Below are positions 1 through 64,000 of a DNA stretch of 64,000 nt, in pieces; the first letter of the stretch is position 1, and each line of letters begins with the position of its first letter. The stretch is from Acidobacteriota bacterium. Lineage in GTDB: Bacteria > Acidobacteriota > Terriglobia > 2-12-FULL-54-10. The stretch covers positions 43,214 through 107,213 of the forward strand of contig JACPPJ010000025.1 of NCBI GenBank assembly GCA_016191085.1, in the 5' to 3' direction. The position numbers and the translations under genes are program-made. Below the pieces are notes generated by a model that was given only the letters and a program-made list of their open reading frames with translations, searched no databases and was not told the DNA's origin.

Positions 1-1
1 C

Positions 2-637
2 GCCCAATCCCTTCGCCACGTGACAAACCCTTCGAACGCCAACAACCCCGATTATGGTGGAGCCGTCGAGGTGATGATTACGAGACCGGCGGGACCTACG
101 GACCCAAGTGCGGTTCCTACTGTTCCGAGCCTCTCAGGCGCTCGCTTTCTGCTGAAATACGGGTCTAACGGCAACGTCTTGATACAGCGACCGGAGAATA
201 ATCCGGGTGTTTACGGCTTTCTGATTTTCAAAAATAATCTGGACCAATTCGGTCTCAACATTTACGAGCCTGGCAATGCAGTCAATCCCAACAACGACAT
301 CAACTGGAAGCGGCCGATACCGGCTATTCTGGCGAACCGGGCGGGAAAAGGCTTAGTTGTTTACTACGCATTTGCGCCCGAGCTTCTGGTATCCTTGGAA
401 TTTGATCTGGCGGGCCATTGTTCGGGAGAGGCCGCCGATGCCAATTGCACAAATCTCAAGTACATGTGTACGACAGACGCCAACTATGCGTACCTAAACC
501 CCTCCGCTCTTTCTCCGGGCGATTCTCCCAATGCCGGGCCCGCACCTACGCCGGCGAATAATCTTTTTTTCAATCGGAGCACCGAGCTGAGACCGTTGAT
601 GAAGCAGACAGTGCTTTATTTGCTCAATAGTCCGTGA
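2..637 (+). CDS. hypothetical protein, C-terminal part (5' truncated by window edge)
   Basis: Frame is open to the window start (AQSLRHVTNPSNANNPDYGG...); ends at TGA 637; long ORF without a competing frame. Confidence 0.55.
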   Translation, partial: AQSLRHVTNPSNANNPDYGGAVEVMITRPAGPTDPSAVPTVPSLSGARFLLKYGSNGNVLIQRPENNPGVYGFLIFKNNLDQFGLNIYEPGNAVNPNNDINWKRPIPAILANRAGKGLVVYYAFAPELLVSLEFDLAGHCSGEAADANCTNLKYMCTTDANYAYLNPSALSPGDSPNAGPAPTPANNLFFNRSTELRPLMKQTVLYLLNSP

Positions 638-725
638 ACCGCTGAATTAGGCGGCACACCCAAATTGTTGCCTATTCAGCGATTCTAATCGTTTAGAACC
701 GCCAGCTCCGTGAAAGGTAAGTAGC

Positions 726-1487
726 TTGCGCAGGAAAGTCATTTATCCCCACAAAAGCCTGCGGCATATGCCCTTTGTTAAGAGTTTCTTGTTCCAGGGT
801 CTGGCCGTCGCCGCTCTGGCCGACACCCTGTTACTTTGGCAGATGCCCCGGATTCTCCAATGGCATTCGCAAGTGATCCAGACTTTTCTGGATTGGGCAA
901 GAGTCCCTTGGCAAATGGGGAGAGAAATCACGCTTGTGCCTGGAATCACTGCCAGGCTGCTACAGACGAGCTATCTAAATTATCAGGAGTACCCGTATTA
1001 TCCCTGGGCTTTTCTGGGAGGCGCGATCGCTGTGTTCCTAATCGGATACCGGTTGTGGCCGACGCCCATAAGGCCGCTGGTCTTCCTTCTGCCGGCGAGT
1101 CTTGCAATAACTTTAATTTACCTGGAAATCGTTTCCCCACTTGTTCCTTATACCCCGGAGGACTTCTGCTCCATTTGGTACCACGGCGAGGCTTATATTT
1201 GGCTACTTATTCCATGGATCTTCGCCGTGAGCTTCTTCACTTTGGCCGTGCCGTTTGTTATGAAAATCGGTTGGCTACCGCTGCTAATTTCCTACGCTTT
1301 CCTGTGGTCAGCGGTCCGGCTGACATTGGCTCTGACCACCTTTCATTACTTTGGGCCCATCTGGATGCCTTTCACTTATTTCATATTCGGCTTCTTAGCT
1401 GATTTCATGTACATTGTGACGTTCTACTCGCTGGCTTTGGACCGGGCGGCTAGGTGGCTGGCAACTCGAAGGGAGATTTGGCAATGA
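726..1487 (+). CDS. polytopic membrane protein in exopolysaccharide-type locus
   Basis: 253 aa, several hydrophobic segments; stop overlaps the GT2 start (ATGA). Confidence 0.65.
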   Translation: MRRKVIYPHKSLRHMPFVKSFLFQGLAVAALADTLLLWQMPRILQWHSQVIQTFLDWARVPWQMGREITLVPGITARLLQTSYLNYQEYPYYPWAFLGGAIAVFLIGYRLWPTPIRPLVFLLPASLAITLIYLEIVSPLVPYTPEDFCSIWYHGEAYIWLLIPWIFAVSFFTLAVPFVMKIGWLPLLISYAFLWSAVRLTLALTTFHYFGPIWMPFTYFIFGFLADFMYIVTFYSLALDRAARWLATRREIWQ

Positions 1488-2854
1488 TCTTCGTGGCCAG
1501 AGCAATTGCATTGGTAGTCACGGTGGTGATGGTGACTTATATGCTCCGTCACTTTGCCTTTGCCCTAAACCGTCTGTTCCGCCATCAAAGAATGAATTAT
1601 ACGGATCTGGCCGGCTTTCACCTTCCCTCTGTTTCCATTCTGATCCCAATGCACAACGAGGAGGACGTGGCTCCGGATGTGCTGGAGGCTCTGCTGGAAG
1701 CAGACTACCCGCACGATCCGGAACGCTTCGAGATCATCCCCATCAATGACCATTCGACCGATCGCACCGGAGAAATTCTAGATGCGTACGCTCTGCATAA
1801 TCCGCTGATCAAGCCCTTGCACCGGCAAAACGGAGAGCGCGGCAAATCTCCAACACTGAGAGAAGCTACCAAAATCGCCAGGGGAGAAGTGCTGGTAATT
1901 TTTGATGCCGACTATGTTCCCGGCAGAGCGATGTTGAAATTTCTGGCTGCTCCATTTGCCGACCCGGAGGTGGGGGCCGTAATGGGGCGTGTGGTGCCTC
2001 ACAATGTCGGATCATCGTTGCTGACCAGACTCATGGACTTAGAACGCGCCGGAGGATACCAGATCAATCAGCAAGCTCGCTACAACCTGAACTTGCTCCC
2101 GCAGTACGGGGGTACCGCGGGCGGCGTTCGACGGGTTGCGCTCGAGGCCGCTGGTGAGTGGGATAGCAGCTCACTGACGGAGGACACTGAATTGACAGTG
2201 CGGTTGGCGATTCTCGGTTGGAAGGTTGCTTATATCAACCGCGCTGAGTGTTATGAGGAAGTACCGGAGAACTGGGATGTGCGCCGCAAGCAGATCGAGC
2301 GTTGGGCCATTGGCCACACGGAATGTTTTCATCGCTATCTCGGGAAAATGCTTCGTTCGCCCTGCCTGAGTTGGAAAGCCAAGGTGGATGGAGTCCTGCT
2401 TCTGGGTGTATATCTCACGGCGCCGCTGATCGTGCTAGGGCTGTTGGCATGCGTAGTACTCTTTTTTGGCGGGCAAACGTATCTCCCCGCCTTGACCGCC
2501 TTCTTTATCGCAAGCACGGCCTACAACTGCTTGGGTAATTTTGCCTCTTTCTTCGAAATCGGCACTAGTGTGGTTCTGGACGGAGGTCAGCAGCGGGTTC
2601 GTTTATTGAGCCTCAATATTGCTAACTCCATCTTCAGCACGGCGACGGTCACGCTTGCTCTCGCCAAATATTACGGACGTCGGTTTTTCGGCCGACCTCT
2701 TCCTCCCTGGAGTAAGACGAAGCGATTTCGTAATGGGAACGGAAATGGAAATGGCAATGGTAACGGCAGCGGCACCTCGGATCCTACATCGAGAGAACGC
2801 GGCCTGAAATTCATCTTGGCGAGAAACACTCTAAGAAAGTCTGTCACCTCTTGA
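1484..2854 (+). CDS. family 2 glycosyltransferase (processive, membrane)
   Basis: VSILIPMHNEEDV...NDHSTDRT...IFDADYVPG...TEDTELTVRL...QIERWAIGH, C-terminal TM helices; ATG at 1484 preceded by GGGAG; ORF track start 1454 is probably too early. Confidence 0.9.
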   Translation: MIFVARAIALVVTVVMVTYMLRHFAFALNRLFRHQRMNYTDLAGFHLPSVSILIPMHNEEDVAPDVLEALLEADYPHDPERFEIIPINDHSTDRTGEILDAYALHNPLIKPLHRQNGERGKSPTLREATKIARGEVLVIFDADYVPGRAMLKFLAAPFADPEVGAVMGRVVPHNVGSSLLTRLMDLERAGGYQINQQARYNLNLLPQYGGTAGGVRRVALEAAGEWDSSSLTEDTELTVRLAILGWKVAYINRAECYEEVPENWDVRRKQIERWAIGHTECFHRYLGKMLRSPCLSWKAKVDGVLLLGVYLTAPLIVLGLLACVVLFFGGQTYLPALTAFFIASTAYNCLGNFASFFEIGTSVVLDGGQQRVRLLSLNIANSIFSTATVTLALAKYYGRRFFGRPLPPWSKTKRFRNGNGNGNGNGNGSGTSDPTSRERGLKFILARNTLRKSVTS

Positions 2855-2870
2855 TATTGGTGGAATCTTC

Positions 2871-4895
2871 TTGATCCTGGTACTTTTACTCCTCTTCCTG
2901 GCACTGCTGGGACTAAATTTCTATTTTGGCGTTCGCGAATGGTGGCATCCCAAGGATAGCGCGCCCCTTCCCGTGGATGTGGAATACGTGCGAGTCGAAA
3001 ACTACTTCGGGAAGTCCTTTCGCACCAAGATGCAGGAATGGTTGCAGACGGCCTCCCCGGTCGAAACAACAAAGCCATGCGAGCCCCCCATGAAATCCCT
3101 ACTGGAAAAACCGAATCACGAGAGAATCCTGATCTTGACGGGCGGGTTGTTGAGCGGCGATGGCCATGAGGCATTGGTCTATTGTGAAGGCGACTTGCAA
3201 CTCTCCGACCACTGCTCGCTCCATCGCGAGGTGTACTGTCGAGGCAACCTAAACAGTGGAACCGGTGTGCAATTCCAAGCCCTTGCGGCAGATGGGGAAA
3301 TCATTCTAGGGCCCGAGAACGATGTGTCGAGATGGGTGGATGCACATCGTAAGATCCTGCTGGGGAGGGGTACGGTGATCCACAGCCGAGTGAGTTCCTC
3401 GGAATCAATAGAACTGGAAGAGCAAGTCGCTGCGCAATCTCTGTATGCCTCGGTGGTTTTTACGACAGGATATCGACCCTGTGAGCCGGCGGACATTGCA
3501 GCGCAGATGGAAGATTCCATAGAAGAAACTCCGGACGGAGTTGGCCAGCACGCATCGCCCTTCCCAGAGGATTGCTCCGTTTCACAGCTGGCTGCTGATA
3601 CTTGGCTGGTTCGCGGCGACCTGCATTTGCCCGAAGGCAAACGAGTGGCAACCAATATAATCGTCCGCGGTGCCCTTACCACCGGTCCTGATTGCGAATT
3701 TTGGGGGGATGTAAAAGCGGACCGCGCTGAGCTGGGTTTGCGCAACAGAGTTCATGGAAATCTCGTTTCCGGTGGCGGTATCGCGATCGGCGAATCCGGG
3801 TGGGTGGGCAAGAGTATCGCAGCGGAAACCGATATCTTGCTCCACTCCGGCGTGCGTGTAGGGACGCCAGCGATCCTGGCGGCAGTCAGCGCCGGGAAGG
3901 AAGTGAAGATGGAAGCTGACGTTGCCGTCTATGGCAAGGTGACAGGAGGCCAAGCCGTAAAATCGGTCGGCAAGATTGACGCTGATTGCGATGTGAAACC
4001 GCGGGCGAAGAAGAGATGGTTCGCTGTGACTGTTCTTCTGGCGCTGGTCATCTGCCAACTTCGGATGCCCGTATTTGCCCAGGCCGAGCGGCAGCTCCCC
4101 TTTACGCAACCGCAGGAGAACTCGAGTGCTCGAGCGGCCAACCCATCGGACCCAGCGCTGGGGGACCCGACCGGCAACTATCGGTTTCGCCTTGAGGCCG
4201 GCGGTTTTGACAATGCCGTCAGCAACAGGTTCGGCCAATGGTGGGGCGGCCTCATATCGCTCTCATACAAACCGTCGAACCGCGTCACTACGTCCGCCAG
4301 TCTCATCTCGCAAACTCGCCCGGCGGGAACTGAGCAACTCGTGACCTTGGATACAGTTATTGACTGGTCGAAATGGTTTTATACGCAGATAGGCGTGAGC
4401 GGTGGTGGAGCAGACGATCCAGCAGCTTTCTTCCCGCGCTACCGCTATGATATCAACGGCTTCTTCAAAGTTCCAGGAAAGCCGGCGCTGGTTCTCGACG
4501 GCGGTTACACTCGCCTGCAATTTGGAGCTCCCGTCGGTGGTCGCATCTCAAGAATGGGTGCCATTTATTATTGGCGGAAGTTTGTTTTCCAGGGAAATTT
4601 AAACTTCAACAATGTGCGTCCTGGCAACCATAAATCGAAGTCCGTCTCGGGTGCTGTTCAATATGGGCAGGAAGGCCATTATTGGATAGGCCTCACGATG
4701 GGTGGAGGGCGGGAAGCGTGGCAGACTCTGACTCTGACCCCTCAGGACGTTCAATTTACCAGTTACAGTACTTCAGTTTTCCTCCGGAAGTGGTTTACAC
4801 CTCGTCATGGCATGGCGTTTTCTTACAATTACGCGGTCAAGCGAGCTGCCTATAGAATCAATGGGGTGGATGTAAGATTCTTCGTAGATTTCTGA
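2871..4895 (+). CDS. fusion: N-terminal TM + bactofilin-like beta-helix (polymer-forming) region + internal signal-peptide-like segment + YaiO-like outer-membrane beta-barrel
   Basis: GDLHLPEGKRVATNIIVRGALTTGPDCEFWGDVKADRAELG... resembles the bactofilin fold; RAKKRWFAVTVLLALVICQLRMPVFAQA internal signal-like; C-terminal amphipathic strands ending VDVRFFVDF. Confidence 0.75.
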   Translation: MILVLLLLFLALLGLNFYFGVREWWHPKDSAPLPVDVEYVRVENYFGKSFRTKMQEWLQTASPVETTKPCEPPMKSLLEKPNHERILILTGGLLSGDGHEALVYCEGDLQLSDHCSLHREVYCRGNLNSGTGVQFQALAADGEIILGPENDVSRWVDAHRKILLGRGTVIHSRVSSSESIELEEQVAAQSLYASVVFTTGYRPCEPADIAAQMEDSIEETPDGVGQHASPFPEDCSVSQLAADTWLVRGDLHLPEGKRVATNIIVRGALTTGPDCEFWGDVKADRAELGLRNRVHGNLVSGGGIAIGESGWVGKSIAAETDILLHSGVRVGTPAILAAVSAGKEVKMEADVAVYGKVTGGQAVKSVGKIDADCDVKPRAKKRWFAVTVLLALVICQLRMPVFAQAERQLPFTQPQENSSARAANPSDPALGDPTGNYRFRLEAGGFDNAVSNRFGQWWGGLISLSYKPSNRVTTSASLISQTRPAGTEQLVTLDTVIDWSKWFYTQIGVSGGGADDPAAFFPRYRYDINGFFKVPGKPALVLDGGYTRLQFGAPVGGRISRMGAIYYWRKFVFQGNLNFNNVRPGNHKSKSVSGAVQYGQEGHYWIGLTMGGGREAWQTLTLTPQDVQFTSYSTSVFLRKWFTPRHGMAFSYNYAVKRAAYRINGVDVRFFVDF

Positions 4896-4934
4896 ACAGC
4901 CTTTCGGAGAAGCCCATGTTCATCATGCTTCTCA

Positions 4935-5792
4935 TCACTTAACGCACGAGTGATCACAACTCGCGACTGAGATACCGGTCAATTTAGCTGTTCTTGAAAT
5001 TCGGCTCGCTCTTTCTCGCTGCCATGAGGGTTGGGCGCGGCCCGGCATGACGGTGAAGCGCGCTGGGATGTTTCTTGGAAAACTGCGATCGAACTCTTCG
5101 GCAACTACCCAATGACACTCGCACACGATGGCTTCCAATCTCCGCCGGTCCACGATCTTAATATTGTTGTATTGATACTCTATGAGTCCGCCCTGGCGGA
5201 AACGAATCGCCGCTTTGGTCACTTCCGAACGGGGAGCGCCCAGTATCCGGCCCATGAATTCTTGGGTCATGGGAAATTCTTTGGAGCCGATCCGATCATG
5301 AATAGTCAAGAGCAGCCGGGCGAGCCGCCTTTTCAGCAAGTGGACACGGTTGCAAGCCGCGGATTGAGAGGTCATCAATATCTGGCATCGGATGTAATCC
5401 AATATTTTTCTTTGGAATATTCCGTCTCGCTGGAATTCAGCTAAAAATGCATCTGCCTTCATACGCAAAGCGCTGCCAGTGATCTCGACGACAGCCTCGT
5501 GAAAAGAGCTCCGGCCACCCAAGGCAATGTAAGTTCCAAGCAGTCCCGGGTTCCCAACGACCCCGACCTCGACGCTCTTGCCATCCTCCAAATAGGTGAG
5601 TAACGAGATTAAGGATTGCTCTGGGAAATAAACGTATCGCATTGGGCCATCGCATTCGTACAGAATTTCATTCTGGCGCAATGTGACCTGTTCCAGGCTG
5701 GGAAGCAGGCGCAGATAGTCCCGGGTGGGAAGAGCGACGAGCAGGCGATTGTCGGGCAAACGGAATTTCGGTGGAGGGAAAGCGAACTCCAT
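4935..5792 (-). CDS. Crp/Fnr family transcriptional regulator
   Basis: Cyclic-nucleotide-binding-like domain (LRQNEILYECDGPMRYVYFPEQSLISLL...VEVGVVGNPGLLG) and C-terminal HTH-like MTQEFMGRILGAPRSEVTKAA. Confidence 0.8.
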   Translation of the reverse strand: MEFAFPPPKFRLPDNRLLVALPTRDYLRLLPSLEQVTLRQNEILYECDGPMRYVYFPEQSLISLLTYLEDGKSVEVGVVGNPGLLGTYIALGGRSSFHEAVVEITGSALRMKADAFLAEFQRDGIFQRKILDYIRCQILMTSQSAACNRVHLLKRRLARLLLTIHDRIGSKEFPMTQEFMGRILGAPRSEVTKAAIRFRQGGLIEYQYNNIKIVDRRRLEAIVCECHWVVAEEFDRSFPRNIPARFTVMPGRAQPSWQRERASRISRTAKLTGISVASCDHSCVK

Positions 5793-6266
5793 GGCGTCAT
5801 CCTTCCTATGTAAATCTCACGAGTAGTTGCCATGTTGCATTCTGCTTCTATATTCTGCCAGTTTTTCCGATCCAACAGCAATATCCCATAGTACTTTGGT
5901 CCCAAATTCGTACCAGGACAGACGAACTTCGTTTCCCCGAGCCTCGGCAAACGTTTCTCGGGCCAATTATAAATGCCACTCTGCAAAGCAATGTTCTTGA
6001 CGGATCAAACCCGAGATATTCTCTCTGGGCTCGCAGCACAGCGAGAACCAGAGTAATTGGCTTGTCTGATTTAGGCGGTAGTCTCCGCGAATTGTCGAAG
6101 TCTTGAGCAACGGCTGTCAAGGCACCGTCAGATGGGTCCTGCAAAATTCGCGCAAGACTATCGGATTTTCTGGAAATGCGCTGAAAACAAAACATGTTAC
6201 TCCATCGTCGCCCGGAATCCTGCCCGCATTTCATATTTGGTGGGCTGCTTGCAAGTATATGGGTAT

Positions 6267-6995
6267 ATGAAGCCAACGGACCCTGCCAGCATCTTGAACT
6301 TTGAATTGCCTAGGAATCGACTTCTACGAGGTCTACCCAGAACTGAGTTGGTTCGTTTGCTTCGCAATGTGGAGCCCGTTTCACTGGTACAGAATGACGT
6401 CCTATACGAACGCGGTGCCCGGATTCGATACGTCTTCTTCTTGGAGCAAAGCGTGGTCTCGCTGCTGGCGACTCTGAGCGATGGCACGAACGTTGAAGTG
6501 GCCGTACTCGGGAGTCGAGGCTTTTTAGGGGTTCCCCTCGCACTTGGCGGCCAATCCTCTCAGCATATGGCTATTGTCCAGATCGCTGGCAACGCGCTAA
6601 GAATGAAAGCCGAGACCTTCTTGACCGAATTTGAGCGTGGTGGCATTTTCCGAAAATTACTGCTGAACTATTCCCAATCCTTAATTCTAACCATCTCGGA
6701 AACCGCAGTTTGCAACGACCGCCACCCGCTGGACAAGAGGCTTGCCCGTCTCCTACTAACAATCCATGATGAATTCGGTTCTGCGGAATTTCCTACCACT
6801 GATCAGTTTCTAAGCGGCACGTTGATTGCCGCGCCTGCAGAAATTGCAAATGCAGCGGCTCTTTTCCACCGCGACAGATTGATTGACTATACGGGCGGCA
6901 CCGTTAGAATCCTTGACCGGCGAGGCCTTGAGGCAAACGCTTGCCAATGTTATCGGAAACTCAACAGAGCGTGTGACAGCGTCCTCATTCAGTAG
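6267..6995 (+). CDS. Crp/Fnr family regulator-like paralog
   Basis: Paralog of 4935..5792 (VSLVQNDVLYERGARIRYVFFLEQSVVSLLATLSDGTNVEVAVLGSRGFLGVPLALGG); likely ATG at 6267 (MKPTDPASIL); track start 6132 is upstream. Confidence 0.75.
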   Translation: MKPTDPASILNFELPRNRLLRGLPRTELVRLLRNVEPVSLVQNDVLYERGARIRYVFFLEQSVVSLLATLSDGTNVEVAVLGSRGFLGVPLALGGQSSQHMAIVQIAGNALRMKAETFLTEFERGGIFRKLLLNYSQSLILTISETAVCNDRHPLDKRLARLLLTIHDEFGSAEFPTTDQFLSGTLIAAPAEIANAAALFHRDRLIDYTGGTVRILDRRGLEANACQCYRKLNRACDSVLIQ

Positions 6996-7101
6996 TTAGT
7001 CGATGAAAAATGTCTTCTAGACCTTGCTTTGCCATGCGATTCACGTGACCAGGCCTTACTATGGCGCTCCAAGTTTGCCACCGTGTGAGTGCACTAGGTG
7101 A

Positions 7102-7120
7102 TACGCGGCCCGGCCGCGTA
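7102..7120. other. perfect hairpin TACGCGGC-CCG-GCCGCGTA
   Basis: 8-bp perfect inverted repeat, 3-nt loop, in intergenic DNA. Confidence 0.5.
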
Positions 7121-7248
7121 CGGGCATCTCAGTAGAAAACGTGAACCGTGGGGCGTACACTGTCTTCGCTACAGGCAAGGTGAAACTCGTGGCTATAAAG
7201 TTGGTATTGATGAATCCGTGGACCGGACATAGCATAAGGAACGCAGGT

Positions 7249-7575
7249 ATGACGGACACAGCAGATAAGAGGTCCGCACAACGGTTCGCGATAACGTTGC
7301 CAGGAACCCTAATACTGAATGAGTTGCGTGGAGACGAAATCACATTCAAGACAAGAGACATCAGCTCTAGCGGAGTATATCTTGAATTTGGCACCCCTGT
7401 GAGCGTTGGATCATCCTTGCAGTTTGTTCTGACTTTCCCGCCAGAGATTACGAATGGTAACCCTCTCCGTGTGGAGTGCAAAGGAAACGTGATACGTGTC
7501 GAGAAGCACGGCGCGGACGGCACAGTTATCGGAGCAGCCGCCACCATCGAGCGATACCAAATTCTGAGGCAATAG
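7249..7575 (+). CDS. PilZ domain protein
   Basis: MTDTADKRSAQRFAITLPGTL...TRDISSSGVYLEFGTPVSVGSSLQFVLTFP; RSAQRF ... DISSSGVYLE PilZ-like motifs. Confidence 0.8.
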   Translation: MTDTADKRSAQRFAITLPGTLILNELRGDEITFKTRDISSSGVYLEFGTPVSVGSSLQFVLTFPPEITNGNPLRVECKGNVIRVEKHGADGTVIGAAATIERYQILRQ

Positions 7576-7605
7576 TCGTCCAGCAATCGTATCAGTACGG
7601 TCATG

Positions 7606-8775
7606 CTATGACGGTATATTTTTTTTCTGTCTGAAGCTTTCAATCATTCTGTCAATGGCGATCTTGTGGCGCTTAGCAACATCCTCGCCAGCGGCGATCC
7701 ACTCTTCGTCCGAAATTGCCTTAAAGACATCCACCACATCCTTGTCAAACTGGCTGCCGCTATACCGAATGATTTCTGTGCGCGCTTCGGCTGTACTGCG
7801 GGGCGAGCAATAGGGGCGGCCAGCGGTGATCACGTCGAAGGTGTCGGCCACAGCGAAAATCCGAGCTTCTATTGGAATAGAGTCTCGTTTTAGGTGCAAG
7901 GGGTATCCCTCACCGTCAATCCTTTCGTGATGAAGGAGGGCGACCCTTGCAGCCTGCTGGAGATGCGGGATACGTGAGAGAACCTGGTAGCCAAAGATGG
8001 AGTGATGTTGAACGATCCGAAATTCTGGAGCTGTTAGTCTGGCCGGTTTTAGCAAGATGGCGTCCGGGATGGCAATTTTGCCGATATCATGCAGCAGGGC
8101 GCCGTAGCTCAAATGTTTCATCAGAGCACTGCTGTAGCCACACCTTTCGGCCAACAACAGAGTGAATTTCTGCACCCTCAGCGAGTGTAGGTCGCGTTGG
8201 TGTTCCCGCGCGTCTAGCGCGGCTGCCAGCATTGCCAGTCCGGGCCTCTGCATTTCTCCCGCCCGCTGTAAGGCACTATGCAGATGCTCAGCGCGGTCGT
8301 GAAGAGTTTGTTCGACCAGCGTCTGGAATATTTCCTGCTCGATTACCGATAGCTGCTTTTCTAATGAGCGCTCCACATCAGCAACCAATTCCTCGCATGT
8401 GAACGGTTTGTGAATGCAGTCATAAGCCCCTATTTTCATTGCCTCGATCTCCAGGACCGAATCGAGAGGATCGCTTAGCATCAGGAACGCTGCTTGTGGA
8501 TTTGTGCGCAGACCCCGGCGTAAGAGTTGAACACCGGTCATTCCTGTAAGCCGCAGAGAGCAAAGGACCACATCGAACTGCGATTCTCGGAGAAGCTCCA
8601 AGGCTACAGTTGCTCTCGTTGCAGTTACACAGTGATAGCGAGGCGGAGGGAAACAGGATTGAATTGTCGCGACAACGTCATGGTTTGCATCGATGACCAA
8701 CAGTTCAATGGGATTTGGGAAATTTTCCATAATGCCGCTCTCAAATCGAGGGCTTAGGTTCGTGACTGCTAGCAA
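7606..8775 (-). CDS. receiver-like domain + HD-GYP phosphodiesterase
   Basis: LLHDIGKIAIPD and HHERIDGEGYP HD-GYP signatures; N-terminal CheY-like fold with KPF. Confidence 0.88.
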   Translation of the reverse strand: MLAVTNLSPRFESGIMENFPNPIELLVIDANHDVVATIQSCFPPPRYHCVTATRATVALELLRESQFDVVLCSLRLTGMTGVQLLRRGLRTNPQAAFLMLSDPLDSVLEIEAMKIGAYDCIHKPFTCEELVADVERSLEKQLSVIEQEIFQTLVEQTLHDRAEHLHSALQRAGEMQRPGLAMLAAALDAREHQRDLHSLRVQKFTLLLAERCGYSSALMKHLSYGALLHDIGKIAIPDAILLKPARLTAPEFRIVQHHSIFGYQVLSRIPHLQQAARVALLHHERIDGEGYPLHLKRDSIPIEARIFAVADTFDVITAGRPYCSPRSTAEARTEIIRYSGSQFDKDVVDVFKAISDEEWIAAGEDVAKRHKIAIDRMIESFRQKKNIPS

Positions 8776-9293
8776 AGAGCAAAGTCATTGCCAAGAGATT
8801 CCCAACAGCTCAGATTTCGCAAGTGCCTGGATAAACGACGACTTCAAGACTATTGACCAGAGGAATGGTTAACTAAGTCCCCAACAAATGGCCAATTTCT
8901 TGTCAGTTCGCGCCGGGAGTTTGACATAGAGCGTAGATAGGGCGGCGAAACCGGCGTTCTCCGTGGCATCGCTGAACACTCTTACATGGAAAGATTCTTC
9001 AAGACCGGAAGTGACTCGTCCAGGCCAGATAATGAACATGCCTACATTGGGTGCACATCGATCTGGCTCTTGCGTGGTATCAATTTGGTAAACAAAGAGC
9101 AACTTGACAGTACCTTTAGCCTATTGACCCAGAACAACCCTCTGGCTCACTCTGCTTAACGTAATCATTAGCTTCTGTTCAGAGCAAACCTCGGAAAATC
9201 GAGGTACGCAGAGCCACGGGACCGAGTTAGAAAATGAGTTAGCTCAGCCAAGCCGGCAGAAGAAACTCTGGCGGCTCTTGCTTTGGAGGTTCC

Positions 9294-9569
9294 ATGTCTA
9301 GAGAAATGAGGGAAGACACTCGCATAACAAGTTCAATCATGGAGATAGAAACTGCGATGGATCGTGTTCGTGCGGCACGTAGCGCTCTCGATACTTACTA
9401 CAGACGTGGAGGCGCAGAGGCTTACGATCCCGCCGAGCACAGACGATTGTGGCACCCGATCGTCAAAGCCACTGAGGAGTATATTGCCTGCCCTCGTAAC
9501 AAAGCTTCTCAAATAACCATTCGCGTACTTTTTGTGTCGATACGATTCAGTCGTCAACTGAAAAAATAA
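9294..9569 (+). CDS. small hypothetical protein
   Basis: 91-aa ORF, preceded by TTTGGAGGTTCC; charged helical composition. Confidence 0.35.
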   Translation: MSREMREDTRITSSIMEIETAMDRVRAARSALDTYYRRGGAEAYDPAEHRRLWHPIVKATEEYIACPRNKASQITIRVLFVSIRFSRQLKK

Positions 9570-9876
9570 AAAACAGAAACTTTTTCTGAGGAGGCATGGT
9601 CAATAGATCGCCCGGCGATAATCTGCCATGCTGTTATTCGTTTTCAGCCAAACGCGCATAAATTTCAACGTGGCGGTGCCCGGAGGCCTTTCATAAGTGC
9701 CTTGGCACGTCACGACGGCCGCGTTGCAAGAAGTGAACTCGACGTACAACATGCGGGAGAAACTGTCAAGGGCGGAGAAAAACTAGGCCAGCGGGGCGAA
9801 GCAAAATTAGAAACCACTTCTGATGGTGGAAGGGTAGGATTGGTAGGATCGCCAGGGGTGGCTGGAGCGGGGGCCT

Positions 9877-9897
9877 GCGCCGCCGTTTAGGCGGCGC
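9877..9897. other. GC-rich hairpin GCGCCGCC-GTTTA-GGCGGCGC
   Basis: 8-bp perfect stem, 5-nt loop, no following T-tract. Confidence 0.5.
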
Positions 9898-9953
9898 GTT
9901 TAGGCCGGAGCGGAAGGCACCCCTGCCGATCGCGGCGACGTGCGGGGCGGGGT

Positions 9954-10571
9954 TCAGTTCTGGATTTGTGATCGACTCACCGGCTTGGCGGGTCTGCTCC
10001 TCTTGCTTTCTTTTAGCCGGCAGCTCTCCCCATTCATCTCCAGGATGTGAACGTGATGGGTCAGCCGGTTCATTTCCGGGAGGATATCTAGGCGCGTATT
10101 GGGCACGTTCCTTCGCAGCTTAACCTCCTTCAGAATGCCCTCGAAGAAGTTCCCGATTTTCTGAATACCTTGCTTCCCACGCGCGCGACGAGACCACCAA
10201 GCCAATTGCACGGCCACCCGATTGGTAAGCATCAGGGGCGCTCCATAGAACTGAGCCTGCGTGATGAGAAATTTATCAAAAAGCTCGTCCACCTCTGCGT
10301 TCACCCCTGGCCATGTATCGTAGTAGGCCCGGAGGTCCTCCGGTAGGCTCTCCCTGAATCGTTGTAAAAAATCTCTATCGAGTGTCCCCCGCAGCTTCTC
10401 TGCCTCTTGTGGATCAGTCGGCCAATGGAGATCGTCCCAATCAACAATCACAGCTTGTGCTCTCTCCGCCGGTTTGTCCGGGGGAAGTTGCTTCTTTATT
10501 CTTGCTTGCTTCGATTTGCCTCCATACGGCTTCGGGCAAGCCTTCAAAATATCTCTATAATTGATTGACAT
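9954..10571 (-). CDS. hypothetical accessory protein
   Basis: 205 aa from ATG at 10571 (MSINYRDILKACPKPYGGK); divergent from the integrase module. Confidence 0.6.
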   Translation of the reverse strand: MSINYRDILKACPKPYGGKSKQARIKKQLPPDKPAERAQAVIVDWDDLHWPTDPQEAEKLRGTLDRDFLQRFRESLPEDLRAYYDTWPGVNAEVDELFDKFLITQAQFYGAPLMLTNRVAVQLAWWSRRARGKQGIQKIGNFFEGILKEVKLRRNVPNTRLDILPEMNRLTHHVHILEMNGESCRLKESKRSRPAKPVSRSQIQN

Positions 10572-10666
10572 TTTCTGCCACCTTCGGGTTCTTCGGTGCT
10601 TTTCAGTGCGGTTCCATGCGCGTAGCATAACATAATACTTGAAGAACTTGCCTTGCAAGTTTTATA

Positions 10667-10882
10667 ATGCAGTTCATGGAACTACAGATCACCCCGGCAG
10701 TACGCCGATTCTATAAGCAGCTCGCCAGCGTGGGTGGTAAGGCTAGGGCGGCTAAATACGATCACAACACGCTGAGCGAATGGGCGAAGCTTGGTGGACG
10801 ACCTCGAAAGAAAGCTGCCCAAGTGAAACGCGAGCAGACCACCGTGGCACGGCGCACCGTCGTGGTTTCGAGTGGTCATTGA
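10667..10882 (+). CDS. small basic protein upstream of integrase
   Basis: 71 aa, GGKARAAKYDHNTLSEWAKLGGRPRKK; 3' end overlaps integrase start. Confidence 0.6.
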   Translation: MQFMELQITPAVRRFYKQLASVGGKARAAKYDHNTLSEWAKLGGRPRKKAAQVKREQTTVARRTVVVSSGH

Positions 10883-12080
10883 CAATCGGAGAGGATGGAA
10901 AATAATGGCAAAAAAGGAAGTGAAGAAAGTGCGCGGGATTTACGAGAAGGTCCCCGGCTCGGGTGTTTGGTGGACCAGACATCACGATGCCCACGGGCGA
11001 TTGCGCCGTGAAAAGGCAGGCACACCCGGAATGGCGGTGAAACTCTATCAAAAACGAAAGGTGCAAGCCTTGCAGAGAAAGAAATTGCCGGAGACGCTCC
11101 GCCGTCGGGAAGTGTTGCTCAGTGAGTTACTCGCGGATGCTGCCGAACATATTCGGCAACACTACCACGGCCAACGGCTCGGAGCGGACAAAAAAGACTA
11201 TCGCTATGCAACCCTGAAAGGCGCACTAGGCAGCCATCCGGCGGAATCCGTGACGGCTCAGGAGATTGAACGGGCGCTTTCCAGGCTCGCCACAGCTCGC
11301 AAATGGGAACCTGCGTCATTTAACCGCCACAAGGCTTTTCTCTCTCTCGCCTATCGGCTCGGAATTGAAGGCGAAAAGGTTCAATCAAATCCTATTCGCC
11401 TTGTCCACCGTCGCCGTGAGAATAACGGGCGCATCCGATGGCTTACCGCCGATGAAGAAAAAAAACTTCGCGCTGTCATTCAGTCGAACTATCCGGGTGA
11501 ACTATCCGCGTTCGCTCTCGCTCTGCATACCGGTATGCGCCGCAGTGAGCAATACGGGTTGACGTGGGATTGTGTGGATTTCGTGCGCCGCCAGATTACG
11601 ATTCCGCGAAGCAAGAACGGCGGCATCCGATATATACCGCTAGACAACACCGCCGTGGAAGCCCTACTCGCCCTTCGCAAGCGAGGCAATGGAAGCGGGC
11701 CGGTTATGGTGTCGGCAGAATCGGGACACGGCCATGTGGCTGGACAACCGCTCAAGACGCCGCGAGAATGGTTTGCTACGGTCTGCGAGGAGGCCGGTAT
11801 CTCGGATTTCACTTGGCATTGTCTCCGGCATACCTTCGCCAGCCGGTTGGTTATGGCCGGAGTTGGGCTGCGAACCGTGCAAGAGCTAATGGGGCACAAG
11901 ACGATTGCCATGACGTGCCGATACGCTCACCTTGCGCCTCAGCACCAATTGGACGCGGTGAGCAAGTTGGACGGTTGGGGCCGGGAGTCCTCAGCCGAAA
12001 CTGACACCAAAACTGACACCAGCGAATTTGAGCCTGTAGAGGCTACGCCGGTTGAAAACGTTCAACCCACTCTGCAATAA
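10872..12080 (+). CDS. tyrosine-type site-specific integrase
   Basis: ALHTGMRRSEQYGLTWDCVDF; WHCLRHTFASRLVMAGVGLRTVQELMGHKTIAMTCRYAHL (R..HxxR..Y catalytic motifs). Confidence 0.95.
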   Translation: MVIDNRRGWKIMAKKEVKKVRGIYEKVPGSGVWWTRHHDAHGRLRREKAGTPGMAVKLYQKRKVQALQRKKLPETLRRREVLLSELLADAAEHIRQHYHGQRLGADKKDYRYATLKGALGSHPAESVTAQEIERALSRLATARKWEPASFNRHKAFLSLAYRLGIEGEKVQSNPIRLVHRRRENNGRIRWLTADEEKKLRAVIQSNYPGELSAFALALHTGMRRSEQYGLTWDCVDFVRRQITIPRSKNGGIRYIPLDNTAVEALLALRKRGNGSGPVMVSAESGHGHVAGQPLKTPREWFATVCEEAGISDFTWHCLRHTFASRLVMAGVGLRTVQELMGHKTIAMTCRYAHLAPQHQLDAVSKLDGWGRESSAETDTKTDTSEFEPVEATPVENVQPTLQ

Positions 12081-12097
12081 TGGTTTGATCTCGATGT

Positions 12098-12182
12098 GCG
12101 AAAGTGGCGGAATTGGCAGACGCGCCAGACTTAGGATCTGGTCCCGTAAGGGGTGGGGGTTCGAGTCCCCCCTTTCGCACCA
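12098..12182 (+). tRNA. tRNA-Leu (anticodon TAG), CCA encoded
   Basis: Acceptor GCGAAAG/CTTTCGC; anticodon stem CCAGA-CTTAGGA-TCTGG; T arm GGGGG-TTCGAGT-CCCCC; 3' ACCA; long variable arm. Confidence 0.97.
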
Positions 12183-12330
12183 TTTAGAATTCAGTGACCG
12201 CCCGCTGCCGCTAATCCGCGCGATCTGGAACCTCGGTCCGCAGCGCACCTCGGAGATTTCTCTGTTTAACTTTGCATGTTTCAACGGACAATTGTATGCA
12301 TCAGGATTCGCGCGTCGTACCGTACGCACA

Positions 12331-13906
12331 ATGCTGATTACTGCCGCGGTTGCGGTGCCGCTCATGGCGATGGATTTCGCGTCAAAGGCACGTATTATTT
12401 TCAGCCCAAGGCCGCCATTAACAGCTTTTGGAGTTGGGTTGACTTCCACCTTACGAAGAGCGACTTTCGGCAATTACGCGTCGATGGTTTTAATACGATT
12501 ATTCTCATGATCCCCCGGGGCTTATTCCAGCCGGAGATACGTCCCGTCAAATACAACCAGACTGCATTCGACGAGTTGCACCGCATCATCAACCTTGCGG
12601 ATGCGCACGGGTTGAAGGTGATCTTGCGAGTCGGAAGTCACGAATACATCCCGCGTGGCGCGGCTGGTGGCCGGTGGGTCGCGGCCACGGTTCTTTCCAA
12701 CAACGAGGAATGGGCGGCTTACCGCGATTTGTTCAGAGAAGTTGCCGCGCAATTGCGGCAGCACTCGAATGTGCTGGCTCTTTTCTGGACCTTTGAGGAC
12801 ACCGGGTATAGTCCCGACCTGTGGTTGCACCTATATTCTGACAACCTGAAAGCCTACCGCGCATGGCTGCGAACACAGCCGCTCGAGTTCTGGAACCAGC
12901 AGTGGCGCGAGCAGAACACGAGTTATGACGCCATAAAGCCGCCCGACCAAAATCGTGCGCCTCAGAATGAGAGCAAACTGCGCTCTTTCGTGCAGTTCGC
13001 AGATGCGCTACTGATGAGCCGCATGCCCGACATCTGTGCCGCTGTTCGGGCGGTGAATCCGACGTTGTTGATCAGTTTTCAACCTCGTCCTGAGATCAAT
13101 TGGGGGTACGACTACTCGGCGCAATATCGCTTGCCCGGTTGTTATTCATTCGTGACAACCTGGTTTTCGCCCTACCAATCCTACCTGTTCGGAGAAGTGC
13201 AGGAAGGGCTCGATGCCCGCCGCGTAGCGTCATACGTACCATTGCATCTGAAGCGGACACGGCAGTTGGGGAAGGGACTGCCGGTCTTTGTGGACCAATT
13301 CAACTTCCGCCATTTTGGTGGCCCAGACGGAGAATCCGCACTGGCTGACGTTACTGGACGGCGCGCTCGGCTATTCCGTATGGAACTACACGGATTATTA
13401 ACCTGAATGCGACGTACAACGGTTCATTTCGGTTCGGATTCGATGATTGGGAGATTTCCGAACCGCCAAATCGAGTACAGCTAAAGAAATCTGATCCGGC
13501 CGGTTATCACAACGTAGAAATCCAACCCGACGGCTGGATCCGGCAGAAGATTTCGGTGGACGAAAAGCAGGAATTTACGCTGGAGTTCCAAGGCCAGAGC
13601 TCATCATCCGGGCAGACCATTGAGGTGCAGATCAACTACGTCTTGACTGGTCAGAACGTCAACTCCTCCTTCCCGGTGTCGGATCAGAGGAAGTCATACC
13701 AATGGAATATAAGAGCGCCCACTGGTGAGAACGCTCTCACGCTGGCGTTTGCTCCCGGAAAAGCGAACTCGCCGGTGACGGTAGGACAGATAATCTTATA
13801 TCCCTGGATCGACACTGGCGGATTGCATACAGTAGACGGGCAGCCTCGCACGGCCATGCGTGATGCGTTCCGGAACTTTAATCTCGTAAATGGCCGCAAT
13901 AAGTGA
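12331..13906 (+). pseudogene. glycoside-hydrolase-like TIM-barrel protein, frameshifted (multiple frames)
   Basis: Main frame 12276..13406 (DGFNTIILMIPRGLF...PVFVDQFNFRHFGG), continues in other frames as ENPHWLTLLDGALGYSVWNYTDY and then INLNATYNGSFRFGFDDWEIS...NLVNGRNK (through 13906). Confidence 0.65.
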
Positions 13907-14180
13907 TGTCACAACCTGGAAAGATAGTTCACCTTGTGTCATTCCTCACTGGCGAAATCTCCATGCAACCGACTGGAGCACAAGTGAAACTGGGCGGCTC
14001 TGCCGCGCAGTGGTAATATGGCTTCCACCCGCTTTAACAACGCGTATGGTGCGCGATTCGTACAAAATCGCATCCCGCAGCGTATTCAATAGCATCTAAT
14101 TTTTAGGCGGAATCACTACAGTATACCGGATACGCCGGTTTCCCACCGGTCTGATTGCGCTCGAACTCAATCGGAGCCGC

Positions 14181-14840
14181 ATGCCGCAGATTTTTCATCC
14201 GAGCACCAATACGATCTCGCGCGTCACGGTCTTTGGGGCGCTGGCGATTGTGATTATTCTCCTTGCCGCAATCTGGGCGTATGTGCGCTCCTCGTTCTGG
14301 ACCGGGGCCGATGTGGAGAAACAGCAGCCGGTGCAGTTTAGCCATAAACATCACGTGTCGGACGATGGAATCGATTGCCGCTACTGTCACATAACCGTGG
14401 AAACCTCGGCTTTCGCCGGCATTCCGCCGGTGAAGACCTGCATGAATTGCCACTCCGAAATTTTCCGCGACAGCGCCTATCTGGCTCCTGTTTTCGAGAG
14501 CTACCGCACGGGACGGCCGATCCGTTGGACACGCGTGCATCAGCTCGCCGATTTCGCCTACTTCCATCACGGCATTCATATCAACAAAGGCGTGGGATGT
14601 TCCACATGCCACGGTCGCGTTGACCAGATGCCACTGGTGCGGCAAGTCGTCTCGCTGCAAATGGAGTGGTGCCTCGGCTGTCACCGCCAGCCGGAGCTGT
14701 ACGTGCGGCCGCGTGACAGGGTCTTCGACATGGAATGGCAATCGCCGCCCGACCAGATAGAGCAAGGCAAGAAACTGGTGCAACTTTACAAGATTCGCAG
14801 CGTAGCAGCTCTTACGAGCTGCTCTACGTGCCATCGGTGA
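14181..14840 (+). CDS. actA: alternative complex III subunit ActA, pentaheme cytochrome c
   Basis: Five CxxCH motifs (CRYCH, CMNCH, CSTCH, CLGCH, CSTCH), N-terminal TM, operon context. Confidence 0.92.
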   Translation: MPQIFHPSTNTISRVTVFGALAIVIILLAAIWAYVRSSFWTGADVEKQQPVQFSHKHHVSDDGIDCRYCHITVETSAFAGIPPVKTCMNCHSEIFRDSAYLAPVFESYRTGRPIRWTRVHQLADFAYFHHGIHINKGVGCSTCHGRVDQMPLVRQVVSLQMEWCLGCHRQPELYVRPRDRVFDMEWQSPPDQIEQGKKLVQLYKIRSVAALTSCSTCHR

Positions 14841-14844
14841 GAAT

Positions 14845-17800
14845 GTGGGACATCAACCGCATGAGAAAGATCCGAAGCACTCGCCCGCTGGCGCACTCGA
14901 TTTAGCCGCGCTGCGACTCGAATTGTCGGGCCGCTCCGGACCGCTCTACTGGCGCGGCTTAGAAGAGTTGTCCGACACTCCGGAATTTCATGAGTTAGTA
15001 GAGAAGGAATTTCCAGCCTCACACTGGACACAAATGGACCCGGTCAGCCGTCGAGGATTTTTTCGAGTGATGGCTGCTTCGCTGGCCCTGGCGGGTCTGG
15101 CAGGATGTTCCAAGCCGGTAGAAGAAATCGTTCCGTATGTCCGCGCACCCGAAGTAGCGCCACCCGGCGTGGCGCTGTTCTTTGCCACTGCAATGACAGT
15201 GGCAGGCTCAGCAATCGGCCTGCTCGTCGAGAGCCATGAAGGACGGCCTACTAAAGTAGAGGGAAATCCCAACCATCCCGCCAGCCTGGGCGCAACGGAT
15301 GTGTTCGCGCAAGCCTCCATCCTTTCGCTCTATGACCCGGACCGATCCCAAGCACTCACCTATCTCGGCGACATTCGCCCCTGGACCGCTTTAATGATTC
15401 AGGTCCAAATGCTCGCTGAGACGCAACGCATGCGGCGCGGCGCAGGACTCCGTCTCTTGACGGAGACGGTCGTTTCACCCGTCTTGGCGCAGCAAATACA
15501 AAATTTGCTGCGGCAATTTCCCGAAGCGCGCTGGCATCAGTACGAACCCGTAAACGCAGACGCCGTGCGGCAAGGCGCGATATCGGCCTTCGGTCGCTAT
15601 GTCAATCCAATTTACCGGATTGAAAAAGCGGATGTGATCGTGTCGCTTGACTCCGATTTTCTTGTGAGTGAACCAGGATCAGTTCGGTACGCGCGCGAGT
15701 TCGCACGGCGCCACAGCCCGCAGCGGCCCGATTTCGGAGCCGCCATGAGCCGTCTGTATGTGGTGGAGAGCACGTTAACGAATACAGGCGCGAAAGCGGA
15801 TCACCGCTTGCCGGTTCTGCCCAGCGATGTCGAAAACTTCGCGCGCGCGCTGGCCGCGGAGATTCGCGGGCAGCAGTGGCCGTCGGATGGTGTACCGTAT
15901 GCGGAATTGCTGAAAGCCGCTGCGCGCGATCTGAAAGAGCATCGTGGAGCGGGCCTGGTCGTTGCGGGCAGGCATCAGCCGGCACAGGTACTCGCTTGGG
16001 CGCACGTCATCAATCAGACTCTGGGAAACATTGGGAGCACCGTTGTATTCACTGAGCCCGTCGAGGCGCAGCCGGTTGACCAACTGACTTCGTTACGCGA
16101 ACTACTTTCAGATATTGACGCCGGCAAGGTGGAGTGGCTGGTGATGCTCGGCGGCAATCCCGTATACAATGTGCCGCCGGATTTGGGTTTCGGCGAGCGC
16201 CTCCAGCGCGTACCCGCGCGCATGCACCTCAGTCAGTATCCTGACGAGACCTCCGCACTCTGCCACTGGCATATTCCTGAAGCTCACTACCTAGAGGCGT
16301 GGAGCGACACTCGCGCCTTCGACGGAACTGTAACCATCGTCCAGCCCCTGATCGCGCCGCTGTGGGGCGCCAGGTCGGCTCATGAGTTTCTGGCCACTTT
16401 CGGAGATCAGCCAGACCGGCCTGGATACGAAATCGTGCGCCAGTACTGGAGGCAGCAGCACTCGGCGGAGTTCGAACGCTTCTGGCGCAAATCGCTGAAC
16501 GGCGGAATTGTCGAAGGAACGGCTTTGCCGGCGGTAAATGTTCAGGCCAACGACCGGTGGGTTGCACAACAGAATGCGGTCGCAGCGTCCGCTCAAACCG
16601 ACAAACTGGAAGCGCTGTTTCGGCCCGATCCGACCATCTTCGATGGCCGCTTTGCAAACAACGCCTGGTTGCAGGAGTTGCCCAAGCCAATCACGCGTCT
16701 TACCTGGGACAACGCCGCACTCGTTAGTCCGGCAACCGCGGAAAAGCTGGGTTTCAGCCACAAGGTGGGCTTCCAAGGCGGCGAGCACGGGCAGACATAC
16801 GCGGATGTCGGCGAAGTCACCGTCGAAGGGAGATCAGTCCGTGCGCCTGTGTGGATTGTGCCTGGCCACGCCGACAATTGCGTGACGCTCCAGCTAGGCT
16901 ACGGCCGAAAATACGCGGGGCATCTGGGCACCGCGATTGGCTACGATGCGTACGCCGTGCGATCGTCGGCGAACCAATGGTCTGCGCCTGAATGCACGCT
17001 GCGCAAAACTGGCGAAAGGATGCAGCTGGCTTGCGTGCAGTTTCACCACAGTATGGAGGGGCGCGAGCCCGTCCGCGCCGCCTCTCTTGAGAAGTTCCAG
17101 TCCGAGCCTGACTTCGCGCGCGCTCACGAAAAGGAGCCTGCAAAGACTTTTTCGCTGTACCCGCCTTACACTTACACGGAACACGCCTGGGGCATGGCGA
17201 TTGATCTGAATGCCTGTGTCGGGTGCGGCGCGTGCGTTGTGGCATGCCAGGCCGAAAACAACATCCCGGTGGTCGGCAAAACTGAAGTGACGCGCGGCCG
17301 TGAGATGCACTGGCTTCGTATTGATCATTATTACAAGGGATCACTCGACCGGCCCGAGAATTTCTTTCAGCCCATTCCGTGCATGCACTGCGAGAACGCG
17401 CCTTGCGAACCGGTCTGCCCGGTTGCCGCGACGGTGCACAGCTCCGAGGGCCTCAATGACATGGTCTACAACCGCTGCATCGGCACGCGCTATTGTTCCA
17501 ACAACTGCCCCTACAAAGTGCGCCGCTTCAATTTCTTCCTCTACTCTGACTGGAAGACGCCCAGCCTGATGCTGCTGCGCAATCCCGACGTGACCGTGCG
17601 CAGCCGTGGGGTGATGGAGAAATGCACCTACTGCGTGCAGCGTATCAATGCGGGCCGCATTCGCGCTCAACAGCAAGACCGCTACGTACGCGACGGCGAA
17701 GTCGTGACTGCGTGCCAGCAGGCGTGCCCCGCCGATGCGATCGTGTTCGGCAATATCAATGATCCAGAGAGCCGCGTGGCGAAGTTGAAATCCACATCGC

Positions 17801-17910
17801 GCAATTACAGCTTGCTCGCCGATCTCAACACTCAGCCGCGCACCACCTATCTGGCGGCGGTGACTAACCCCAACTCCGAGGTGTCCAAAGGAGAAGAATT
17901 TGGCCACTGA
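14845..17910 (+). CDS. actB: alternative complex III subunit ActB (molybdopterin-oxidoreductase-like/Fe-S)
   Basis: Tat-like SRRGFFRVMAASLALAGLAGC; C-terminal CVGCGACVVACQAENNIPVVGK, CMHCENAPCEPVCPV, CSNNCPYKVRRFNFF, CTYCVQRI. Confidence 0.95.
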   Translation: MGHQPHEKDPKHSPAGALDLAALRLELSGRSGPLYWRGLEELSDTPEFHELVEKEFPASHWTQMDPVSRRGFFRVMAASLALAGLAGCSKPVEEIVPYVRAPEVAPPGVALFFATAMTVAGSAIGLLVESHEGRPTKVEGNPNHPASLGATDVFAQASILSLYDPDRSQALTYLGDIRPWTALMIQVQMLAETQRMRRGAGLRLLTETVVSPVLAQQIQNLLRQFPEARWHQYEPVNADAVRQGAISAFGRYVNPIYRIEKADVIVSLDSDFLVSEPGSVRYAREFARRHSPQRPDFGAAMSRLYVVESTLTNTGAKADHRLPVLPSDVENFARALAAEIRGQQWPSDGVPYAELLKAAARDLKEHRGAGLVVAGRHQPAQVLAWAHVINQTLGNIGSTVVFTEPVEAQPVDQLTSLRELLSDIDAGKVEWLVMLGGNPVYNVPPDLGFGERLQRVPARMHLSQYPDETSALCHWHIPEAHYLEAWSDTRAFDGTVTIVQPLIAPLWGARSAHEFLATFGDQPDRPGYEIVRQYWRQQHSAEFERFWRKSLNGGIVEGTALPAVNVQANDRWVAQQNAVAASAQTDKLEALFRPDPTIFDGRFANNAWLQELPKPITRLTWDNAALVSPATAEKLGFSHKVGFQGGEHGQTYADVGEVTVEGRSVRAPVWIVPGHADNCVTLQLGYGRKYAGHLGTAIGYDAYAVRSSANQWSAPECTLRKTGERMQLACVQFHHSMEGREPVRAASLEKFQSEPDFARAHEKEPAKTFSLYPPYTYTEHAWGMAIDLNACVGCGACVVACQAENNIPVVGKTEVTRGREMHWLRIDHYYKGSLDRPENFFQPIPCMHCENAPCEPVCPVAATVHSSEGLNDMVYNRCIGTRYCSNNCPYKVRRFNFFLYSDWKTPSLMLLRNPDVTVRSRGVMEKCTYCVQRINAGRIRAQQQDRYVRDGEVVTACQQACPADAIVFGNINDPESRVAKLKSTSRNYSLLADLNTQPRTTYLAAVTNPNSEVSKGEEFGH

Positions 17911-19285
17911 AGGACCTGTTCTCCCCAAACCAGCCGAGCGCCCGCGCCCGCCGGTGCTGGCGCCCGGATACACCTTCGCCTCGGTTACGGACAAGATCAG
18001 CTCGATCGTGCTGGCGCAGCCTCAGGCGATGCCTTGGATGGCTGGTTTTGGCATTGGTTTCCTGCTGGTCATGCTGCTGTTTTTCTCCATCGGCTATTTG
18101 TTCTTTGTCGGAGTGGGCATATGGGGCATCAACATTCCAGTCGCGTGGGGATTTGCCATCGCGAACTTCGTGTGGTGGATCGGGATCGGCCACGCCGGGA
18201 CTCTCATCTCCGCCATTCTGCTGCTGCTCAACCAGAAGTGGCGAACTTCCATCAACCGGTTTGCGGAGGCGATGACGATCTTTGCCGTGGCTTGCGCCGG
18301 GCTTTTCCCTATCCTGCACCTTGGGCGGCCGTGGTTCTTCTACTGGTTGTTCCCATATCCGGGGACATTCCAGGTGTGGCCACAGTTCCGCAGCCCTCTG
18401 GTGTGGGACGTATTCGCAGTTTCCACCTACTTCACCGTTTCATTGATCTTCTGGTACGCGGGCTTGATGCCGGATTTTGCCACGTTGCGCGACCGCGCCC
18501 TCACTCGGACCAAACGGATTATCTATGGCATGTTGGCGCTGGGTTGGCGCGGCTCGGTGGTGCACTGGGAACGCTATGAAATGATGTACCTGCTGCTGGC
18601 GGGCCTGGCGACGCCGCTGGTCGTTTCGGTTCACACCATCGTCAGCTTTGATTTCGCCACCAGCATCTTGCCTGGTTGGCATTCAACTATCTTCCCTCCT
18701 TATTTCGTGGCGGGCGCGATCTACTCGGGGTTCGCGATGGTACTCACGATCGCTATTCCGCTTCGAGTTGCCTACGATTTGAAGGATTTCATCACCATGA
18801 GGCACCTCGACAATTGCGCCAAGGTAATGCTCGCTACGGGGCTGATTGTGGCTTATGGTTACGCCGCGGAAACGTTTATGGGTTGGTATAGCGGGAACCT
18901 TCACGAAAAATTCATGCTAGTGAACCGCGCGTTCGGTCCCTATTGGTTTGTTTTTTGGGGATTGATATTGTGCAACGTCATTGTGCCGCAAGCTCTGTGG
19001 CTGCGACGCGTCCGCCAGAGCGTGCCGCTGCTATTCCTTCTCTCGCTGGTGATCAACTTGGGGATGTGGCTGGAGCGCGTCATGATCGTGATCACCTCGC
19101 TGCACCGCGACTTCCTGCCGACTTCGTGGGGAATGTACGCGCCGACGCGCTGGGACTGGGCGGTTCTGTTCGGCACCATCGGATTGTTCGTAGCACTGAT
19201 GTTCCTGTTCATCCGGTTCCTACCCGTGATCTCGATCTTTGAGATGCGCGCGCTGGTGGAAGAAACCTCCGGGGGTAGCGACTGA
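17900..19285 (+). CDS. actC: alternative complex III subunit ActC (NrfD-like membrane protein)
   Basis: 461-aa polytopic NrfD-like protein in act operon order. Confidence 0.92.
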   Translation: MATEGPVLPKPAERPRPPVLAPGYTFASVTDKISSIVLAQPQAMPWMAGFGIGFLLVMLLFFSIGYLFFVGVGIWGINIPVAWGFAIANFVWWIGIGHAGTLISAILLLLNQKWRTSINRFAEAMTIFAVACAGLFPILHLGRPWFFYWLFPYPGTFQVWPQFRSPLVWDVFAVSTYFTVSLIFWYAGLMPDFATLRDRALTRTKRIIYGMLALGWRGSVVHWERYEMMYLLLAGLATPLVVSVHTIVSFDFATSILPGWHSTIFPPYFVAGAIYSGFAMVLTIAIPLRVAYDLKDFITMRHLDNCAKVMLATGLIVAYGYAAETFMGWYSGNLHEKFMLVNRAFGPYWFVFWGLILCNVIVPQALWLRRVRQSVPLLFLLSLVINLGMWLERVMIVITSLHRDFLPTSWGMYAPTRWDWAVLFGTIGLFVALMFLFIRFLPVISIFEMRALVEETSGGSD

Positions 19286-19830
19286 TGCACCGCAAGCACA
19301 GGCCGGCTACTTACGGGTTGCTCGCGGAGTTCGAGTCGCCGGAAGCACTGCACAACGCGGCCATACGGGCGCGCAGCGAAGGATACTCCTGCATGGACGC
19401 CTATACGCCGTTCCCCGTGGAAGGCATGGGAGCCATCTTCGGCTCGCATCGGAAACGGGTGTCACTGATAACGCTGATAGGTGGATTGGCTGGAGGTCTC
19501 GGTGGCTATTACATGCAGCACTGGATGTCGGCGGTGAATTATCCGCTGAACGTCGGCGGACGTCCTTTGGAAAGTATTCTGGCATTTATCCCTGTCACGT
19601 TCGAGATGGCGGTGCTGGGTGCGGCGCTCTCCGCGTTCTTGGGGATGCTGGCCCTCAACGGACTGCCTCAGCCGTATCACCCCGTTTTCAACGTTGATCA
19701 GTTTGCCATGGCTTCGCGCGACAAGTTCTTTCTGTGTATTCAGGCCATTGACCCGAAGTTCGACCAACGCGGGACCCGCGAGTTGCTGGAAGCGATGGAC
19801 GCTCATGGTGTTTTCGATGTGCCTTACTAG
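19285..19830 (+). CDS. actD: alternative complex III subunit ActD (DUF3341-type)
   Basis: GLLAEFESPEALHNAAIRARSEGYSCMDAYTPFPVEGM; operon position. Confidence 0.92.
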   Translation: MHRKHRPATYGLLAEFESPEALHNAAIRARSEGYSCMDAYTPFPVEGMGAIFGSHRKRVSLITLIGGLAGGLGGYYMQHWMSAVNYPLNVGGRPLESILAFIPVTFEMAVLGAALSAFLGMLALNGLPQPYHPVFNVDQFAMASRDKFFLCIQAIDPKFDQRGTRELLEAMDAHGVFDVPY

Positions 19831-20437
19831 GTTGCGACTGTTGTTTGCTGCACGGCGGAGCACTCCCGCTTTTCTGCTGGTTGTGTTGTCCATTGCGTTC
19901 TCCGCTTGCAGGCAGGACATGGCAGATCAGCCTAAGCAGAAGCCTTTGACGGCGAGTCTGTTTTTCGCCGACGGCTCCGCGCGTCAGCCGGTGGAAGGAA
20001 CGGTCCCGCACGGAAGCATAGAAGACGATCATCTGAACGTCTCCCCCGATGACCCCAATTTCCCGGTTGCACTTACACCGGAACTGCTGGCGCGCGGCAA
20101 GGAGCGGTACACGATTTATTGCTCCGTCTGCCATGGCGCTCTGGGCGACGGGAACGGAATGATTGTGCGCCGCGGCTACCGCACTCCGCCGTCTTATCAC
20201 ATAGAAAGGTTGCGGCGAGCGCCGGTAGGGCATTTCTACGACGTGGTGACGCACGGCTTCGGATTGATGCCAGAGTACGCAACACTAATTCCGCCGCGGG
20301 ACCGCTGGGCGATTGTGGCGTACGTCCGCGCCCTGCAAATCAGCCAATACGCAAACGTAGCACAGTTGCCGCCGGAACACCGCCAGCGGGTTGAATCAAC
20401 CCCGAGCGGCACGCCTCCACAGGAAGGATCACGATAA
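19817..20437 (+). CDS. actE: alternative complex III subunit ActE (monoheme cytochrome c lipoprotein)
   Basis: ATG at 19817; lipobox-like AFSAC; YCSVCHGALGDGNGMIVRRGY; overlaps actD end. Confidence 0.9.
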   Translation: MCLTRLRLLFAARRSTPAFLLVVLSIAFSACRQDMADQPKQKPLTASLFFADGSARQPVEGTVPHGSIEDDHLNVSPDDPNFPVALTPELLARGKERYTIYCSVCHGALGDGNGMIVRRGYRTPPSYHIERLRRAPVGHFYDVVTHGFGLMPEYATLIPPRDRWAIVAYVRALQISQYANVAQLPPEHRQRVESTPSGTPPQEGSR

Positions 20438-21600
20438 TGCCATCGCTCACGTACGTCCCCGGGGAAGAGATCCGCCGGATGCAGTGGAGGGCCTTCTGGG
20501 TCGGCGCAATTGCGATGGCCATCTGCATCGTCGGCGCGTTTTTCAGTCGGGTGCAGTTCTTTCAGTCGTACCTGCTTGGGTTTCTGTACTGGACGGGAAT
20601 GGGACTGGGCTGCATGGCGATCATGATGCTTCACCATCTCACCAGCGGCGCGTGGGGTATGGTGATCCGCCGCCCGCTGGAGTCGGCCAGCAGGACCATT
20701 GCTCTGATGGCGCTGCTGTTCATTCCGCTGGCGTTTGGAGTGCCCTCGATTTATAGCTGGGTGAACCGGACGGGTTTGAGCCAGGAGCAACTCCAGTATC
20801 TGAACGTCCCGTTTTTCCTGATCCGTTCAGCAGTTTATTTCGCGGTCTGGCTGCTGCTGGCATTCAGATTCAGCTCATGGTCACAGCGGCAGGACACGGA
20901 TAACGACGCAAGTCTGATTCGCAAAATGCGGCTCCTCAGCGGACCGGGCCTGGTGATTTACAGCTTGACTATGTCGTTGGCATCCGTGGACTGGATCATG
21001 TCGCTCGAACCGCGCTGGTATTCCACCATCTTTGGGCTGCTGGTGATCGGCGGCCAGTTGCTCTCCGCGATGGCTTTCGCAATCGTAATTCTTGTGCTGC
21101 TGGCCTCGCGCCAGCCGCTGTCGGAGATCGTGGGGCCAAGACATCTGCATGATCTGGGCAAGTTACTGCTCACGTTCGTAATGATCTGGGCGTATCTGTC
21201 GTTCTCGCAACTGTTGCTGATCTGGGCCGGCAATCTGACGCATGAGATCCCGTGGTATCTGCGCCGCTGGCACGGCGGATGGATGTGGGTCGGATTGGCG
21301 CTGATCCTGTTTCATTTTTTCATTCCGTTTTTCCTGCTGCTGTCGCAAGACCTGAAGCGAAACGCCAAAGCGCTGGGTCTGCTTGCCGCATTCATGCTGG
21401 TCGTCCGGGCGCTGGATCTCTATTGGGTGACCGTCCCGGAGTTCTCGCCCGCGGGCGTTTTTCATCTGCACTGGATGAATATTCTTGTTCCAATTGGTAT
21501 TGGCGGGCTGTGGCTGGCCGTATTCGCGTGGCAACTGCGCTTGCGGCCGCTGTTGCCCCTGGGCGACCCGCAACTGCATCAGGCGCTCGAACATGAGTGA
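20437..21600 (+). CDS. actF: alternative complex III subunit ActF (membrane)
   Basis: 387-aa polytopic protein; operon order; LWAGNLTHEIPWYLRRW-type region. Confidence 0.9.
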   Translation: MPSLTYVPGEEIRRMQWRAFWVGAIAMAICIVGAFFSRVQFFQSYLLGFLYWTGMGLGCMAIMMLHHLTSGAWGMVIRRPLESASRTIALMALLFIPLAFGVPSIYSWVNRTGLSQEQLQYLNVPFFLIRSAVYFAVWLLLAFRFSSWSQRQDTDNDASLIRKMRLLSGPGLVIYSLTMSLASVDWIMSLEPRWYSTIFGLLVIGGQLLSAMAFAIVILVLLASRQPLSEIVGPRHLHDLGKLLLTFVMIWAYLSFSQLLLIWAGNLTHEIPWYLRRWHGGWMWVGLALILFHFFIPFFLLLSQDLKRNAKALGLLAAFMLVVRALDLYWVTVPEFSPAGVFHLHWMNILVPIGIGGLWLAVFAWQLRLRPLLPLGDPQLHQALEHE

Positions 21601-22081
21601 AGACTTGGATTCGAAGCAGACAGTAACGGATGCCGCCGGGCCTGCGAATCCGTCGGTTGATTATGATCCGCAGGAAGTCTCCGAGCGGCTGGTAATCAGG
21701 GCGCTGGTTATAGTGGCCGCGGCACTGATTCTGGCGCTGGTGGTGTGCGCGCTGTTTTATATGGCCATGCAGGATCCGCAGCAAAAGCAAAGCGTTTTCC
21801 TGCCGACGTTGCAGCAACGGGTCCGCGGGCTGCTGCCTCCGGAGCCGCGGTTGCAGTCTACGCCGGGCCATACCATCTCGCCCGAACAGGAACTGAAGCA
21901 AATGCAGCGCGAAAACAACGAGGTCCTCAGCACATACGGGTGGGTGGACCAGCAGCATGGGATTGCCAAAATTCCAATTGAGGAAGCTATGAAACTGCTC
22001 GTTCAGCGAGGACTCGGTCCAGGCACGCATGGTGCTCACACGGAGCACGGCGCTTCGGAATCGCGAAAGGAACAGAGGTGA
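21593..22081 (+). CDS. single-TM membrane protein of act/cox operon
   Basis: ATG at 21593 (MSEDLDSKQT), overlaps actF; one TM then conserved-looking WVDQQHGIAKIPIEEAMKLL. Confidence 0.75.
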   Translation: MSEDLDSKQTVTDAAGPANPSVDYDPQEVSERLVIRALVIVAAALILALVVCALFYMAMQDPQQKQSVFLPTLQQRVRGLLPPEPRLQSTPGHTISPEQELKQMQRENNEVLSTYGWVDQQHGIAKIPIEEAMKLLVQRGLGPGTHGAHTEHGASESRKEQR

Positions 22082-22956
22082 ATAGCATTCATTCAGCCGG
22101 GCGGCAACATCACCAGCGAGCGCTCGCAAGAACGGTGTTGCTGTTTGTGATGTCGCTGGTTGCAACAGCATACGGACTAGCACACGAGGCGCAACCGAAT
22201 ACTCCGTCACCGCTGCTGCAGCAGGTCGGCTTTGAGCCGCAACTGAATGGTGAAATTCCCGCCGATCTGCAATTCACGGACGAATACGGATCACAGGTCC
22301 GCCTCAGCGACTATTTGGGAAAGAAGCCCGTGGTGTTGGTGCCGGTGTATTACACCTGTCCCATTCTTTGTACCCAGGTCGTGCAAGGCGTCGCGGCCGG
22401 ATTGCGCGCGCTGCGCTTTGACGCGGGCAAGGACTTCGAGGTGGTCGCGTTCAGTTTTAATCCCCAGGATAATTCTTCTGAGGCGCTCGCCAAGAAGCAG
22501 GACGCGATTGCACGTTATCATCGCCCGCATACGGCGGCGGGATGGCATTTTCTCACCGGCGATCAAGAGTCCATCCAGGCACTCACGCGTGCAATCAACT
22601 TCCGATTTACCTACGATCCTAAAACCCGCACTTATGTGCACGCCGCCGGAATCGTGGTGTTGACGCCCGCAGGCAGAATCTCCCGCTACTTCTATGGAGT
22701 GGAGTACGCGCCGCGTGACTTGCGGCTCGCACTGGTCGAAGCGTCAGAAGGCAAAACAGGGTCTATCATCGATCACGTTCTGCTGTATTGCTACCAGTAC
22801 GACCCCGCCACTGCCCGCTACGGCACAGCGATCATGCGTTTGCTGCGAGGTGTGGGTGTGTTCACCGTCGTGGGACTTTTCACTGCGATTTTGTTTTTCG
22901 TCCGGCGCGAGAGACGCGCACGGCGGGCGCTGCCCGTGCGAGGAGGTGTGCGGTGA
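22078..22956 (+). CDS. SCO1/SenC-type copper chaperone
   Basis: VYYTCPILCTQV CPxxC copper site, HFLTGDQ; N- and C-terminal TM. Confidence 0.92.
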   Translation: MNSIHSAGRQHHQRALARTVLLFVMSLVATAYGLAHEAQPNTPSPLLQQVGFEPQLNGEIPADLQFTDEYGSQVRLSDYLGKKPVVLVPVYYTCPILCTQVVQGVAAGLRALRFDAGKDFEVVAFSFNPQDNSSEALAKKQDAIARYHRPHTAAGWHFLTGDQESIQALTRAINFRFTYDPKTRTYVHAAGIVVLTPAGRISRYFYGVEYAPRDLRLALVEASEGKTGSIIDHVLLYCYQYDPATARYGTAIMRLLRGVGVFTVVGLFTAILFFVRRERRARRALPVRGGVR

Positions 22957-23930
22957 TAGCCGATGTCCCGCTCTTTCCGGAGAGCGCCTCGCATTTGTCG
23001 GAACAGACGGATAACCTCTTCTGGTTTCTGTTCGGCGTCTCTGCCTTCATCAGCGTGCTGATCTTCCTTCTGATCGCCGTGTTCGCGATCAAGTATCACA
23101 GGCGGGCGCCCAACGAGATCGGCGCGCCCATTTCGGGCTCATTGAAACTCGAGATCGCGTGGACCGTCATTCCGTTCGTCATCGCCATGATCATGTTTGC
23201 GTGGGGAGCGCGCCTCTTCTTCAACATGGCACACCCGCCTCCGCAGGCCATGCAGATTTTCGTGGTGGCAAAGCAATGGATGTGGAAGGCGCAGCATCCG
23301 GAGGGACGTATCGAAATCAACGAACTCCACGTGCCTGTCAATCGCGACGTCATGCTGACCATGACCAGCCAGGATGTGATCCATGATTTGTTCATTCCCG
23401 CATTCCGTATTAAAGCCGACGTACTCCCGAACCGTTATACCAGCATGTGGTTTCGTGCTTCCAAGCCCGGGCGATACCACCTGTTCTGCGCCGAATACTG
23501 CGGCACCAATCATGCGCTGATGGGTGGGTGGGTGACAGTGATGGAGCCGGCCGACTTCGAGGATTGGCTTTCGCGCGGCGAGCGTGGAAGGTCCATGGTT
23601 GAATCGGGAGCCGTTTTGTTCCAGAACTACAAATGCGCCAACTGCCATGTGGAAGACGGCAGCGGGCATGCGCCGTCCTTGATGGGAGTTTATGGAGCTC
23701 CCGTCCGCCTGACCACCGGCCAAACGATCACTGCTGATGACGCGTACCTGCGCGAGTCCATCTTGAATCCGCGAGCGAAAATCGTGGCGGGTTATCGTCC
23801 CGAGATGCCTTCGTTCCAGAGAATATTGAATGAAGAGCAGGTATTGCAGCTCATCGCGTACATAAAAACGATGTCGGCGGGAAAGCCGCTACAGACCACC
23901 GGCTCGGAGTTGAGCAATCCCGCCCGTTGA
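22953..23930 (+). CDS. coxB: cytochrome c oxidase subunit II with C-terminal cytochrome c domain
   Basis: GTG 22953 after AGGAGG; FCAEYCGTNHALMGG CuA site; CANCHVEDGSGHAPSL heme motif. Confidence 0.95.
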   Translation: MIADVPLFPESASHLSEQTDNLFWFLFGVSAFISVLIFLLIAVFAIKYHRRAPNEIGAPISGSLKLEIAWTVIPFVIAMIMFAWGARLFFNMAHPPPQAMQIFVVAKQWMWKAQHPEGRIEINELHVPVNRDVMLTMTSQDVIHDLFIPAFRIKADVLPNRYTSMWFRASKPGRYHLFCAEYCGTNHALMGGWVTVMEPADFEDWLSRGERGRSMVESGAVLFQNYKCANCHVEDGSGHAPSLMGVYGAPVRLTTGQTITADDAYLRESILNPRAKIVAGYRPEMPSFQRILNEEQVLQLIAYIKTMSAGKPLQTTGSELSNPAR

Positions 23931-23970
23931 GAGCTTTTAAGATATTGTTGTTGTCGACCGAGAAGGATCC

Positions 23971-24103
23971 GTAAGGGCACGGCTTTAGCCGTGCCGAAAG
24001 TGTGCAGGTTAGCGGGGCCTTTAGGCCCTGAGGTTCAAGCCCTCAGCGGCTAAAGCCGTACGGTTTAGTGCCGTTTTCGGCATGACTGAAGTCATGCCCT
24101 TAC
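23971..24103. repeat. palindromic multi-hairpin repeat, copy R1
   Basis: GTAAGGGCACGGCTTTAGCCGTGCC ... CCTTTAGGCCCTGAGGTTCAAGCCCTCAGCGGCTAAAGCCG ... GGCATGACTGAAGTCATGCCCTTAC; outer ends inverted; internal hairpins. Confidence 0.9.
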
Positions 24104-24146
24104 AGATCTGCACCAATTGTAAGAATGCTGTAAGAGGACAAACAAG

Positions 24147-25820
24147 ATGAGCGCTGTGCCGCCAGTTGAAGTCGAGCACCACGAGAATTACTTGAACACC
24201 AGCTACGGCGTGTGGTCGTGGCTGTTGACTACGGACCATAAGCGAATCGGGCTGCTGTATCTGGTCTCCGTCACGTTCTTCTTTTTCGTCGGCGGTTTTT
24301 TCGCGACGCTGATCCGGTTGCATCTCATGACGCCCCAAGGAACACTCGTTGACGCTGCGACCTACAACAAAATGTTCACCATGCATGGCGTCGTCATGGT
24401 GTTTTTCTTCCTTATTCCCGCAATACCAACCGTGCTCGGGAATTTCCTCGTTCCGCTGATGATCGGCGCTAAAGATCTGGCCTTCCCGAGATTGAATCTG
24501 GCGAGCTGGTACATCTTCAACGCGGGCGGATTGTTAATGATTTACAGCGTCATGCGCGGCGGGCTCGACACCGGCTGGACATTTTACCCGCCCTACAGCA
24601 GCTTGTATTCCAACACGCACGTTGTCTCGGCGGTGTTGGGAATCTTCATTGCCGGATTTTCCTCGATCCTGACGGGTCTGAATTTCCTCGTTACAGTGCA
24701 CACCATGCGTGCGCCAGGGATGACATGGGGGCGTCTTCCGCTGTTCGTATGGTCGCACTACGCCACCAGCATCATCTTTGTGCTGGGTACGCCTGTCATC
24801 GCGATCACGCTCGCACTGGTAGGCATCGAGAGGATCTTCCATCTGGGTATTTTTGATCCCAGTCTGGGCGGCGATCCGGTGCTGTTCCAGCACCTGTTCT
24901 GGTTCTACTCGCACCCGGCGGTTTACATCATGGTGCTGCCCGGCATGGCGGTGACAACGGAACTGATCACTACGTTCTCGCGAAAGCGGCTGTTCGGTTA
25001 CGGGTTTGTGGCGGCTGCCAGTATTGCCATTGCCGTTATCGGATTCTTTGTATGGGGACACCACATGTTCGTCGCGGGCCAGTCTTTCTACGCGTCTATG
25101 GTGTTCTCCATCCTGAGCTATCTCGTAGCCATACCTTCGGCGATTAAGGTGTTCAATTGGACCGCGACTCTATATAAAGGCTCCATCTCGTGGGCCACAC
25201 CAATGCTTTACGGTCTTGGTTTCATCGGGCTTTTCGTCATGGGCGGTATGACGGGGTTGTTTCTGTCGGCCCTCGGCGTGGACGTTCATGTGCACGACAC
25301 GTACTTCGTCGTGGCGCACTTCCACTACATCATGGTCGGCGGAACCGTGATGGCGTATCTCGGCGGGTTGCATTACTGGTGGCCGAAGATGAGCGGGCGC
25401 ATGTACCCGGAAGGGCTGGCCAAGTTCGCGGCAGTGGTGCTCTTCATCGGATTCAACCTCACCTTCTTCCCGCAATTTGTATTGGGATACCTCGGCATGC
25501 CGCGGCGGTATCATTCGTACTCGCCGGAGTTCCAGGTGCTGAACGTGATGTCCACGGCGGGCGCGTCCATCCTGGCCGTTGGTTACCTGCTGCCCATGGC
25601 TTACTTCATCTGGTCGATGCGCTATGGTCCTATAGCGGGGCCGAACCCCTGGCCGGGAACGGGACTGGAATGGCTGACTGCATCGCCGCCTCCGGAGAAG
25701 AACTTTGAAGTGACCCCGGTGGTCACGTGGGACGCATACGACTTCCCGAATCGTCACGACTTGAAGTACCCAGCCCCTACGCCGGGCTTCACGCCTGCGC
25801 AAACCTGGCCGCCGGAGTAG
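24147..25820 (+). CDS. coxA: cytochrome c oxidase subunit I
   Basis: Heme-copper oxidase signature [33 protein letters not shown]. Confidence 0.97.
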
Positions 25821-25866
25821 TGTCTCTGTTTGAATTTGTTTCTGGCAACTCGCGAATCGGAGTTAT

Positions 25867-25999
25867 GGAAGGGCACGGCTTGAGCCGTGCCGTAACGAGC
25901 TAATAATCAACACGGCTTTAGCCGCTGAGGTTCGCACCTCAGGCGCTAAAGCGCCCATTGGGGGAAGCCGTGTCGGCACGACTGAAGTCGTGCCCTTCC
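25867..25999. repeat. palindromic multi-hairpin repeat, copy R2
   Basis: GGAAGGGCACGGCTTGAGCCGTGCC ... GGCACGACTGAAGTCGTGCCCTTCC; same length (133 bp) and architecture as R1. Confidence 0.9.
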
Positions 26000-26043
26000 G
26001 ATTTTTCAAACTGAGACAGTACCGCCGGAGTGAAGAGGCTCGT

Positions 26044-26691
26044 TTGTCCGAAGCGCCGTACGCCTTGCAAGAGCATTTCCGCGACCTTGAGCAGCAGAAA
26101 GACGCTGCCACGCTCGGCATGTGGATTTTTCTGGTCACGGAGGTGATGTTCTTCGGCGGCGTGATGCTCAGCTACAGCACGGCCCGTTACCTGCATCCCG
26201 CGGCGTTCGCCGCCGCCAGCCATTATTCCGATCCGCTGATAGGCGCGATCAACACTGCTGTGCTGATCTGCAGCAGTTTGACGATGGCGCTCGCGGTACA
26301 CGCTTCTCAGCTTGGCGAGCGCAAGCCGCTGGTGGGCTACCTTGCGGCCACCATCGTGCTCGGCTGCGTGTTTTTAGCAGTCAAAGCCTATGAGTGGTCT
26401 CACAAATTTCACGAGCACGTGGTGCCTGGATACGACTTTTCGTTCCCGGGTCCGGAAGCCCGCTCAGCCGCCCTCTACTTCACGCACTATTTCGCTATGA
26501 CGGGTTTGCACGCACTGCATATGGTGATAGGTGTCGCTGTGTTGGGCGTGCTGCTGGTACGCGCCTGGAAAGGCCGATACACGCCCGCATACCACACGCC
26601 CGTGGAGCTGTCGGGACTGTATTGGCATTTTGTGGATATCGTTTGGATTTTCCTCTACCCCTTGCTGTACCTGATTGACATTCACCGCTAG
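26044..26691 (+). CDS. coxC: cytochrome c oxidase subunit III
   Basis: EHFRDLEQQKDAATLGMWIFLVTEVMFFGG; TTG 26044 after GAAGAGG proposed as start; track start GTG 25990 lies in repeat R2. Confidence 0.9.
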   Translation: MSEAPYALQEHFRDLEQQKDAATLGMWIFLVTEVMFFGGVMLSYSTARYLHPAAFAAASHYSDPLIGAINTAVLICSSLTMALAVHASQLGERKPLVGYLAATIVLGCVFLAVKAYEWSHKFHEHVVPGYDFSFPGPEARSAALYFTHYFAMTGLHALHMVIGVAVLGVLLVRAWKGRYTPAYHTPVELSGLYWHFVDIVWIFLYPLLYLIDIHR

Positions 26692-26700
26692 GGAGGGGCA

Positions 26701-27009
26701 GTGTCCGAGACGATTGTTCCTCGTAAGAATTACGTGCTGGTCTGGGCCGCTCTGATGGTCCTCACCTTTGTCACCTGGGGCGTGGCTCTGATCGATCTGG
26801 GCCCGTTCAGCATCGTGGTCGCTCTGCTGATTGCTTTCTTCAAAGCGGGCTTGGTTGTGTTGATCTTCATGCACATGCTGTACATGCGCCGCCGTACGCA
26901 GCTCGTGCTGATCGCCGGACTGTTCTGGTTAGTAATACTGTTCCTTACTCTCGGAGACTACATCACACGCCATCCACTGTTGTTTTGTCAGCCCCTGCCA
27001 ATCCCCTGA
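26701..27009 (+). CDS. cytochrome c oxidase subunit IV-like
   Basis: 102-aa small membrane protein: VWAALMVLTFVTWGVALIDLG...FFKAGLVVLIFMHMLYMRR; operon position. Confidence 0.85.
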   Translation: MSETIVPRKNYVLVWAALMVLTFVTWGVALIDLGPFSIVVALLIAFFKAGLVVLIFMHMLYMRRRTQLVLIAGLFWLVILFLTLGDYITRHPLLFCQPLPIP

Positions 27010-27479
27010 TTGGCACGAACTGAAGAATCCGTTTGGAAAGGGCGGTGGTCGGGCGTGAAACCGCTAATGATGCTCCACGATTTCGTGTGATAGAATGACA
27101 CCGCCTTTGAGCGTGAGTGCGGTGTAGGCGCTAATGGTCGCCCGCAGGGAAGAGAGACTTGTGGCGCAAGGAAAAATGGCAGATCACTGAGCTGCTCGGA
27201 TGTGGAGATATCTCCCCGGTTCCGCCGCCGCAAAAGGCCAAACAACTGTGGCGAGTTTGCAAGTCAAACGCGCCAAATGAGCGTTCGACAGTAATTTCTG
27301 CCAATTGCGCAAATCTAAAACTAAATAACTTACGCGGAATGAATTGGTTAGGGGCTAGCGAATCCCTCTTCCTCCGCCATAAAATTCTAATGATCGGGGC
27401 ACATCTATAATTAACGCTCACCCAGTGCGCAGCACAACACCCAGCCTTCCGGTCCTGAAATCCCTCGAATAGTTGCACA

Positions 27480-28724
27480 ATGGAAACAAGTTCGCACTCC
27501 ACAAACGCTCCCGTGCGCCAGGTAGAGGCGGGGACTCCTGCTTACCGCAGAATTACCGTAGCCATGTTTCTGGCTGGTTTCGCTACATTCGCGCTGGTGT
27601 ACAACCTGCAACCGCTTCTGCCGGTGTTTTCGCAGGAATTCGGCGTCAGCGCGGCGCAGAGCAGTCTGTCGGTCTCGCTGCCGACGGCCTTTCTTGCGGC
27701 GGGACTGCTCATCGCCGGCTCGCTTTCCGAAGTGTGGGGGCGAAAGCCGATCATGGTGGCGTCGTTGCTTAGCGCCTCTGTGCTCGCTGTCATTGGAGCT
27801 GTGGTCCCGACATGGGGACAACTTCTTATCGTCCGCGCGCTGCAAGGGCTCGCGATCAGCGGATTACCGGCAATCGCCATGGCGTACCTCAGCGAAGAAC
27901 TGCACGCGCGCGCTTTGGGCCTTGCGATGGGCCTGTATATAGGAGGGACGGGGCTTGGCGGCATGGCCGGCCGCCTACTTACCGGCGTGCTCACAGACGT
28001 GATGTCGTGGCGGTTCGCTATAGGCGTTATTGGGGTGTTCTGCATCGTCGCGTCACTGGTGTTCTGGCGAAGCCTTCCTGCTTCCACGCAATTTCATCCA
28101 GTGCCTTTTCAGTGGCGCGGGTTGATTGATATGTTCATCAGCCATGCACGGGATGCGGGGCTGCCCTGGCTGTTCGCAGAAGCGTTCCTGCTCGCGGGTA
28201 GTTTCATTACGGTCTATAACTACATCGGGTACCGGTTGATGGCTCCGCCGTTCGGACTGAGCCATTCGGCGGTTGGCGCGATATTCCTCATCTACATCGC
28301 CGGCATCGGCAGCTCGGCGTGGGTCGGGCACCTGGCTGGACGCCTGGGCAGGCGGAAAATTCTCTGGACCACATTCGCCGTGATGCTCGGCGGTGTTCTG
28401 CTCACGCTCCCAAACAACCTCGGCGCGATCATCGCTGGCCTCATCATCTACACGGTTGGGTTCTTCGGCTGCCATTCGGTGCTGGCGAGTTGGGTAGGGT
28501 TGCGCGCCGTGCATGGCAAAGCGCAAGCTTCCTCTTTATATCTATTCTCGTATTACCTGGGGGCCAGCTTTGTGGGATGGGTGGGCGGCTTCTTCTGGGA
28601 TCTGTGGCGCTGGGGCGGCGTCAGCGTTTTCGTGGGATGCATGTTAGGCGTGGCGCTGGCAATCTCCCTGCGGCTGATGAACCTCCAGCCCAGAGTAGCA
28701 CCGTCGCCTACCCTGAGTCCTTAG
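27480..28724 (+). CDS. MFS transporter
   Basis: 414 aa, 12-TM-type, GSLSEVWGRKPIMV, RALQGLAISGLPAIAMAYLSEE. Confidence 0.92.
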   Translation: METSSHSTNAPVRQVEAGTPAYRRITVAMFLAGFATFALVYNLQPLLPVFSQEFGVSAAQSSLSVSLPTAFLAAGLLIAGSLSEVWGRKPIMVASLLSASVLAVIGAVVPTWGQLLIVRALQGLAISGLPAIAMAYLSEELHARALGLAMGLYIGGTGLGGMAGRLLTGVLTDVMSWRFAIGVIGVFCIVASLVFWRSLPASTQFHPVPFQWRGLIDMFISHARDAGLPWLFAEAFLLAGSFITVYNYIGYRLMAPPFGLSHSAVGAIFLIYIAGIGSSAWVGHLAGRLGRRKILWTTFAVMLGGVLLTLPNNLGAIIAGLIIYTVGFFGCHSVLASWVGLRAVHGKAQASSLYLFSYYLGASFVGWVGGFFWDLWRWGGVSVFVGCMLGVALAISLRLMNLQPRVAPSPTLSP

Positions 28725-28835
28725 CGCGATTTCTGCGCTCGTCTGCGCATGAAGATGTGATGGCAATTACGATGATAGGAAAGGGACCACGGCGAGGAGG
28801 GATTGCTCGCCGTGGTGAAAGCAGCGATTCTGGAG

Positions 28836-29453
28836 CTATCTTTTTTGGCCGAGGCGGAACACCACGCCGCCGCCTACGCTCACGCCTTGCGATTTATTGC
28901 CGTTAGCGCGCATCAACATGTAGTCAACCTGGACGATGCGAACGGCTGCGAAATCATTCAACGCAAAATCCATCCCGCCGCCCAGCTTCATGCCAAAGGC
29001 GTTGGTGGAATCGGAGGCATCCAGGAAGACTCCTCCTGCGGCAGTACCGGCAGTGGCGTTCTCATGCACGCGCGACCAGCCGAAGAGCGCCTGAGCAAAC
29101 GGAGAGAACCTGCCGCGCGGATCGGTGACTCTCGGACCCACCAGGATGGAGTGGATTGAGCGGTCACCCTTGGTTTCAATCCCGTTGACCGTTCTGCTCT
29201 CGGAGTTGTAGTAGCCGCTCGCGTCCGTGACGAAGCCCAGGTTCCTGTTAATTACGGCGTTGACGGCCGTGTTCCAGCCGAGTTGATTGGTCTTCTCCAA
29301 TCTCAAAAACGAGAAGCCGGTGAATAGCTCTGCCTTAGGTGTTATCAATTCCTGTGCGGAGGCCGCAATGGGCAACAGGCAAAACAGCGCCGCTCCAGCA
29401 ACAAACTTTCGCATCGTGAAATATCCTCCCTTGACCGGGTTGTATGTATTCAT
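28836..29453 (-). CDS. outer-membrane beta-barrel protein
   Basis: Signal peptide MRKFVAGAALFCLLPIAASAQ (internal Met of track ORF); aromatic/Gly strand pattern ending VGGGVVFRLGQKR. Confidence 0.7.
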   Translation of the reverse strand: MNTYNPVKGGYFTMRKFVAGAALFCLLPIAASAQELITPKAELFTGFSFLRLEKTNQLGWNTAVNAVINRNLGFVTDASGYYNSESRTVNGIETKGDRSIHSILVGPRVTDPRGRFSPFAQALFGWSRVHENATAGTAAGGVFLDASDSTNAFGMKLGGGMDFALNDFAAVRIVQVDYMLMRANGNKSQGVSVGGGVVFRLGQKR

Positions 29454-29468
29454 AGAACGGGCATATCT

Positions 29469-31547
29469 CTACTGCACAGAAGTAATGGTGCCGGTGATGA
29501 CTCCTCCGATGATGGCGTTCTCGAGTTTCAGCGTAATCTGAAAAGTTCCTATTACTGGGGTTCCTTGAGACAGGTCTGTGAAATTGATGCTCTGCGCGGC
29601 GGAACTTATGACGGATTGTGCGGTCACAAATTTCAGGAATGGAGTTACCCTTGACTCGAGATAGAAGTGATTGTCCACGCCCGGATGATCGTCCAACTGC
29701 GAGAATTGCAGCAGATTGTTAGCGTAATTACCGCTTTTCATCCACGCCACAATTCCGATGATGTCGAGGGGATTCGTATAATTCTGGCAGTTAAACAGCG
29801 CGCTGTACGTCGGACCCGTAGTACCTGCGATGTCGATCCGGCAGGGAACCTGATAAGAGAAGATGACAGGAAGCTCCTTCGTCTTCGTGGGGTCGGCGGG
29901 ATCCGGTTGCAGTGCGGTAATGCTATCGATCTTGTAAACTACGTTCAACGTCCCATCAATGCGCATTTGCGAAAATGTGGTGCGGACGGCGGCGGGGAAC
30001 CCGACTCGCAATGTGGCGCCTGGCTGGCTGGTCTTGTCTCCGACAGTGATGACCACCGGCTGATCGCCTGCCGGTATATCCGGCACAGTGACGCGAACCT
30101 GATATTGGCCCACGCCTCCGATAGCCATGGCAGAGAAGACACGTGCCGGCTTTCCTCCGATGGTAACGGCAGGCGAGACGACCGCCGGCTGCCCGGCACC
30201 TGTCTCGCCGGCGGCGAGAGCGGGAAGGCTGCCGGAAGCGAGCGTTGCGCCCAGCCCGGTGGCAACGATCAAAACCTCTTCACCTGCCACTGATGGGGAG
30301 TCGTTGCTGACGGGGCTCAGGTCGGCATGCAGTACGCGCGCGGCGCCCGTGCCTTTGCCAGAGAGAGCAATTACAGCCGGCGAGGCGGCGTCCACCAGGA
30401 CCGGCTCAGCTTGGCTGGCAGACCCGTTTACCACGACCACGACGTTCACTGGCACGCCGACTGGCGTCTCGAATGGCACCTGGGCATTGATCTGGGTAGG
30501 CGATACCAGCAGCAGCGGAGCGGACCTGTCGCCGATCAGCACACTAGTGCCGCTGATATCCCTCGGCAAAGGAGTCTCGGACGCTGCGGCGGTGGTGGCT
30601 GCGAGATTATTACCGAATATAGAAATCAGCGCGCCCGGTGCGACCGTATTGTTCGGCGCGGCAACCAGGCTTGTTGCATTGACTACTCCGCCGACCGAAA
30701 TGGCTGGGGGCTGGCCTCCGCCAAACCCTCCTCCACCGATTGACCCTGGGGGCGGCGGCTGCCCAACGCGAACCGTGACGGTCGCCTGAGAGGAACTTCC
30801 AGCCGCACTCACCACCATCGGCTGGTCTCCAGAAAAAATAGATGGAACGATAGCCTTGATGACGTACTGTCCAACTTGTCCCGGAGCGGCGCTCGCGGAG
30901 GTGACGGTGGCGGCTGTTCCACCGATGGTGACGCTGGGTACGTTCAATACGGTCTGGCCATTACCCGCCTGCCCCGTTGCGAGCGGTGACGAGGTTGAAG
31001 ACGTTATCGTCAGTCCTAAGCCGGTGACGGTGATGGATATCTCCTCGCCCGGCGGAGCGGGTGAATCGGCCGTCACGAGCGTGCCGTCAGGGTGAATCGC
31101 TTGCGCGGCGCCGACTCCCGTCCCGGCTGTCGTGAAGATTCCCGGCGCAGTAACCTTCACCTGCAATGCCGCCGGCGCGCTGGCTCGTCCGTTCACGAAT
31201 ACAGTCACAGGGACGCTGTTGTTGGGCAGAACTTCTAACGGAACCTGCGCATTGATCTGCGTGGGAGAAACAAATAGAAGGGGAGCAAAGGTGTTCCCGA
31301 TCTGCACCACGGTTCCGCCAAGATTCAGCGGCAGCGGGACGGCATTAGCCGACGCGGCCGAGGCCGCCAGGTTCCTGCCGAATATAGAGATCAAACTTCC
31401 CGGCGCCGCAGTATTACCCGTCTCAGCAGCGAGGCTCGCGGCGTTGAGGATGCCGCCCGACGCGATAGCCGGCGTTGTGATCTGAGCGCGGCTGCTATTC
31501 GGGCATAGAAGAGTGAAGACGATCGCCGAATATAGATACCTACGCAT
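29469..31547 (-). CDS. TIGR03437-type (Solibacter uncharacterized domain) protein with two tandem copies
   Basis: Repeated ILNAASLAAETGNTAAPGSLISIFGRNLA... and VVNATSLVAAPNNTVAPGALISIFGNNLA..., VSPTQINAQVP twice; signal peptide. Confidence 0.88.
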   Translation of the reverse strand: MRRYLYSAIVFTLLCPNSSRAQITTPAIASGGILNAASLAAETGNTAAPGSLISIFGRNLAASAASANAVPLPLNLGGTVVQIGNTFAPLLFVSPTQINAQVPLEVLPNNSVPVTVFVNGRASAPAALQVKVTAPGIFTTAGTGVGAAQAIHPDGTLVTADSPAPPGEEISITVTGLGLTITSSTSSPLATGQAGNGQTVLNVPSVTIGGTAATVTSASAAPGQVGQYVIKAIVPSIFSGDQPMVVSAAGSSSQATVTVRVGQPPPPGSIGGGGFGGGQPPAISVGGVVNATSLVAAPNNTVAPGALISIFGNNLAATTAAASETPLPRDISGTSVLIGDRSAPLLLVSPTQINAQVPFETPVGVPVNVVVVVNGSASQAEPVLVDAASPAVIALSGKGTGAARVLHADLSPVSNDSPSVAGEEVLIVATGLGATLASGSLPALAAGETGAGQPAVVSPAVTIGGKPARVFSAMAIGGVGQYQVRVTVPDIPAGDQPVVITVGDKTSQPGATLRVGFPAAVRTTFSQMRIDGTLNVVYKIDSITALQPDPADPTKTKELPVIFSYQVPCRIDIAGTTGPTYSALFNCQNYTNPLDIIGIVAWMKSGNYANNLLQFSQLDDHPGVDNHFYLESRVTPFLKFVTAQSVISSAAQSINFTDLSQGTPVIGTFQITLKLENAIIGGVITGTITSVQ

Positions 31548-31735
31548 GTGTACTCCCCCGTGGCCCCGGCCGCATTTAGCCGAAATTACTAGTCATTACA
31601 ATCACACCGAAAGTACTTCTCTAATCGGCCGGGGTCAAAGGGTTTTGCGCTGTTTACCTCTAAGTGTATCGGGTTCGTTACTGGCCCTCGACGCGAGCCC
31701 GCACGGGAGTAAAATAGGGGAAAGAGGGAATAAAG

Positions 31736-32182
31736 ATGGCAGCGCGCGTGTTGCTCGGCATTGCATTCTCGGCCGTGCTGGCCGCAATTGTTCCTATCAC
31801 AGTCGCTGCTCAGCAGTCGAATGCGCAGGCAAGTAGATCCGCTGACGAGACCCGCTTGATCCAGTCGTTGAACGGAGGAGCGCTGTATCAAGCGTACTGC
31901 GCCGCGTGCCATGGAAACGACGGAAGAGGAAACGGGCCAGCCGCGGTATCGCTGAAGAACCAGCCTCCCGACTTGACCCGCATCGCTCAGAGGAGCGGCG
32001 GAAAGTTTCCTTCCGACCGCGTTCAAGAAATTATCGCGGGAGAGAATGGTATACCTGCCCACGGCTCGCGCAGCATGCCGGTCTGGGGTCCCATTTTCGG
32101 TCAGATCGCCTGGGATCAGGACCTGGGCAAAGTGCGAATTTATAATTTGGCGAAATACCTCGAATCGCTGCAGCAGAAGTGA
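31736..32182 (+). CDS. monoheme cytochrome c
   Basis: Signal peptide; YCAACHGNDGRGNGPAAVSLKNQPPDL. Confidence 0.88.
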   Translation: MAARVLLGIAFSAVLAAIVPITVAAQQSNAQASRSADETRLIQSLNGGALYQAYCAACHGNDGRGNGPAAVSLKNQPPDLTRIAQRSGGKFPSDRVQEIIAGENGIPAHGSRSMPVWGPIFGQIAWDQDLGKVRIYNLAKYLESLQQK

Positions 32183-32350
32183 GCACGCGTAATATGCGCG
32201 TTTTTGAGCGCCACTAGTCCGTTAGTCCCAACTCAAAAACTTACTTTCGCTCTATTTCCAGCCTGACGCCCTTGCGCTACTTTCGAGGTGTTCATAGGTG
32301 ATCCGGAACTGAAGGGCGCCGGGGGGACGAACTTCAGAGAAGGTTTACCG

Positions 32351-32377
32351 GGGCTGGCCGAGTGGCCAGCCCTTTTT
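32351..32377 (+). terminator. rho-independent terminator-like hairpin
   Basis: GGGCTGGCC-GAGT-GGCCAGCCC followed by TTTTTG. Confidence 0.7.
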
Positions 32378-32398
32378 GTTCGTGGGAAACTATTCGTG

Positions 32399-32987
32399 CT
32401 ACATGGCTGGCGCGTAGCCATGCGCCTGTTCCGGGTTTCTCATCGCCAGCATGGGAACACCGATGCCGTAGGTCAAAAACCTGCCTCTCAGCGTACATTC
32501 AACAACAGTCACCGTCGCAAGAACTTCCGGTTTATCGGCGTTATGGCTCATCAGCGCCTTACGAATCTCGGGCGACACCTCTTCGGGAAGCCGGAGGGCA
32601 GCCTCTCCATGACCGGAGGGCAGCCTCTCCATGAAATGATATTGTGGCTGCCGGAATTTTGATCCATGGGAAGAACGGGATTCGTTTTGCGACAGTGACT
32701 GTCATGGCGACGTTGGGACTGCCGGCAATGTTACGCGCCTTCCATGAATCGCGGCCTATAGCGATGTAGATGCGGCGATTACGGACAATGTAGACGATAC
32801 CCGCTGTCCTCGGTTCACCGTGAGGCGTGACGGTTGCGATGACGGCAAAGATCTGCTTCTCTATTTCCCGCCAAACCTGATCTGAACATACGCGCCGCAG
32901 TACACAGTCTTTTCCGAGCCGCGCGCGAAGCAAGCGGCCGTCTGCGCTGACTGCTTCCTTGCGATCGCGGCTCTGGATTGGGTCCAC
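32399..32987 (-). pseudogene. pyridoxamine 5'-phosphate oxidase-like (PPOX/split barrel) protein, disrupted by 22-bp tandem duplication
   Basis: IFAVIATVTPHGEPRTAGIVYIVRNRRIYIAIGRDSWKARNIAGSPNVAMTVTV...; frames rejoin as ISFHGEAALRLPEEVSPEIRKAL when one 22-bp copy is removed. Confidence 0.85.
32591..32634. repeat. perfect 22-bp tandem duplication (CCGGAGGGCAGCCTCTCCATGA x2)
   Basis: Read directly: 32591-32612 and 32613-32634 identical. Confidence 0.98.
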
Positions 32988-33057
32988 CGCTGGACACGCG
33001 GGCTTAGGCGGGGCTATTATTCCCGCTTAAATTTGCTGCACGTAAGGCTAGATCTGC

Positions 33058-34074
33058 TTGAAGCTCCTAAATCGCGCCACCATCATGATCGGCCTCATCA
33101 TGGCACTCCTCGCCGTGGGCACCATCGGGTTCCACCTGATAGAGGGATGGTCCTGGTTTAAGTCGCTCTATGCCACACTAATGACCGTCTCGACCATAGG
33201 AGCCGAACCTGAGAACGAAATGGCTCAATCCGGCCGTGTTTTCAATGTAGTATTGATTTTTCTCGGCCTTGGTGTAGTGGGGTTTGCGGTCGGGTCGTTG
33301 ACGCGCGCAGCCATCGAGTTTGAATTAGGAGTTTTCTTTGGACGCCGTCGCATGGAAAAAGAAATTGCACATATGAAAGGGCACATCATTGTCTGCGGCG
33401 CGGGCCGCGTGGGCCGGCGAATCGCTGGTGAGGTACTGGCGCGCAAGCTGCCGGTAGTCATCATCGAGCGCGAATCGGAACGGGCGCAGTGGGCACTGCA
33501 ACACAACTATCCTGTGGTGATGGGTGATGCCAGCAGCGAGGCGGTGCTGCGCCAGGCGCGAATCGAGACTGCCGCCGGACTAGCCAGTGCCGTCACCTCG
33601 GACGCTCAGAACGTCTATATTGTTCTGACCGCGCGCGGCGTTGCGCCGAATATTCCTATTATCGCCCGCGCCAGCGAAGACGATGCCGAATCGAAGCTGC
33701 TTCGCGCCGGCGCTACAGCCGTTATCTCGCCGTATACCTTCGCCGGACAGAGAATGGCTCGCATGTTGACGCGCCTCAACGTCCAGACCTTCATTGACAC
33801 CGCCCTTTCCTCATTAAACAATGAAGGCGGACTGGATCTGCAGATCGAGGAAATCCGCGTCTGCGATGGTTCCTCTCTGCTGGGTTCCAGTCTGGCGGAG
33901 AGTGATATCCGCAAGCGCCTCGGCATTATTGTCCTGGCGATCCGGCGCTCACACGGCACTCTGGAGTTCAACCCCGGCGCGGACCACACCATCTCCCCAG
34001 GTGATTTCCTGATCGCAATGGGTGACTCGGCCAAGTTAAAAGAGCTTGAGTCGCTCGCGGGCGTGCCGTCTTAG
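33058..34074 (+). CDS. potassium-channel-like protein with TrkA-N (RCK) and TrkA-C domains
   Basis: Two TMs with pore loop region; HIIVCGAGRVGRRIAGEVL Rossmann; C-terminal TrkA-C-like. Confidence 0.88.
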   Translation: MKLLNRATIMIGLIMALLAVGTIGFHLIEGWSWFKSLYATLMTVSTIGAEPENEMAQSGRVFNVVLIFLGLGVVGFAVGSLTRAAIEFELGVFFGRRRMEKEIAHMKGHIIVCGAGRVGRRIAGEVLARKLPVVIIERESERAQWALQHNYPVVMGDASSEAVLRQARIETAAGLASAVTSDAQNVYIVLTARGVAPNIPIIARASEDDAESKLLRAGATAVISPYTFAGQRMARMLTRLNVQTFIDTALSSLNNEGGLDLQIEEIRVCDGSSLLGSSLAESDIRKRLGIIVLAIRRSHGTLEFNPGADHTISPGDFLIAMGDSAKLKELESLAGVPS

Positions 34075-34090
34075 CTCACGTCGGTTTGGT

Positions 34091-34185
34091 GGAAGGGCAC
34101 GGCTTCAGCCGTGCCGTAAGTCACGCAATATTAAATTGGGGCTTCAGCCGCTGAAGGCCAAGAACTTTAAAGGCTGCGGATCGCT
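34091..34185. repeat. palindromic repeat, truncated copy R3
   Basis: GGAAGGGCACGGCTTCAGCCGTGCCGTAAG ... GGGGCTTCAGCCGCTGAAGGCC; lacks the 3' hairpin. Confidence 0.75.
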
Positions 34186-34240
34186 GCCGGAGTGCTCCCT
34201 TCCGGTCGCGCCGCGGTGGCTACTGGGGACTGACGCGTAC

Positions 34241-34266
34241 GCGGGAGCAGACTGTGCTGCTCCCGC
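34241..34266. terminator. strong hairpin between convergent genes (possible terminator)
   Basis: GCGGGAGCAG-ACTGTG-CTGCTCCCGC perfect 10-bp stem; no T-tract. Confidence 0.4.
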
Positions 34267-34290
34267 TGCCAGATACGCGTGCGGGGAGAA

Positions 34291-34914
34291 CTAGTGAAGA
34301 GCCTTGGAGTTCACCGCGGTGGGTGTTGCGTTGAGCGGCGACGTCGACGCAACGTCCATCTTCTTCGGTTCAGTTTTGGGTTGGCCCTTCAATTCGGGCC
34401 TGCTTTCGGTATGGCTGGGTCGTTGGATATCAATGCTCCCTTTGAAGTACGCGCCTTCCTCGATGCTGACGCCAGCCACAATCAAGTCTCCCATCAGAGA
34501 GCCCGTCCTGCGGATCTCTACCGCGTCCGCTGCCCGGATGTTACCCTTGACCGATCCGAAGATCACAACCTTCTTGGCGTTGATATTCGCCTGTACCTTT
34601 CCGGTGGAGCCGATCATGATATGGTGATCACGCAGCTCGATGCTTCCTTCGACTGTGCCATCTATCTGCAGGTCCTCGCTGCCGGAGAGTTCGCCCTTGA
34701 TGTGGACAGATCTTCCGATGTGTGCTTTGGAATTGTTAACGCGCTCGCGGTTGGGATCGGGCTTCATATCCGGAGGTTTTGCTTCTGATCCCGGAGCCGC
34801 TACATATGGTTCCTCCGGACGATTCCCCGCACCAGCGGGTACGGGCGGCTTAGACGGTTGCTCTTCTTGGCGCTTCCACATGTGGGTACTCCTTGGCGAA
34901 AGTAGGCGAGTCAC
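34291..34914 (-). CDS. bactofilin (polymer-forming cytoskeletal protein)
   Basis: GRSVHIKGELSGSEDLQIDGTVEGSIELRDHHIMIGSTGKVQANINAKKVVIFGSVKGNIRAADAVEIRRTGSLMGDLIVAGVSIEEGAYFKGSI. Confidence 0.93.
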   Translation of the reverse strand: MTRLLSPRSTHMWKRQEEQPSKPPVPAGAGNRPEEPYVAAPGSEAKPPDMKPDPNRERVNNSKAHIGRSVHIKGELSGSEDLQIDGTVEGSIELRDHHIMIGSTGKVQANINAKKVVIFGSVKGNIRAADAVEIRRTGSLMGDLIVAGVSIEEGAYFKGSIDIQRPSHTESRPELKGQPKTEPKKMDVASTSPLNATPTAVNSKALH

Positions 34915-35159
34915 ACTTGCAAGCCGTCGGCCAGCATCCGACGGTGCACTATGTTAGACGCTCCATCCAGATGTTTTTGATTCTTCGGCTGTGAGTCTTT
35001 GGGGTGGCGCCGAGGCATTGTGAGGTGAGCTGTGTTCGGGGAAATTATCCTCGCTGATTAAATGCGGTGACGGGCATTTTTCCTTCCTGCCTGCGCGCGT
35101 GATAACATTCCTCCCGGTGCGTTCCAGCCATCCCCGAGGCATCACACAGACCCGATCCG

Positions 35160-36608
35160 ATGAAACGCCAATGGCACATCGTAACGATCATCGTCCTCAG
35201 CGGTTTGACCCATTTTCTGTTCTTCGGCCAGCCCAACGAAACGGTTGCCGATGAGGTCCATTTCGGCAAATATATCTCCGGCTATTTCTCCCATGAATAT
35301 TTCTTCGACGTTCACCCCCCGTTGGCCAAGCTGATGATCTCCGGCATGGGGTACGTGGGTGGGTTTCGGCCCGGGTTCGCGTTCGCAAAAATCGGTGAGG
35401 CCTTCCCGGACAAAACTTACCTCTGGTTGCGATTCCTGCCTACGCTCGCGGGAGCAGTCTTGCCGGTTGTGATCTATTACCTTTCAATTCAACTGGGAAT
35501 TTCACGATTGGGCGCACTCACGGCGGCGCTGCTAATCATCGTCGATAACGCATTGCTGGTGCAATCCCGATTTATCCTGCTGGATTCCCTGTTGCTGCTA
35601 TTTGGTTTCTCGTCACTGCTCTTCTATTTTTCTTTCCAATCAGGAAAGAAACTGCCGTATCTGCTGTTGGCTGGCGCGTGTGGCGCGCTGGCGACCTCGA
35701 TCAAATGGACCGGAGTCACATTTCTGGCGCTCGTAGTCGTGCTGGAGGCGATTCGCTGGGTCCGCGAGCGCTCCTGGAGTGGCGCTTCTTTTGCGCGGGC
35801 ATTCGGATCGCTGATTGTGTTGCCGCTGATAATCTATTTCTCCATTGTGGCGCTCCACCTTGGTCTCTTGTATAAGTCCGGCCCGGGAGACGCCTTCATG
35901 ACGCCGCGTTTTCAAAAAACATTACAAGGGAGCAGATTCGCCGAAGACACCAGCATCGGACCGCTGGGCCTGGTAGAGAAGTTCCAGGAATTGAATGTAG
36001 AGATGTATCGAGCGAACGCTACACTCACGGCCGGACATCCCTACGGAAGCAAATGGTATAGCTGGCCGTTTCACGTCAGACCTATCTTTTATTGGGTGAA
36101 GAAGGTAAATACGTCTGAGTCCGCACGCATCTATTTGTTGGGTAATCCGGTCGCCTGGTGGTGCTCGACAGCGGCAATGCTCTATATAATGATGAGCCTG
36201 TTGTTTCTGCTTTTCATGCGGCCGTCTGTGAAGTGGAAATTGGTCCCCTCTGCGGCGTTGCTGCTGACAGGAGCATGGCTTTTCAATCTGCTGCCGTTCA
36301 TCGGGATTACTCGCGTCATGTTCCTCTACCACTACATGACAGCGCTCGTTTTCGCATACATAGCAACGGCGTACCTGATCGACAAACTCGCCAGCCCTGC
36401 GTTATTCGTTCAGCCGGCGACGTATGTGTCCCGGCATGGGTCGCGCGAAGAGACGGCATCCTCCTGGACCTTTGACCGCAACTTGGTGTACGCGATGTTG
36501 CTGATCGGCAGTATCGCCGCCTTTCTGTTCTTTTCACCGCTCACGTACGGGTTGCCGCTGAGCGAAAGCTCTTACGATCTGCGCGTGTGGCTGCCGAGTT
36601 GGAAATAA
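35160..36608 (+). CDS. PMT-family protein O-mannosyltransferase-like glycosyltransferase
   Basis: DEVHFGKYISGYFSHEYFFDVHPPLAKLMISG and polytopic membrane profile. Confidence 0.85.
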   Translation: MKRQWHIVTIIVLSGLTHFLFFGQPNETVADEVHFGKYISGYFSHEYFFDVHPPLAKLMISGMGYVGGFRPGFAFAKIGEAFPDKTYLWLRFLPTLAGAVLPVVIYYLSIQLGISRLGALTAALLIIVDNALLVQSRFILLDSLLLLFGFSSLLFYFSFQSGKKLPYLLLAGACGALATSIKWTGVTFLALVVVLEAIRWVRERSWSGASFARAFGSLIVLPLIIYFSIVALHLGLLYKSGPGDAFMTPRFQKTLQGSRFAEDTSIGPLGLVEKFQELNVEMYRANATLTAGHPYGSKWYSWPFHVRPIFYWVKKVNTSESARIYLLGNPVAWWCSTAAMLYIMMSLLFLLFMRPSVKWKLVPSAALLLTGAWLFNLLPFIGITRVMFLYHYMTALVFAYIATAYLIDKLASPALFVQPATYVSRHGSREETASSWTFDRNLVYAMLLIGSIAAFLFFSPLTYGLPLSESSYDLRVWLPSWK

Positions 36609-36658
36609 TAGACTTACCCCTAATTGGGACGCGCCGATTTGAATCCACAGGAGCAGAT

Positions 36659-37249
36659 ATGACACTGCCGATGGGTGTGACGTTGCACACTGGCGACATG
36701 GGCATGAGTGAAATCATCTGTTATGCGCGCGAAGCCGAATCGCTCGGCTATGACGGTTATTGGCTCCTTGAGGAATCCGGCAAGGAGGCCTTTGCGACAC
36801 TCGGAGAGCTGGCCGGAGTCACGGAGCGGATTCGTCTCGGGACCAGCATCGTGAGTTTCTATTCCCGCACTCCTACGCTGCTGGCGATGGCTGCTCGAAC
36901 AATAGATGACCTCTCCGGCGGGCGCTTCGCTTTAGGAATCGGCGCGCGTGGCGGACGGATTCATTGCCAGCATGCCAAGCGATCAAGCGGTGGTGGAGTG
37001 GCGCGGCATTGTCGCGGGCGAGGCGCGAGCTGCAGGATGAGACCCGTCGCGCATTCGCATGATGACGCTGCTGCTAACATGCAAAAGTTTAGCCTCGCGG
37101 GCTCGCCGGCCGTATGCCGCCGTAAACTGCGCTGCCTGATTGATAATGGTGTGCATCCTATTATCTATCCGCTGCCCCGCGCGGGCAGGATCGTGGAGGA
37201 CCACCTGGCGGCGATTCGCATCGCGGCAAAATGCGCCACATCGGCATAA
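36659..37249 (+). pseudogene. LLM-class flavin/F420-dependent oxidoreductase, internally deleted/frameshifted
   Basis: Good N-terminal (MGVTLHTGDMGMSEIICYAREAESLGYDGYWLLEES...RIRLGTSIVSFYSRTPTLLAMAARTIDDLSGGRFALGIGAR), then out-of-family sequence, then C-terminal-like tail. Confidence 0.65.
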
Positions 37250-37381
37250 TCAAGAGCGCCCCCGCTGGTTGCGCATGCCTGTGCAACATATTATTGCTGC
37301 GTACCCAGGATTCGGATTACTATTCAATTTTCCCCGCAAAACACGCGCACGACGCGCTTGGGCCGAGCAGGTAAGAGCACT

Positions 37382-40306
37382 ATGCAAGTTTACAGAGCAC
37401 GCACACGAAGGTTTCTGGTAACTGCGGTTTTTGTAGTAACTGCGGTTGCGCAGTTTCTGTTCGTCGCCCAGTTATGGCCGCAGCAGCCTTCAGATCCGAA
37501 GAAGGCCGATGCTGCCACTGGAAACGAGGAAACTGCCAAGACCTCTGGCGCAGCTACTCCGAGTCTGATCAACGAAAATCAACTCCTGGGGCTGCCGCTC
37601 AACGGACGCAGCTACAGCCAACTCGCAACGCTACAGGCCGGGGTCAGCGATTCATCATCGAGTTCCGCATCTCGTGGAGTCGGTGGTGGCAACTTATCGG
37701 TCTCGGGAAGCCGTCCCACATCGAATAATTTTCTCCTCGACGGCACAACAATCATGAATTCCGAGAACCAGGTTCCACGCAGCGCTGCAGGCGTGCAGTT
37801 AGGTTCGGACACAGTATTTCAGGTGCAGGTGCTCAGTTCCGGTTACGGCCCAGAATATGGCCGGAGCAGTGGAGGAGTATTGAACTCCATCACTCGTTCC
37901 GGGACCAGCCAGATCCATGGCTCGGCGTTCGAATATTTCCGTAATAGCAAGCTCGATGCGCGAAACTTTTTTGACAAAGAGAGCCAGCCACCGCCATTCA
38001 AGAGAAATCAATTCGGATTTTCGCTAACCGGGCCGGTTAAGAAGGATCGAACATTTTTTCTGTTGACTTTTGAGGGTCTGCGCGACCGGCTTACAGAGAG
38101 CAACGTCAGCTTCTTCCCTGACGAGGACGCCAGACATGGATTCCCAACCGCCTCGGGCCAAGCAACCGTGCCCGTTGCAGCGGGCGTTCTACCATATTTC
38201 AACGTTATTCCCGTTCCCAACGATCGTCGAGAGGGAGACGGAATTGGCCGCAATGTCGCTCCGCAATTCCTCCCCACGAATGAATCCTATTTCACCGTTC
38301 GCGTGGATCACAAGATTTCCGATCATGACAGTTTATTCGTGCGCTACACGTTTGACGACGCTACGGGCGAGGAGTCTCAGGGCACGCACCTGTTTTCGAC
38401 TCTGAATACTACGCGCCAGCAATACTTGACGGCGGTTGGGACGCACATCTTCAGTTTGCGGGCGCTGGACGTGATCCGGTTTGGATATACCCGCCCGCAT
38501 GACGAGGCGACTAGCCTCTACGGCGTGCCAATTCCACGCGACTTATATTTCCTCTCGGACACGGATATTTTCGGCCAAATCATGATCCCCGGGCTCAGCA
38601 CGTTTGGCCCTACCTCGAATATTCCCCGCGCCGATAACCTGCAGTCGTTCCAATTTTCAAATCAGGTCATCGTTCAACAAGGAGCGCATGGCCTGAAATT
38701 CGGCGGTGAGCTGCACCGTTACGGCTGGGACATCTTCAGCGATTGGCAGAAGGGCGGTGTGTGGTCGTTTAACAATCTCGTCGGTTTCTTGCAGGGTGGT
38801 CCTGTTGGAACGGGTCTGGCGGTAGCATTACCAGGGGCCGACAATCATCGGCAGTACCAGCAATTTCTGGCAGCATTCTACGCACAAGACGAATACCGTC
38901 TGAGTCCACGCCTGTTGCTATCAGCCGGAGTTCGATACGAGTTTGTGACCAAGATCAAGGATAGGCTCAGGAAGGAAGTATTCATACGGGACATAGTGCG
39001 AAGCTCCCAGGTGGAATACGGGGAATTCTTCCCCAACAATCCTTCGCTGAAGAATATCGCCCCGCGATTGGGATTTACGTGGTTACCCTGGGGGAGAAGC
39101 GAGACCGTTATTAGCGGCGGATTCGGCCTTTACTACGATGCGATCTTAGGTTACGTGGCGTCGTCACGCAGAAGCTCTGCACCGTTCTACAACATCGCGG
39201 TGAATCCAAACCTCGATCGTGCTTATTTCCCGAATGCCCTTGAGGGCGCAGTTGGCGTGCCGTTTATGGCGCAGGTTTTCGACTACGACGGCATGAAATC
39301 TTCCCAGGTGATGCGTTATAACCTGACGCTTCAGCGGCCTCTGCCCGGTGCTGGGCATTTGCAGGCGTCCTATGTTGGGTCTCGCGGAAACCACTTATTC
39401 CGCCGATTTGAAGCCAACCAGTTTCCGGTTCCGACTAAGCTCGCGGATGGGTCGCTGTTCTTCCCCAAAGGCGCTGGCGCTGTCAATCGCGAGTTCGGCT
39501 CGCTAACGATCATAAACGCCGACGCGCAATCTTTTTATAATGCGCTGCAAGTCTCAGCGAACCGCTCCTTCAGCCGCAACTTGTCGCTTCAAGGCAGCTA
39601 CACTTTCAGCAAGTCGGTGGACGATTCCACCCTGGGGCATCAGACCAACACAGGCCAATATGGGCTGGATCGCTTGATGGACCGGGCGCTCTCCGATTTC
39701 GATATCCGGCACCGGCTGGTGTTCAACTACTTCTATAATCTGCCCTGGGGAGGCGGCCAGCATTTCCTGCAACATGGCGTACTGTCAAAAATCCTTGGCA
39801 ACTGGAGACTCGGCGGAATCGTCACGTTCCGCACCGGTACGCCCTTTTCGGTGCTGGCTAATGCTCGTTATAAGGATTACCTGTTTGCCGCCATCCGCCC
39901 GAACCTCATTAGCGGAGCTAGCAATAATCCGGTGAAGGGCACAACCTCCGGTTGCGGCCGTGTAAAGGCCGGTCAGGAGTTAGGCACGCCGGACCTTTAT
40001 TTTGACCCTTGCGCGTTTTCAGTACCCGCTGCTGGGACCGTTGGAAACACCGGGAGAAACACGCTCACAGCGCCGAGCGTCTTTAACATTGACATGTCGC
40101 TACAGCGCGAATTTCTACTGAACAGCAAGCACCGGCTGCAATTCAGAGCGGATGTTTTCAATATCCAGAATCACACCAATTTCAGCGCGCCATCGGCAGT
40201 GGTTTTCTCCGGTGAAACAGGCGCGCGCACCTCAACCGCAGGGATTATCTCCAAGACTGCAACCACATCCCGCCAGATCCAATTTGCGTTACGGTTATCG
40301 TTTTAG
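37382..40306 (+). CDS. TonB-dependent receptor-like (Oar-type) outer membrane protein
   Basis: LPLNGRSYSQLATLQAGV, GSRPTSNNFLLDGTTIMN, YGPEYGRSSGGVLNSITRSGTSQIHGSAFEYFRNSKLDARNFFD; terminal QIQFALRLSF. Confidence 0.92.
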   Translation: MQVYRARTRRFLVTAVFVVTAVAQFLFVAQLWPQQPSDPKKADAATGNEETAKTSGAATPSLINENQLLGLPLNGRSYSQLATLQAGVSDSSSSSASRGVGGGNLSVSGSRPTSNNFLLDGTTIMNSENQVPRSAAGVQLGSDTVFQVQVLSSGYGPEYGRSSGGVLNSITRSGTSQIHGSAFEYFRNSKLDARNFFDKESQPPPFKRNQFGFSLTGPVKKDRTFFLLTFEGLRDRLTESNVSFFPDEDARHGFPTASGQATVPVAAGVLPYFNVIPVPNDRREGDGIGRNVAPQFLPTNESYFTVRVDHKISDHDSLFVRYTFDDATGEESQGTHLFSTLNTTRQQYLTAVGTHIFSLRALDVIRFGYTRPHDEATSLYGVPIPRDLYFLSDTDIFGQIMIPGLSTFGPTSNIPRADNLQSFQFSNQVIVQQGAHGLKFGGELHRYGWDIFSDWQKGGVWSFNNLVGFLQGGPVGTGLAVALPGADNHRQYQQFLAAFYAQDEYRLSPRLLLSAGVRYEFVTKIKDRLRKEVFIRDIVRSSQVEYGEFFPNNPSLKNIAPRLGFTWLPWGRSETVISGGFGLYYDAILGYVASSRRSSAPFYNIAVNPNLDRAYFPNALEGAVGVPFMAQVFDYDGMKSSQVMRYNLTLQRPLPGAGHLQASYVGSRGNHLFRRFEANQFPVPTKLADGSLFFPKGAGAVNREFGSLTIINADAQSFYNALQVSANRSFSRNLSLQGSYTFSKSVDDSTLGHQTNTGQYGLDRLMDRALSDFDIRHRLVFNYFYNLPWGGGQHFLQHGVLSKILGNWRLGGIVTFRTGTPFSVLANARYKDYLFAAIRPNLISGASNNPVKGTTSGCGRVKAGQELGTPDLYFDPCAFSVPAAGTVGNTGRNTLTAPSVFNIDMSLQREFLLNSKHRLQFRADVFNIQNHTNFSAPSAVVFSGETGARTSTAGIISKTATTSRQIQFALRLSF

Positions 40307-40595
40307 CTGATTCGTCTATCGGGCGGGACAGGAGCCCCGGTGCTACCCGTCATGACTCGCGTGGCAGGGGTTCTCATTGCGGGTGGCACGCGGCCTCGCG
40401 CGATTCGCGGCTTCATACGCCGACACCGCTATGAGCATCAGCGGCTCCATGCTCAGCACGGGCCAGAAATGCCTAATTGCCGCCATTGAAGGAGCCAATA
40501 ACACTTTGCTGCTATTTTTTTGTGGAAAACACGCGGCAGGTGTTATATGCTATGGCGGTCTCGCTTGGCGGGGAGACGTATAAGTTCTGTTCGCA

Positions 40596-40970
40596 GTGAA
40601 CCAAGGTAAACCTTTCATGCCCACAGCAATGGCGTCTTCAACGATAGTCCTACCGTTGACGAATACTTCCGAAGCCCAGAGGCTTATAGCTGCCGAACTA
40701 ACAGCTATTCGCGAATTGGCCGAGCTTTCGGGCGATCCGGGAACGCTACTCCTGCTCGATCTGCTGGAGACACAAAACGACGAGTCGGCTGTCTCGCTAA
40801 CCATCACGCTGCAGATCAGCGCCACGCTTGCCGCTGCTGCTGGATTGGCCAAGCGTCAATGGATGCAGCAACTGCTCAATCGCCACGCCACCGACGAAGA
40901 GCGAGTACAAACGTTGTGGCGCACGCTGGTAGAGATGCACAGCAGCGGTGATCTGCCTTGGGCGGCATAG
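40596..40970 (+). CDS. hypothetical protein
   Basis: 124-aa ORF with coding-like composition. Confidence 0.5.
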   Translation: MNQGKPFMPTAMASSTIVLPLTNTSEAQRLIAAELTAIRELAELSGDPGTLLLLDLLETQNDESAVSLTITLQISATLAAAAGLAKRQWMQQLLNRHATDEERVQTLWRTLVEMHSSGDLPWAA

Positions 40971-40974
40971 TAGC

Positions 40975-41232
40975 TCAGGCGGTCTTTTCCTGTTGCGCAA
41001 CCGGTGCCGCAACAGTTGCCGCGTGCATTTGACTCCACGGTTTCAAGCAATGAATGCACCTCCTCCTCCATGTGGGAGTGGCGAGGTGGCAGTTAGCGCA
41101 GTAAACCTGGGCCAGCGGTTTTTCCTGAATCGTCATCAGCGTCATATTGCCAGGCGGCATCGCTTGGCGCCCAGCCATATCGATTCTTTCGATTCTTAAG
41201 CGCGACATGATAGCTCCTCTCCCATGCTTCAT
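40975..41232 (-). CDS. small zinc-ribbon-like protein
   Basis: CANCHLATPTWRRRCIHC: two CxxC knuckles. Confidence 0.5.
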   Translation of the reverse strand: MKHGRGAIMSRLRIERIDMAGRQAMPPGNMTLMTIQEKPLAQVYCANCHLATPTWRRRCIHCLKPWSQMHAATVAAPVAQQEKTA

Positions 41233-41400
41233 GGGGTGAACAATACCGGACGCTTAAACCGCGATCAGTGTCTCTTGTCACAGGTGTGTGTGATTGGCGT
41301 CACGCGGCATGAACCTTGGTGGAGAGTGTCGTGATAGAACCCGCCTTCGCGTCTGGATCGTGCGTCGCGCTTGCCTTATACTGTCCCACATTGTCTCTAG

Positions 41401-42891
41401 ATGACATGGCAGGCAGGTTCAATGGGACGCGCCGTTGAGGCACAACATACGACTCACAAGTCGGCCTTCGACAAGCGGGCAATCATCCGCGCGATCGCTC
41501 CGCTGGCGGTCGGGCTGGCTCTGGCTATTGCGCCGGCACCGTCCGGCCTGACGGAAAATGCCTGGCGATACTTCGCGCTGTTTGCGGCGGTAATCGTCGG
41601 AGTGATCACGGAGCCGATCCCTCCGGCGGCCATCGGCCTGATCGGAATCGCAACCGCTGCTGTGCTGCGGTTGGTGGGCGCGACCCCTGCCGCCTCCGTC
41701 CATTGGGCGCTGAGCGGGTTTGCAAACAGCACCGTGTGGCTTGTGTTCGCCGCATACATGTTCGCCCTGGGTTACCAGAAGACCGGGCTTGGCAAGCGCA
41801 TCGCACTGCTGCTGATCCGCGCCATGGGCAGACGCACTTTGGGCCTGGGGTACGCCATCGCGCTGGCTGATCTCGCCTTGGCGCCCTTTACTCCATCGAC
41901 GACTGGCCGCAGCGCTGGAACCATTTTCCCCATCATCAGCAACATCCCGGAACTGTACGGGTCACGTCCGCACGACCCCAGCGCGCGGAAGATCGGCGGG
42001 TATCTGCTGTACACGGCGGTGAGTGTAACGGCCATCACCAGCAGCATGTTTATCACATCGCTGGCGCCCAATGTACTTGCGATCAGCATGATCAACAAGG
42101 CCATTGACGTGACGATTTCCTGGACACAGTGGTTCATAGGATTCGCCCCGGCTGGCTTGGTGTTGTTCGCGCTCACTCCTTACCTGCTCTACAAAATCTA
42201 CCCTCCGGAAATCAAAGAGGCGCCGGAAGCACCGCTCTGGGCCGCCGACGAACTGCGCAAAATGGGGCCGATGAAGAAAAGCGAGTTGACCTTGCTGGCT
42301 CTCGTCTGCATTGCACTGTCGTTATGGATTGGCGCCTCCAAGTATGTTGACGCGACCATTGCGGCGATGCTGGTGGTGACGCTGATGGTGATTGTGCGCG
42401 TGGTTTCGTGGGACGACATCATTGGCTGCGCGCAGGCCTGGAACGTGCTGGTATGGTTCGCGACGCTGGTGACGCTCGCCGCAGGTCTCGCCGACGTTAA
42501 ATTCATTGCATGGCTGGCAGGCGCCATTACGCCGCGCCTTTCCGGATTGAGTCTCTACTCCGCCATTCTCCTGGTTGTGGGAGTGTTTTTCTTCCTGCAT
42601 TACTTTTTCGCCAGCATCACCGCCCACACGGCGACCCTGTTCCCCGCGTTTCTGGCGATCGCCATCAGTATCCCGGGGATTTCTCCCACGCGATGGGCAC
42701 TGCTGCTCGCCTACACTCTGGGAATCATGGGCGTGGTGACACCGTACGGCGGCGGACACGTGGTGGTCTACTACGGCAGCGGATTCATCAAAACCAGGGA
42801 TTTCTGGATCCTTTGTTCCGTGATGGGCACGGTTTTCTTCATCACCTACATATTGATCATCGTCCCGTGGCTGGCGTTCCTGGGAATCTGA
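41401..42891 (+). CDS. SLC13/DASS family dicarboxylate symporter
   Basis: PIPPAAIGLIGIATAAVLR, APFTPSTTGRSAGTIFPI, GVVTPYGGGHVVVYYGSGFIKTRDFW; ~12 TMs. Confidence 0.9.
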   Translation: MTWQAGSMGRAVEAQHTTHKSAFDKRAIIRAIAPLAVGLALAIAPAPSGLTENAWRYFALFAAVIVGVITEPIPPAAIGLIGIATAAVLRLVGATPAASVHWALSGFANSTVWLVFAAYMFALGYQKTGLGKRIALLLIRAMGRRTLGLGYAIALADLALAPFTPSTTGRSAGTIFPIISNIPELYGSRPHDPSARKIGGYLLYTAVSVTAITSSMFITSLAPNVLAISMINKAIDVTISWTQWFIGFAPAGLVLFALTPYLLYKIYPPEIKEAPEAPLWAADELRKMGPMKKSELTLLALVCIALSLWIGASKYVDATIAAMLVVTLMVIVRVVSWDDIIGCAQAWNVLVWFATLVTLAAGLADVKFIAWLAGAITPRLSGLSLYSAILLVVGVFFFLHYFFASITAHTATLFPAFLAIAISIPGISPTRWALLLAYTLGIMGVVTPYGGGHVVVYYGSGFIKTRDFWILCSVMGTVFFITYILIIVPWLAFLGI

Positions 42892-43011
42892 TCCTCGACC
42901 CCGCGAATTACTTGGGCCTTTCCGGCGAGATGGTGGACCGCGTGTTACAATGTATTCACTTGCGCTAGAAGAACGACGGCAGAATGCGATATTATCGGCA
43001 GAGGGGAACCC

Positions 43012-43185
43012 ATGAATCCCATTCATGCTGCGGCCGCGGCTGCCGCTGCTCAGGGAAAGCGCATTCGCTGCACGCACTGCGGTAACGAACGGATCATTCC
43101 CACAGCACCATCGGGCCGACGCTACCGTTGCAAGAAGTGCGGACGGGTATTGTCCGAAAACCAATCGCAATCTTCATCCAAATAA
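43012..43185 (+). CDS. 57-aa zinc-ribbon protein (below ORF-track cutoff)
   Basis: MNPIHAAAAAAAAQGKRIRCTHCGNERIIPTAPSGRRYRCKKCGRVLSENQSQSSSK; GAGGGGAA upstream. Confidence 0.65.
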   Translation: MNPIHAAAAAAAAQGKRIRCTHCGNERIIPTAPSGRRYRCKKCGRVLSENQSQSSSK

Positions 43186-43284
43186 CAGTTCTCAGTCTGG
43201 CTTGAAGCAGCGGCGCATCCACTGAACTGTTTGGGTCCATTCCGGCTACCCAGCCGGTCAATTCGCTGCGGAACGAAAGCGACC

Positions 43285-45243
43285 ATGGAAACCAACGCTG
43301 TCTTCTTTCGCGACTTTGCTTATGTATTTCTGGCGGCACTTGCTGGTGGCCTGCTAGCCTGGCGATTGCGTCAGCCAGTCATCATCGGGTATGTGCTGGC
43401 CGGAATCCTGATCAGCCCTTTTACGCCGGGACCATCCGTCACTGATGTACACAGCCTCGATATTTTCGCCGAAATCGGGGTTGTTCTGCTCATGTTTTCT
43501 ATCGGCCTGGAGTTTTCCGTAGCGGACCTTCTCCGCACGAAATGGGTCGCTGTGATAGGCGGGCCGCTGGGAATTCTTTTGTCGGTCGGTCTCGCCGTTG
43601 CCACCGGCCATGTTCTTGGGTGGCCGCTGAGCCAGGGAGTAGTGATCGGCGCCACGATTTGCGTCGCAAGCACAATGGTGCTGACCCGTTTCTTGATCGA
43701 CCAGGGGCAACTGCATACCTTACCCGGACGCATAATGGTCGCGATCACGCTGGTGGAAGACCTTGCTGTGGTTGTCCTGATTGTGCTGATTCCCGCGTTC
43801 GGCAGAGGAGGGAATCAGCTCATCGCGATTGGGGAGGTTCTCGGTCTTGCCGCCGTCATCCTCATCCCAGCTTTTATATTAGCGTCGAAGATCATTCCAC
43901 CTTTGCTGCAGCGGGTAGCACGCACGCAGAGCCGTGAACTGTTCTTCATCGTGGTATTAGCTATATGCCTGAGTACCGCTGCCCTGACTCAGGCGGTTGG
44001 GCTTTCCCTGGCGCTGGGTGCGTTCATTGCGGGTCTGATGATCAGTGAATCAGAATACGCGCACCAGGCGCTGGCGCAGTTGTTTCCGTTGCGGGATGCC
44101 TTTGTGGCGCTGTTCTTCGTGGCCATCGGTCTGCTGATTGATCCCAGAGTGCTCATCTCGAACCTGGCCGTAACAGGCAGCATGATCGGCCTGGTCATAT
44201 TCGGCAAGCTGCTGGTCTGGAGCGCGGTAGTCCGGCTGTTTGGTTATCCGACATGGGTGGCCGTTTCAGTCGCCATCGGGCTGACACAGATCGGTGAGTT
44301 TTCATTCGTGCTGGTTCAGGTCGCACGGAACGCGGGGATCGTCGGCGCCGATGTATACAACGCCACGTTGGCTGCGTCGCTCGTGACCATTCTTCTGAAT
44401 GCGGCAATGGTCCGCTATATCCCGCCTTTGCTGGCTCGAAGGCGCTTAGCCCGGCAAATTGCGGAACACTCCAAGGCAACAGTTTCCGGCGCCGGAGGAC
44501 TCCGAGATCACGTGGTGCTGTGTGGATTTGGCCGCGTCGGCAGTTCGCTGGGAGCCGCGTTGGAAACATTCGGCATTCAGTACGCCGTAATCGAAATAGA
44601 TCCCGACGTCAGCAGCGCGTTGAGAAACCGCGGTATTCCCTCGGTTTTCGGCGATGCTTCGGACTCGCATATTCTTTCCCGTGCCGGCGCGGAAAAAGCT
44701 GCGCTCGTCATAGTAGGTTTGCCCGACGCGGACCGCTCGCGGTTGGCGGTCATGAATGCGCGCCGGATGAACCCCACCGCTCCTATCATCGCTAGGGCAC
44801 ATCGCCGCCCTGAGTACGAGCTTCTGAGTCAGCTGGGTGCAACGGAAGTGATTCAGCCTGAGCTGGAGGCATCGGCGACCATCATCCGGCACGCATTCAG
44901 CCGGCTGAATATTCCCGACGAGCAGATTCGAGCCTACCTGCGGGCTTTTCGCGAAGCCATGGGTTCGCTGGGCAAGGTGTCAATCGTGCGCCAGCCGTTT
45001 GCTGAGACGCGCCAGATCACTATCGAAGAACCTGCACTGGCCGGCCGGTCCCTTCTCGAACAAAGGATCAGAGAACGGTTTGGAGTAACAATCATTTCCA
45101 TCACTCGTGATTCAGGGGAAGAACTGATGAATCCTCCCGCCGACACCGTCCTGCGATGCGGCGATAGACTCCGCGTATTGGGCTCGTCTGAGGAGATTGA
45201 AAACTTTGCGGCCAAGGCCGAACGGCAGAATGGTTCGCGCTAA
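43285..45243 (+). CDS. CPA2-type monovalent cation:proton antiporter with TrkA-N/TrkA-C (KefB-like)
   Basis: AGILISPFTPGP, DIFAEIGVVLLMFSIGLEFSVADL; HVVLCGFGRVGSSLGAALE; TrkA-C-like end. Confidence 0.92.
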   Translation: METNAVFFRDFAYVFLAALAGGLLAWRLRQPVIIGYVLAGILISPFTPGPSVTDVHSLDIFAEIGVVLLMFSIGLEFSVADLLRTKWVAVIGGPLGILLSVGLAVATGHVLGWPLSQGVVIGATICVASTMVLTRFLIDQGQLHTLPGRIMVAITLVEDLAVVVLIVLIPAFGRGGNQLIAIGEVLGLAAVILIPAFILASKIIPPLLQRVARTQSRELFFIVVLAICLSTAALTQAVGLSLALGAFIAGLMISESEYAHQALAQLFPLRDAFVALFFVAIGLLIDPRVLISNLAVTGSMIGLVIFGKLLVWSAVVRLFGYPTWVAVSVAIGLTQIGEFSFVLVQVARNAGIVGADVYNATLAASLVTILLNAAMVRYIPPLLARRRLARQIAEHSKATVSGAGGLRDHVVLCGFGRVGSSLGAALETFGIQYAVIEIDPDVSSALRNRGIPSVFGDASDSHILSRAGAEKAALVIVGLPDADRSRLAVMNARRMNPTAPIIARAHRRPEYELLSQLGATEVIQPELEASATIIRHAFSRLNIPDEQIRAYLRAFREAMGSLGKVSIVRQPFAETRQITIEEPALAGRSLLEQRIRERFGVTIISITRDSGEELMNPPADTVLRCGDRLRVLGSSEEIENFAAKAERQNGSR

Positions 45244-45373
45244 GCGAGTTGCGTTTTATAAATTGGGCGCGCAGCTTATTTCTGTCCGGCTCGCATACGG
45301 CACGGCGGCTATGAAAATCATTTGAGGACAGACTGACCGTTAACTTCTCGTTGAGCCAGCGCAGAGGGTAGAC

Positions 45374-45494
45374 GGTAGCGCAGAGTTTGCGCTTTTCAAA
45401 CTCTGCGGCTTTTAATTCTACGCGGTTTTGCTCGCCATCACCCCTGCGGCGCTCCCTCAAATATCCGCGCGAAACCATCAAACTCTGCGCTACC
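45374..45494. promoter_or_regulatory. three-arm inverted repeat structure upstream of metal-efflux operon (mutually exclusive hairpins)
   Basis: GGTAGCGCAGAGTTTG (45374-45389) pairs either with CAAACTCTGCG (45397-45407) or with CAAACTCTGCGCTACC (45479-45494). Confidence 0.5.
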
Positions 45495-45555
45495 CGGAGA
45501 CGCACGTCGTACCCGCCGTTTGCTTGCCTCTGACATTTGTAATAGAATCTGTTCG

Positions 45556-45951
45556 ATGCGGCAGTTATGTACAACTGCGACGATTATGGCCTTGCTCGCG
45601 GTCTTCAGCGAGGCTCCTTTTTTCCACACTCATCGAGACCAGAGCAGCGAGCACGCCAGGACGCAGCACTTCGCGCGCGGCACGACGCTCCACAGTCACG
45701 CATGGTCGTCGCATGAGCCCGCTGACCCCGCACTGATCCAGGCCGCTCCGGAATCCGGCGACAACGACGCAATCTTTACTGCATGGACCGCTGTTCGGCC
45801 GCACGCTGTATCGCTACACCCATTCTGGATTTCGAAAACGACTCTCTTGAGCCCGCCGGAGCGCGGTACGAATCTCATCGCACCGGTTGATCTTCGTTCT
45901 CACGATCCTCCGTTTAGTCTCTCTACTGCCCCGCGTTCACCCCCTGCCTAA
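45556..45951 (+). CDS. His-rich small secreted protein leading the RND operon
   Basis: MRQLCTTATIMALLAVFSEAPFFHTHRDQSSEHARTQHF...; signal-like N-terminus. Confidence 0.55.
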   Translation: MRQLCTTATIMALLAVFSEAPFFHTHRDQSSEHARTQHFARGTTLHSHAWSSHEPADPALIQAAPESGDNDAIFTAWTAVRPHAVSLHPFWISKTTLLSPPERGTNLIAPVDLRSHDPPFSLSTAPRSPPA

Positions 45952-46033
45952 ACGCCTCCGCGCGCACGCGCTGCGCCTCTCTTTTCCTGCGTCTAAACCG
46001 TTTTCAGTAATGCTGTAGACCGACGAGGGTTCG

Positions 46034-46311
46034 CAAGGGCACGGCTTCACAGGCTGCTGAAAAATGCCTGTGGATGACCGGCGCTTTCTGGCGGGCTGAA
46101 GGGTCTGCTTTTGTTTTCAATACGGCCAGAGAAAAGCAGATTCCTCGCTGCGCTCGGAATGACATCGTCGGAGCGTTTTTAAGCAGCCTGTTCAGCCGTG
46201 CCGTAACTGCGCGCAGACTAGGCGGCCTTTAGGCCCTGAGGGTCAAGCCCTCAGCGGCTAAAGCCGCACCTTTGGATACTCCTTTTCGGCATGACTGAAG
46301 TCATGCCCTAC
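46034..46311. repeat. palindromic repeat copy R4, interrupted by MITE-like insertion
   Basis: GCAAGGGCACGGCTTCA-[insert]-TTCAGCCGTGCCGTAA ... GGCCTTTAGGCCCTGAGGGTCAAGCCCTCAGCGGCTAAAGCCG ... GGCATGACTGAAGTCATGCCCTA; right half nearly identical to R1. Confidence 0.9.
46050..46190. mobile_element. MITE-like 141-bp insertion with terminal inverted repeats and TTCA target duplication
   Basis: TIRs CAGGCTGCTGAAAAA / TTTTTAAGCAGCCTG (14/15 match); TTCA at 46046-46049 and 46191-46194; uninterrupted target GGCTTCAGCC seen in R3. Confidence 0.9.
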
Positions 46312-46363
46312 AGGTCCACAATTGCGAAAAACGCTCTAAACCTTATTTGCTTTAGGGAGACCT

Positions 46364-47605
46364 ATGCCGATCCTTATCCGAATTGGCGTTGGAACGATTT
46401 CCATCGTCTTCTGCCTATTCGTATCAGCAAGCGCACAAGAGCTGACTGAAAAAGAGGCTGTCCGGCTTTTCCTGACTAGCAGTCCTTACGCCCAAGAGTC
46501 CCGCGCCGGAACCGCTGTCGTCGAAGCACAAACGCTAGGCTGGCATCTCTGGCCAAACCCGGTAGCCGCCTACAACCACGAAGGTGCTGGTCTGACGGAG
46601 ATTTCATCGGTGCAGCAACATCTGCCTCTGAGCGGGAGATTAGGGTTCCTGCGTCGCGCCGGAGCTGCGGCCGTGAAAGTTGCCGGCACTCAGGCCGAAT
46701 ACGACATCTGGAAATTGTGCAGCGAGATGCGCCAGGCTTTCTACAGCCTGTTGCTGGCTCAACAACGGGAGGCGATACTGCGCGACGGCCTCGCTCAGTT
46801 GCAGGAGGTAGTCCGAATCCTTCGCGAAAGGGAGCAAGGCGGTGAGGGATCACTCTTCGACCGCTTGAGAACCGAGCGGGAGCAAGCCGATCTGCAGGCG
46901 GAGATCATGTCGCTGCGAGCATCCACAGCCCAGGCTCGTGCGCGGCTGGCTTCATTCTTCGACGGCAAGATGGACCCGGCATCGCTCCGCGCACGAGGCG
47001 AGTTCGACGCTGCAAAGGATCAGCCAGGCCTTGCGGATTTGGTCGAATCCGCCATTCAGAACCGTCCTGATTCGCAAGCCGAGAAGCACCGCCAGGAACA
47101 ATTCCAGTGGGAGCAACGCGCGGCGACCCGCTTGCGAATTCCGGAGCCTGCTATTTCTGCCGGCTTCAAACGAGGCGAACAGTTAGGAGGCATCTCCTAC
47201 GGACCATACATCGGATTTTCGCTTAACCTCCCGATCTTTGACCACGGACAGAATCGCGTGGCAGAACTCGACGCGCAGTTAAGGCGAGCCAGTTACCGCC
47301 GCGAGGTGCTCGACCAGCAGATTCAGACGGAGATCAAAGGCGCCTATGAGGCGATGCTGGCGCGCCGTCAGGCAGCGGAGGAGTATAGAGTGCAATTCAC
47401 CGAAGACGGACCTCAACTGGAAAATATTGCGCAGGTTGGCTACGAAGAAGGCGAACTGGGCATCCTCGAACTGCTCGATGCCTATAGGCTCCGCCGCGTT
47501 TCGCTGGTCAGAATGCTCGACCTGTTGGCCGCATGGAAGCAAGCGGGGATTGATCTGGAGCGCGCGGTCGGAAAGCCCGTCCTGAGTCCGGAGGTGTTGC
47601 CATGA
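46364..47605 (+). CDS. TolC/CzcC-type outer membrane efflux protein
   Basis: Coiled-coil rich OEP; precedes adaptor and RND pump. Confidence 0.9.
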   Translation: MPILIRIGVGTISIVFCLFVSASAQELTEKEAVRLFLTSSPYAQESRAGTAVVEAQTLGWHLWPNPVAAYNHEGAGLTEISSVQQHLPLSGRLGFLRRAGAAAVKVAGTQAEYDIWKLCSEMRQAFYSLLLAQQREAILRDGLAQLQEVVRILREREQGGEGSLFDRLRTEREQADLQAEIMSLRASTAQARARLASFFDGKMDPASLRARGEFDAAKDQPGLADLVESAIQNRPDSQAEKHRQEQFQWEQRAATRLRIPEPAISAGFKRGEQLGGISYGPYIGFSLNLPIFDHGQNRVAELDAQLRRASYRREVLDQQIQTEIKGAYEAMLARRQAAEEYRVQFTEDGPQLENIAQVGYEEGELGILELLDAYRLRRVSLVRMLDLLAAWKQAGIDLERAVGKPVLSPEVLP

Positions 47606-49134
47606 ACAAGAATTTGGTTGGTCTAACTGTGTTGCTGCTGCTGGCCGGTTGCAGTCGCCAGCAGCCTTCCGCTACGCAAGCGCCAGCGCCCGTGGAAAAC
47701 TCCTCCGTTACGCGCTGGAGCGAACGAACAGAGTTGTTCATGGAGTATCCGCCCTTGGTCGCGGGTAAGAAAGCGCGCTTTGCGGTGCATTTCACTGATC
47801 TGCGATCGTTCAAGGCATTAGCAGACGGAGAGGTCACGGTCGAACTCAAACAGCAAGGAAAAACAGTCGACGCTTTTACCGCGCAAGGTCCGTCGAGTCC
47901 GGGAATATTCGGCGTAGACGTCGAGCCACGACAGCCCGGAAATTACTCGCTTGCCGTGAGCGTGCGTGCCGCGAACCTTACCGATGTTCACGACGCCGGT
48001 GAGGTGCAAGTCTACGCAAAAGAAGATGAGGTCCCCGGCGCCGCGCCAGCAGCGGAGCAGGAAACCACACCCTTTCTGAAGGAACAACAGTGGACCCTTG
48101 ATTTCGCGACCGAACCGGCGGCAGAGAGAGAGATGAGAGAAAGCCTCCGCGTAACGGGAGAAGTCCGGCCGCGTAGTGGAGGAGACGTGCAAGTTACAGC
48201 GCCCTTCTCGGGAAGAATCGCCGCGTCGGCTTCTTTGCCCGTGGTCGGCCAAGCCGTCTCGCAAGGACAGCCGCTGGCATCTCTGATTCCCCCAACTCCC
48301 GCTCCGGCTGATTTCCCATCACTGGAGTTGGCTCTCTCGGAGGCTAAGTCAGAGGCCGGCCTCGCCACTCATGATCGGGAACGCCTGGAGCGCCTGCTTA
48401 AGGTAGGAGCCATTCCGGCCTGGCGCGTCCATCACGCGGAAGCCGCCGAGGTCCAGGCCACCGCTCGTTTGAAAGCAGCGCAGGACCGCCTGAATCAATA
48501 CAAGTTCACGCGCGAAGCCGACGGTTTGCCGAGCAGCGAGTCTTTGTTTCTGCTGCGCGCGCCCATCACAGGAATCGTCACGGAAGTGAAGGGAATAGCG
48601 GGGGCGAATATAGCTCAGGGCGACACCTTACTTCGGATTGTTGCGGTCGATCGAGTTTATATGATTGCCAATGTTCCGGAATCAGAAGCGTACCGCATTA
48701 CGAAACCTACTGGAGCCGAAGTGGAACTCCCCGGCGAAGCTCGTACTGTTCCGGCGGGCCGCTTGGTGTCGGTGAGCAGATGGATCGATCCTGCCTCGCG
48801 GACACTCAGCGTCATTTACGAGGCGAACAACGCGGAGCGGAAGCTTGCAATCGGGCAGGCAGTACCTGTGCGGCTGTTTCTCTCTCAGACGTCGAAAACA
48901 GTAGCGATTCCCGAAGGAGCCGTTGTGGACGATGGAGGAAGGCCGGTGATCTTCGTGCAAATGGAGGGTGAGTCGTTCGCGCGCCGGCCGGTTCGACTGG
49001 GTATGCGAGCCGCCGGTTATGTGCAGGTGTTAGAAGGAGTGCGCGCTAGCGAGCGGGTTGTGACCCGCGGAGCCTATCTCATCCGTCTCGCTGCTCTGTC
49101 ACCGCAAATCCCCGCCCACGGGCACGTCCACTAA
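47602..49134 (+). CDS. RND periplasmic adaptor (CzcB/CusB-type) lipoprotein
   Basis: Lipobox LLLLAGC; VTAPFSGRIAASASLPVVGQAVSQGQPLASL...; start overlaps previous stop. Confidence 0.92.
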   Translation: MNKNLVGLTVLLLLAGCSRQQPSATQAPAPVENSSVTRWSERTELFMEYPPLVAGKKARFAVHFTDLRSFKALADGEVTVELKQQGKTVDAFTAQGPSSPGIFGVDVEPRQPGNYSLAVSVRAANLTDVHDAGEVQVYAKEDEVPGAAPAAEQETTPFLKEQQWTLDFATEPAAEREMRESLRVTGEVRPRSGGDVQVTAPFSGRIAASASLPVVGQAVSQGQPLASLIPPTPAPADFPSLELALSEAKSEAGLATHDRERLERLLKVGAIPAWRVHHAEAAEVQATARLKAAQDRLNQYKFTREADGLPSSESLFLLRAPITGIVTEVKGIAGANIAQGDTLLRIVAVDRVYMIANVPESEAYRITKPTGAEVELPGEARTVPAGRLVSVSRWIDPASRTLSVIYEANNAERKLAIGQAVPVRLFLSQTSKTVAIPEGAVVDDGGRPVIFVQMEGESFARRPVRLGMRAAGYVQVLEGVRASERVVTRGAYLIRLAALSPQIPAHGHVH

Positions 49135-49145
49135 AGGAGTCCGCG

Positions 49146-52100
49146 ATGGTGAATGGATTGATTCGTTGGTCGCTGAACAACCGGGCACTCGTGGTGGCGT
49201 TGATAGCGATATTGTTTTCATGGGGAGGCTACGTCGCCACAACTGTGCCCGTGGATGTACTGCCGGATCTGACCGCACCCACCGTAACGCTGGTCGCGGA
49301 AAGTCCCGGTATGGCTCCTTCCGAGATGGAATCGCTAGTGACGTTTCCGTTGGAGACCGCCCTCAACGGCGCGAGCGGAGTGCGCCGGGTGCGCTCGGCG
49401 ACGGCAGTGGGAGTCGCTGTAGTTTGGGTGGAGTTCGATTGGGGCCAGAACATTCAGCTAGCGCGGCAGGTGGTCACAGAAAAGCTGAATCTGGCCCGCG
49501 GATCTTTGCCGCCGGAAACGGAAGTTGTGATGGCGCCGATTTCCTCGATTATGGGAGAGATCCTGTTTGTGGCGCTCGAGTCGGATCGCTATTCGCCTCT
49601 CGATCTTCGCACGATCGCGGATACAACGGTTCGTCGCAGGCTGCTCGCCATTCCCGGCGTCGCGCAAGTGATCCCCACAGGCGGCGCACAGAAGCAATAC
49701 CAGGTTCTGTTATCGCCAACCAGGCTCAAGGCCTACAACCTTTCGCTCCATCAGGTGGAAGCCTCATTACAAGATGCCAACCAGAATGCTTCGGCAGGCT
49801 TTTACGTGGCTGGCGGGCAAGAGTACCTGATCCAGGGGATCGGGCGCGCCTCGACGGCAACGGACATTGAGCAAACTGTTGTTACCTCGCGCGACGGACG
49901 GCCAATTCTGATTCGCGACCTGGGCGAAGTTCGCATTGGAGAAGCGCTGAAGCGAGCGGAGGGTTCGCACAACGCCGAGGCCGCAATAATCCTGGGCATT
50001 CAAAAGCAGCCCGGGATCAACACACTGAAGCTGACGAAATCTATCGACACGGTGCTCGATCAGATCCAGCAAACGCTTCCGGAAGGCGTCAGCGTCAACA
50101 AACACGTTTTCCGGCAAGCTGATTTTATTGAGACCGCGGTAGAGAACCTGTTGGCGGCACTGCGCGAAGGCGGCTTGGTTGTGCTTGTCGTGGTAGTTCT
50201 TTTCCTGGCCAACTTCCGCGCTTCGGTCATTACGCTCCTGGCCATCCCGCTTTCCCTGATCGCTGCCGTTTGGAGCCTGCAAGTGGCGGGCCTGACGATC
50301 AACGCAATGAGTCTCGGAGGCCTGGCGATTGCGATTGGAGCGTTAGTGGATGACGCCATCATTGATGTCGAGAACGTTTTCCGCAGGCTTCGTGAAAACA
50401 ATCAGAAGCCGCCGTCCGAGGGTTTGCCTGTTTTGGAGGTCGTGTATCGCGCCAGCGTGGAGGTCCGCAGCTCGATTGTCTTCGCGACGTTCATCATCGT
50501 GCTGGTTTTTGTTCCGCTGTTCTTGCTGGAGAGTGTTGAAGGACGCCTCCTCGCGCCGCTCGGTTTCGCTTACGTGATTGCACTGGCAGCGTCATTGATC
50601 GTCGCTCTGACGATCACGCCAGCGCTGTGCTCGCTATTGCTGCCCCGTGCCAAGATGGTGCTCGAAGGCCGCGAGCCCTGGCTCGTCAAGCGGCTGAAGC
50701 AACTGTATCAACCGACTCTTCGATGGGCGGTGAACCATTCGTTGGCGATCCTGATCGCATCGGGATTGCTGCTTACGACCGCCGTCTTCAGCTTTCACTG
50801 GATGGGACGGGCCTTCCTGCCGGAGTTCAATGAAGGAGCACTGACGATCCAGGCTGTCACGCTTCCTGGGACCAGCCTTGCGGAATCCGATCAACTGGGA
50901 CGGCAACTCGAACGCATTCTGCTCACGGTTCCCGAAGTTGCGTCGACTGCCCGCCGCACTGGACGCGCAGAGTTGGATGAGCACGTCCAGGGTGTGGAAT
51001 CGGCGGAGATCGATGCGACTCTGAAGATGCGAGATCGTCCGAAGGAAGTCGTACTCGCTGATATCCGCCGTCGCGTGACGTTATTGCCGGGCGTAAACGT
51101 CACCGTTGGCGGTCCGATCGCTCACCGGATTGATCACATGCTTTCCGGCACGAGGGCGAACATTGCGGTGAAAATTTTCGGAGATGAGCTTCCCACTTTG
51201 CGCGCAATGGCAAAGCAGGTCGAAACGCTGATGCAGGGGATCCCAGGCGTGGTTGATCTGTCAATCGAGCAACAAATGGATATCCCGACTCTTCGCGTTC
51301 ACTTTGACCGGCCCGCGCTGGCGCGCTATGGGCTGCCCGCCGGAACCGCCGCGGAATCGCTGCAAACGGCCTTGCTCGGAAGGCAGGTGGGCCAGATTCT
51401 CGAAGGGCAGGTTGCCTTTCCACTGGTCGTCCGGTACCAAACGGACGACGCACAGGATCTGGATTCCATTCGCCGCACGCTGCTCGATACCCCAGCGGGC
51501 GCGCAGATTCCGCTGGCTTCTGTTTCAGAAATTCGGGACGACCGCGCTCCCAACTTCATCAGCCGCGAAAATGTGCAGCGCAAGATCGTGGTCCAATGCA
51601 ACGTAGCGGGAAGAGATCTGCGAAGTGTTGTGAACGACATTCAAGAGGTGTTGCAGGCCTCGGTTGCGCTGCCTCGGGGATATCACATCGAGTACGGCGG
51701 GCAATTTGAGAGTGAGTCCGAAGCATCCCAGAGACTGCTATGGCTTGGCGCGATGGTGGTGGTGGGCATTTTCATTCTTTTATTCTCAGCCTTTCGTTCC
51801 CTTCGCGACGCACTGATCATCATGTTGAACTTACCATTGGCACTCGTCGGAGGCGTTATCGGTGTTTTTATTTCCGGGGGGGTGCTTTCAGTGGCGTCTT
51901 TGATCGGCTTTATTACTCTGTTCGGCATCGCCACACGGAACGGCATTATGTTGATTTCGCACGTGCGGCACTTGATGGAAGTCGAAGGCGTCGAGGATTT
52001 GAAGGAAGCGGTGGTGCGCGGGTCGCTGGAGCGGCTGGCTCCCATTTTGATGACGGCTTTGGCGGCGGGCCTGGCGCTAGTGCCTATCGTCTACCGCATG

Positions 52101-52229
52101 GGCGAGGCGGGCAACGAGATTCAGGCGCCGATGGCTATTGTGATCCTATTCGGTCTGCTGTCTTCGACGGCGCTGAACATGGTGGTTGTCCCGTCTGTTT
52201 ACGCCCGTTTCGGCAAACGACCTGCATAA
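49146..52229 (+). CDS. CusA/CzcA-type (HME) RND efflux permease
   Basis: 1027 aa; VVATTVPVDVLPDLTAPTVTLV; LAIAIGALVDDAIIDVENVFRRL; LFGIATRNGIMLISH. Confidence 0.95.
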   Translation: MVNGLIRWSLNNRALVVALIAILFSWGGYVATTVPVDVLPDLTAPTVTLVAESPGMAPSEMESLVTFPLETALNGASGVRRVRSATAVGVAVVWVEFDWGQNIQLARQVVTEKLNLARGSLPPETEVVMAPISSIMGEILFVALESDRYSPLDLRTIADTTVRRRLLAIPGVAQVIPTGGAQKQYQVLLSPTRLKAYNLSLHQVEASLQDANQNASAGFYVAGGQEYLIQGIGRASTATDIEQTVVTSRDGRPILIRDLGEVRIGEALKRAEGSHNAEAAIILGIQKQPGINTLKLTKSIDTVLDQIQQTLPEGVSVNKHVFRQADFIETAVENLLAALREGGLVVLVVVVLFLANFRASVITLLAIPLSLIAAVWSLQVAGLTINAMSLGGLAIAIGALVDDAIIDVENVFRRLRENNQKPPSEGLPVLEVVYRASVEVRSSIVFATFIIVLVFVPLFLLESVEGRLLAPLGFAYVIALAASLIVALTITPALCSLLLPRAKMVLEGREPWLVKRLKQLYQPTLRWAVNHSLAILIASGLLLTTAVFSFHWMGRAFLPEFNEGALTIQAVTLPGTSLAESDQLGRQLERILLTVPEVASTARRTGRAELDEHVQGVESAEIDATLKMRDRPKEVVLADIRRRVTLLPGVNVTVGGPIAHRIDHMLSGTRANIAVKIFGDELPTLRAMAKQVETLMQGIPGVVDLSIEQQMDIPTLRVHFDRPALARYGLPAGTAAESLQTALLGRQVGQILEGQVAFPLVVRYQTDDAQDLDSIRRTLLDTPAGAQIPLASVSEIRDDRAPNFISRENVQRKIVVQCNVAGRDLRSVVNDIQEVLQASVALPRGYHIEYGGQFESESEASQRLLWLGAMVVVGIFILLFSAFRSLRDALIIMLNLPLALVGGVIGVFISGGVLSVASLIGFITLFGIATRNGIMLISHVRHLMEVEGVEDLKEAVVRGSLERLAPILMTALAAGLALVPIVYRMGEAGNEIQAPMAIVILFGLLSSTALNMVVVPSVYARFGKRPA

Positions 52230-52560
52230 CCAGGAGCCAGAAGTCAGAAGCCACCACCCCGCGCGATCGGCCGAAGTGCCCTCCTACGCCCACCACGTGG
52301 GATGAATGCATTCGGTCAGCTTTACCGTAGCCCGAACCTTCTGCACCGGCGATTCCAGCCACACCGCGTCGCCCCATTGCGGATTCCTTTTGCTTTCCCG
52401 ACACTCGAATTGAGCAGGATGCTGTACGCGTTGTTCTGTTCGCACAGTTGATTGAGCCACGGATTTTCGTCTCCGTAGCTGCCATACGTATAGGCGGCGG
52501 TGAATGGCTCGCCGCGCCATGCGGTCAGACAAGGCATAGATTACTGCCGCAGTCCACTCG
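52230..52560 (-). pseudogene. C-terminal remnant of a molybdopterin oxidoreductase, several frameshifts
   Basis: Across frames: PFTAAYTYGSYGDENPWLNQLCEQNNAYSILLNSSVGKAKGIRNG / GDAVWLESPVQKVRATVKLTECIHP / VVGVGGHFGRSRG. Confidence 0.75.
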
Positions 52561-52726
52561 GAAAGCTCGGCAACTCTTTGACAGCGTGTGGCAAGAAATC
52601 GCTGAGCGAGTTGAATGATGAATGTCACGGTAAGCCGGCCGGAGTTGGCGTCGGCTATCAGGAACAGGGTGTACAATCAGTTGCCGGGCCCGCCGCGAGC
52701 GAATTGGGCGTGTCTATCCCGAACCG

Positions 52727-53611
52727 CTACGTTCGTGTAGCGGCGAACTGGCTGCGGGCGTGGTAGGAACTGCGAACCAAAGGTCCGGCTTCGACGTGGC
52801 GGAAGCCCATGCGTTCCCCTTCTCGCTTGAACTCAGCAAACTCGGCAGGTGAGTAGTAGCGCGCAATCGGCAGGTGGTCGAGCGATGGGCGGAGATATTG
52901 CCCGAGCGTTAAAATCTGGCAGCCATGGTCGAGTAAATCCTTCATCGCGGCCAGCACTTCGCTCGAGTCCTCGCCGAGGCCCAACATCATTCCCGATTTG
53001 GTTGCCATTGCCGGATCCACTTTGCGAACCGACGCGATCAGGTTGAGCGATTGCTCGTACCGCGCGCCGGGGCGAACCTCGCGATAGAGGCGCGGCACCG
53101 TCTCGATATTATGATCGAGCACGTCAGGGCGCGCCGCGATCACTGTCGCAAGCGCCTCCTGCGAACCTTGAAAATCGGGGATCAGCACTTCGACCAGGCA
53201 ATCCGGTTTCAGCCGCCGTATCGCTTGTATAGTGAGAGCAAATATCTCCGCGCCGCCGTCTTTGCGATCGTCCCGGTTGACTGAAGTCACCACCGCATAC
53301 TTGAGTCCTAAGTGAGCCACCGCGCGCGCCACGCGTTCCGGTTCTTCATAGTCGAGCGGCAGCGGAGCCCCTTTGGGCACCGCGCAGAAGCCGCAGCGCC
53401 TGGTGCAGACGTCGCCCAGGATCATGAACGTGGCGGTGCGTTGCTCCCAGCACTCGCCGAGATTGGGACACCGTGCGCTTTCGCAAACCGTGTGAAGTTG
53501 AAGTTGATTCGTCAGAACTTTTAGTTCGTGATGGTTCGGCCCGCCCGGAGCCCTGGCCTTGAGCCACTCCGGCCGTCTTTGTGGAGTCGTCATGGATTGC
53601 GCGTCATTCAT
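52727..53611 (-). CDS. lipA: lipoyl synthase
   Basis: CESARCPNLGECWEQRTATFMILGDVCTRRCGFCAV; radical SAM CxxxCxxC; start ATG at 53611 (MNDAQSM). Confidence 0.97.
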   Translation of the reverse strand: MNDAQSMTTPQRRPEWLKARAPGGPNHHELKVLTNQLQLHTVCESARCPNLGECWEQRTATFMILGDVCTRRCGFCAVPKGAPLPLDYEEPERVARAVAHLGLKYAVVTSVNRDDRKDGGAEIFALTIQAIRRLKPDCLVEVLIPDFQGSQEALATVIAARPDVLDHNIETVPRLYREVRPGARYEQSLNLIASVRKVDPAMATKSGMMLGLGEDSSEVLAAMKDLLDHGCQILTLGQYLRPSLDHLPIARYYSPAEFAEFKREGERMGFRHVEAGPLVRSSYHARSQFAATRT

Positions 53612-53675
53612 GATCCGCCAATCGCCAAGAGAGATAGCCACGACGAGCGCTTTCCTCGTTCTACCCCGATATGCC

Positions 53676-54713
53676 CTATTGGCTAGGCGGGCCAACAAAT
53701 CGCGCGTATAGCCGCCGCGCCTCGCCGGGGTCTTCCGTCCCTTTAATGATAGCGCGCCCGTCGGGGAAAATGGTCATTTCATACGGAGCCACAATGAATT
53801 TCATCACGTGCGCATTGAAGCGCACGGTTCCGTGCGATGCCAGCTTGCGCTCGAGTGCCGAGAAATCCAATGCCTGCCTGCCCCCGTGAACCTGCACCGA
53901 GTTTCTGCCACAGAGTCGTACCGCGAGCGAGCCGTTGGTCTTCAGATACGAGAACTCGCGCAGTTGGCACGCGCGGCAGGACGCGCCGGCGAGGCCTGGG
54001 TTCACCGCCTGAAAGCGGTTCTCCCACAGATCAACTGTGATGAGTTTTCGATGCAGAGCCGCGACGTTCCCCGAGAGTATCTTCAGGCCTTCCGCAACTT
54101 GAATGGAAGCGATGGCTGAAGCTGTTGCGCTCAAAATACCATCCGTGTCACAGTTGGGCTGAAGTCCGGCGGGGGCCGAAGGAAAGATGCACGCCAGACA
54201 CGGTCCTTCTCCTGGCAGGACGGTCATCGTGACCCCGTAGCTGCCGACCGCCGCGCCGTAGATCCAGGGGAATCGTTTCAGGATGCTCAAATCATTTAGG
54301 AGATATCGCGTCTCGAAATTATCAGTACCGTCGAGCACGACATCTACTCCGTCGAGCATCTCGGAAGCATTGTCCGCGTTCAAATCCGCCACCACGCCGC
54401 GGATGCTTACAGCCGAATTGGCGCTTGCCAGATGAGTTTTAGCCGCTACGGCCTTGGGCATGCCGTCTCGCGCGTCCTGTTCCGTGAACAGGGACTGCCG
54501 CTGCAAGTTACTTTCCTCGACGTAGTCGCGGTCGATGATGAGCAACTCTCCGACGCCGGCGCGCGCCAGCGCCATAGCCTGGTAGCTCCCCAGCGCGCCG
54601 CAGCCGACTATAGCTACGCGCGATGCAGCGATTTTCCGCTGTCCCGCCGCTCCGATAGGCCGAAACAGCATTTGCCTGGAGTATCTGTCGAGGTCCTCAG
54701 ATGACATAATCAC
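53676..54713 (-). CDS. ThiF/MoeB/HesA family adenylyltransferase
   Basis: RYSRQMLFRPIGAAGQRKIAASRVAIVGCGALGSYQAMALARAGVG; DGTDNFETRYLLND; CxxC zinc knuckle CRAC. Confidence 0.92.
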   Translation of the reverse strand: MIMSSEDLDRYSRQMLFRPIGAAGQRKIAASRVAIVGCGALGSYQAMALARAGVGELLIIDRDYVEESNLQRQSLFTEQDARDGMPKAVAAKTHLASANSAVSIRGVVADLNADNASEMLDGVDVVLDGTDNFETRYLLNDLSILKRFPWIYGAAVGSYGVTMTVLPGEGPCLACIFPSAPAGLQPNCDTDGILSATASAIASIQVAEGLKILSGNVAALHRKLITVDLWENRFQAVNPGLAGASCRACQLREFSYLKTNGSLAVRLCGRNSVQVHGGRQALDFSALERKLASHGTVRFNAHVMKFIVAPYEMTIFPDGRAIIKGTEDPGEARRLYARFVGPPSQ

Positions 54714-54839
54714 ATTATAGAGTGATTCGCGCAGGCGACGTAGCAGCTCTGATACCGCCCCAGTGGCACACCTACGGCCGCCCTGTTACACTTTGAAGGT
54801 TTAGGGGCACGCGGGCTGCCTCGGTGTTTGAGGTGACGT

Positions 54840-57791
54840 TTGGGAAGGTTCCGAAGCATCATCCCGGCTGTGATTTTTGTTGTGCTGGCCGTGAGCGGGT
54901 TGCGTGTGTTCGGCGCGGACTTTGAAGGAGTTCCCGTTAATGAAATTCGCCATCGTCCGGAAGAAGCCGTGCAGCAGCCGCTCGGTCCTGCTGAGCTACA
55001 GGAACTGCTGCCGCAGAAGATCCACGAGCCTTACAGTTCGTCTAAGATCAGCGAAAGCATCCAGCGCCTTTACGCCACCGGCAGGTTCAGCGATGTTCAG
55101 GTTGACGCGAGCGGTGTCCCGAGCGGCGTAATCTTAACTTTCCTGACGAAAAGCGCGTACTTTGTCGGCGCGGTCGAGGTCCGGGGCGTGGAAGCGCCTC
55201 CGGGCGAAGGTCAATTGCGCAGCGCTACACACCTGGAGTTGGGGCGCTCGTTCTCCGAGGACGACATTCCTGCCGCAATCGAAAGCCTGCGCCGCGTCCT
55301 GCAGGACGATGGCTATTTTCAGGCGGAACTCACGCCGGCGTATAAGCGTGATCCAGAGACACAGCAAATCGACATCGCTTTTGACGTGAGGACCGGCGCC
55401 CGCGCGCGATTAGGATCCGTCCAATTCGGCGGCTCCCCCATCTTTTCACCGGAGAAGCTCATCCGGCAGGCGAAGTGGAAACGGGGGAGGCCGCTCACAT
55501 CTGCAATGGTCCAATCCGGACTAGAGCGCATTCGAAAGCTGTATCAGAAAGAAAACTACCTGGCCGCATCGTTGGGGGTTACTGCGAAACCCTTCGACGC
55601 TGAAAAGAATTCGGCGGATCTCGAGATAACCGTACAGCCGGGAACACAGATCAGCATTTCCATTTCCGGTGCGTCACTTAGCCGGTCCACGCTGAAGCGG
55701 CTTGTGCCGGTGTTTCAGGAGGGCGCCCTGGACGATGATTTGCTGGAGGAAGGCGAACGCAATCTCATAGAATATTTTCAAACGCGCGGTTATTTTGACG
55801 TAAGCATACACCGCGAGCGGAAACAAAATTCGCCTTCTCAGACGGCGGTCGAATTCATCGTTCATCAAGGCATGCGTCAAAAACTGGAGGAAATACGTAT
55901 CACAGGTAACCGGTATTTCAGCACCGACGCTCTTCGCGAACGCATGAGGATCGAGCCGGTAGGCTTTGGGCTTCCCTATGGCCGGTTCAGCTCCAAGCTG
56001 CTGGCCGCGGATCTAGAGTCGCTGAGGACGCTATACGACAAGAACGGATTCTCGGCGGCCGAGATCACCTCGAAGCTGGAAACTCCGGAAGGCTCGGAGC
56101 GCTACTTGAAAGTGACGATTTCGGTTCGTGAAGGTCAGCAGAGCCGAGTCGGCAGCTTCTCCTTCCTGGGCAACCACTCGTTTCCGCAGCCCGTCTTGGA
56201 GAGTCTCATCAACGGAGGAAGGGGCCAGCCTTACAGTCCTTCTGTGATAACATCCGACGGCGACAATCTGCTCACCTTCTACTTCGATGAAGGATTCCCG
56301 CGTGCCAAGTTCCGATTCAACGAGACGCCGGCCGCAGATAAACAGCGCCTTGACGTTCAGTACGTAATTGACGAGGGGCAGCGCGAATACGTTGGTCACA
56401 CCTACGTTCATGGTCTCGAACACACCAGGCGTGGCGTGGTCAATCGCGAACTGCAATTCCGCGACGGCGCGCCGCTGAGCCAAAGCGAATTGCTGGACAC
56501 GCAGCGCCGCCTCTATGACCTGAGCATCTTCAACCGTGTCGAAGTGGCGGTACAAAACCCCGAGGGGCGGGAAAATCAAAGAAACGTTCTGGTGTATCTC
56601 GAGGAAGCACGCCGCTACGCGCTGAAGATCGGGCTGGGAGCGGAGGTGGGCCGCTTCGGCGGATCAGCGGCGGACCGCACGAATGTACAAGGTGAAAACG
56701 AATTCAGCCCGGACGTTTCTTTTCAGGTCACCAGACTCGGCATGGGAGGCAGACCACACACGGCATCCGTCAGCGGGCGTTTCAGCACACTGCAGAAGCG
56801 CGCCGGAATCACGTACACTGCGCCTCGGCTTTTCAATCATCCCAGACTCGAGGGCAGCGCCCGGGCGTTTTTTGATGAGACCCGCGACGTGCGTACGTTT
56901 ACGGCCCGCCGCGCTGAGGGATCTTTGCAGTTCGAGGAGAAGAAGAGCAAAATCACCACTTTGCTTTCGCGTTACGCATACCGGCGCGTCACAGTAGATA
57001 CCGACACTCTGAAGATCACCGAAACTGAAATACCCATATTGGCTCGCCCGATATTAGTTGGCATGCTTAATCAGACTATCATCCGCGATACGCGAGACAA
57101 TCCGGCCGACTCGCATCAGGGCGTGTTCACGTCCGCCGATGTTGGACTGGCGGCCAAGCAACTCGGATCTCAGGCCAGCTTCGCCAGAGTGCTGCTGCAG
57201 AATTCATCGTACTATCCGTTTAGTTCGCGGCTGGTATTCGCCCGCTCGACGCAATTCGGCGTGCAAAGCCCGTTTGGAAGCGGCCGCGCCGTGGAACTGC
57301 CCTCCCAGACGGGTCAGCCTGCTGAGCGGATTGTTACGAAAGAAATCCCCATTGCGGAGCATTTCTTTTCCGGCGGCAGCAACTCTCATCGCGGCTTCGC
57401 CGTAAACCAGGCCGGCCCCCGTGACCCTGTTACGGGGTTTCCGTTGGGCGGAAACGCGCTGCTTCTCAACTCGCTCGAACTGCGCTTTCCCATCTGGAGG
57501 AACAGCATCGGCGGTGCGCTCTTCCATGATGCGGGCAACGTCTTTACGCGTGCCAGCGACATCAGCCTTCGCCAGCACCAAAAGAGCCGCCAGGATTTCA
57601 ATTACGTATCCCACGCACTTGGTTTCGGATTGCGCTACAGAACGCCGGTTGGACCTATTCGCCTGGACTTGGGCTACAATCTGAACCCTACCCGATTTAC
57701 AACTCCCGACACGAATAACGTAGACCGATCACCCCAACCGCAAAGATTGGCGCGTTGGCAGTTGCTGTTCAGCATTGGGCAGAGTTTTTGA
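54840..57791 (+). CDS. BamA/TamA family (Omp85) outer membrane protein with POTRA repeats
   Basis: Multiple POTRA-like units; GNRYFSTDALRERM; C-terminal GPIRLDLGYNLNP...LFSIGQSF. Confidence 0.93.
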   Translation: MGRFRSIIPAVIFVVLAVSGLRVFGADFEGVPVNEIRHRPEEAVQQPLGPAELQELLPQKIHEPYSSSKISESIQRLYATGRFSDVQVDASGVPSGVILTFLTKSAYFVGAVEVRGVEAPPGEGQLRSATHLELGRSFSEDDIPAAIESLRRVLQDDGYFQAELTPAYKRDPETQQIDIAFDVRTGARARLGSVQFGGSPIFSPEKLIRQAKWKRGRPLTSAMVQSGLERIRKLYQKENYLAASLGVTAKPFDAEKNSADLEITVQPGTQISISISGASLSRSTLKRLVPVFQEGALDDDLLEEGERNLIEYFQTRGYFDVSIHRERKQNSPSQTAVEFIVHQGMRQKLEEIRITGNRYFSTDALRERMRIEPVGFGLPYGRFSSKLLAADLESLRTLYDKNGFSAAEITSKLETPEGSERYLKVTISVREGQQSRVGSFSFLGNHSFPQPVLESLINGGRGQPYSPSVITSDGDNLLTFYFDEGFPRAKFRFNETPAADKQRLDVQYVIDEGQREYVGHTYVHGLEHTRRGVVNRELQFRDGAPLSQSELLDTQRRLYDLSIFNRVEVAVQNPEGRENQRNVLVYLEEARRYALKIGLGAEVGRFGGSAADRTNVQGENEFSPDVSFQVTRLGMGGRPHTASVSGRFSTLQKRAGITYTAPRLFNHPRLEGSARAFFDETRDVRTFTARRAEGSLQFEEKKSKITTLLSRYAYRRVTVDTDTLKITETEIPILARPILVGMLNQTIIRDTRDNPADSHQGVFTSADVGLAAKQLGSQASFARVLLQNSSYYPFSSRLVFARSTQFGVQSPFGSGRAVELPSQTGQPAERIVTKEIPIAEHFFSGGSNSHRGFAVNQAGPRDPVTGFPLGGNALLLNSLELRFPIWRNSIGGALFHDAGNVFTRASDISLRQHQKSRQDFNYVSHALGFGLRYRTPVGPIRLDLGYNLNPTRFTTPDTNNVDRSPQPQRLARWQLLFSIGQSF

Positions 57792-58438
57792 TGGGCATAC
57801 CGCGCAAAATCGTGTTGGCGCTCTTATGCGCAACTTCGCTGCGGGCGGAGATTGTGGATCGTGTAGTGGCCACCGTTGACGGCCATGTATTAACGTTCAG
57901 TGCCGCGCTGGCGGAAGCTAATTATCAGGCATTCCGCAGCCGTAGCGAGCCGGTTGTCACGTTGGAAGGCGACGCGCTGAAAACCGTCATCTCAAAATTG
58001 GCCGACCAGCAACTGCTCCAGAACGAGAAAGCAAACTCGCCGTATTCGGCTCCGGATACCGGCGAGGCAGAACGCGCCATACAAAGCCTTCGACAGCGAT
58101 TCCCCGGCGCCGCGGAATTCCAGCGCGAGCTGGTGCGTTACAACTTGAACGAACAATGGTTGCTCCAGCGGTTGAAGCTGGAAACCTCGATTTTGGGATT
58201 CATTGATTACCGCCTCCGTCCGCAGGCGCGCGTGTCGCCGGCTGCCATTGAAACGTATTACCGCAATGTTCTGCTGCCGCAGTTGGCCAAGCAGGGCGAG
58301 AGGAATGCTCCGCCCCTTGCCCAGGTAAGCGGCGAAATTGAGCGGATACTCACGGAGCAGGAAATCAATCAGCTCCTGGACGAATGGCTGATGGAACTTC
58401 GAAGCCGGTCCAGGATCAGAATTGTCGGCGGCCGGTAA
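57791..58438 (+). CDS. SurA-N-like periplasmic chaperone without an evident PPIase domain
   Basis: Signal peptide; IVDRVVATVDGHVLTFSAALAEANYQ; TGA/ATG overlap with upstream omp85. Confidence 0.75.
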   Translation: MGIPRKIVLALLCATSLRAEIVDRVVATVDGHVLTFSAALAEANYQAFRSRSEPVVTLEGDALKTVISKLADQQLLQNEKANSPYSAPDTGEAERAIQSLRQRFPGAAEFQRELVRYNLNEQWLLQRLKLETSILGFIDYRLRPQARVSPAAIETYYRNVLLPQLAKQGERNAPPLAQVSGEIERILTEQEINQLLDEWLMELRSRSRIRIVGGR

Positions 58439-58565
58439 AGTTGCTGGCCACGGCGAGCAAAAGCGGTCGCCGGTGGCTACTCACGATTACCGACGGAATC
58501 CGAGCCGCGACCGGAAGGGAGCGGCCGGGGCGGATTTTTGAACAACCTGCTAACGCGTTACTCAG

Positions 58566-61500
58566 ATGCCAAGCGCTGAACCAAAAAAGAAACGGTGGAC
58601 GCCCCTCAGGCTCAGCCTGTGGGCTGCCGTGGCGCTGCTGGTGCTGCTGATCATCTCAACCGTGATCTTCACACGCAGCGCTTGGTTTCAGGCATCGATT
58701 CAGCGACGGGTAATAGCCGCCATGGAGAAGGCAACCGGTGCGCGGGTTGAGTTGCAGCGGTTTGCGTTCGACCCGATAGCGCTGAGCGTAACGTTGCACG
58801 GCCTGACAGTGCATGGGCGCGAACGCGCGGCTGAGCCGCCACTCTTTACGGCGGAGCTGGTCGAGATGAGCTGGAGGATGCTCTCGATCTGGCGGCCGCG
58901 AGGCGATTTCCGCAGCTTGCGGCTTTGGAATCCACAGGTTTATCTCGCTCTTTACGACGACGGCTCAAATAATCTTCCCACCCCTGTCGAGCCAAACCGC
59001 GATCCCAACTGGCCGGTCCAATTACTAAATATGCGCGTGCAGCGCCTTCAAGCCTTGCGCGGTCGGATGCAGTTGCAGGCGCATGGCGAGGCGAAGATTC
59101 TTCCGCTCGATTTTCGAGCTGAGCAGTTCCATCTCGACATGAGCTATGATCCGCAATCGCCGCGGTATTCCGGCAAGGTAAATTTTCAAAAAGTGCTGCT
59201 GGCGCGTTCAGCCGAAGCGCGCCTGGCCGCGAATGGAACACTCCAGTTTGCGTTGTATTCGCAAAAGCTGGAGATCGAGTCGATGGAATTGCGAACTCCC
59301 GGCTCGCACGTGTCGGCGCAGGTGCTGCTCGAGAACTTCCGTGCGCCGAACCTCCGGTTTCACTATGATGCGAGAGTTGACTGGAGCGAAGCTGCCGAAT
59401 TCCTCGGCAGCTCCGGGTGGAAAGGTGAAACAGCGTGGCAAGGTGACGGTAGCTACACGGAACGCGGGTGGCAGTTTCAAGGACCAGCTTCAACGCGAGC
59501 CAGCAGCATGGGCTTCCAATCGCGCCCTGTCTCGGTGCCATGGAGCGGCACAGCTTCCGTGAAGCTGACTCAAACCCGCACTTCCACCGAGACCGACGAT
59601 TCAAGTTCGTGGCGCGCCGAAATTGAGAACGTGAACGTCAGCACTCTGGGAGGTCGGTTGACGGGCGGAGGTCTTATTGATGTTGCACCGGCGCCTGCAA
59701 CCCGCCTCGAATTGAAAACGGATCACATCAGCGTGGCCGCCTTGGCGCGCCTGCTGCGCAACGCTCCAGGGCACGTCGCACCGATAGCAACGCAGCTTGC
59801 CGGCTATCTTTCCGGACCGATCACTGTAGCGTTTAGCGGCGTTAACGACGTTCGCGCGAGCGTGGATTGGCGGGTCGAACCCTCATCGGTGGTGCCCGCC
59901 GGGTTCCAGCCTGTCTCGGGTGTGCTGCGAGGCAGCTACCGCGCGGCGCGAAATCATTTTGAGATCCAGGACAGTTCTCTCAACATCTCCGACGCCTCTA
60001 TTACGGCTGACGGATGGGTGGATCAGGGCGATTCCACACTAATACTTACCATCGACGCGCCAAGATCTGACCGGTTTTGGGACTTACTAAATGAGCTGTG
60101 GAAGAACACGACGAAGATACCGGTCAGGCCGCGCGGTCCCGTCAACGCAACCCTCCAATGGTCCGGCGGCGCAGCGTCGCCCAGGGTTAGCGGCGATGTG
60201 CAGCTTTCCGATTTCGAATATGAGAATTTGCAATGGGACAATTTCGCCGGCCACTTTGATCTGCATCTGCCTGCGTCTGCACCGATCGCTCTGCCCCTAT
60301 TGCGCCGGCGAACTGCGGTCCCCAACACGCCCGCGTCTCCCGTTACAACACTGAAAATTGAAAACGGCAAGCTCCTTCGCAACGGTGCGGCCCTTGGTTT
60401 CAACGCCTCTTTAGAACTGGCGAATTCGCACATAACTCGCCAGAGCCCGTTCTCGATAGCAGCTTCATTGCGCGATTTCAACCTGGCAGAGTTCGAAAAG
60501 CTTGCCGCCGTCTGGTTCCCGGCTGCAACTCCCCTTCCGGCAAAGGGCATCCTCAGCGGATCTTTCCAGGCGTCGGGCACGCGCGAAAAGCCAAGCGGAA
60601 AGGGCGCAGTCGAACTGACGGCGGCGGAACTCTATGGCGAACCATTCGACAAAGTGACTGCTCAAATCGCGCTCGACCCAGCCGGGAAACTGGCGTTCCG
60701 GCAACTTCGTCTGAAAAAAGGCAGGGGCAACATACAAGGTGATCTCTCGATAGGCTTGCACGACAAGCAATATCGTTTTTCGCTTACCGCGTCGCAAATC
60801 GCTACAGCGGAGTTGCAGACCTTGCGCGCACGCGTGCCTGCTGGCATCCTCTCGGCAAAGCTCGCGGGGGATGGAAATCTCAACCGCCCGGCGGCGCAGG
60901 GGCAGTTGGAGCTGTCGAACCTGCACGCGGGCGGCCGCCAGGACGGACACGTGTCCGTCACCATCAATGCGCATGACGGACAAGCGCAGCTCGTGAGCAC
61001 CGGCACTATATTAGGCGGCCAACTGGAGGGCAGCGGGACAGTCCACCTGCAACGGCCGTTCCCGTTTACCAGTCAGATCACATTCACAGATTTGGACCCG
61101 CTTCCATTTTTCGGTGAGGCTCGCAAGGTTGCCGAGTCTTTGGAAGTGAACACGGCCGGAACGGTGCGGGTGCAAGGAAAACTCGATGACCTGCGATCGA
61201 CGCGAGCCGCTGGCGAGATCAGCGATTTGAAGGGCGCCGCCGGGCCGGTCGCCTTTCGAAATGCACAGCCAGTGCCGTTCGCCTATGTGAACGAGGTGGT
61301 CACGCTGGACAGTGTGCACTTAGTCGCAAAGGATACGGACCTGGAGGCCGCCGGCACCGTCTCCCTGGCCGGCGGCCAGACGATGAACATCGCGGTCAAA
61401 GGTCACTTGGACCTTTCTGCTTTTCAGGCTATGGCTCCAGACCTTGCCGCCTCCGGCAAAGCCTCATTGGACGCGATATTAAGTGGCACGTGGCAACACC

Positions 61501-62660
61501 CAGCGTGGCGAGGGCGCCTACGAGTTTCCGATGCCGCGCTACGTTATGGAACGCTTCCTAACGGGTTGACAAAGCTCAACGGAACGCTGGTCTTTGATGG
61601 GAATCGCGCCACGCTGGAAAATGTTGTCGGCGAATCGGGTGGCGGCTCGATCGCGTTCGGTGGTGTCTTGAGTTACCTCGAGAGCACCGGGCTGGCCATG
61701 CAGCTTACCGCGGATGTTTCCAACGTGCGAGTCCGGTACCCCGAGGGAATCAGCACCTGGATCGGTGGTCGTGTTATTTTGAACGGCTCATCGCGGGGCA
61801 GCACGCTGGGTGGGAAGCTGATCATCAGCAAACAAACCGCGAGCCCCGACTTTGATATCGGATCTGTGCTAAGCAGTCGCAAGGACCAGCCGCTGGCGCG
61901 CGTCAAATCAAGAGCGTTGCAGAACCTGCGGCTGGATGTTCAGATCGTCTCCGCACCGGACGTTTCTCTGGAGACCACTACCGCAAAGAACCTCCGTGGA
62001 GACGTGGATCTGCGAATTCAGGGCAGTATCGATCATCCCTCATGGTTAGGCCGGATCAGCGTGCTGCAAGGTGAGGTGACGATCGGGGGCAGACGCTATC
62101 TGGCGGATCGTGGAGAGTTGACCTTCTCCAACCCGTTCCGCATCGAGCCGACCTTAAACCTTCAGGTTCGAGCGCGCGTAGAGCAATACGACATCAGGTT
62201 GAGTTTCGCTGGGCCGCTGGACCGTTTGACAGTCACTTACAGTTCCGATCCGCCGTTGCCTACAACTGAGATTCTGGCTCTACTGGTGGCCGGCAGTTCG
62301 TATGCCGCGAGTATAAGGCCGTCCGTGCCCGGCACAACCCCTCAGGTCGGCGCCAGTTCCTTGCTGTCGCAAGCACTGAGCGAGCAAATGAGCAACCGCC
62401 TGGACCGTATTTTTGGCTCTGGTCACATTCGCGTTGACCCGCAGATCGCCGGTTTCGGCAGGCCCGCAAACGCGAACGTAGCGCTGGAACAGCACATCAA
62501 GGACAACTTGACGCTGCTCTACGTCACGAACGTTACTTCGGCGCAGCAGAGAATCATCCAGGCCGAGCTAACGCTCAGTCCTCGCTTCTCCGTCACGGCA
62601 ATTCGGGATCAAAATGGATTGGTGGGAGTGAACTTCCAGATCAGCTTGCGGTTTCGTTGA
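58566..62660 (+). CDS. TamB-type translocation/assembly module protein (DUF490)
   Basis: 1364 aa beta-rich; N-terminal TM; C-terminal LDRLTVTYSSDPPLPTTEILALLVAG. Confidence 0.92.
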   Translation: MPSAEPKKKRWTPLRLSLWAAVALLVLLIISTVIFTRSAWFQASIQRRVIAAMEKATGARVELQRFAFDPIALSVTLHGLTVHGRERAAEPPLFTAELVEMSWRMLSIWRPRGDFRSLRLWNPQVYLALYDDGSNNLPTPVEPNRDPNWPVQLLNMRVQRLQALRGRMQLQAHGEAKILPLDFRAEQFHLDMSYDPQSPRYSGKVNFQKVLLARSAEARLAANGTLQFALYSQKLEIESMELRTPGSHVSAQVLLENFRAPNLRFHYDARVDWSEAAEFLGSSGWKGETAWQGDGSYTERGWQFQGPASTRASSMGFQSRPVSVPWSGTASVKLTQTRTSTETDDSSSWRAEIENVNVSTLGGRLTGGGLIDVAPAPATRLELKTDHISVAALARLLRNAPGHVAPIATQLAGYLSGPITVAFSGVNDVRASVDWRVEPSSVVPAGFQPVSGVLRGSYRAARNHFEIQDSSLNISDASITADGWVDQGDSTLILTIDAPRSDRFWDLLNELWKNTTKIPVRPRGPVNATLQWSGGAASPRVSGDVQLSDFEYENLQWDNFAGHFDLHLPASAPIALPLLRRRTAVPNTPASPVTTLKIENGKLLRNGAALGFNASLELANSHITRQSPFSIAASLRDFNLAEFEKLAAVWFPAATPLPAKGILSGSFQASGTREKPSGKGAVELTAAELYGEPFDKVTAQIALDPAGKLAFRQLRLKKGRGNIQGDLSIGLHDKQYRFSLTASQIATAELQTLRARVPAGILSAKLAGDGNLNRPAAQGQLELSNLHAGGRQDGHVSVTINAHDGQAQLVSTGTILGGQLEGSGTVHLQRPFPFTSQITFTDLDPLPFFGEARKVAESLEVNTAGTVRVQGKLDDLRSTRAAGEISDLKGAAGPVAFRNAQPVPFAYVNEVVTLDSVHLVAKDTDLEAAGTVSLAGGQTMNIAVKGHLDLSAFQAMAPDLAASGKASLDAILSGTWQHPAWRGRLRVSDAALRYGTLPNGLTKLNGTLVFDGNRATLENVVGESGGGSIAFGGVLSYLESTGLAMQLTADVSNVRVRYPEGISTWIGGRVILNGSSRGSTLGGKLIISKQTASPDFDIGSVLSSRKDQPLARVKSRALQNLRLDVQIVSAPDVSLETTTAKNLRGDVDLRIQGSIDHPSWLGRISVLQGEVTIGGRRYLADRGELTFSNPFRIEPTLNLQVRARVEQYDIRLSFAGPLDRLTVTYSSDPPLPTTEILALLVAGSSYAASIRPSVPGTTPQVGASSLLSQALSEQMSNRLDRIFGSGHIRVDPQIAGFGRPANANVALEQHIKDNLTLLYVTNVTSAQQRIIQAELTLSPRFSVTAIRDQNGLVGVNFQISLRFR

Positions 62661-62741
62661 CACAGGTACAGGGCTCCGGTCACTACTCGAATCAGCTACG
62701 CGGAACGCCTGTCCCGGCGTCCCGCGTGCTCCAACATAGCA

Positions 62742-63584
62742 CTACAGATTCAGCGGTTGTGCCAGCGTGAAGTCCAGCCGAGACTCGGATGGAACCTTCA
62801 CCTGTTCACCATGGGTTGCGAGTTGAACCGCAGTTCCCGCGCCCGCGCCAGTGGCGGCGCCAATGGCGGCTCCTTTGCCTCCACCAGCAATAGCACCGAT
62901 GGTTGCGCCCAAGGCAGCTCCAATGCCGGCGCGAGTCGCTGTCTGCTTCCCGCGTGACGAACCGGATTGTGTCACCTCGCTGGTGGTCATCTCATATCTG
63001 CGGCCTTGGACCGTGATATCCATCAGGACTAGGCTCAATTCAGAACGTCCTTTGATGCGCCCGGCCTCCTCTTTTGAAACCAATTTAACAGTCACGTCAG
63101 CGCCGCGGGGGACGACAGTTTCGCCGTTTACCATGAGTGGCTCATCCAGGCTGGCGCGATAGGTCTGCCCCATCTCGTCTGTGGCCGAATCCACCGGGTC
63201 AATCATGCGCACCGTTACGACGCTCCCGGCATGAATAGTAACTCCCAACTTCTTGGGAGCCGGGGCAGCGGTTCTGGATGGCGTGTCGGCCGCGGGCCTG
63301 GGTGTAAGCGGGGCCGAGACTTCCGCAAGCGGCCGGCGTGCGGGAGCGCTGGTCGTCGCGCTCTGCTCGGGTGGAGCAGGCGCGAATGTGATGCTGTTAA
63401 TCTCCGATACGGAGTACTCGCGCACTAATCCATTCACGGACATTCTGACTTTGGACTGATCTCCCCCTTGATACTTTCCAGTGATGGTCTGTCCATCCTT
63501 CAGCATCAGGACGTCTGCGGATACCATGAGGGACACGCAGCAAAGCAATAGCAGTAGCGGAACTACCCTCCGGATTTTACTCAT
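62742..63584 (-). CDS. secreted glycine-zipper protein
   Basis: Signal peptide; [36 protein letters not shown]. Confidence 0.75.
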
Positions 63585-63649
63585 TTAATCGTGTCTCCTT
63601 GAAAAAAAACGTGGAACCTTCCGATGAGCGTTTCGCTCTTTTACTATGA

Positions 63650-63842
63650 TGCGCCTGGCAGTATCGGCGGTCAAGGCAGTTTGACGGCCAGGCCATGTTT
63701 GCTTTCGGCAGGCGCACGAACAGCGGCGGGTCCTGAAGCAGACCTGGAATAGCCCCGGCGGCGCGAATGGCCTCTTCTGCCAGAACACGGTCGACCTGAT
63801 CGGGATCGGTTTCATAGCTGACGCTGACCGAAATCAGGAGTA
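63650..63842 (-). pseudogene. mechanosensitive channel (MscS-like) C-terminal remnant
   Basis: LLISVSVSYETDPDQVDRVLAEEAIRAAGAIPGLLQDPPLFVRLPKAN then degenerates. Confidence 0.55.
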
Positions 63843-63998
63843 TGAAATCAGATCACCACTGTGCCGCGCTTGATTCAGGACTAGGTGAACCGTAACAATT
63901 GATTCGGGAGTAATTCTTCGAGTTGGATCAAAGTACTTCCACTTCACGGGTTTGGGTTTTTTGTTGTATTGACGGATGTAGCGCATCAGCTTTCTTTT
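63834..63998 (-). mobile_element. IS630-like transposase C-terminal fragment (continues past window edge)
   Basis: KRKLMRYIRQYNKKPKPVKWKYFDPTRRITPESIVTVHLVLNQARHSGDLISYS*; pattern typical of IS630-type C-termini. Confidence 0.6.
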
Positions 63999-64000
63999 GA

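Follow-up and report, generated by a model that had tools for sequence, protein, structure and literature searches.

A single reading frame within a probable acidobacterial polysaccharide gene cassette joins a membrane-anchored beta-helix protein to an outer-membrane barrel of the YaiO family. The locus lies in the window, the whole 64,000-nucleotide stretch of DNA analysed here, which comes from a draft assembly of 82 contigs that is 88% complete. The following features were assigned.

726..1487, + strand: multipass membrane protein of 253 aa with a PHKSLRH motif; homologues lie beside GT2/yaiO genes at 10 loci including the window
1454..2854, + strand: GT2 polysaccharide synthase-like glycosyltransferase (PF00535, 1e-25)
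2871..4895, + strand: fused ORF, TM-beta-helix plus YaiO, a single open frame
2874..2945, + strand: TM helix 1, residues 2-25, predicted N-out/C-in (AlphaFold; charge bias in 22 homologues)
3090..3965, + strand: beta-helix (bactofilin-like) domain, residues 74-365 (AlphaFold pLDDT mostly >90; PF04519 sub-threshold)
3966..3992, + strand: junction, with the aligned stop of close relatives at ~3969 (junction comparison; one-base neighbours of stops)
3993..3995, + strand: in-frame GTG at the yaiO start position of relatives (SD duplex energy only +0.3 kcal/mol)
3993..4085, + strand: internal YaiO signal peptide, predicted from sequence to be cut after FAQA (residue 405)
4185..4889, + strand: YaiO outer-membrane beta-barrel, 14 strands (TIGR04390, 3.6e-34; AlphaFold; Foldseek)

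Domains of the fused reading frame

The frame is open from TTG 2871 to TGA 4893-4895, giving the uninterrupted 674 codons described in an earlier note on this DNA, and reaches 686 codons if it is followed further upstream. An AlphaFold model of the product, which that note had recommended, contains the proposed N-terminal TM helix (residues 2-25) and a beta-solenoid at about residues 74-365 (pLDDT mostly >90). A linker modelled with low confidence, in which residues 381-397 form a helix, leads from there to a 14-strand barrel at 439-673.

The C-terminal third is beyond doubt a YaiO barrel, as had been proposed. Residues 440-674 match TIGR04390 with an E-value of 3.6e-34 (118.7 bits against a cut-off of 32), PF19413 matches the same part of the protein at 2.8e-17, and TIGR04390 is matched by all seven aligned sequences. 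Whereas E. coli makes YaiO as a stand-alone protein, the window barrel, whose 235 C-terminal residues score well above the family cut-off, is fused behind a TM-beta-helix protein. The E. coli neighbourhood is similar as well, with the GT2 gene yaiP near yaiO as a GT2 gene is near YaiO in the window. A Foldseek search with the barrel model returned OmpG and FadL, with the polysaccharide pore PgaA (4y25) at rank 6; a general likeness among barrels would suffice to account for these matches.

In front of the barrel lies the hydrophobic segment WFAVTVLLALVICQL (residues 383-397, mean hydropathy 2.4), preceded by KPRAKKR and closed by FAQA at residues 402-405. Judged from sequence, the layout KPRAKKR-WFAVTVLLALVICQL-RMPVFAQA is that of a putative internal signal peptide, with the basic residues and the AxA-like site that the earlier note had pointed out.

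The same note called the N-terminal region bactofilin-like, and of this reading the solenoid fold stands in the AlphaFold model while the family match falls short. PF04519 scores 15.8 bits on this part of the protein, or 18.3 bits when it is scanned without the barrel, against a cut-off of 27.9; the weak similarity is located in residues 272-360, and one distant homologue is barely above the cut-off at 28.3 bits. A profile search of the PDB with the beta-helix gave bactofilin matches at E-values of 0.3-0.4, and a PDB fold search gave no significant match to bactofilins or to any other structure. Because of these results the domain is named bactofilin-like and is not a bactofilin. It shares with bactofilins the beta-helix fold, the weak profile similarity and a predicted cytoplasmic location, but it differs in its score below the Pfam cut-off, its N-terminal TM anchor, its lack of a significant PDB fold match and its long, two-part solenoid of ~290 residues.

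A conserved gene cassette

The earlier note had observed that the frame directly follows a GT2 synthase gene and had suggested a link to polysaccharide synthesis; both the GT2 gene (1454..2854) and conservation of the cassette bear this out. The GT2 protein has PgaC/IcaA as its best NCBIfam model (5e-36, below the cut-off of that model), and DAD, TED and QxxRW motifs are visible in its sequence. It carries GKSPTL at a site where relatives have GKAAAL, and its other catalytic motifs look intact.

The gene order multipass protein, GT2, TM-beta-helix and YaiO occurs in the window, in a second cassette carried by the same genome, and in the genomes G003, G068, G310 and G245, so that a synthase and an outer-membrane barrel are encoded together and kept together in relatives. 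G352 has the first three genes, with YaiO absent from the 11 kb that were read. The loci of G367 and G085 are rearranged to UDP-GlcNAc 2-epimerase, GT2 (scored in G367 and masked by an overlap filter in G085), beta-helix, a protein of ~630 aa, YaiO and multipass protein, and G367 has an additional glycoside-hydrolase-like gene between the beta-helix gene and that for the ~630-aa protein. The latter is deacetylase-like, with a weak Polysacc_deac_1 match. Extended cassettes with UDP-GlcNAc 2-epimerase and the ~630-aa deacetylase-like protein occur in other Acidobacteria families (L065:2225-10462 and L066:1217-8372).

The multipass family with the PHKSLRH motif is a regular partner of the GT2, beta-helix and YaiO genes, the 10 loci having been counted among those read with wide flanks. 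Its window member has no Pfam or NCBIfam match, and an identification as exosortase was dropped for want of conservation of its Cys. Window positions 1-637 (L021:9465-10637), immediately upstream of the cassette, belong to a protein of 390 aa that begins with a hydrophobic segment in its N-terminal part and weakly resembles DUF4350 / GH42 trimerisation domains. The cassette is followed directly by a divergent pair of Crp-type regulator genes (4935-5792, - strand; 6132-6995, + strand), and an HD-GYP response regulator, which might or might not bear on c-di-GMP control of the cassette, is encoded at 7606-8775 (- strand).

The second copy (G000:C18:95345-97289; L015:5343-9413) is an unfused version of the four-gene cassette, 46% identical to the window copy in the beta-helix and 56% in YaiO. 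A dual-specificity phosphatase gene neighbours the cassette in this copy, in G003 and in G001. Because the unfused copy shares this neighbour with the other genomes, the additional copy is probably the fused one.

In its make-up the conserved cassette looks like a locus for synthase-dependent polysaccharide export, whose polymer would pass through YaiO. It resembles Pga/PNAG systems in that its GT2 protein is related to PgaC, the barrel model matches PgaA (4y25) among others, and a deacetylase-like gene is present in the cassettes of some relatives. However, it differs from them in including a beta-helix protein and a multipass protein of no known family, and a Pfam scan of the cassette genes gave no TPR match. 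Our literature search found no published study of the Acidobacteria cassette, and papers on YaiO mostly concern PCR detection. A cytoplasmic belt lies beneath the cellulose export sites of Gluconacetobacter (PMC7811197), an analogy that serves as a lead to the role of a tethered beta-helix protein and not as evidence for it.

The junction and the separate genes of relatives

Relatives were collected by whole-genome searches over overlapping samples of 399 genomes of the class and 396 of the phylum. This yielded 41 beta-helix loci for comparison, 25 of them with an adjacent yaiO gene (both counts include the duplicates G001 and G048). Only the window is fused among the 25; the other 24 loci, among them the unfused copy described above, keep separate ORFs. 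The search for homologues with the same domain order, which the earlier note had proposed, accordingly found two genes in every relative examined, which is one half of what the note had named as a refutation of its reading, the other half being a stop or frameshift revealed by resequencing. Fusion as a conserved architecture is rejected, since no second fused locus exists among the 41, and the fusion was found in no second genome among those sampled.

A 638-aa frame in G085 (L040) was considered as a second fusion and rejected because its extra length lies upstream of the beta-helix, where it seems to be the preceding gene read out of frame. The yaiO and beta-helix genes of one Bryobacterales genome are convergent rather than tandem (L060:1736-3855). 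G004 has two yaiO copies at contig ends (L016 and L022, on C89 and C382) that are 92% identical over 113 residues, reflecting either recent duplication or variation between strains within the assembly.

The closest homologue, from G004 and 57% identical, reads GKVTAGRAVLAV-TGA-TCG-TGA-GAT-GCT-GTC-ATG AAA CGT, where two in-frame stops precede a separate yaiO gene whose ATG keeps to the same frame. At the junction the window reads GKVTGGQAVKSV-GKIDADCD-VKPRAKKR. The beta-helix stop of close relatives aligns with window position ~3969; it is at the same aligned place in G001, G003, G006 and the unfused copy, where yaiO is in another frame. Because the window alone is fused among the 25 loci with adjacent yaiO, the fusion is, on this sequence comparison, a derived state reached by stop loss and unique within the sample compared.

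A consensus or assembly error, in which case the true genome would keep the stop and the two proteins would be made separately, is an unlikely source of this state. At four junction codons a single substitution would create a stop, and if one base were missing before 3977, TGA 3977 or TGA 3983 would come into frame. Such an error would also fit the split genes of all relatives and the broken frames in three of the 25 loci compared, which come from draft genomes (yaiO twice, beta-helix once). However, the frame is otherwise intact and conserved over its 674 codons, and consensus errors per base are rare in well-covered contigs. The broken frames themselves, those of yaiO in L030 and L034 (two frames each) and of the beta-helix gene in L026, are either pseudogenes or sequence errors.

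Topology, translation and processing

Among 22 homologues with a clear TM1, the stretch from the nearest start codon to TM1 contains no K or R, and the 15 residues after TM1 contain 70 in all, or ~3 for each protein. By the positive-inside rule, TM1 is predicted to be N-out/C-in and the beta-helix to be cytoplasmic. With the beta-helix on this side, the yaiO signal peptide and its basic n-region would be correctly oriented in the fused chain.

These charges and the two-gene state of all relatives speak against the trans-envelope scaffold that the earlier note had listed, which we reject as the default. An uncleaved protein tying a cytoplasmic beta-helix to an outer-membrane barrel would agree with the one continuous frame and with the low-confidence, probably flexible linker modelled after the internal helix and ahead of the barrel. 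It is nevertheless highly improbable, given that the chain retains a consensus-like signal peptidase site, that the ~40 residues from the hydrophobic segment (383-397) to the barrel (439) are short for crossing the periplasm, and that the architecture occurs in no relative examined.

The in-frame GTG at 3993, suggested previously as an internal start, does sit at the ancestral yaiO start position, directly before a complete signal peptide. If YaiO were made mainly from this codon, a true fused frame would yield two proteins and some fused by-product. No SD match precedes the GTG, with a duplex energy of +0.3 kcal/mol compared to a background median of -2.7. The yaiO starts of five close relatives likewise show no strong match (+0.4 to -3.7), whereas an SD site is present before yaiO in some distant relatives. 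In close relatives the yaiO start ranges from 4 nt overlapping the upstream stop to ~31 nt past it, and this spacing together with the lack of a strong SD suggests coupled re-initiation. With the stop gone, and no other in-frame stop nearby, this route is closed in the window, and we consider predominant initiation at the GTG quite unlikely.

We therefore favour, at a probability of roughly 0.6, an in-frame fusion of two ancestrally separate neighbours through stop-codon loss, yielding one precursor that is cut by signal peptidase. The sequences themselves show the fused frame, the two-gene state of all relatives examined and the place of the lost stop; the steps from translation to cleavage, including the cut of a signal peptide ~380 residues into the chain, are those that we infer. 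Ribosomes that no longer meet the stop between the two cassette genes would run on into yaiO and make one precursor, whose TM1 would insert N-out/C-in and whose bactofilin-like beta-helix would remain in the cytoplasm beside the GT2 synthase. The yaiO signal peptide would then act as an internal export signal, with the chain crossing the membrane at residues 383-397, and signal peptidase I would cleave after FAQA (405) to release a normal barrel that chaperones and BAM would carry to the outer membrane in the usual way. Left behind would be a beta-helix protein with two membrane passes. The two products would work much as the unfused pair does, one as a scaffold for the synthase at the inner membrane, the other as a pore that lets the polymer out through the outer membrane. 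Given the lost stop, the full signal peptide and a workable topology, a trans-envelope polypeptide is not needed.

Bradyrhizobium fbcH encodes a cytochrome b/c1 precursor that is split at an internal signal peptide, and the product proposed here would likewise be a bacterial polyprotein separated at such a site. However, fbcH serves a respiratory complex and is conserved in its lineage, whereas the window fusion is confined to a single genome. That the fusion is a polyprotein, split by signal peptidase, which delivers at a fixed 1:1 ratio a cytoskeleton-like scaffold to the cytoplasm and a polysaccharide pore to the outer membrane is a tentative proposal that we regard as somewhat doubtful.

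Taken alone, the fusion is a single-lineage curiosity with an ordinary evolutionary origin, or an error. It does show that the topology of the beta-helix protein is compatible with that of the yaiO signal peptide, and in the conserved Acidobacteria cassette to which it belongs a polysaccharide synthase and an outer-membrane pore regularly have a membrane-tethered bactofilin-like protein as their partner. Should the precursor indeed be made and cut, it would stand as a rare case of a bacterial polyprotein with one product on the cytoplasmic side and the other in the outer membrane.
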